Positions 1 through 20,715 of a stretch of DNA of 20,715 nucleotides are shown piece by piece. Each line of letters starts with the position of its first letter. The stretch's first letter is position 1. The stretch covers positions 1 to 20,715 of the IMG/VR virus record IMGVR_UViG_3300021246_000044, one strand, 5' to 3'. The DNA comes from a virus. The notes below the pieces were generated by a model. That model was not told the origin of the DNA. It saw nothing but the letters and a program-made list of their open reading frames with translations, and searched no databases. Made by a program: the position numbers and the translations under genes.

Positions 1-2
1 CG

Positions 3-311
3 GTCGCAGGACCGTGGGGTCAGCGAGCTGGTGGTGCGCAACACATTCGTTCCAATCGTGAACGCTTGCCGAATCTGCGGTCAGGTTGGCATGTGTCGTG
101 GATGGGTGGACCTGAATGGGCTGCGAACAAGATGCGATCGTTCTCTCATCAAGAACTTATGGTCGCAAATCCTGAAGAGTTCATGACCGAGAACTATCGT
201 GTCGGACGATCGATACGCGGCGAAACATTGTGGGAAGTTGATATCGATGACTACTATCCAAAATATATTCGTGAAGGTCTTGCACCTGAATCCTGGTATC
301 GCAAGCGATGA
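3..311 (+). CDS. Glycosyltransferase, GT17-like, C-terminal part (5' truncated by window edge)
   Basis: The reading frame is open from the left edge, so only the last ~102 residues are visible; a TTG at 66 is an internal codon rather than a convincing start. The core GWHVSWMGG, followed by a lysine and SFSHQEL, matches my memory of the conserved C-terminal block of GT17 proteins (beta-1,4-mannosyl-glycoprotein N-acetylglucosaminyltransferase-like), where GWHxS is followed by K and a SFSHxE motif. Such enzymes transfer a sugar from a nucleotide-sugar donor; acceptor and sugar cannot be read here. The stop overlaps the next glycosyltransferase by ATGA, so the two are co-translated. Their place beside virion genes fits glycosylation of a virion protein or of host surface glycans. 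The base composition is rich in G and T, unlike the C/A-rich genes that follow. Confidence 0.7.
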   Translation, partial: VAGPWGQRAGGAQHIRSNRERLPNLRSGWHVSWMGGPEWAANKMRSFSHQELMVANPEEFMTENYRVGRSIRGETLWEVDIDDYYPKYIREGLAPESWYRKR

Positions 312-961
312 TCACAGTTGTTGGACTTGCGTGGGGTTCCGCATACAAAGACGAGGTGCAAGGTTGGTGGGATTCTGTACAGGCTTTGAATCCATCGGTT
401 GACGATATTGTGATTGCCTATCATCCTGACGATGATTGCGGTGTCAAGGATTTGCCATGTCGGCTTGTTGAGTGTCGGATTCGGACTTGTGATGCGATGA
501 TCAATGCGGCGATTGAAACAATCCAATCTGGTTGGATTGCGCCATTGGCGATGGATGACAGGTTCTATCCTGATGCATTCAAATGCCTGCCACCAAACAT
601 TGAGAAGATCGCCGATGTAGTTGCAAACACTTTGAGATTCAAATCAAACGGCGGTGTGAACCCATCCATGCCTGAACTCATGTCAAGTCAACCAATGTCG
701 AATCATGTTATGGGAACATCTTGGTTCACAAAAGATATCTTCAAGCGGGTTGGTGGCTATCCAGATGTCTATTGGTCTGATTGGGGTTTTTGGTGGAAGT
801 GTTGGGTGCATGGTGCGCGCTGGTTCAAACCTGCTGGAGTGCAGGTGTTGGTGAACGACATCCGACCTAATCGGATCTCATCTGATCAGAATAGTGAAGC
901 CGATATTGAGATGCGCAAGTTCATCGCCGAGTACACTCGACCTGACTCTGAAGTAAGATAA
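308..961 (+). CDS. Glycosyltransferase, GT-A fold (GT2-like)
   Basis: This is a 217-residue protein starting at ATG 308, overlapping the previous stop by four bases. It opens with a beta-strand ITVVGLAWG, has YHPDDD near residue 38 and PLAMDDRFYPDAF near residue 78. That acidic pair followed by a proline/aromatic stretch resembles the DxD metal/nucleotide-sugar site of small GT-A enzymes. A later WSDWGFWWKCWVHGARW segment resembles the acceptor-side aromatic region ending in a GxRW-type turn. No membrane segment or signal peptide is seen, so it should be cytosolic. It probably works with the upstream GT17-like protein. Subfamily, sugar and acceptor are unknown. G and T strongly exceed C and A on this strand (for example 781-840: 25 G, 8 C, 20 T, 7 A), suggesting an acquired cassette. 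Confidence 0.6.
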   Translation: MITVVGLAWGSAYKDEVQGWWDSVQALNPSVDDIVIAYHPDDDCGVKDLPCRLVECRIRTCDAMINAAIETIQSGWIAPLAMDDRFYPDAFKCLPPNIEKIADVVANTLRFKSNGGVNPSMPELMSSQPMSNHVMGTSWFTKDIFKRVGGYPDVYWSDWGFWWKCWVHGARWFKPAGVQVLVNDIRPNRISSDQNSEADIEMRKFIAEYTRPDSEVR

Positions 962-968
962 AGGAACT

Positions 969-1595
969 ATGGCTATCACCAACGGCTATGCCACACGCAA
1001 CCAGATCAAGGCTGCTCTTCGTATCGGCACGGCCGACACACAAGACGACGACCTGATTGACAACTGCGCTGGTGCAGCCAGTCGGCTGATTGATGGTTAT
1101 GCGAACAGACAATTCTGGAAATACGGTTCAGCAACGACACGAGTGTTCACCGCAGGCAACGAATATGTTTGCGAGATCGACGACATCTCCTCGACATCAT
1201 TGACTCTCAAAACTTCGACACTTGCTGACGGCGTATTCGATGTGACATGGACAACCACCGACTACCAGTTGGAACCAACGAACGGAATCTTGGATGGACT
1301 GACAGTTCCTTACACGCGCATCCGTGCAGTCGGCGACTACCTATTCCCAACCTTGAACGCGAACTACGGCTCAGAAGCATTGGTGCAACTGACCGCAGTC
1401 TATGGTTGGCCATCTGTGCCTGAGCCGATCACACAAGCGGTGATCATTCAGGCGTCAAGAATCTTCAAGCGTTACGATTCACCGCTCGGCGTTGCCGGCT
1501 TCGGAGACTTGGGTGCGATACGAGTGACACGCGCACTCGATCCAGATGTCGCACAACTCGTCGAGCCTTATCGCCGAATGCGGATGTTCGCATGA
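969..1595 (+). CDS. Head-tail connector / adaptor protein (gp6-like)
   Basis: A 208-residue protein with a good ribosome site (AAAGGAA at 960-966) ahead of ATG 969. It starts with YATRNQIKAALRIG followed by DDLIDNCAGAASRLIDGYANRQF, the helical opening of phage head-tail adaptors (HK97 gp6 / SPP1 gp15 type), where the helices pack under the portal and residues after the IDGYxNRxF segment form a beta insertion. The end (PEPITQAVIIQASRIFKRYDSP and VAQLVEPYRRM) is a second helical part, typical of the family. It would join the portal ring to the tail. It overlaps the next gene by ATGA. No separate head-closure (stopper) gene is visible between this and the tail terminator candidate, so that role is either elsewhere or shared. 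Confidence 0.75.
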   Translation: MAITNGYATRNQIKAALRIGTADTQDDDLIDNCAGAASRLIDGYANRQFWKYGSATTRVFTAGNEYVCEIDDISSTSLTLKTSTLADGVFDVTWTTTDYQLEPTNGILDGLTVPYTRIRAVGDYLFPTLNANYGSEALVQLTAVYGWPSVPEPITQAVIIQASRIFKRYDSPLGVAGFGDLGAIRVTRALDPDVAQLVEPYRRMRMFA

Positions 1596-2002
1596 CCGCA
1601 ACAGTCACCGAACTCAAAACAGGTTTACAAACCCGTCTTGCAACAATCACGAACCTTCGCGCCTACGCACAACAACCCGACCAAGTAAATCCTTCGCTTG
1701 GCGGTATCGCATGGCCGACCTTAGAGTCGATCACCTATCACGGTGCGATGCGGGCAGGTCTAGTCACACATGTATTCACGGTCAGTGTGATCGTCGGCCG
1801 TGCAGCTGAACGCACAGCACAAAACCTGATGGACACCTACCTGTCTTATGACAACGGGATTCGCGCAGCAATCGAAGCCGACACATCATTAGGCGGATAC
1901 GCACAGACCTTGATCGTTGAAGAAGCCAGCAACATCTCAACCGTGGACGCCAACGACACGACCTATCTGACGGTCGACTTCCGTGTCGTGGTGTATGCTT
2001 AA
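1592..2002 (+). CDS. Probable tail terminator protein
   Basis: 136 residues, translationally coupled to the adaptor by ATGA at 1592-1595. It begins with a helix (VTELKTGLQTRLATI), then has a beta-rich body with VTHVFTVSVIVG and TYLTVDFRVVVYA, and a helical span AERTAQNLMDTYLSYDNGIRAAIEADTSL (shown in parts). This helix/strand order and gene position (after the adaptor, before the major tail protein) match lambda gpU-like tail terminators, which cap the tail tube and bind the head. The assignment rests on length, fold impression and position; no catalytic motif exists to confirm it. A head-closure protein is the main alternative. Confidence 0.6.
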   Translation: MTATVTELKTGLQTRLATITNLRAYAQQPDQVNPSLGGIAWPTLESITYHGAMRAGLVTHVFTVSVIVGRAAERTAQNLMDTYLSYDNGIRAAIEADTSLGGYAQTLIVEEASNISTVDANDTTYLTVDFRVVVYA

Positions 2003-2005
2003 GCC

Positions 2006-2173
2006 ATGGCAAAGTACCAGGTGGTCGAAGGTTTCACCGTTCTAGACAAACAATATCCAGCCACTATTGATGGCGAAGATATTGATCATCTAGACTCTCT
2101 ACTGCAATCGGGTCGCATTGTTCCGGTAGCGGATAAATCAACCTCGAAAGCCGACAAGGCAGGAGATAAATAA
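2006..2173 (+). CDS. Small phage protein of unknown function (55 aa)
   Basis: A short gene between the tail terminator candidate and the major tail gene: ATG at 2006 four bases after the previous stop, TAA at 2171-2173. It reads MAKYQVVEGFTVLDKQYPAT, then DGEDIDHLDSLLQSGRIVPV and a lysine/serine-rich tail. The pattern (short beta-like start, an acidic turn, then 'L..LL.SG.I.PV') resembles tiny proteins found near connector and tail genes in many siphoviruses, whose role is not established. Its end contains the AGGAGA ribosome site (2161-2166) of the next gene, so the two are linked. No strong ribosome site precedes its own start; translation probably depends on reinitiation after the upstream gene. 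Calling it a gene rests on filling the gap exactly, codon-like composition and familiar sequence style. Confidence 0.65.
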   Translation: MAKYQVVEGFTVLDKQYPATIDGEDIDHLDSLLQSGRIVPVADKSTSKADKAGDK

Positions 2174-2175
2174 TC

Positions 2176-2583
2176 ATGGCAAAGTTAGTTCTCACAAACA
2201 CTTCAGTCACTCTCAACGGTACAAATATTTCCGATAGCGTGGCTGCTGTAACAATCAGCACTTCGGCAGCAGAGGTACCAACAACTTCGTTCGGGTCTGG
2301 TGGCGCAGTAACTCGCGTGTCAGGTTTGATCGACAACTCTGTGACACTCTCGTTGCACAACGACTACAACGCCATTGACGGACTCATCATGCCATTGATC
2401 GGCTCGACTGCTGTCACGATGATTGTCAAAGCAGGAACAGCCGCAGTTAGCACCGCAAACCCTTCCTACACATTCTCAGTTCTTTGCACCGAGTTCACAC
2501 CAGTGAACGGCGCAGTGGGCGAGTTGAACACAGCCGATGTAACTTGGCCAATCAGCGGAACAATCACAAAAGCAACTGCATAA
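2176..2583 (+). CDS. Major tail (tube) protein
   Basis: 135 residues with ribosome site AGGAGA at 2161-2166 and ATG 2176. The protein is almost entirely beta strands and small or polar residues: LVLTNTSVTLNGTNISD, VAAVTISTSAAEVPTTSFG, VTLSLHNDYNAIDGLIMPLI, ending in TADVTWPISGTITKATA. The 'VTRVSG.....VTLSLHNDY' layout, the short length and a position right before the tail assembly chaperone gene are typical of small actinophage tail tube subunits. Copies would stack as hexameric rings around the tape measure to form the tail tube. Composition is C/A-rich at third codon positions, unlike the glycosyltransferases upstream. Confidence is high from position and style, though tube proteins diverge quickly in sequence. 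Confidence 0.75.
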   Translation: MAKLVLTNTSVTLNGTNISDSVAAVTISTSAAEVPTTSFGSGGAVTRVSGLIDNSVTLSLHNDYNAIDGLIMPLIGSTAVTMIVKAGTAAVSTANPSYTFSVLCTEFTPVNGAVGELNTADVTWPISGTITKATA

Positions 2584-2606
2584 TTCTTAACACTTAGGAG
2601 GTAAGA

Positions 2607-2891
2607 ATGAAAATCAATCTAGAAGTCACCGCACTCGATGGCGGCGTCAGCAAATGCACGGCACAGTTCGCCGACTTCATCGCCTTCGAAGGCGAGAAGA
2701 ATCGTTCTGTCGCAAACTTCCAAACAGAACTACGCCTCACCGACCTCGCCTGGTTGGCGTGGCATGCGGAGAAGCGCACGAAGAAGACCGCAATGAAGTT
2801 TGAAGAATGGATTGAGACAGTTGAGAGTGTGGAGGTTGGAACCGACTCTGCGGTGATCAACCCTTTGGAGAGTCCTCAGCCCACTGGCTGA
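2607..2891 (+). CDS. Tail assembly chaperone, short form (gpG-like)
   Basis: 94 residues, ribosome site AGGAGG at 2596-2601, ATG 2607. It sits between the major tail gene and the tape measure, where tail assembly chaperones occur. It starts MKINLEVTALDGG and has a helical middle (LRLTDLAWLAWHAEKRTKK, MKFEEWIETVESVEV) like other actinophage chaperones. These proteins coat the tape measure before tube polymerisation and are not in the finished virion. Near the 3' end a slippery heptamer at 2861-2867 allows a -1 shift into an overlapping frame with no start codon of its own, giving the longer form described in the next entry. Confidence 0.75.
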   Translation: MKINLEVTALDGGVSKCTAQFADFIAFEGEKNRSVANFQTELRLTDLAWLAWHAEKRTKKTAMKFEEWIETVESVEVGTDSAVINPLESPQPTG

Positions 2892-3022
2892 TCGCATACC
2901 TCGCCTGCGAGACACACATAGCACCATCGGTGCTACTACAAGAATCACCTAGAATGCTTTATACGATGCTCGGCTATCTGCGCTGGAAGAGTGTCAAGAT
3001 GAATCCGAACCAAAGGATCTAG
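2607..3022 (+). CDS. Tail assembly chaperone, long frameshifted form (gpGT-like)
   Basis: Predicted product of a programmed -1 frameshift, join(2607..2867, 2867..3022), 138 residues. In the zero frame the bases at 2861-2867 read C CCT TTG, fitting the X XXY YYZ slippery rule; after the slip the tRNAs would re-pair on CCC and TTT. The -1 frame then continues GESSAHWLIAYLACETHIAP and on to a segment YTMLGYLRWKSVKMNPNQRI, ending at TAG 3020-3022, three bases before the next gene. That extension has the W/Y/L-rich helical look of gpT-type domains, and the region 2892-3024 would otherwise be an empty gap in a tightly packed operon. The gpT part recruits tail tube subunits to the tape measure in lambda. 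The shift is inferred from sequence and has not been measured. Confidence 0.75.
2861..2867 (+). other. Slippery heptamer CCCTTTG for -1 frameshift
   Basis: The zero-frame phase is C CCT TTG, which matches the canonical X XXY YYZ pattern. It lies nine codons before the zero-frame stop (2889-2891) and inside the overlap with the open -1 frame that ends at 3022. I did not identify a clear downstream pseudoknot by eye. Confidence 0.75.
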
Positions 3023-3024
3023 TT

Positions 3025-3573
3025 ATGGCCTTCTCAGCGTTCCCGAATCTGCCAGGTGACACAGGTGGGACTCTTGGTCGTGCCGGCACCGCCGCAGTCG
3101 CAGGCAACACAGTCGTAGTCAAAGACCTGTTTGAGACTCTACGGAAGTTCTCAAAGGCTTCTCCGCAGTTCAATAAAGAGATGCGCAAAGTCGCCTACAC
3201 GGTGGCAAGAGACTTAGAATCAAAAGTGAAACTTGAAGCAACCACGGTCAGTCGAGCCAGTCAGGCGATACAGGTCGCGAAAGGTTTACGGGCAAGCAAT
3301 GACCGTATCCCGACAATCAAGTTGCGTGGCAAGGAATCGTTCGTGTCGAAGTCTCGTCCGAATAGTAAACGCAAAACTAAGGTGACTCGTGCCGATGTGT
3401 TCTTCGGTGCGGAGTTCGGTGGTGGTGCTAGACCGACCACAAAACAATTCTTAAGACATCGAGGACAGTCGGGCTACTTCTTCTGGCCTACCGTGCGGAA
3501 GCAAAAAAACGCCATAGCCAAGGAATACCTGGATGGCATGGATCGTGTGGTCAAAGAACTGGGCATCGGCTGA
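3025..3573 (+). CDS. HK97 gp10-like tail/neck protein
   Basis: 182 residues, ATG 3025, three bases after the end of the frameshifted chaperone frame. The middle is helical (DLFETLRKFSKASPQFNKEM, KVAYTVARDLESKVKLEA). The C-terminal half has VTRADVFFGAEFGGG, then a Q/R/H-rich loop, GYFFWPTVRKQK and a last helix (AIAKEYLDGMDRVVKEL). This matches the HK97 gp10 family, in which a basic helical start is followed by a 'P..WR/FWP' strand and a final amphipathic helix; the family functions at the head-tail neck or in tail completion. In HK97-like genomes it usually comes before the tail terminator, so its place after the chaperone gene is shifted. Its ribosome site is weak (AAGGAT), so coupling to the frameshifted product is likely. 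Confidence 0.65.
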   Translation: MAFSAFPNLPGDTGGTLGRAGTAAVAGNTVVVKDLFETLRKFSKASPQFNKEMRKVAYTVARDLESKVKLEATTVSRASQAIQVAKGLRASNDRIPTIKLRGKESFVSKSRPNSKRKTKVTRADVFFGAEFGGGARPTTKQFLRHRGQSGYFFWPTVRKQKNAIAKEYLDGMDRVVKELGIG

Positions 3574-3576
3574 TAC

Positions 3577-3604
3577 TTGCATTCGGCTCAGGATTCGCTA
3601 TCCT
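3577..3604 (+). promoter_or_regulatory. Candidate promoter with overlapping inverted repeat, upstream of the AEP-like gene
   Basis: A TTGCAT (3577-3582) and a TATCCT (3599-3604) are separated by 16 bases, an acceptable sigma-A-like arrangement with an actinobacterial TAnnnT -10 box. The -10 lies in an inverted repeat: TCAGGAT at 3588-3594 and ATCCTGA at 3600-3606 with loop TCGCT, extended by GG/CC at 3585-3586 and 3608-3609. This could be an operator or an RNA hairpin just before the ribosome site AGGAGG (3611-3616). It is one of the few non-coding gaps in the tail operon. Confidence 0.45.
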
Positions 3605-3625
3605 GAACCTAGGAGGTTCTGCACA

Positions 3626-4339
3626 ATGTTTGAAGTCGTCGGGTTTTCATCGGTCAAATCCATCTACCCGAAGACCATCGCCACATCTTGGATGGACTTT
3701 GCAGCGATGCTCGGCAATCATCAAGAACGAGCAAACAAGTCTGACGGTTCGCTGTACTCGCCAGTCACCTATCGTGAACATACAACTCGTGGCAACCGCA
3801 ATGTGCAACACATCTGGGCGTTGGTCGCCGACCTTGACGGCGAAGCATTCGAGCAGGCTGATCTCGGATCGTATATACATTTTGCCTACACAACCTGGTC
3901 ACATCGCAAAGACAATCCTCACTGGCATATCGTTGTCCCATTTGAGCAGGCTGTGCCGGTACAGAATTGGGAAGAAGTTTGGTATGAGACACATGAGCGT
4001 CTTCGTCTCAAAGGCGACCCAGCGACTAAAGACCCAGCGCGTATCTTCTACTTGCCACAGCATGAGGCTGGTCAGGAGTTCCGCACACATCATTCAGGTT
4101 GGCGATTCCTTGATCCGACCATCACCGATATTGCAGCACCGACACGCACATTCTCCACACCAAACATCCGCACAACTCGTCAGCCGCGTCGTGGTAATCC
4201 GATGCGCTGTGTTCTTGACCCGAAGTGGTGGGATGCTCCAGTCGACTTATCAAAATATGATGGTATGACACAAGAAGAGATTCATCTTGACATGCAACGC
4301 GAGTGGGCTGAACTGCGTAAACGGATGCTCGCTAACTGA
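3626..4339 (+). CDS. AEP-superfamily (primase/polymerase, Rep-like) protein embedded in the tail operon
   Basis: 237 residues from ATG 3626, chosen over an in-frame ATG at 3533 because AGGAGG (3611-3616) stands nine bases before it and because the earlier start would lie inside the gp10-like gene. Three motifs fit the archaeo-eukaryotic primase fold in order: ALVADLDG with D69 and D71 (metal-binding DxD), NPHWHIVVPF with H99/H101 (nucleotide-binding motif II), and KDPARIFYLPQ with D136 and R139 (motif III). The spacing and the 'YTTWSH' strand before motif II match replication-protein AEPs of phages and plasmids. No helicase, zinc-binding or PriCT domain is attached; the C-terminus (TQEEIHLDMQREWAELRKRM) is a helix. 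It likely makes primers or polymerises DNA, which is unrelated to tail building. Neighbours on both sides are tail genes. A degenerate non-catalytic role is possible. Confidence 0.65.
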   Translation: MFEVVGFSSVKSIYPKTIATSWMDFAAMLGNHQERANKSDGSLYSPVTYREHTTRGNRNVQHIWALVADLDGEAFEQADLGSYIHFAYTTWSHRKDNPHWHIVVPFEQAVPVQNWEEVWYETHERLRLKGDPATKDPARIFYLPQHEAGQEFRTHHSGWRFLDPTITDIAAPTRTFSTPNIRTTRQPRRGNPMRCVLDPKWWDAPVDLSKYDGMTQEEIHLDMQREWAELRKRMLAN

Positions 4340-4356
4340 GTAGAATTGCGTTCACC

Positions 4357-6444
4357 ATGGCAGGTGAGCGCACATTCGTTGTAAAGATTCTCGGCAATGC
4401 CGACGGTGCTATTACGGCGTTCAAGAACCTTGCCCGCGAAGGACAACAATCCATTGAGAAGGTTCAATCCATCGGTGCCGGACTTGGCAAAGCATTCGAC
4501 TTCGTTAAGAAGGGTGCGTTCGTTGCGCTCGGTGCATTGACCGCGGTTGGTGGTGCAGCAGCAGCTGCGGTCGCAGCGGCGGCAGCCGACGAGAAGTCGC
4601 AGAAGAGTCTTGAAGCACAGTTGATTCGTTCTACTGCGGCAACAACCGCACAAGTCCAAGCAACCGAAGCATTCATTCAACAGGCAATGATGGCGACAGG
4701 TATCGCCGATGACGAACTTCGTCCAGCGTTCGGCAATCTTGCCCGTGCCACAGGTGATCTAGAGAAATCTCAGCGTCTGTTTGCACTTGCACTTGACATA
4801 AGCGCAGCGACAGGTCGTGACTTGGAGGCCGTCACATTGGGCCTCGGTCGTGCGGCGACGGGCAACATTGGCGCACTTACAAGACTCGGAATCCCGCTCG
4901 ATGAGAACACTAAGAAGAGCAAAGACTTCGGTGCTGCACTCGTAACTTTAGAGAAACAATTTGGTGGTGCATCAGCAGTCGCAGCAGACACATTCTCTGG
5001 ACGAGTAAAGATATTGAAGACATCGCTCGGCGAAGTCGTTGAAGAGATCGGCTATCAACTTCTGCCGGTCGCCGAAAAATTGGTTGGATTCTTACAAAAG
5101 AATCTGGTTCCCGCGTTGCAGGCTGCGGTCAGAGGTTTCAAAGATGAAGGCATAAGCGGCGCAATCAAATACTTTGCCGCCGCATTCGGTCAAACCTCAA
5201 TCAGTGTCCTCAATTCGATTGAAGGCATGATCCTTGGATTCGTCAAGTTTGAACAAAAGATTGTTGATACTTTCAAAATTGGTTTTGCTGTCATTGACTT
5301 CTTTCGAGCATTCACAAGTGCGGTCACAGGCGGAGATGGAATCATCACAGTTGAACAGATGCTCATCAACCGAACAGAGAATGTAAGCAAAACATTCGAT
5401 GATTTACGGGCATCAGTTCTAAACACTCGAATTGCGTTAAACCTTCAAGGTAACACTTTGTCAAAGTTCATTGATCAGACTGACAAGATTGGTGGCAAAG
5501 TATTGCCGAAGGTCAAAGAATCAACAGATGAATGGAATACTTCGCTTGATGATTTGAAGACGAAAGCTGGTGGTGCGGCGAAAACTGTTGAAACTTTCAA
5601 ACAAAAGTTTGAAAAGTACACGAGCGCGTTGAAGTCGTCAACATCTGCACAAAAGGCGTTCACGAATGCGCAGAATGCGTCAACCAAAGCGCAACTTGGT
5701 TTGGATCAGGCAAACACTGATCTTGCGACGGCACAAGAAAACTTCAATCGTGCGGTTGCTGGATATGGTGTCGATTCTGCTGAAGCGAAAGCTGCTCAGC
5801 GTGAACTAGCCAAGGCTCAACGCAATGTTGCTCAGGCTGGGTTCAGTGTTGAAGAGGCCGTATTTGCGGTTCGTGACGCTGAATTGAAACTTGCCGAACT
5901 TAGAGCCGACCCGGCTTCAAGTGCGCAAGCAATTCGTCAAGCAGAGATTGATCTTGCTCAAGCGAAGTTGGCTGTTGCTGATGCAAGTGATGCCGAATAT
6001 GAAGCGACGAACGGTTTGGAAAAAGCTCAACTTGCATTGAACGAGGCGGTAAGTGGTGCGATTGCAGGCTCGGCGACATATAACCAGTTCTTGGAAGCGT
6101 TGAATGATGCTAAAGAACGGCAAGAATCTGCATCAGAAGCTTTGACAAGTGCGCTTGAGCGCGAGACTGAGGCGTACACAAATCTGGCTGAGGCGATAGC
6201 GAAGGTTGCTGAGGCAGCTCGTACTATGCCGAACGCAAATCTTGCCATTCCGACTTTGCCGACTGTTCCTACACCGATGACAACGACTGGTGGTGGTACT
6301 TCGACTGGTGGTGCCGGTACGAACATCACGATCAATACGGGTCTTGGCACGAACGGTGTTGAGGCTGGTCGGCAGATTGTGGAAGTGTTGCAGTCATATT
6401 CGCGGATCGCTGGTAACAACTTCCTTGAGTTCGCGGTTGCGTAA
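4357..6444 (+). CDS. Tape measure protein
   Basis: 695 residues, by far the longest tail gene. The start (ERTFVVKILGNADGAITAFK) is a standard tape measure opening. Residues ~50-80 are an alanine/glycine-rich hydrophobic stretch, followed by a helical domain with repeated GxxxxA patterns and another hydrophobic region around 270-320 (YFAAAFGQTSIS, GMILGFVKF, IGFAVIDFF). Residues ~410-625 form a long alanine/glutamine-rich coiled coil with imperfect repeats such as LAKAQRNVAQA and LAQAKLAVADA. The end is Thr/Gly-rich, then a short domain. At about 0.15 nm per residue the tail would be near 100 nm long. There is no Shine-Dalgarno; TAGAAT at 4341-4346 ten bases before the ATG may be a -10 box for a near-leaderless transcript. 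The second half is G/T-rich, whereas the next gene is C/A-rich. Confidence 0.9.
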   Translation: MAGERTFVVKILGNADGAITAFKNLAREGQQSIEKVQSIGAGLGKAFDFVKKGAFVALGALTAVGGAAAAAVAAAAADEKSQKSLEAQLIRSTAATTAQVQATEAFIQQAMMATGIADDELRPAFGNLARATGDLEKSQRLFALALDISAATGRDLEAVTLGLGRAATGNIGALTRLGIPLDENTKKSKDFGAALVTLEKQFGGASAVAADTFSGRVKILKTSLGEVVEEIGYQLLPVAEKLVGFLQKNLVPALQAAVRGFKDEGISGAIKYFAAAFGQTSISVLNSIEGMILGFVKFEQKIVDTFKIGFAVIDFFRAFTSAVTGGDGIITVEQMLINRTENVSKTFDDLRASVLNTRIALNLQGNTLSKFIDQTDKIGGKVLPKVKESTDEWNTSLDDLKTKAGGAAKTVETFKQKFEKYTSALKSSTSAQKAFTNAQNASTKAQLGLDQANTDLATAQENFNRAVAGYGVDSAEAKAAQRELAKAQRNVAQAGFSVEEAVFAVRDAELKLAELRADPASSAQAIRQAEIDLAQAKLAVADASDAEYEATNGLEKAQLALNEAVSGAIAGSATYNQFLEALNDAKERQESASEALTSALERETEAYTNLAEAIAKVAEAARTMPNANLAIPTLPTVPTPMTTTGGGTSTGGAGTNITINTGLGTNGVEAGRQIVEVLQSYSRIAGNNFLEFAVA

Positions 6445-6446
6445 CC

Positions 6447-7691
6447 ATGCCAAAGACATTGAAGTGGGGACAGGCATACTCGGTTCTGTTGGATGTCGGC
6501 GCGGTCGCTGACGCATTCACACTCAACTCATCAACACTGAACGGCACCGACACACTTAATGGTTCAACCGACTTTGTGGACGCAACCGAATATGTGCTAT
6601 CGGTAGCGGTACAGCGTGGCCGCAACAGTCAGACCGACCAGTTCTCGCCAGGCACCTGCCGCATCTTGGCTGATGACCGTGCATCAGGCCGACTGTTTGA
6701 TCCAGCGAACACCGCGTCAACCTGGTATCAAGGCTCGTTCGATCTGGCACCGAGACGAGCTGTAAAGGTTCTTGCCGGCACAGCCGAACTGTTCGTCGGT
6801 GCGATCACCGATCTTGACATCTCTTACGATATGCCGAACCTGTCGTTTGCTTCGATCACCGCAGCAGACGGGCTATACGAGCTGTCACGCACATCACTCA
6901 CTGCATTCACACCATCATCACAACTCACCTCGGCTCGAGTGTCGGCGATTCTTGACCGCACCGAAGTTGCCTACTCAACCGCGCTACGAGACATCTCAAC
7001 AGGTGTTGCGACCTGCGGCACAGTCGCTTATGCCGATAACACAAATACACTCACAGCGTTGCAATCGGTTGCTGTCGCGGAGGACGGTAGATTGTTTGCG
7101 GATCGACGAAACAAAATCACCTTCGACCCACGCATAGATTTCACCTTCTCAACTGCGATCGCATCATTCGGTGGCACCGCTACCAGCAACATTCCGATCC
7201 TGTCAATCGGTGTCGCATACGGTCAAGAAACACTATTCAACCGAATCCAAATAGATGTCGATGGTGGTGGCACAGCACAAGTCGCACAAGACTCCGCAAG
7301 CCAAACACAATACGGTGTCTCAACTTTGGCGTTCACCAATGTGCCACTCGTCAACGACGCCGCAGGCGCAACCCTTGCACAAAACCTATTGGACAAATAC
7401 AAGGATCCGAAGCTCCGTTTTAATGAGATATCAACCAGCCTGAACGCTTGCGGTTCGGCACTCTGGCCGACCGTACTCACACTCGATGTCGGCGACCTGA
7501 TATCAGTCACCAAAACCTATACGACCGGACTACCGCTAACCCGCACGGAAACCGTCTTCATCGAATCCGTCGCGCACGACATCACACCATCCGATCATCG
7601 GATAAGATTCGGTCTTGGTCAGGCACAACTCTTGACCGCATTCATACTCGATCAAGACGCACTTGACGATGTGGATGTTGGACTAGGATAG
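6447..7691 (+). CDS. Minor tail protein (distal tail / baseplate-like)
   Basis: 414 residues starting three bases after the tape measure stop, without a clear ribosome site. Position directly after the tape measure and the content fit a distal-tail/tail-tip protein of actinophages. The N-terminus holds an ordered beta part with VLSVAVQRGRNSQTDQFSPG followed by CRILADDRASGRLFDPANT: the 'RGR....F.PG..t..L.n..r.fdP.n' layout is common in these tail-tip proteins, as is the following VKVLAGTAELFVGAITDLDI. The middle (TALQSVAVAEDGRLFADRRN) and end (VGDLISVTKTY, ETVFIESVAHDITPSDHRIR) resemble gp27-like hub segments. It would form the tip ring and anchor the fibres. Third codon positions are mostly C or A. 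The exact Dit/Tal split cannot be decided. Confidence 0.75.
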   Translation: MPKTLKWGQAYSVLLDVGAVADAFTLNSSTLNGTDTLNGSTDFVDATEYVLSVAVQRGRNSQTDQFSPGTCRILADDRASGRLFDPANTASTWYQGSFDLAPRRAVKVLAGTAELFVGAITDLDISYDMPNLSFASITAADGLYELSRTSLTAFTPSSQLTSARVSAILDRTEVAYSTALRDISTGVATCGTVAYADNTNTLTALQSVAVAEDGRLFADRRNKITFDPRIDFTFSTAIASFGGTATSNIPILSIGVAYGQETLFNRIQIDVDGGGTAQVAQDSASQTQYGVSTLAFTNVPLVNDAAGATLAQNLLDKYKDPKLRFNEISTSLNACGSALWPTVLTLDVGDLISVTKTYTTGLPLTRTETVFIESVAHDITPSDHRIRFGLGQAQLLTAFILDQDALDDVDVGLG

Positions 7692-7698
7692 GAGAATT

Positions 7699-8082
7699 AT
7701 GACAGCTCGCCAATCGTTTTCTAGTGGACAGACATTCACTGCGGCGCAGGCTAACGCACTCGCCGAAGCCAATCTTGCAGTGAACGCGCAAGGCACAGCA
7801 ACCTCATATACGCTCGCACTTACCGACCCTGGCAAACTGATTACATTCACAGGTGCTGCAGCAACGGTAACTATTCCACTTAACTCTTCAGTCGCTCTTG
7901 CTGTTGGTGATCAAATAAATATCGCACAATTAGGCACCGCACAAGTCACAATCGGAACCGCATCAGGTGTCACACTTGTCTCTTCTGGATCTAAAACAAA
8001 AACAAACGGTCAATACGCAGTCGCAACTCTTGTCCAATACACGACAAACAGTTGGCTACTTCTCGGCAACATCTCAACCTGA
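7699..8082 (+). CDS. Small beta-rich tail fibre-associated protein
   Basis: 127 residues with a good ribosome site (TAGGAGA, 7689-7695). It opens with a short helical segment, TFTAAQANALAEANLAVN, then runs as repeated beta strands: YTLALTDPGKLITFTGAAAT, VTIPLNSSVALAVGDQINIA, TGTASGVTLVSSG-like turns, ending WLLLGNIST. The 'VTIP....VAL..GDQI.I.Q.G.G.VTI' style is widespread in phage tail-tip and fibre proteins and gives stacked beta-helix or beta-prism trimers. It probably joins the tail tip to the receptor-binding protein that follows at once. No enzymatic motif is present. I cannot name a characterised family. Confidence 0.55.
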   Translation: MTARQSFSSGQTFTAAQANALAEANLAVNAQGTATSYTLALTDPGKLITFTGAAATVTIPLNSSVALAVGDQINIAQLGTAQVTIGTASGVTLVSSGSKTKTNGQYAVATLVQYTTNSWLLLGNIST

Positions 8083-8085
8083 GCC

Positions 8086-8952
8086 ATGCAAATACTTGCA
8101 GGAGTTGATGCTGGAGTTACACCGGCACAAATAAGTGGCGGTCAAGAAACCGTAACTGTTGGCGGCTACAAATATGTTGTGTTCACTTCGTCAGGAACTT
8201 TGACAGTCAGTCAAAATGGGCAAGCCGAGGTGCTTGTAGTTGGTGGTGGTGCCGGTGGCGGTGCGGGTACTGGTGGCGGCGGTGGCGGCGGCGCAATCGA
8301 ACCCGCGACTGGATATCAAATTTTACAGTTGACAGGCAATGTTACGGTAACGGTTGGCGCGCTTGGTGCAGGTGCAGCAACTAACAGCGTAAAAGGCACA
8401 AACGGTGGTACAAGTACTTTCAGTACTGTGTCGGCGTTAGGTGGCGGTGGCGGCGGCAGTAGCGGAACAACCGCCGGCGCAAGCGGTGGTAGCGGTGGTG
8501 GCGGCAGTCGGGCAACACCTGCCCCAGCAGGCGGCAGCGCGTCAGGTAGTAACACTTTCGCAGGCGCTACTGGTGGCACGGGTGCTGGCGCAACATCGGG
8601 CGGTGGTGGTGGCGCAAACGCTGTAGGCACGACAGGCACTAATTCGGTTATTGGCGGTGGCGGTGGCGCAGGCAAAACAGCAACATCGATTGACGCAAAC
8701 TTGACCGCTGGAAACTTCCCGACAACTTTGACGAGCAACGGCACTTGGTCATCAGGTGGTGGCGGCGGTATAACCACAATAGGTAGTGGTGGAAGCGGTG
8801 GAACCGGAGCCGGCAATGGTGGCAACCCAACAAGCGTAGGTACGGCAGCAACTATGTATGGTGCAGGTGGTGGCGGTGGCGGTGCAAACGGCGGCGAAAA
8901 AGCAGGCGGCAACGGCAAAGGTGGAATCGTAATAGTGAGGGTCACTGTATGA
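8086..8952 (+). CDS. Glycine-rich tail fibre / receptor-binding protein candidate
   Basis: 288 residues, start ATG 8086 four bases after the previous stop, no ribosome site. After a ~45-residue start with YKYVVFTSSGTLTVSQNGQ-like strands (shown approximately: VGGYKYVVFTSSGTLTV) comes VLVVGGGAGGG and many short glycine runs (5-7 glycines) spaced by polar loops, ending GGNGKGGIVIVRVTV. The 'yvVFTssGT.tv...g...vLVVGGGGGG ... GG.G.vivry' layout is a known glycine-rich phage tail domain. In phage S16 gp38-like adhesins, glycine runs form polyglycine-II helix sandwiches whose loops choose the receptor. By analogy this is likely the host-recognition tip. It overlaps the next gene by ATGA. Confidence 0.65.
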   Translation: MQILAGVDAGVTPAQISGGQETVTVGGYKYVVFTSSGTLTVSQNGQAEVLVVGGGAGGGAGTGGGGGGGAIEPATGYQILQLTGNVTVTVGALGAGAATNSVKGTNGGTSTFSTVSALGGGGGGSSGTTAGASGGSGGGGSRATPAPAGGSASGSNTFAGATGGTGAGATSGGGGGANAVGTTGTNSVIGGGGGAGKTATSIDANLTAGNFPTTLTSNGTWSSGGGGGITTIGSGGSGGTGAGNGGNPTSVGTAATMYGAGGGGGGANGGEKAGGNGKGGIVIVRVTV

Positions 8953-9221
8953 GTAACTACGCAGAAATAGTTGAAAGCATCGTTGTCAATGTAATCGTTG
9001 CTGACGCAGATTTTGTAGCGACACAAACCGACAAAAATTATGTTTTATGCGATCGCGGCGGTATCGGCTGGACATACGACGGCACAAACTTTATTGCACC
9101 ACAACCGTTTGCATCTTGGGTGCTTGATGAAAATTATGATTGGCAACCACCAACACCGAGACCTTCGACTGGTGGACCATACGAGTGGAGTGAAGAAGAT
9201 CTTGAGTGGGTCGCCATCTAA
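8949..9221 (+). CDS. Small fibre-linked phage protein (90 aa)
   Basis: Coupled to the glycine-rich gene by ATGA at 8949-8952. The beginning, YAEIVESIVVNVIVADADF, matches a common short phage protein pattern ('yAei...iVvNvIvad..f') found next to tail fibre genes in many freshwater and marine phages. The second half is rich in aromatics and prolines (GWTYDGTNF, SWVLDENYDWQPPTPRP, GPYEWSEEDLEWV). The proline/tryptophan end recalls domains attached to fibres or fibre-assembly chaperones. No biochemical role is established that I know of. A small virion accessory or chaperone for the neighbouring fibre is the best guess. Confidence 0.6.
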   Translation: MSNYAEIVESIVVNVIVADADFVATQTDKNYVLCDRGGIGWTYDGTNFIAPQPFASWVLDENYDWQPPTPRPSTGGPYEWSEEDLEWVAI

Positions 9222-10678
9222 CTAGGTGGCTGATTCCGCTACCTGCGATCGTTTTGTCGTTCTGGCCGACGCTTGTTCGCGCCGAAGTACAGCCAGGTTT
9301 GCAGACGACCTATTACACGATTGACGCAATCCCACCAATCCAGTCGACTACCGAATATCCGATGTGCGGATCAGAGGTTGAGAACAATATCAATCGCAGT
9401 TATGACGGCGAACCATTCGAGGACTGCACCGGCGATTTGTTCATGGTTCACATGACAGGCTTCATCGACATACCTGAGCATGAAACGATTGAGTTCTGGT
9501 TGGCGTCAGATGACGGCGGCGAGATAACTATTGATGGCAACACATTCGGTGTTTGGTGGGATCAAGGATGCTCGGCCACACTCTCAGGCAATCTTGACAT
9601 CGAGTCAGGCAGTCAGCCACTCGAATTGTGGATGTACGAAAACGGCGGTGGAACTTGTTTGATGTTGGCGTGGAAAATTGATGACGGTGATTGGGAGATG
9701 GTTCCGGACTCGGCGTTTACACAGCAGGCTGGTTCAACAACCACGACCACAACCACAACATCAACAAGCACCACCAGCACGACGCTTCAAGAATCCACCA
9801 CAACGACTTCAACTTCTTCTTCCACAACTTCAACATCTACAACACTCCCTCCCACAACAACGACCACAACCAGCGAACCAGTTCAGTCAAGCACAACCAC
9901 ATCAACGACAAGTACCACGACAACGACGACCACAACTGTCGCACCAGCTCCGACAACAACGCAAGCACCCTATACGCCTCCTCAAACTACGACGACTAGC
10001 GAACCAGTCGCGTCAACAACTTCAAGTACAACGACCACAACTTCTTTACCTGAACCCGAAACCACAGTTGAAGAAACATCGACTACAACCTATCTGCCCG
10101 ATCCTGATCCCATTGTTCCTGAATCTTCTTCAACTCTTCCCGCCGAAACAACGCCGCAAACAACACAGCCGACGCCAGAAACAAGTACGCCACAAACAAC
10201 AGAATCAGAAGTAGAGAGTTCATCAACCACAACGCTACCCGAATTAGGTGAACCAATAAGCGATGAGAAGGTTGAAGAGATTCTGACCGAATTAAAAGAT
10301 GCGCTACCGGCACAAATAGTCGCAGCCATCGAACAAGTTCTCGCAAGCAACATCACGACCGATCAGGCGGTGAATATTGCGTCGAGTCCTCAGGTGTTGG
10401 CGGCGATAACTCAAGACCAAGCCGAAGCGATATTCGAGCAGATCGTCGTAGAAGAACTCACAGTCGAGCAAGCCGACGAACTGGTCGCGGCCTTAAACGA
10501 AGCACCAACGAAAGTCAAGAAAGCATTCCAAGAAACAATCAATGTGTTTACGGGCTTGTTTGATTCATTCCAGATGGTGGGCCAGACGATACCTGTTGGT
10601 GAGCGTAGAACTTTGGTCGCCGTATCAAATACACTTGTGGCGGTAGGAGCAAGCCTGCGCAGAAGAGAAAACAAGTGA
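9206..10678 (+). CDS. Secreted PA14-like, Thr/Ser-rich surface protein
   Basis: 490 residues from GTG 9206, overlapping the previous gene by 16 bases; no ATG lies before the signal sequence. Residues 1-26 look like a Sec signal peptide: basic MGRHLTR, hydrophobic WLIPLPAIVLSFWPTLV, cleavage after VRA. Residues ~30-165 resemble a PA14 domain (FIDIPEHETIEFWLASDDGG, then ITIDGNTFG and LELWMYENGGGTCLMLAWK, here split into parts), a carbohydrate-binding beta barrel. Residues ~177-340 are a threonine/serine/proline linker. Residues ~345-490 carry helical repeats on the pattern 'LT.EQA..L...' and end with VGERRTLVAVSNTLVAVGAS and a basic tail. Exporting a phage protein this way is unusual for a virion part. 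It may coat the infected cell, bind glycans or act in lysis. The style resembles wall proteins of Acidimicrobiia. Confidence 0.6.
   Translation: MGRHLTRWLIPLPAIVLSFWPTLVRAEVQPGLQTTYYTIDAIPPIQSTTEYPMCGSEVENNINRSYDGEPFEDCTGDLFMVHMTGFIDIPEHETIEFWLASDDGGEITIDGNTFGVWWDQGCSATLSGNLDIESGSQPLELWMYENGGGTCLMLAWKIDDGDWEMVPDSAFTQQAGSTTTTTTTTSTSTTSTTLQESTTTTSTSSSTTSTSTTLPPTTTTTTSEPVQSSTTTSTTSTTTTTTTTVAPAPTTTQAPYTPPQTTTTSEPVASTTSSTTTTTSLPEPETTVEETSTTTYLPDPDPIVPESSSTLPAETTPQTTQPTPETSTPQTTESEVESSSTTTLPELGEPISDEKVEEILTELKDALPAQIVAAIEQVLASNITTDQAVNIASSPQVLAAITQDQAEAIFEQIVVEELTVEQADELVAALNEAPTKVKKAFQETINVFTGLFDSFQMVGQTIPVGERRTLVAVSNTLVAVGASLRRRENK
9731..10230 (+). repeat. Low-complexity ACN-rich tract encoding a Thr/Ser-rich linker
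   Basis: The strand is dominated by ACA, ACC and ACG triplets (threonine codons), with runs such as ACAACCACGACCACAACC, mixed with serine and proline codons. Synonymous codon mixing means the DNA is not one simple tandem repeat. Such tracts are prone to slippage and length change. Confidence 0.75.
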
Positions 10679-10866
10679 TATCAAAACTTCGAGACGAACT
10701 GTTTGCCCTCGGCTTCACGCTAGGCGCATCAGCCATAACCATAATGACCCTCTCAGGAACCCTCCAAAATTGGGCGTTATTCTTCACATTCCTATCGCTC
10801 GCACTACACTTAGCAGGAGTATTAACGAAGGACGGAGAAGACCATGGTGCCAGAAGTGAAGATTAA
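10675..10866 (+). CDS. Small two-helix membrane protein, holin candidate
   Basis: 63 residues beginning at GTG 10675, which overlaps the previous stop (GTGA). Two hydrophobic helices are visible: LGFTLGASAITIMTLSG (about 12-28) and WALFFTFLSLALHLAGVLT (about 33-51), followed by a short charged tail (KDGEDHGARSED). Two helices, small size and a position just upstream of the endolysin fit a holin or antiholin, which forms the timed membrane lesion at lysis. The next gene begins inside its last 23 bases and also encodes a membrane-prone protein, so the pair may be holin and antiholin. There is no sequence signature that proves it. Confidence 0.55.
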   Translation: MISKLRDELFALGFTLGASAITIMTLSGTLQNWALFFTFLSLALHLAGVLTKDGEDHGARSED

Positions 10867-11110
10867 ACAGAACCCGACAATCGCAAAGTTCTTGGACCTT
10901 GGTCAAAGACTTGTCTCATTGTTTCTTGCCAATGCGCTACCAGCAATCACGACCGGTGCCGTCATCGGTATCTCGGTAAGTAAAGCTGCAATCATGGCTG
11001 GTGCGATGGCGGTCATCAAAGTTGTTTCGGCACTCGCCGAAGCATCAGTCGACGGAGAACTTGACAGCGAAGAAATCAAGCAAGCGTTCTCTGGAGCGAA
11101 AAAGAAGTGA
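10844..11110 (+). CDS. Membrane protein, second holin candidate
   Basis: 88 residues from ATG 10844, preceded by GGAGAAG, overlapping the upstream membrane gene by 23 bases in another frame. A polar start (MVPEVKIKQNPTIAKFLDLG) precedes hydrophobic LVSLFLANALPAITTGAVIG and AAIMAGAMAVIKVVSALAEA, then an acidic/basic end (VDGELDSEEIKQAFSGAKKK). This arrangement, with about two membrane helices and a charged C-terminus, is seen in small actinophage holins. Its stop overlaps the GTG start of the peptidase endolysin, which supports a lysis role. Which of the two membrane genes is the actual holin is not decidable here. Confidence 0.55.
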   Translation: MVPEVKIKQNPTIAKFLDLGQRLVSLFLANALPAITTGAVIGISVSKAAIMAGAMAVIKVVSALAEASVDGELDSEEIKQAFSGAKKK

Positions 11111-11658
11111 ACGCCAAGAACTGGCCGATCGTCAAAGTAACTTTGCCAGCAGACCTCAAAGGTGTGAAACCTGGTGAGGTGCCTGCGCATCTGTTGCGCG
11201 ACATTCAACCTGAAGGCAAACTTCATTGGCGGGCAGCCGACGCATATCATGCGATGCGAGCCAAAGCATTGGCCGACAACATCAAACCATTCAAACCAAC
11301 ATCGGCAGGCGACACCTACCGTTCGCTCGCACAACAAACCACGGTGTTCTTGCAGAGATATCAGAAGCAACCGATTGAAGGCGCATCGACCCGTACTTGG
11401 GAAGGTGTGAAGTGGTACAAGAAGTCGCCGACCTTGGCATCACTCGCAGCACCTGGCACATCGATGCACAACCTCGGCATCGCAGTCGACATCTGGTCGG
11501 CAAGCGGACCACGCTTCGAATGGATGCTTGCGAATGTTCTTGACTTTGGATTCAGTTTCGAAGTGTTTCCAGAAGAACCCTGGCATCTTCGCTACACCGC
11601 AGGTGACAATGTGCCACCAGCCGTACAAGCATGGCTTGACTCCAAGAAGGCCGTGTGA
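11107..11658 (+). CDS. Endolysin, M15 / VanY-like D-Ala-D-Ala-type peptidase
   Basis: 183 residues from GTG 11107 (GTGA overlap). The C-terminal half has SMHNLGIAVDIW with H121 and D128, and EEPWHLRY with E157 and H160. These match the zinc ligands (HxxxxxxD ... H) and catalytic glutamate of peptidase family M15, which cleaves peptide cross-links or stem peptides of peptidoglycan. Upstream YRSLAQQTTVFLQRY matches the conserved 'R....Q..l..r' arginine/glutamine helix of the family. No signal peptide or separate wall-binding domain is seen; residues 1-50 may assist binding. It needs a holin for release, and two candidates sit directly upstream. All key residues are intact. Confidence 0.85.
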   Translation: MNAKNWPIVKVTLPADLKGVKPGEVPAHLLRDIQPEGKLHWRAADAYHAMRAKALADNIKPFKPTSAGDTYRSLAQQTTVFLQRYQKQPIEGASTRTWEGVKWYKKSPTLASLAAPGTSMHNLGIAVDIWSASGPRFEWMLANVLDFGFSFEVFPEEPWHLRYTAGDNVPPAVQAWLDSKKAV

Positions 11659-11659
11659 C

Positions 11660-11920
11660 ATGGACGCCGGCTACGCAACCGTTCTCGCCGCAGCAGTAGC
11701 AACCTTCGGCGCAATCATCATCGCCTTGATGCAACTCAAAGGATTCCGTGAAGAAAACCGAGCCGACCACGCAGTCGTACAAAAGCGGCTTGACAACCTG
11801 ATTGATATGGTCGGCAAACAAGGCGCACGATTAACCAGTCACCTCGACTGGCATCTAACCAAGGAGCCAAGCGGAAGTCTGACAAAGACTAAGCAGGTTG
11901 CGACACGCAAGAAGAAGTGA
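11660..11920 (+). CDS. Small membrane protein with coiled coil, lysis cassette
   Basis: 86 residues from ATG 11660, placed right after the endolysin stop (11658). An earlier in-frame ATG exists inside the endolysin, but this start leaves a compact gene. The N-terminus is one membrane helix (TVLAAAVATFGAIIIALMQL), followed by a charged amphipathic helix (ADHAVVQKRLDNLIDMVGKQ) and a basic tail ending ATRKKK. This single-helix plus coiled-coil design is very common next to actinophage endolysins (DUF2746-like) and probably assists membrane disruption or acts as a spanin-like or holin partner. The role is inferred from context. Its stop overlaps the GTG of the next gene. Confidence 0.6.
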   Translation: MDAGYATVLAAAVATFGAIIIALMQLKGFREENRADHAVVQKRLDNLIDMVGKQGARLTSHLDWHLTKEPSGSLTKTKQVATRKKK

Positions 11921-12171
11921 CGGTCGTACTCGTCACCTGGCACGATGCGCACAGCGGTGCCGAATCGTGGATCAACATCAAAGACCTTGACACCGACCCA
12001 GCCGAAGTTGAATCAGTCGGCTTCCTACTCGCCACAGGCGACGGAGGCAAACCCGACCATGTCACGCTCTACCAATCACGCAACGAAGACTCCGTAGACC
12101 ATGTTCTGCACATACCAGTCGGCATGGTCAAGAACATCAAAGTGTTGATGGATCTACAAATAAAAATCTAG
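11917..12171 (+). CDS. Conserved-looking small phage protein, unknown function
   Basis: 84 residues, GTG 11917 overlapping the upstream stop by four bases. It reads VVLVTWHDAHSGAESWINI near the start, then ESVGFLLATGDGGKPDHVTL and ends HIPVGMVKNIKVLMDLQIKI. The 'V.W.DAHS...W' opening followed by a 'S.GFLL' and a closing 'IP..mI..i..L' is a pattern I have seen in other phage proteins of unknown function, with a small alpha/beta fold and no catalytic residues. It is the last gene of the tail/lysis operon before the structured intergenic region. It has no signal peptide or membrane helix. Confidence 0.6.
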   Translation: MTVVLVTWHDAHSGAESWINIKDLDTDPAEVESVGFLLATGDGGKPDHVTLYQSRNEDSVDHVLHIPVGMVKNIKVLMDLQIKI

Positions 12172-12204
12172 AAACGGCTAAAGATAGCGGTCAAACCAGC
12201 TCAT

Positions 12205-12280
12205 CGGCTAAGGTAGAACGGTGCGCTCCCCACTAGGGTTGATGTAGCACCGCAACCAGTCACCTCCTTCTGGTTGCGTC
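12205..12280 (+). promoter_or_regulatory. Structured intergenic region with a hairpin displaying an anti-Shine-Dalgarno loop
   Basis: CGCAACCAG (12251-12259) and CTGGTTGCG (12270-12278) form a perfect 9-bp stem. The 10-base loop between them, TCACCTCCTT (12260-12269), is identical to the anti-Shine-Dalgarno end of bacterial 16S rRNA. Just upstream CGGTGC (12219-12224) pairs with GCACCG (12247-12252), sharing two bases with the first stem. A TAAGGT at 12209-12214 could be a -10 box starting RNA near 12220. No run of T follows the hairpin, so it is not a normal terminator. The loop can also pair with the AAAGGA (12297-12302) ribosome site of the lysozyme-like gene, so a cis switch is as plausible as a small RNA. 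Confidence 0.5.
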
Positions 12281-12307
12281 ATACCTGCACTTAACGAAAG
12301 GACCACG

Positions 12308-12871
12308 ATGCGCATCTTGACCGCAATCCTGGCAACACTCACAAGCCTCACAGTCAGCCTCGGCATAGCACAGGCAGTCTCAGCACCAACCCACTCCAGC
12401 GTCGCTGTAATCGCATTACAGCCTCTCTGGCAGGCAGACAGGCTTGATCCGATACAGCCGATCCGATACCGGCACGGCGACACCTCTTGGCTACCGTCGC
12501 TCGCCAAACAGGCAGGCTGGCCCGACCATGCCATCCCGAAATTGCAACAAATCGTGCTACGCGAAAGCGGAGGTTGCCCAAACCGAAAAGGCGGCGACAT
12601 CGTCGACAAAGACTGCAACATCACAGGCGTCTCCGAATGGAACCATCGCTCCGACACAGGCTTGTTGCAGATCAACGGCGTCAACTACGACCCATCAAGA
12701 AACAAATGGGCTGCGGTCTGCCGAGAACTAAACATCTGCACACAAGACCCGCTACTCGACCCGCTCACCAACCTCAAAGCAGGTCTGGTGCTGTACCGCC
12801 TATCGGGTTTTGAGCCATGGAATCCTTGTAATTGGCGGGTCTGTAAAGCATCCACCACTTCTGTCCCATAA
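12308..12871 (+). CDS. Secreted lysozyme / transglycosylase-like protein
   Basis: 187 residues from ATG 12308, ribosome site AAAGGA at 12297-12302. Residues 1-23 form a Sec signal peptide (basic MR, hydrophobic ILTAILATLTSLTVSLGI, cleavage after AQA). The catalytic domain has LRESGGC with E86 as probable general acid, SDTGLLQING, and then LTNLKAGLVLYRLSGFEPWN. This is the lysozyme-like/SLT order: Glu-Ser near the helix end, GLLQIN, and a late 'N...A..Ly...G..pW'. Several cysteines (including C90) suggest disulphides outside the cell. It would cut the glycan strand of peptidoglycan. With the M15 peptidase, the phage appears to have two wall enzymes, one holin-dependent and one exported by the host Sec system. 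A Rpf-like fold is the close alternative. Confidence 0.7.
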   Translation: MRILTAILATLTSLTVSLGIAQAVSAPTHSSVAVIALQPLWQADRLDPIQPIRYRHGDTSWLPSLAKQAGWPDHAIPKLQQIVLRESGGCPNRKGGDIVDKDCNITGVSEWNHRSDTGLLQINGVNYDPSRNKWAAVCRELNICTQDPLLDPLTNLKAGLVLYRLSGFEPWNPCNWRVCKASTTSVP

Positions 12872-12915
12872 TGCACTAGAACATAAATAGGCGAGTTACT
12901 AACCAAGGAGGAAAA

Positions 12916-13101
12916 ATGAGACCGAAAGAAAAAATACTGTTTACAATGGCGTTCATATTCGCAGGATGGATGCTGTTGCTGTTCATGCCGCGACTACCGC
13001 AAGAAAATCCAGCGAACGGCGTAGAGATATTTGTTTACGCAATCGTGAACTTCTTTGCAATGTTCCATGTCAATCGTTGGTTCAAAGATCTTGAACGATG
13101 A
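12916..13101 (+). CDS. Small membrane protein, two helices
   Basis: 61 residues with a strong ribosome site (AAGGAGG, 12905-12911). Two hydrophobic helices: ILFTMAFIFAGWMLLLFMP (about 7-25) and VEIFVYAIVNFFAMFHV (about 36-52), with a short loop and basic ends. It starts the early region after the lysozyme-like gene and overlaps the WhiB gene by ATGA (13098-13101). Function is unknown. Size allows a holin or a superinfection-exclusion type membrane protein, but nothing in the sequence decides. The 44-base gap before it may carry a promoter (TAAnnn-type boxes near 12882-12892), not convincing by eye. Confidence 0.6.
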   Translation: MRPKEKILFTMAFIFAGWMLLLFMPRLPQENPANGVEIFVYAIVNFFAMFHVNRWFKDLER

Positions 13102-13472
13102 GCGACTACGGAATTGTTGATGTCTGGTCGGAGTCGAAGAATGTATTCGAACTGCTCCGACCAGAATGGCAACAGTACGGCACATGCCGTGGCGAAGGCA
13201 CCGATATCTTCTTTCACGAAAGATATTTGCATGCGGTGCGTGAAGCGAAGAAACTTTGCGACATCTGCGTGGTGCGCCAAAGTTGTCTAGACTTTGCAAT
13301 CAAGAACGATTGTGTCGGCGTGTGGGGCGGACTGACAACAGTTGAACGAAGAAACGAGATACGACGACGAAGGAGATCAGGCGACTATGTCAAATCCACA
13401 AAGAAGAAAAGGTACGCGCGCCGAATTGATGGTGGCGAAGTTCTTCCAAGACCACGGACATCCGAGAGCTGA
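13098..13472 (+). CDS. whiB: WhiB-family iron-sulfur transcription regulator
   Basis: 124 residues, start ATG 13098 coupled to the upstream membrane gene. Four cysteines in the WhiB order hold a 4Fe-4S cluster: C30 (GTCRGEGTDIFF), then C54, C57 and C63 (LCDICVVRQSC). They are followed by the WhiB turn GVWGGLT (residues 74-80) and a basic segment ERRNEIRRRRR that contacts DNA or the sigma factor. WhiB proteins occur in actinobacteria and their phages, and phage copies can repress host whiB genes, as shown for WhiBTM4. This is the best evidence for an actinobacterial host. The C-terminal ~30 residues are basic and overlap the next gene by 86 bases, so their conservation may reflect the other frame. 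C72 is an extra cysteine. Confidence 0.95.
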   Translation: MSDYGIVDVWSESKNVFELLRPEWQQYGTCRGEGTDIFFHERYLHAVREAKKLCDICVVRQSCLDFAIKNDCVGVWGGLTTVERRNEIRRRRRSGDYVKSTKKKRYARRIDGGEVLPRPRTSES

Positions 13473-13764
13473 ACGATCTAGGTCAGGCTGGTCAGATGAC
13501 CGTGGCGATATAGACGGCGTCAAGGATCTGACCGTAGAAGTCAAAGACCAACGCCGACACGACATCGGTTGCTGGTTGAAAGAACTGGAGATTGAGCAAA
13601 AGAACCGTGGCACAAACCATGGTGTTTGCGCAGTCAAGAAACAAGGCGCAGTCGAAGTAGACACCTGGTATGCAATCATGACGATGACCGAGTTTCTTAA
13701 ACTTTGGAACGCCTACAAGAAAATTGATGACAGTCCCGCATCCGCGCACACCGATCCGATATAG
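13387..13764 (+). CDS. Holliday-junction-resolvase-like endonuclease (Hjc/RecU-type PD-(D/E)XK)
   Basis: 125 residues from ATG 13387, chosen over an in-frame ATG at 13342 because AAGGAG (13370-13375) precedes it and the nuclease motif begins soon after. RKGTRAELMVAKFF has E13 in the first helix. GDIDG with D41, then LTVEVKDQ with E51 and K53, form the PD-(D/E)XK active site. WLKELEIEQKNRG follows, a helix typical of archaeal Hjc-like and phage resolvase-like nucleases. It likely cuts branched DNA formed in replication or packaging. It overlaps the WhiB C-terminus out of frame by 86 bases, which is long for this compact genome. All catalytic residues are intact. Whether it prefers junctions or flaps cannot be told. 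Confidence 0.75.
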   Translation: MSNPQRRKGTRAELMVAKFFQDHGHPRAERSRSGWSDDRGDIDGVKDLTVEVKDQRRHDIGCWLKELEIEQKNRGTNHGVCAVKKQGAVEVDTWYAIMTMTEFLKLWNAYKKIDDSPASAHTDPI

Positions 13765-13792
13765 TTCAAACCAACAAAGATTCCCAAGAAAA

Positions 13793-13807
13793 CTAGGAGG
13801 CCTGCAC
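13793..13807 (+). promoter_or_regulatory. Leader module copy 2 (AGGAGG...CTGCAC) before RecB-like gene
   Basis: ACTAGGAGGCCTGCAC precedes ATG 13808. The same TAGGAGG + pyrimidine(s) + CTGCAC block is found before the AEP-like gene (3610-3625) and the gene at 17051 (17036-17050). The AGGAGG part is a plain ribosome site; conservation of CTGCAC next to the start codon is the unusual part. Confidence 0.6.
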
Positions 13808-14857
13808 ATGCTCGAAGAAACCCGACAAGAAGCACCGAAAGATCGGTGGGGTCGATACCTCGTCACCACACCTGACGGCAAACAACGCGGCTACACACGA
13901 GTCACAACAATCGCAAAAGCACCAGACGACGAAGCCGCATTGAAACAATGGGCGAATCGAATGGTCGTCACCGGACTAATACAACGCTCCGACCTACTTG
14001 CGCAAGCATCAACAAAACTTGACGACAAGAATGCGTTGAACAGAATCTGTGAAGAAGCAATCACCGCAGGTGGCGGATCAGCCCGCGCCAACCTCGGCAC
14101 AGCATTACACGCAGTCACCGAAGCAGTTGACCTCGGCAAGAAACCACAAATCCTGCCAGGCTTGCAACCCGACATCGATGCCTACACGGCGACACTCGCC
14201 AAGTACGGCGTTCACATCATGCCGAACTACATCGAATCGGTGGTCATCAATGACGACTCAGAATATGCAGGCACATTAGATCGCATAGTCGAGGTGGATG
14301 GCCGAATGTACATCGCCGACCTCAAAACCGGCACCGACCTCACCTACTCGTGGCGGTCGATAGCAATTCAGTTGGCTGCATACGCCGACGCGCAATGGAT
14401 ATACAACTATCAGACCGCTGAGCGAATCAGCTTGCCGATGATCGAAAAAGACCGTGCCATCGTGTTTCATCTACCAGCAGGTGAAGGACGCTGCGACCTG
14501 TACTGGGTTGACCTCAATGCAGGCCGTGAAGGTTTGGCACTCGCGCTCAATGTTCGTGCTTGGCGTAAACGCAATGATCTGAACGAACGCTTTGAAGAAG
14601 CCAAGATTGTCAAACTTGACACAGGTCTTGATAAGCGTCGCGACTGGATGACCGCACGAATCAAACATCTACCAGAGAAGGCACAGAAGATGTTGCGCTC
14701 ACTGTGGCCTGTTGATGTGCCGAAACTTGGTGAAGCCGACAACGAACAAATAGACCTACTGATTCGCATTGTCGGTCTGCTTGAAGCGGAACACAATGTG
14801 CAGTTCTTTGAAACAGATCCAGCGACAAAGGTTGGTCGCAAGAAGGCAAAGAAATGA
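13808..14857 (+). CDS. RecB/Cas4-like PD-(D/E)XK exonuclease
   Basis: 349 residues from ATG 13808, with ribosome site AGGAGG at 13796-13801; an earlier ATG (13724) lies inside the previous gene and is less likely. The nuclease core is clear: GTALHAVTE with H101, YAGTLDRIVEVDGRMYIADL with D158 (acid after the GTxD turn), then ADLKTG with D171 and K173, followed by the QLAAYA helix typical of RecB-family nucleases. Such enzymes degrade duplex or single-stranded ends and supply 3' ends to recombination proteins. The C-terminal ~100 residues are helical and of unknown role. Its partner may be the SSB-like gene downstream; no recombinase is seen here. It ends in an ATGA overlap with the next gene. 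Confidence 0.85.
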   Translation: MLEETRQEAPKDRWGRYLVTTPDGKQRGYTRVTTIAKAPDDEAALKQWANRMVVTGLIQRSDLLAQASTKLDDKNALNRICEEAITAGGGSARANLGTALHAVTEAVDLGKKPQILPGLQPDIDAYTATLAKYGVHIMPNYIESVVINDDSEYAGTLDRIVEVDGRMYIADLKTGTDLTYSWRSIAIQLAAYADAQWIYNYQTAERISLPMIEKDRAIVFHLPAGEGRCDLYWVDLNAGREGLALALNVRAWRKRNDLNERFEEAKIVKLDTGLDKRRDWMTARIKHLPEKAQKMLRSLWPVDVPKLGEADNEQIDLLIRIVGLLEAEHNVQFFETDPATKVGRKKAKK

Positions 14858-15291
14858 CCGACACATTCGAAGGCCGAACATACGACACCGGCGTCGATCG
14901 AACCTGCGTCCTGCAACTGCAATCAGACTTTGACTCTTTACGACCACACCAACGCGCAATGCTCAAGAAGATTGCGACCGAATGCACCGAATACGGTCAC
15001 TCGATCTCACTAGATCAACTCAAATCGCATCGCAGATACCAGATAGGACGAGGGTTAGTTGACCTCATAATGTCTGATAACTGTGACGAACTCCTGATCA
15101 CGAGTCTCTGCCACTCGATTCAGGGTGTGTTATTCAAAACGGCAGGCGGTGCCATCGGGCATCTTGACGCAGCGTGTGCAGAACAGTTCGCTGTTATGTG
15201 TCGCGCTATTCGTTGGGATGAACAAGACATCGTGTGGAACACATCAACGGATTCCTTCGGATTCCCAAGCAAAGAAAAGGTAGGTAAGTAA
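14854..15291 (+). CDS. Unknown phage protein between nuclease and SSB-like genes
   Basis: 145 residues, coupled to the nuclease (ATGA) and to the SSB-like gene (TAATG at 15289-15293). The middle looks helical (FDSLRPHQRAMLKKIATE, ISLDQLKSHRRYQIGRGL). Four cysteines are spread out (CVLQ, TECTEY, NCDELL, SLCHS) plus ACAEQF and MCRAIRW, but not in a zinc-ribbon order. No recognisable catalytic motif. Its tight coupling with a RecB-like nuclease and an SSB-like protein suggests a DNA recombination or replication accessory role. I do not recognise the family. Confidence 0.6.
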   Translation: MTDTFEGRTYDTGVDRTCVLQLQSDFDSLRPHQRAMLKKIATECTEYGHSISLDQLKSHRRYQIGRGLVDLIMSDNCDELLITSLCHSIQGVLFKTAGGAIGHLDAACAEQFAVMCRAIRWDEQDIVWNTSTDSFGFPSKEKVGK

Positions 15292-15689
15292 TGTCAGATG
15301 AACAAGATCTCCTCGCAGGAGGCGGACCCAAACTTCCAAGTTTGAAGTTCGAGAAGATCGGTGATGTACATTCAGGCATCGTCACAGATGTCAAGAAACT
15401 GGAAGACCGAGATCCGGCAGGTGTCGCCAAGACATGGCCGAACGGTGATCCACGCTTCGTGTATGTCATCACACTGAAGACAGAAAAAGAAGGCGACGCC
15501 AATTTGTGGGCGCGTGGTGCAATGATCACCGCGATCCGCGAAGCAGCGAAGCAAGCATCCGTCACCGAGTTGACCGGCAATCGAATCTCGGTCAAATACT
15601 CAGGCGACGGAGAAAAGAAGGCAGGCTTCAACGCACCAAAGCTGTTCGCAGCCAAGGTTGAGAAGGTTGCCACAGACGACCGCTGGTAG
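15291..15689 (+). CDS. Single-stranded-DNA-binding-like protein (OB fold candidate)
   Basis: 132 residues starting in a TAATG overlap. The predicted beta pattern suits an OB fold: FEKIGDVHSGIVTDVKKLED, RFVYVITLKTEKEGDANLWA, ISVKYSGDGEKKAGFNAPKL. It ends in KVATDDRW-like acidic and aromatic residues (VEKVATDDRW), similar to the C-terminal tip by which SSBs bind partners. Size and placement after a RecB-like nuclease fit phage SSB-type proteins. 'VHSGIVTDV' plus a later 'N.W.rG.mi.AI.eA' is a pattern I associate with actinophage SSB-like proteins. Exact family not certain; a non-SSB OB protein is the alternative. It ends before a strong hairpin, so it may close a transcript. Confidence 0.55.
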   Translation: MSDEQDLLAGGGPKLPSLKFEKIGDVHSGIVTDVKKLEDRDPAGVAKTWPNGDPRFVYVITLKTEKEGDANLWARGAMITAIREAAKQASVTELTGNRISVKYSGDGEKKAGFNAPKLFAAKVEKVATDDRW

Positions 15690-15707
15690 GCGATAAACCC
15701 AAGACTT

Positions 15708-15749
15708 GAACCTTACTTTGCGTCACTAGGGAGACGCAGAGTAAGGTTC
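15708..15749 (+). terminator. Strong hairpin after the SSB-like gene, terminator or RNA-end signal
   Basis: A 17-base arm (15708-15724, GAACCTTACTTTGCGTC) pairs with 15733-15749 through an 8-base loop ACTAGGGA, with only one G-U-type exception. Just after the stem comes TTGTCC, which is a weak T tract, so termination efficiency is uncertain. The loop word CACTAGGG (15724-15731) also occurs at 12231-12238. It sits between the SSB-like gene and a small downstream gene with its own ribosome site, the natural spot for a transcript boundary. Confidence 0.6.
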
Positions 15750-15772
15750 TTGTCCTACCAACGGAGGTTGAT

Positions 15773-15904
15773 ATGACCAAGAAAGATATTCAAGACGCAA
15801 TAGCGTTCCTAGAAAAGATGTTTGTCGGTGTTGGTGATCAAGACCGATTGTTCAATGTGATAGCAGCACTCAAAGAAGAATTAGCAAGGAGAAACAAAAG
15901 ATGA
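15773..15904 (+). CDS. Small hypothetical protein (43 aa)
   Basis: ATG 15773 with ribosome site CGGAGG (15762-15767), ending at TGA 15902-15904 in an ATGA overlap with the next gene. The sequence is mostly amphipathic helix: MTKKDIQDAIAFLEKMFVG, a short glycine loop (VGDQD), then RLFNVIAALKEELARR. The two-helix hairpin design is common for small DNA-metabolism or regulatory phage proteins. No family assigned. It is judged a gene because it has a clear ribosome site, fills the gap exactly and couples to the following gene. Confidence 0.65.
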   Translation: MTKKDIQDAIAFLEKMFVGVGDQDRLFNVIAALKEELARRNKR

Positions 15905-16125
15905 CCGGCGATACATTCGCGATGAGCCAAGAAATAATTGAGTTACAAACCCGTGTCGCCGAACTATCAGTCGCACTCGAGCGTGTAACCGAACAGCGTG
16001 ACAACGCCGTTGACGCGGCCGAATCACTACACGAAGAACTAGAAGCATGTCGTGACCGAATCAAATCACTCGGCGGACAACTAGACCGACTACGCATCCA
16101 CATCCAACAAGGAATCGAACTGTGA
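15901..16125 (+). CDS. Small coiled-coil protein
   Basis: 74 residues, ATG 15901 coupled to the upstream small gene. From about residue 9 to 65 it is a continuous heptad-like coiled coil (IIELQTRVAELSVALERVTE, LHEELEACRDRIKSLGGQLD), with one cysteine. Probably a dimerising structural or scaffold protein. It overlaps the next gene by GTGA. No enzymatic motif or membrane helix. Function unknown; early-operon position suggests DNA or host-takeover functions. Confidence 0.6.
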   Translation: MTGDTFAMSQEIIELQTRVAELSVALERVTEQRDNAVDAAESLHEELEACRDRIKSLGGQLDRLRIHIQQGIEL

Positions 16126-16391
16126 TCACCATCGGCATCAACACCTACATCGTCTGCCAACTATGCGACGGTCAAGTCCGACTCGACCCGCAACGCATCA
16201 CAGGCTGCCTATGCGACCCAGACGCACCAACCTGGGTTGGCATCGAACCCAACGGCCGACTACTGGCATTCAGCCAATCCAAATACGAGATCGTCACCAA
16301 CAAGATAGATCCACGAAATGAACAATTCCTTCGTGGCTTGATAGGTGACGAGGCATATCAAATCATTGAAGACAGTGATGGTCTTAAATGA
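16122..16391 (+). CDS. Small protein with cysteine pairs, possible zinc binding
   Basis: 89 residues from GTG 16122 (GTGA overlap). The first 35 residues contain VCQLCDGQVRLDP and then GCLCDPDAP, a CxxC plus CxC arrangement that could hold a zinc ion. The rest (WVGIEPNGRLLAFSQSKYEI and EQFLRGLIGDEAYQIIEDSD) reads like a small alpha/beta domain. It ends with an ATGA overlap onto the DUF6378-type gene. It may be a nucleic-acid-binding accessory factor. I do not recognise the family, and the cysteine count leaves coordination unsure. Confidence 0.55.
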   Translation: MITIGINTYIVCQLCDGQVRLDPQRITGCLCDPDAPTWVGIEPNGRLLAFSQSKYEIVTNKIDPRNEQFLRGLIGDEAYQIIEDSDGLK

Positions 16392-16705
16392 AAACTGAAT
16401 CAGTTGGAGCAGACATCCTGCTCGAAGCACACCAACTCGTCACAGGACCACGCAACGAAACCTACGGCGATGTCGTAGACGACTACACCAAAGTTGTCAC
16501 CATCTTTGAATCCTTGACCGGCATCAAACTCTCCATCTCCGACGCACTGCTGTTCATGGTGTCAATCAAGATGGCACGACTCCGCACCAACCTTGACCGC
16601 AACCGACTACACCACGACTCACTACTAGACGCGCTCGGCTACCTCGGCCTACTCAACCAGGCCTACAACGATCTACCATTCCCTCGCACCGTGGCGGAAC
16701 GATAA
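16388..16705 (+). CDS. MazG-like / DUF6378-type protein
   Basis: 105 residues from ATG 16388. 'EAHQLVTGPRNETYGDVVDD' is the hallmark opening I associate with DUF6378, a helical family near MazG nucleotide pyrophosphohydrolases found in phages. It is followed by ISDALLFMVSIKMARL and HHDSLLDALGYLGLL, where the D...K...R and H..D...D positions resemble the acidic metal-binding helices of all-alpha NTP pyrophosphatases. It may clean the nucleotide pool or alter host stress alarmones, but activity of this subfamily is not established to my knowledge. It is coupled by TAATG to a 29-residue gene. Confidence 0.75.
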   Translation: MKTESVGADILLEAHQLVTGPRNETYGDVVDDYTKVVTIFESLTGIKLSISDALLFMVSIKMARLRTNLDRNRLHHDSLLDALGYLGLLNQAYNDLPFPRTVAER

Positions 16706-16794
16706 TGGACGCACGACTCTGCGCCTGCCTACCAAACCGCATCCTCCCACAAAAACCTGTCTGCGGAGAGAAACTCGACGATGACGATGAATGA
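16705..16794 (+). CDS. Micro-protein (29 aa), cysteine-containing
   Basis: ATG at 16705 in a TAATG overlap, stop TGA 16792-16794 overlapping the next gene by 14 bases. It reads MDARLCACLPNRILPQ, then KPVCGEKLDDDDE: cysteines at 6, 8 and 20 followed by an acidic tail. The CxC...C layout is like half of a zinc ribbon. It fills the 75-base gap between its neighbours, and GGAGAG (16765-16770) inside it serves as ribosome site for the next gene. Being short, it could be a chance frame. Confidence 0.4.
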   Translation: MDARLCACLPNRILPQKPVCGEKLDDDDE

Positions 16795-17032
16795 AGACCA
16801 AGATCCGCTAGACGACCGCATCAAATACTTCATCGAGTCACAGGTTGACGCCGACAATGTATGCACCGCCTATGTGCTGGTCGCAACGATCCAAAACTAT
16901 GTGACCACCGAACAAAAGTTTTTTACGATATGCCCGCCTGAGCAGGTCACATCTACTACTATCGGGTTGCTCGAATCAGCTTCGGCTGCCGAGAAGTTGA
17001 GGATAGCAAGACAGTTACTCGAAGACGATTGA
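16781..17032 (+). CDS. Small hypothetical phage protein
   Basis: 83 residues, ATG 16781 (a second in-frame ATG follows at 16787; the ribosome site GGAGAG 16765-16770 fits either). Sequence shows DDRIKYFIESQVDADNVCTA, a strand/helix TAYVLVATIQNYVTTEQKFF and a helical end (ASAAEKLRIARQLLEDD). It is soluble, acidic and without recognised motif. It belongs to the run of small early genes. Function unknown. Confidence 0.65.
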   Translation: MTMNEDQDPLDDRIKYFIESQVDADNVCTAYVLVATIQNYVTTEQKFFTICPPEQVTSTTIGLLESASAAEKLRIARQLLEDD

Positions 17033-17035
17033 CCA

Positions 17036-17050
17036 TAGGAGGTCTGCACA
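17036..17050 (+). promoter_or_regulatory. Leader module copy 3 (AGGAGG...CTGCAC) before the gene at 17051
   Basis: TAGGAGGTCTGCACA runs directly into ATG 17051. It is nearly identical to the block at 3610-3625 and to the one at 13795-13807. The 18-base gap after the preceding stop holds almost nothing else. Confidence 0.6.
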
Positions 17051-17395
17051 ATGGACAAGACAAGCAAACAAATCATTCAAGGCTTGATGAACGAATTGGC
17101 GATAGAACGCCAGCTCGCCGACCAGCTCGCCGAAGCACTCATCGAAGGCGGCATGGACAGACAGTTCGCCGCACTGACATTCCATGAGATCACACGCAAC
17201 GGATTCATGTACCCAGGCATCAAAGTCGGTGACTCACCAGAGTCAAAGCCGAAGAAGCAAGCCAAGCGTGGCAAGCGTTCACCGAACCATCCGTCCGTGC
17301 AATACAAGTGGGCGCGACCCGATCACAAGAACCAAGACTTCTGGATTCAATTCCAGCAAGACAAATCATACGACCAAGATAAGGAGAATGAATAA
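17051..17395 (+). CDS. Hypothetical basic phage protein
   Basis: 114 residues with ribosome site AGGAGG (17037-17042). The N-terminal half is helical (KQIIQGLMNELAIERQLADQ, AEALIEGGMDRQFAALTFHE). The second half is rich in lysine and arginine (SKPKKQAKRGKRSPNHPS) and ends acidic and aromatic. A helical domain with a basic tail suits nucleic-acid binding or a host-takeover protein. I do not recognise a family. It ends in a TAATG overlap with the next gene and has the same leader as the AEP-like and RecB-like genes. Confidence 0.65.
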   Translation: MDKTSKQIIQGLMNELAIERQLADQLAEALIEGGMDRQFAALTFHEITRNGFMYPGIKVGDSPESKPKKQAKRGKRSPNHPSVQYKWARPDHKNQDFWIQFQQDKSYDQDKENE

Positions 17396-17607
17396 TGAAA
17401 CAGATATACATCAACACGATGCTCGGCACAACCCGCATCGACTACGACCCGAACGACCCGAGAGACATAATCATCAACGCAACAATCTGCAACATCGACG
17501 AAGTCGTATTTGACTACATCGAATCAACAGACATCGGCATCCAACCAGAAGACATCGAAGTGTTCAACATTGAGACTGGTTGCACCACGCCACTTGTCAA
17601 ACAGTGA
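17395..17607 (+). CDS. Small acidic hypothetical protein
   Basis: 70 residues, ATG 17395 coupled by TAATG; the AAGGAG (17382-17387) in the upstream gene is a good ribosome site. Content: QIYINTMLGTTRIDYDPNDP, RDIIINATICNIDEVVFDYI, and a polar end. It is beta-rich and acidic (many D and E), a look sometimes seen in DNA-mimic or inhibitor proteins, but that is only an impression. It overlaps the HTH gene by GTGA. Function unknown. Confidence 0.65.
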   Translation: MKQIYINTMLGTTRIDYDPNDPRDIIINATICNIDEVVFDYIESTDIGIQPEDIEVFNIETGCTTPLVKQ

Positions 17608-17846
17608 CCACTAGAGAACAAGCAAAGAAGTTCTTCTGCTTCCCAGCGAAGAAACTTATAGACCTGTGGCCACCGGACACACACGCTTCCTTGTTGGCGG
17701 ATGTGTTCGGTGTGTCACGAGGAACCATCTGCCGATGGCGAAACAATCAAGACGCAGCATTAACGCTGTGGCAAGCAGACAAGTACGCAATCAAAATAGG
17801 AATGCACCCACAAGAGATATGGACGGACTGGTATGACAAGCAATGA
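17604..17846 (+). CDS. Helix-turn-helix DNA-binding protein
   Basis: 80 residues from GTG 17604, chosen for the GTGA overlap with the upstream stop over a TTG at 17580. After a short helical start, LLADVFGVSRGTICRWRNNQ has the helix-turn-helix pattern (A..FGVSrgTi.rWr), with a recognition helix around residues 37-48. LTLWQADKYAIKIGMHPQEI follows, similar to the tail of Cro/C1-type or immunity-repressor-like proteins ('A...A...G.hP.eiW'). It likely binds an operator in the phage genome or an early promoter. No dimerisation or cleavage domain is present. It could be a temperate-phage regulator, though no integrase is visible. Confidence 0.7.
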   Translation: MTTREQAKKFFCFPAKKLIDLWPPDTHASLLADVFGVSRGTICRWRNNQDAALTLWQADKYAIKIGMHPQEIWTDWYDKQ

Positions 17847-18288
17847 GCAACACTTCAAACGAGACGCATGGCTATCAGGCAGACATCGAGTGTGGGGTCG
17901 GGATGTACCGGCGATGGACTTGGACTTCATCCTCGCCGAATACGACCGATGCCTGCCGATGGCATTGATTGACTACAAACATGAACATGGTGTGATCAAC
18001 TTCCAATCCGCAAACATCCGAACACTCACCGCACTCGGCGACATGGCAGGACTACCAACCTTCATCGTCCGATACGGCCACTCCAACCAATCAGGCTGGT
18101 GGGGCGAAGTCGAAGAGAACTCGGTGCCATGGTTCCAAATCATCCCACTCAACAGCCACGCACACACCGCAGGCGTACCATCAAACGACGACAACGCCAA
18201 AGTCACCGAACTTGTATTCGTGACTTGGTTGTATGAGTTGCGTGGTCGTAAGATACCGCAAGACATCGCCGACATCCTAAACAAATAA
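17833..18288 (+). CDS. PD-(D/E)XK-like phage protein, possible nuclease
   Basis: 151 residues from ATG 17833, overlapping the HTH gene by 14 bases in another frame. Near the start, SGRHRVWGRDVPAMDLDFIL with D29/D31, AEYDR with E36, and LIDYKHE with D47, K49 and E51 fit a compact PD-(D/E)XK nuclease-like core. The 'hRvWG.d.pa.DlDF...EYd...p.AliDYKHe' pattern occurs in many phage proteins of unknown function. The rest contains FIVRYGHSNQSGWWGEVEEN and helix VTELVFVTWLYELRGRKIPQ. It sits directly before the primase-helicase, suggesting a role in replication or in host DNA degradation. Nuclease activity is inferred, not shown. Confidence 0.6.
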   Translation: MTSNEQHFKRDAWLSGRHRVWGRDVPAMDLDFILAEYDRCLPMALIDYKHEHGVINFQSANIRTLTALGDMAGLPTFIVRYGHSNQSGWWGEVEENSVPWFQIIPLNSHAHTAGVPSNDDNAKVTELVFVTWLYELRGRKIPQDIADILNK

Positions 18289-18309
18289 ACAAAACCCAAG
18301 GAGGGTTGA

Positions 18310-20139
18310 ATGAGCGTTCTACAGACTGCACTCGCATACGCCAGCAAACAAGTCAGAGTCATACCAATCAAGCAAGGTGAGAAGCGGCCACCGATGCAAG
18401 GCTGGCAAAACGCCGCCACAACCAACCCAGCCACAATCCGACAATGGTTTGAAGGACAGTTCAAAGACTGCGGACTCGGTATCGCAACAGGCGAGTTCCG
18501 TGACCGCTACCTAGTCGTCATCGACATAGACGACCGCGAAACCTACAAAGGCTCAGACACACTCAACGACCTAGAACAACTACACGGCAAACTGCCAGAC
18601 ACAGTCGAAGTCATCACAGGCTCCGGCGGAAGACACATCTACTTCCTCACCGACCAACCAATCCGCAACGAAGCATCAGGCCGACTCGGTGTCGGTATCG
18701 ACATCCGTGCAATCGGCGGACAAGTCCTCGCACCACCAACAGTTCATCCGAACGGCAGAACCTACGAATGGGTTGAAGGTAAATCAATCGCTGAACACAG
18801 ACCAGCCGACATGCCACTGTGGATGGTGCTGATACTCACAGCCAAACCCGCCGAAGAAACACCACCAGCCACACAACCCACACCGATCCTGCTCGAAGAA
18901 GACGGACCAGCATCCCGCTACTGTGCCGCAACCACATGGCCAGAACTACTCCGCCAAGACGGCTGGACACTCGCACACATCGACCAAGCAGGCGAAGCAC
19001 ACTGGGTCCGACCAGGCAAAGACATCAGAGAAGGCACCTCAGCCACCACAGGATGGCAAGGCAAAGACATCCTCAAAGTATTCACCACAAGCATCCCAAG
19101 CCTGCCAGCAGGCGCATACACACGATTCGGCTACACCGCAGCCATGCACCACGGCAACGACCGCTCAGCATTCGCCAAAAAACTTTTACAAGAAGGCAAA
19201 GCACTCGTACCCGTCACACAACCCGCCATCACCGACAACATCCTCATCAACTGGCAAGACTTCTGGAACCAATCATTCCCAGCCGAAGACTGGCTCATCG
19301 AACCCATCATCCCACGCAACCAGCTCGTAGTCATCTTCGCACCAGGCGGAACAGGCAAATCACTACTCGCGCTCTACATCGCAGCCGCACTCGCCACAGG
19401 CAAAGAAATCTTCGCCGAACCCAAACCACCAACCAGCGTCCTCTACATGGACTACGAAATGTCCCAAGCCGTACTCTATGAACGACTCACCGCAATGGGC
19501 TACGGCAAAGACACCGACCTATCCCGACTCCACTACGCCTCACTCCCACCAATCGGATCACTCGACAAACCAGAAGGAGCAAAACAAATCTGCGACCTAG
19601 CACGAGCATGCCAAGCCGAACTCGTAATCATCGACACCTTCGCACGAGCAGTCGAAGGCGCAGAGAACGACGCAGACACAGTCCGCAACTTCTACCGCTG
19701 GACAGCCATGAACCTCAAACAAGAAGGCCGATCACTCATGCGCATAGACCACGCAGGCAAAGACCTCAAAAAAGGCGCACGAGGCACCAGCGCAAAGAAC
19801 GACGATGTCGACCTCGTATGGCAGATGACCAAAGTAGACGGACGCCTAGTCCTAATCCGACAGAAGCACCGGCACACCTGGATACCCGAACGAATCAACC
19901 TCATCATCCACGACCAACACAAAATGTTCACACAAGACATCCAAGGCGGCGAACGACTAACCCAAGCTCTTAAGATGCTAGAAGAACTCAACATCGACCC
20001 AACCATCAGCCTCGACGCCATGTGGGCAGAAGTCAAAGAACGCGCCGAAACCATCTACCATGTCGTCCGCAAAACAGCCCGACAAGCCCACACACAACGC
20101 CGAGAACAGATGCATGACCCGCTCTTTGAACAGTTCTAA
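18310..20139 (+). CDS. Bifunctional primase-polymerase / RepA-like helicase
   Basis: 609 residues, ribosome site AAGGAGG (18298-18304). The N-terminus is a prim-pol domain: VVIDID with D72 and D74, SGGRHIYFL with H109, and VDIRAIGGQVLAPPT-type segment (D131) followed by HPNGRTYEW. Residues ~320-520 form a RecA/RepA-type ATPase: APGGTGKS at 344-351 (Walker A), LVIIDTFAR with D442 (Walker B), then DHAGKDLKKGARGTSAKN resembling the 'H..K......RGs.a' sensor of phage RepA-like helicases. The C-terminus is helical. It would open and prime the origin, probably at the repeats just downstream. Third positions are overwhelmingly C or A (for example 19261-19320: 23 C, 9 G). All key motifs are intact. 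Confidence 0.9.
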   Translation: MSVLQTALAYASKQVRVIPIKQGEKRPPMQGWQNAATTNPATIRQWFEGQFKDCGLGIATGEFRDRYLVVIDIDDRETYKGSDTLNDLEQLHGKLPDTVEVITGSGGRHIYFLTDQPIRNEASGRLGVGIDIRAIGGQVLAPPTVHPNGRTYEWVEGKSIAEHRPADMPLWMVLILTAKPAEETPPATQPTPILLEEDGPASRYCAATTWPELLRQDGWTLAHIDQAGEAHWVRPGKDIREGTSATTGWQGKDILKVFTTSIPSLPAGAYTRFGYTAAMHHGNDRSAFAKKLLQEGKALVPVTQPAITDNILINWQDFWNQSFPAEDWLIEPIIPRNQLVVIFAPGGTGKSLLALYIAAALATGKEIFAEPKPPTSVLYMDYEMSQAVLYERLTAMGYGKDTDLSRLHYASLPPIGSLDKPEGAKQICDLARACQAELVIIDTFARAVEGAENDADTVRNFYRWTAMNLKQEGRSLMRIDHAGKDLKKGARGTSAKNDDVDLVWQMTKVDGRLVLIRQKHRHTWIPERINLIIHDQHKMFTQDIQGGERLTQALKMLEELNIDPTISLDAMWAEVKERAETIYHVVRKTARQAHTQRREQMHDPLFEQF

Positions 20140-20206
20140 ATCGCACGGCGTGACACGGCGTGAAACAGGTGCTTACGCCGTCACGCCGACCATGCACGGC
20201 GTGAAC

Positions 20207-20220
20207 ACGGCGTACGCCGT
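20207..20220. repeat. Perfect 14-bp palindrome in the iteron array
   Basis: ACGGCGTACGCCGT is its own reverse complement and is two iteron half-sites facing each other. This is a natural site for a dimeric initiator or repressor. Confidence 0.8.
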
Positions 20221-20296
20221 TTATGCCCGCAAAGCCTTATATTCATTGAGTACGATAGACGGCGTGAAACACGGCGTGAAACACAATTTGTCACAT

Positions 20297-20335
20297 ACGC
20301 CGTCACGCGCCAAGTATTACTTGGCGTGACGGCGT
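20297..20335. repeat. Long inverted repeat at the end of the iteron array
   Basis: ACGCCGTCAC (20297-20306) pairs with GTGACGGCGT (20326-20335), and GCCAAGT (20309-20315) with ACTTGGC (20319-20325), giving a 17-bp stem with a 2-base bulge (20307-20308) and a 3-base loop. The right arm includes part of the last iteron. It could be a single-strand initiation site or regulator-binding structure. Confidence 0.7.
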
Positions 20336-20356
20336 GACCATGCCTGGCGCACCACT

Positions 20357-20656
20357 ATGACCATCTCTAGACCATGTCTCCAATGCGGCAAACTCACCAC
20401 CAACCCACGCCGATGCCCAGACTGCCAAACCACATACAACCGACTCCATCCAAAGCCCAAGCGACCTCATTACTCAGGCAACTACCAAGCACGAGCCAAG
20501 GCCGTGCGCGACTCTGCTCAGTACTGTTGGATCTGTCTCGAAGGCGCACGACAAGACGACCCGTGGACCGCTGACCACATCATTCCTGGTGACAGCGACA
20601 GCCCACTTCTTCCTGCGCATCGGTCGTGCAACTCGCGACGCGGCGACGCGAAGTAG
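20357..20656 (+). CDS. HNH endonuclease
   Basis: 99 residues from ATG 20357, no Shine-Dalgarno seen. PCLQCG (C7, C10) and RCPDCQ (C20, C23) make a zinc ribbon at the start, followed by a basic linker. The HNH core has YCWICLEG (C57, C60), WTADHIIPG with D73-H74 (catalytic histidine), and LLPAHRSCNSRRGD with H88, C91 and N92. Small HNH proteins placed next to terminase help cut DNA at cos packaging sites in many siphoviruses, so terminase probably lies just past the right edge. A homing-type nuclease is less likely, as the gene is not inserted in another gene. It lies 217 bases after the primase-helicase, with the iteron array between. Confidence 0.85.
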   Translation: MTISRPCLQCGKLTTNPRRCPDCQTTYNRLHPKPKRPHYSGNYQARAKAVRDSAQYCWICLEGARQDDPWTADHIIPGDSDSPLLPAHRSCNSRRGDAK

Positions 20657-20715
20657 GCGGGATACACAGATGGAGGGTGGGTCAAAAGTTGCGACCTACA
20701 GGTGGGCATGACAGA
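20657..20715 (+). other. Short region after HNH gene, possible start of the next gene
   Basis: Fifty-nine bases remain. GGAGGGTGGG (20672-20681) and a later AGGTGGG (20700-20706) precede an ATG at 20708, which might begin the next (packaging) gene; only eight bases of it are visible. A cos site could be near, but nothing here proves it. Confidence 0.3.

Follow-up and report, generated by a model that had tools for sequence, protein, structure and literature searches.

The open reading frame at 3626-4339 (+ strand, ATG start, 237 aa) of the 20,715-nucleotide viral DNA analysed here, hereafter the window, almost certainly encodes a standalone protein of the archaeo-eukaryotic primase (AEP) superfamily, an assignment carried by PHROG matches, invariant residues, the AlphaFold2 (AF2) fold and dN/dS. 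We consider it probable that this minimal AEP is a core gene of the tail operon, transcribed from its own promoter, that serves as an accessory to the PrimPol-helicase of the same phage and whose dosage is limited by repression at the leader.

At least 80 relatives of the gene were found in IMG/VR, on virus contigs that are mostly fragments, with 84-97% protein identity. The frame is open in all of them (80/80), with a GTG start in three, and the median dN/dS is 0.096 at dS 0.62 (79 relatives), compared with 0.06-0.16 for the neighbouring virion genes. Because the frame stays open throughout and dN/dS is this low, ORF 3626-4339 is, on its pattern of conservation, a real gene and not a chance ORF.

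In the PHROGs database, phrog_9765 (‘DNA primase’) matches residues 24-164 (E=2.9e-15) and the VirE-type phrog_256 matches residues 50-164 (E=1.2e-5). BLAST aligns the protein, collinearly from residue 1, with a standalone ‘DNA primase’ of 314 aa in Phage C48C1 (1e-5), and also with primase-helicases of Staphylococcus phages, in their N-terminal domain. Searches of Pfam and NCBIfam returned nothing above cut-off for the 237-aa protein; the PF09250 Prim-Pol gathering score, which the other AEP of the phage at 18310 reaches, was not reached. Neither a PriCT nor a helicase domain was found in it with Pfam, and the 237-aa protein has no AEP-fused helicase domain of the kind that defines replicative primase-helicases (VirE/D5 type). 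No relative was found in PDB sequence searches with AEP profiles, in a scan of genome contigs or in a viral scan with the homologue of Vibrio phage henriette 12B8 as query, and megablast of the window matched no annotated phage. The protein is best read as an AEP of VirE-N / PHROG 9765 type that is minimal, stands alone and has its catalytic site intact. The catalytic core comprises residues 1-165 (3626-4120), followed by a variable C-terminal tail (residues 166-237, 4121-4336). Within this tail, residues 185-200 are occupied in relatives by alternative blocks (PRRGNPMRC, KSGKWARV or RTSTKKNRH), whereas the core is nearly invariant.

Across the window and its 80 relatives (81 sequences), D69, D71, H99, H101, D136 and R139 are invariant. 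A deeper alignment of 37 sequences, combining the AEP with homologues from three phage families (window relatives, C48C1-type and Staphylococcus phage primase-helicases), reduces the invariant positions to W22, L29, N57, D69, D71, Y88, T90, D131, T134, R139, P144 and F152. The motif I acidic pair is thus D69/D71 (codons 3830-3832 and 3836-3838), which is also kept in a sister lineage described below. H101 (3926-3928) occupies the motif II position and is likewise invariant in the 81 sequences and the sister lineage; it is Arg in distant homologues, a replacement of the motif II His that has been reported for DR0530-like AEPs (PMC5862659). The motif III acid is D131 (4016-4018), followed by R139 (motif IV, 4040-4042), both invariant over the 37 sequences. 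The original prediction had recognised motifs I-III from the window alone, and its D69/D71 and H101 hold; its motif III acid, D136, is replaced by Gln in Staphylococcus phages, is therefore not a conserved acid, and gives way to D131. Y49 may provide an aromatic steric gate, as does Y63 in S-2L PrimPol. The PrimPol-PV1 supergroup is described by the clustering of seven families, a conserved flange Arg and a relaxed motif II His (PMC5862659); of this description, an Arg (R139) and a variable motif II are seen in the alignment.

An AF2 model built with 15 close sequences reached a pLDDT of only 34 and was discarded. With the 37-sequence alignment, the pLDDT rose to 74 (pTM 0.67) and fell below 50 only at residues 167-173 and 184-205. 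Searching the PDB with this model gave a single match at E<=0.001, the AEP domain of S-2L PrimPol (6ZP9; E=4.3e-5, probability 1.00), with modest TM-scores of 0.38/0.47. As the input alignment held primase N-termini, the more independent part of this result is the match to 6ZP9 at 13% identity. In BFVD the model had 51 matches at E<=0.001. Names such as VirE, primase or helicase are frequent among them, and the top match, at 45% identity, is a phage protein of 234 aa that is uncharacterised. The protein shows the sequence and fold features by which the AEP superfamily is recognised: motif I, motif II (His or an accepted substitute), motif III with its Arg, and the catalytic fold. PHROG matches, motif conservation over three families and the fold search thus agree with the AEP identity, and the AEP core, claimed in the original prediction.

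An alternative reading takes the HWH triplet (H99/H101) for an HUH motif and the protein for a rolling-circle Rep endonuclease, as sub-threshold Pfam matches to REP_ORF2-G2P (0.037) and, in one relative, to Gemini_AL1 (0.01) would suggest. However, both histidines are replaced by K/R in the more distant homologues of the 37-sequence alignment, whereas D69, D71, D131 and R139 do not vary, and the fold search ranks an AEP first (E=4e-5) with HUH Rep domains near E=1. We rejected this reading, whose chance we regard as negligible.

The AEP gene lies between two tail genes, as had been stated from the window alone. Upstream is a gp10/Neck1-like (HK97 gp10-like) tail completion gene (3025-3573, + strand; a weak match to PHROG 5, E=0.003), and downstream the tape measure gene (4357-6444, + strand; PHROG 4197/34082/1272, E about 4e-6), with gaps of 53 nt and 17 nt, respectively. 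For an unbiased count, loci were fetched via the head-tail adaptor gene, not via the AEP, and only those with enough sequence were counted; the AEP sits between its two neighbours in 54/54 of these, and both the gp10-like gene and the tape measure are also matched in 51. Its median identity (89.5%) is similar to that of the head-tail adaptor (92%) and the major tail protein (86%) and much higher than that of the tape measure (62%). A sister lineage, recovered by way of locus L084 and its divergent distal tail gene, carries an AEP of 41-44% identity at the same site in 8/8 loci that extend to the region, and these AEPs keep DxD, HWH, D131 and R139. More distantly, Pontimonas phage phiPsal1 (distal tail 29%) has no AEP at this site; a 217-aa gene adjoins its tape measure, and by BLAST its product is unlike the AEP and bears no significant likeness to the gp10-like protein.

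The gene is present in both the window and sister lineages; it was therefore, on this comparison, already at the site before they split, and has been retained since. The idea of an enzyme ‘stranded’ in the tail operon, whether as an out-of-place insert or a variable moron, consequently does not stand: among related phages the AEP is a fixed core gene (54/54 and 8/8 loci), and its absence was seen in the distant phiPsal1.

The tape measure diverges strongly in relatives L072, L074 and L076, and also in L010 and L013, where identity falls to as little as about 30-36% or the match is confined to the C-terminal part; the AEP beside these tape measures stays at 84-91%. The tail assembly chaperone pair at 2607-3022 has a canonical -1 frameshift. 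Its slippery sequence, CCCTTTG (C CCT TTG) at about 2861-2867, is unchanged in 86/86 sequences, and the -1 frame that follows (HWLIAYLACETH...) is also conserved and has no start of its own. The protein encoded at 9206-10678 contains long mucin-like repeats rich in Thr and Ser (TTTTTTSTSTTSTT...) and is partly conserved in relatives.

Directly 5′ of the AEP lies a candidate promoter, TTGCAT-16-TATCCT (3577-3604, + strand; a single match in the window), whose TATCCT is a weak -10. This -10 is overlaid by a perfect inverted repeat, TCAGGAT-TCGCT-ATCCTGA (3588-3606; single copy in the window), which resembles an operator. This leader is called type A; a Shine-Dalgarno sequence AGGAGG follows at 3611-3616, with the start context CTGCACAATG (together 3611-3628, + strand). 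Generic scans performed at chance level, for sigma-70 promoters (9 found vs 14 expected) as for terminators (29 found vs 24 expected). A looser pattern was compared among relatives, TTGnnn-N15-18-TAnnnT, placed so that 12-40 nt separate its end from the start codon. All type A relatives (61/61) have it 5′ of the AEP, as do 6/6 sister loci tested; since the pattern was derived from the window’s own leader, the sister lineage, whose leaders are otherwise unlike it, constitutes an independent test. The pattern is absent before the other window genes tested and occurs zero times before each other late gene (up to 80 relatives). The inner 5 bp of the inverted repeat are kept in nearly all of 26 distinct leaders, and in L065 both arms have changed together in a compensatory manner, albeit as a single event. 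The AEP thus very probably has a promoter of its own, as originally proposed, and the comparative backing comes from both lineages and from leaders of three types that are unrelated to one another. The accompanying claim of a leader shared with early genes survives for one gene: AGGAGGT(T)CTGCACAATG recurs at 17037-17053, before ORF 17051, and before no other. This ORF (17051-17395) encodes a 114-aa protein with no family match.

The tail-operon position, the 53-nt and 17-nt gaps and the conservation over two lineages would also suit an accessory that is expressed late, together with the tail genes; such a protein might be packaged and leave the virion along with the DNA, or process genome ends during maturation. 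We regard this as quite improbable, given that the promoter pattern is conserved at the AEP and at no other tail gene and that no virion-type homologue was found. The late-operon position, with no convincing terminator, nevertheless allows read-through expression of the AEP with the tail genes.

In 19/80 relatives the type A leader is replaced by a longer one, type B. Here a TTGC[AG]T-17-TA-type promoter is interleaved with two copies of TTGTCTTAC spaced 21 bp apart, a pair present in 19/19 type B loci and in no type A locus. The operon then encodes, directly 5′ of the AEP, a small ribbon-helix-helix (RHH_1, CopG-type) protein of 45-46 aa in most loci (PF01402, 25.0 bits vs a cut-off of 20.5), the stop codon of which overlaps the AEP start as ATGTTTGA in 19/19 loci. 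Type A loci, that of the window among them, yielded no RHH gene in any other place, and sequence searches gave no significant solved relative of the RHH protein. In type B loci (L009, L012, L020, L075, L080 and others), the stretch that separates the promoter repeats from the RHH gene contains variable small ORFs: one of 60 aa (MQIKHKN...), one of 72 aa (MLKMFRV...), or two short ORFs in L075 and L080. The TTGTCTTAC pair is suggestive, and only that, of an operator through which the RHH protein may repress the operon promoter.

A small RHH gene overlapping the next start, an operator-like promoter and a weak CopG_antitoxin match of the RHH protein are also what a toxin-antitoxin-like pair would present, with the AEP as toxin. 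This is highly improbable, as 61/80 relatives and the window carry the AEP with no upstream RHH gene and none elsewhere in those loci, and an RHH protein of only 46 residues leaves little room for a toxin-binding tail.

When mapped onto the AEP tree, the leader type changes at least 14 times, 9 of these changes being forced by well supported branches. On that evidence the leader cassettes have been exchanged, presumably by recombination. Own promoters between late genes are typical of morons, and the AEP has its own transcription signals (the promoter pattern specific to it) while lacking the other moron trait, variable presence among close relatives. The locus could hold a conflict gene, with the AEP directed at the host or at co-infecting phages (exclusion or counter-defence) and the leader swaps providing escape from cross-repression by related phages. 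The moron-like promoter, the at least nine switches of cassette on supported branches, the variable small ORFs that accompany type B and the lack of an obvious need for a second AEP would fit such a function. On the other hand, the AEP is fixed (54/54) and evolves like core genes, unlike most morons, its homologues sit in replication clusters, and PADLOC gave no match; we consider a conflict function unlikely. Of a similarly low probability is a plasmid-like copy-control module, in which the AEP would be a dosage-limited replication factor and the operator/repressor cassettes (the type A inverted repeat, the type B CopG-like gene with its 21-bp repeats, and the sister-lineage type) would be swapped like incompatibility groups, deciding which co-infecting genome replicates.

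Our preferred reading remains an accessory AEP under leader control. The other AEP of the phage (18310-20139, + strand) is a Prim-Pol domain fused to an AAA/RepA-like helicase (PF09250, E=1.1e-41; PF13481, E=4.8e-27); it is also found in 6/10 long relatives, the other four being fragments. The genome further encodes a RusA-like resolvase (13342-13764) and an exonuclease (about 13800-14857). An actinobacterial host can be proposed only loosely, there being a WhiB-like gene in the window and the nearest isolate infecting Pontimonas.

The conserved promoter directly 5′ would give the AEP its own message, independent of the late tail message. The gene may then be repressed, and its dosage limited, by a protein that binds the inverted repeat in type A leaders and by the RHH protein on the TTGTCTTAC repeats in type B leaders. 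The AEP core would most likely polymerise short DNA on phage templates, in accessory priming, restart or gap filling, and would act beside the PrimPol-helicase, the exonuclease and the RusA-like resolvase. Enzymatic activity, a preference for DNA, repression by operator binding and a role in DNA metabolism are all things that we infer; a role in phage DNA metabolism is reasonably likely, and we place little confidence in any more specific assignment. That the 190-residue AEP core of S-2L still polymerises by itself (PMC8065100) means that the window AEP could be an active minimal polymerase. Because PriCT and helicase domains were not detected, unaided priming is doubtful. An argument against our explanation is that the genome already encodes a PrimPol-helicase.

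The locus clearly shows a replication-type enzyme as a fixed resident of a tail operon that is nevertheless, very probably, under regulation of its own, in phages that possess a PrimPol-helicase as well. For biochemistry it provides an AEP core that is minimal by nature, and the interchangeable promoter/repressor cassettes at one site form a natural series for asking why control of a second primase-polymerase is rewired.

The kind of enzyme is known, both as AEPs of phages and mobile elements and as standalone VirE-N AEPs at CRISPR loci (PMC8211822); a limited search of the open-access literature found no description of a fixed, separately regulated AEP in a tail operon. The closest counterparts are the AEPs of PHROG 9765, from Phage C48C1 (CDS0039, 314 aa) and the Vibrio phages henriette 12B8 (VPDG_00043) and V6Aob (308 aa), which are likewise standalone, collinear from the N-terminus and share the DxD / D..T....R / YxP signature. 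Unlike the window AEP, they have an additional C-terminal region, which makes them about 70 residues longer, and carry K/R at motif II. Their genes belong to replication clusters, where a polymerase or helicase is a neighbour; in henriette 12B8 and V6Aob the cluster is T4-like and the gene directly 3′ of the homologue encodes a helicase or P-loop NTPase. The VirE-type primase-helicases of Staphylococcus phages (such as QT1, 816 aa) have an N-terminal AEP domain homologous to window residues 21-164, fused to a VapE/VirE helicase (PF05272) that the window AEP lacks. S-2L PrimPol (6ZP9), the fold match, has its motif residues E85/D87/H118/D146/R157 at a spacing similar to that of D69/D71/H101/D131/R139, the steps between the last four residues being 31/28/11 vs 30/30/8 in the window AEP (PMC8065100); unlike the latter, it also contains PriCT-2 along with other domains, and it is regarded as the only polymerase of phage S-2L. 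CAPP_B, likened here by its published description only, is a standalone VirE-N-type AEP core with no other recognised domains, although it is cellular and located at CRISPR loci (PMC8211822). As for regulation, RepB of pMV158 is a rolling-circle initiator, not an AEP, and no RHH gene precedes the AEP in the window; the type B leaders nonetheless resemble the pMV158 copG-repB operon, in which a tiny RHH gene lies directly 5′ of a replication gene and CopG represses copG-repB (PMC6607859).
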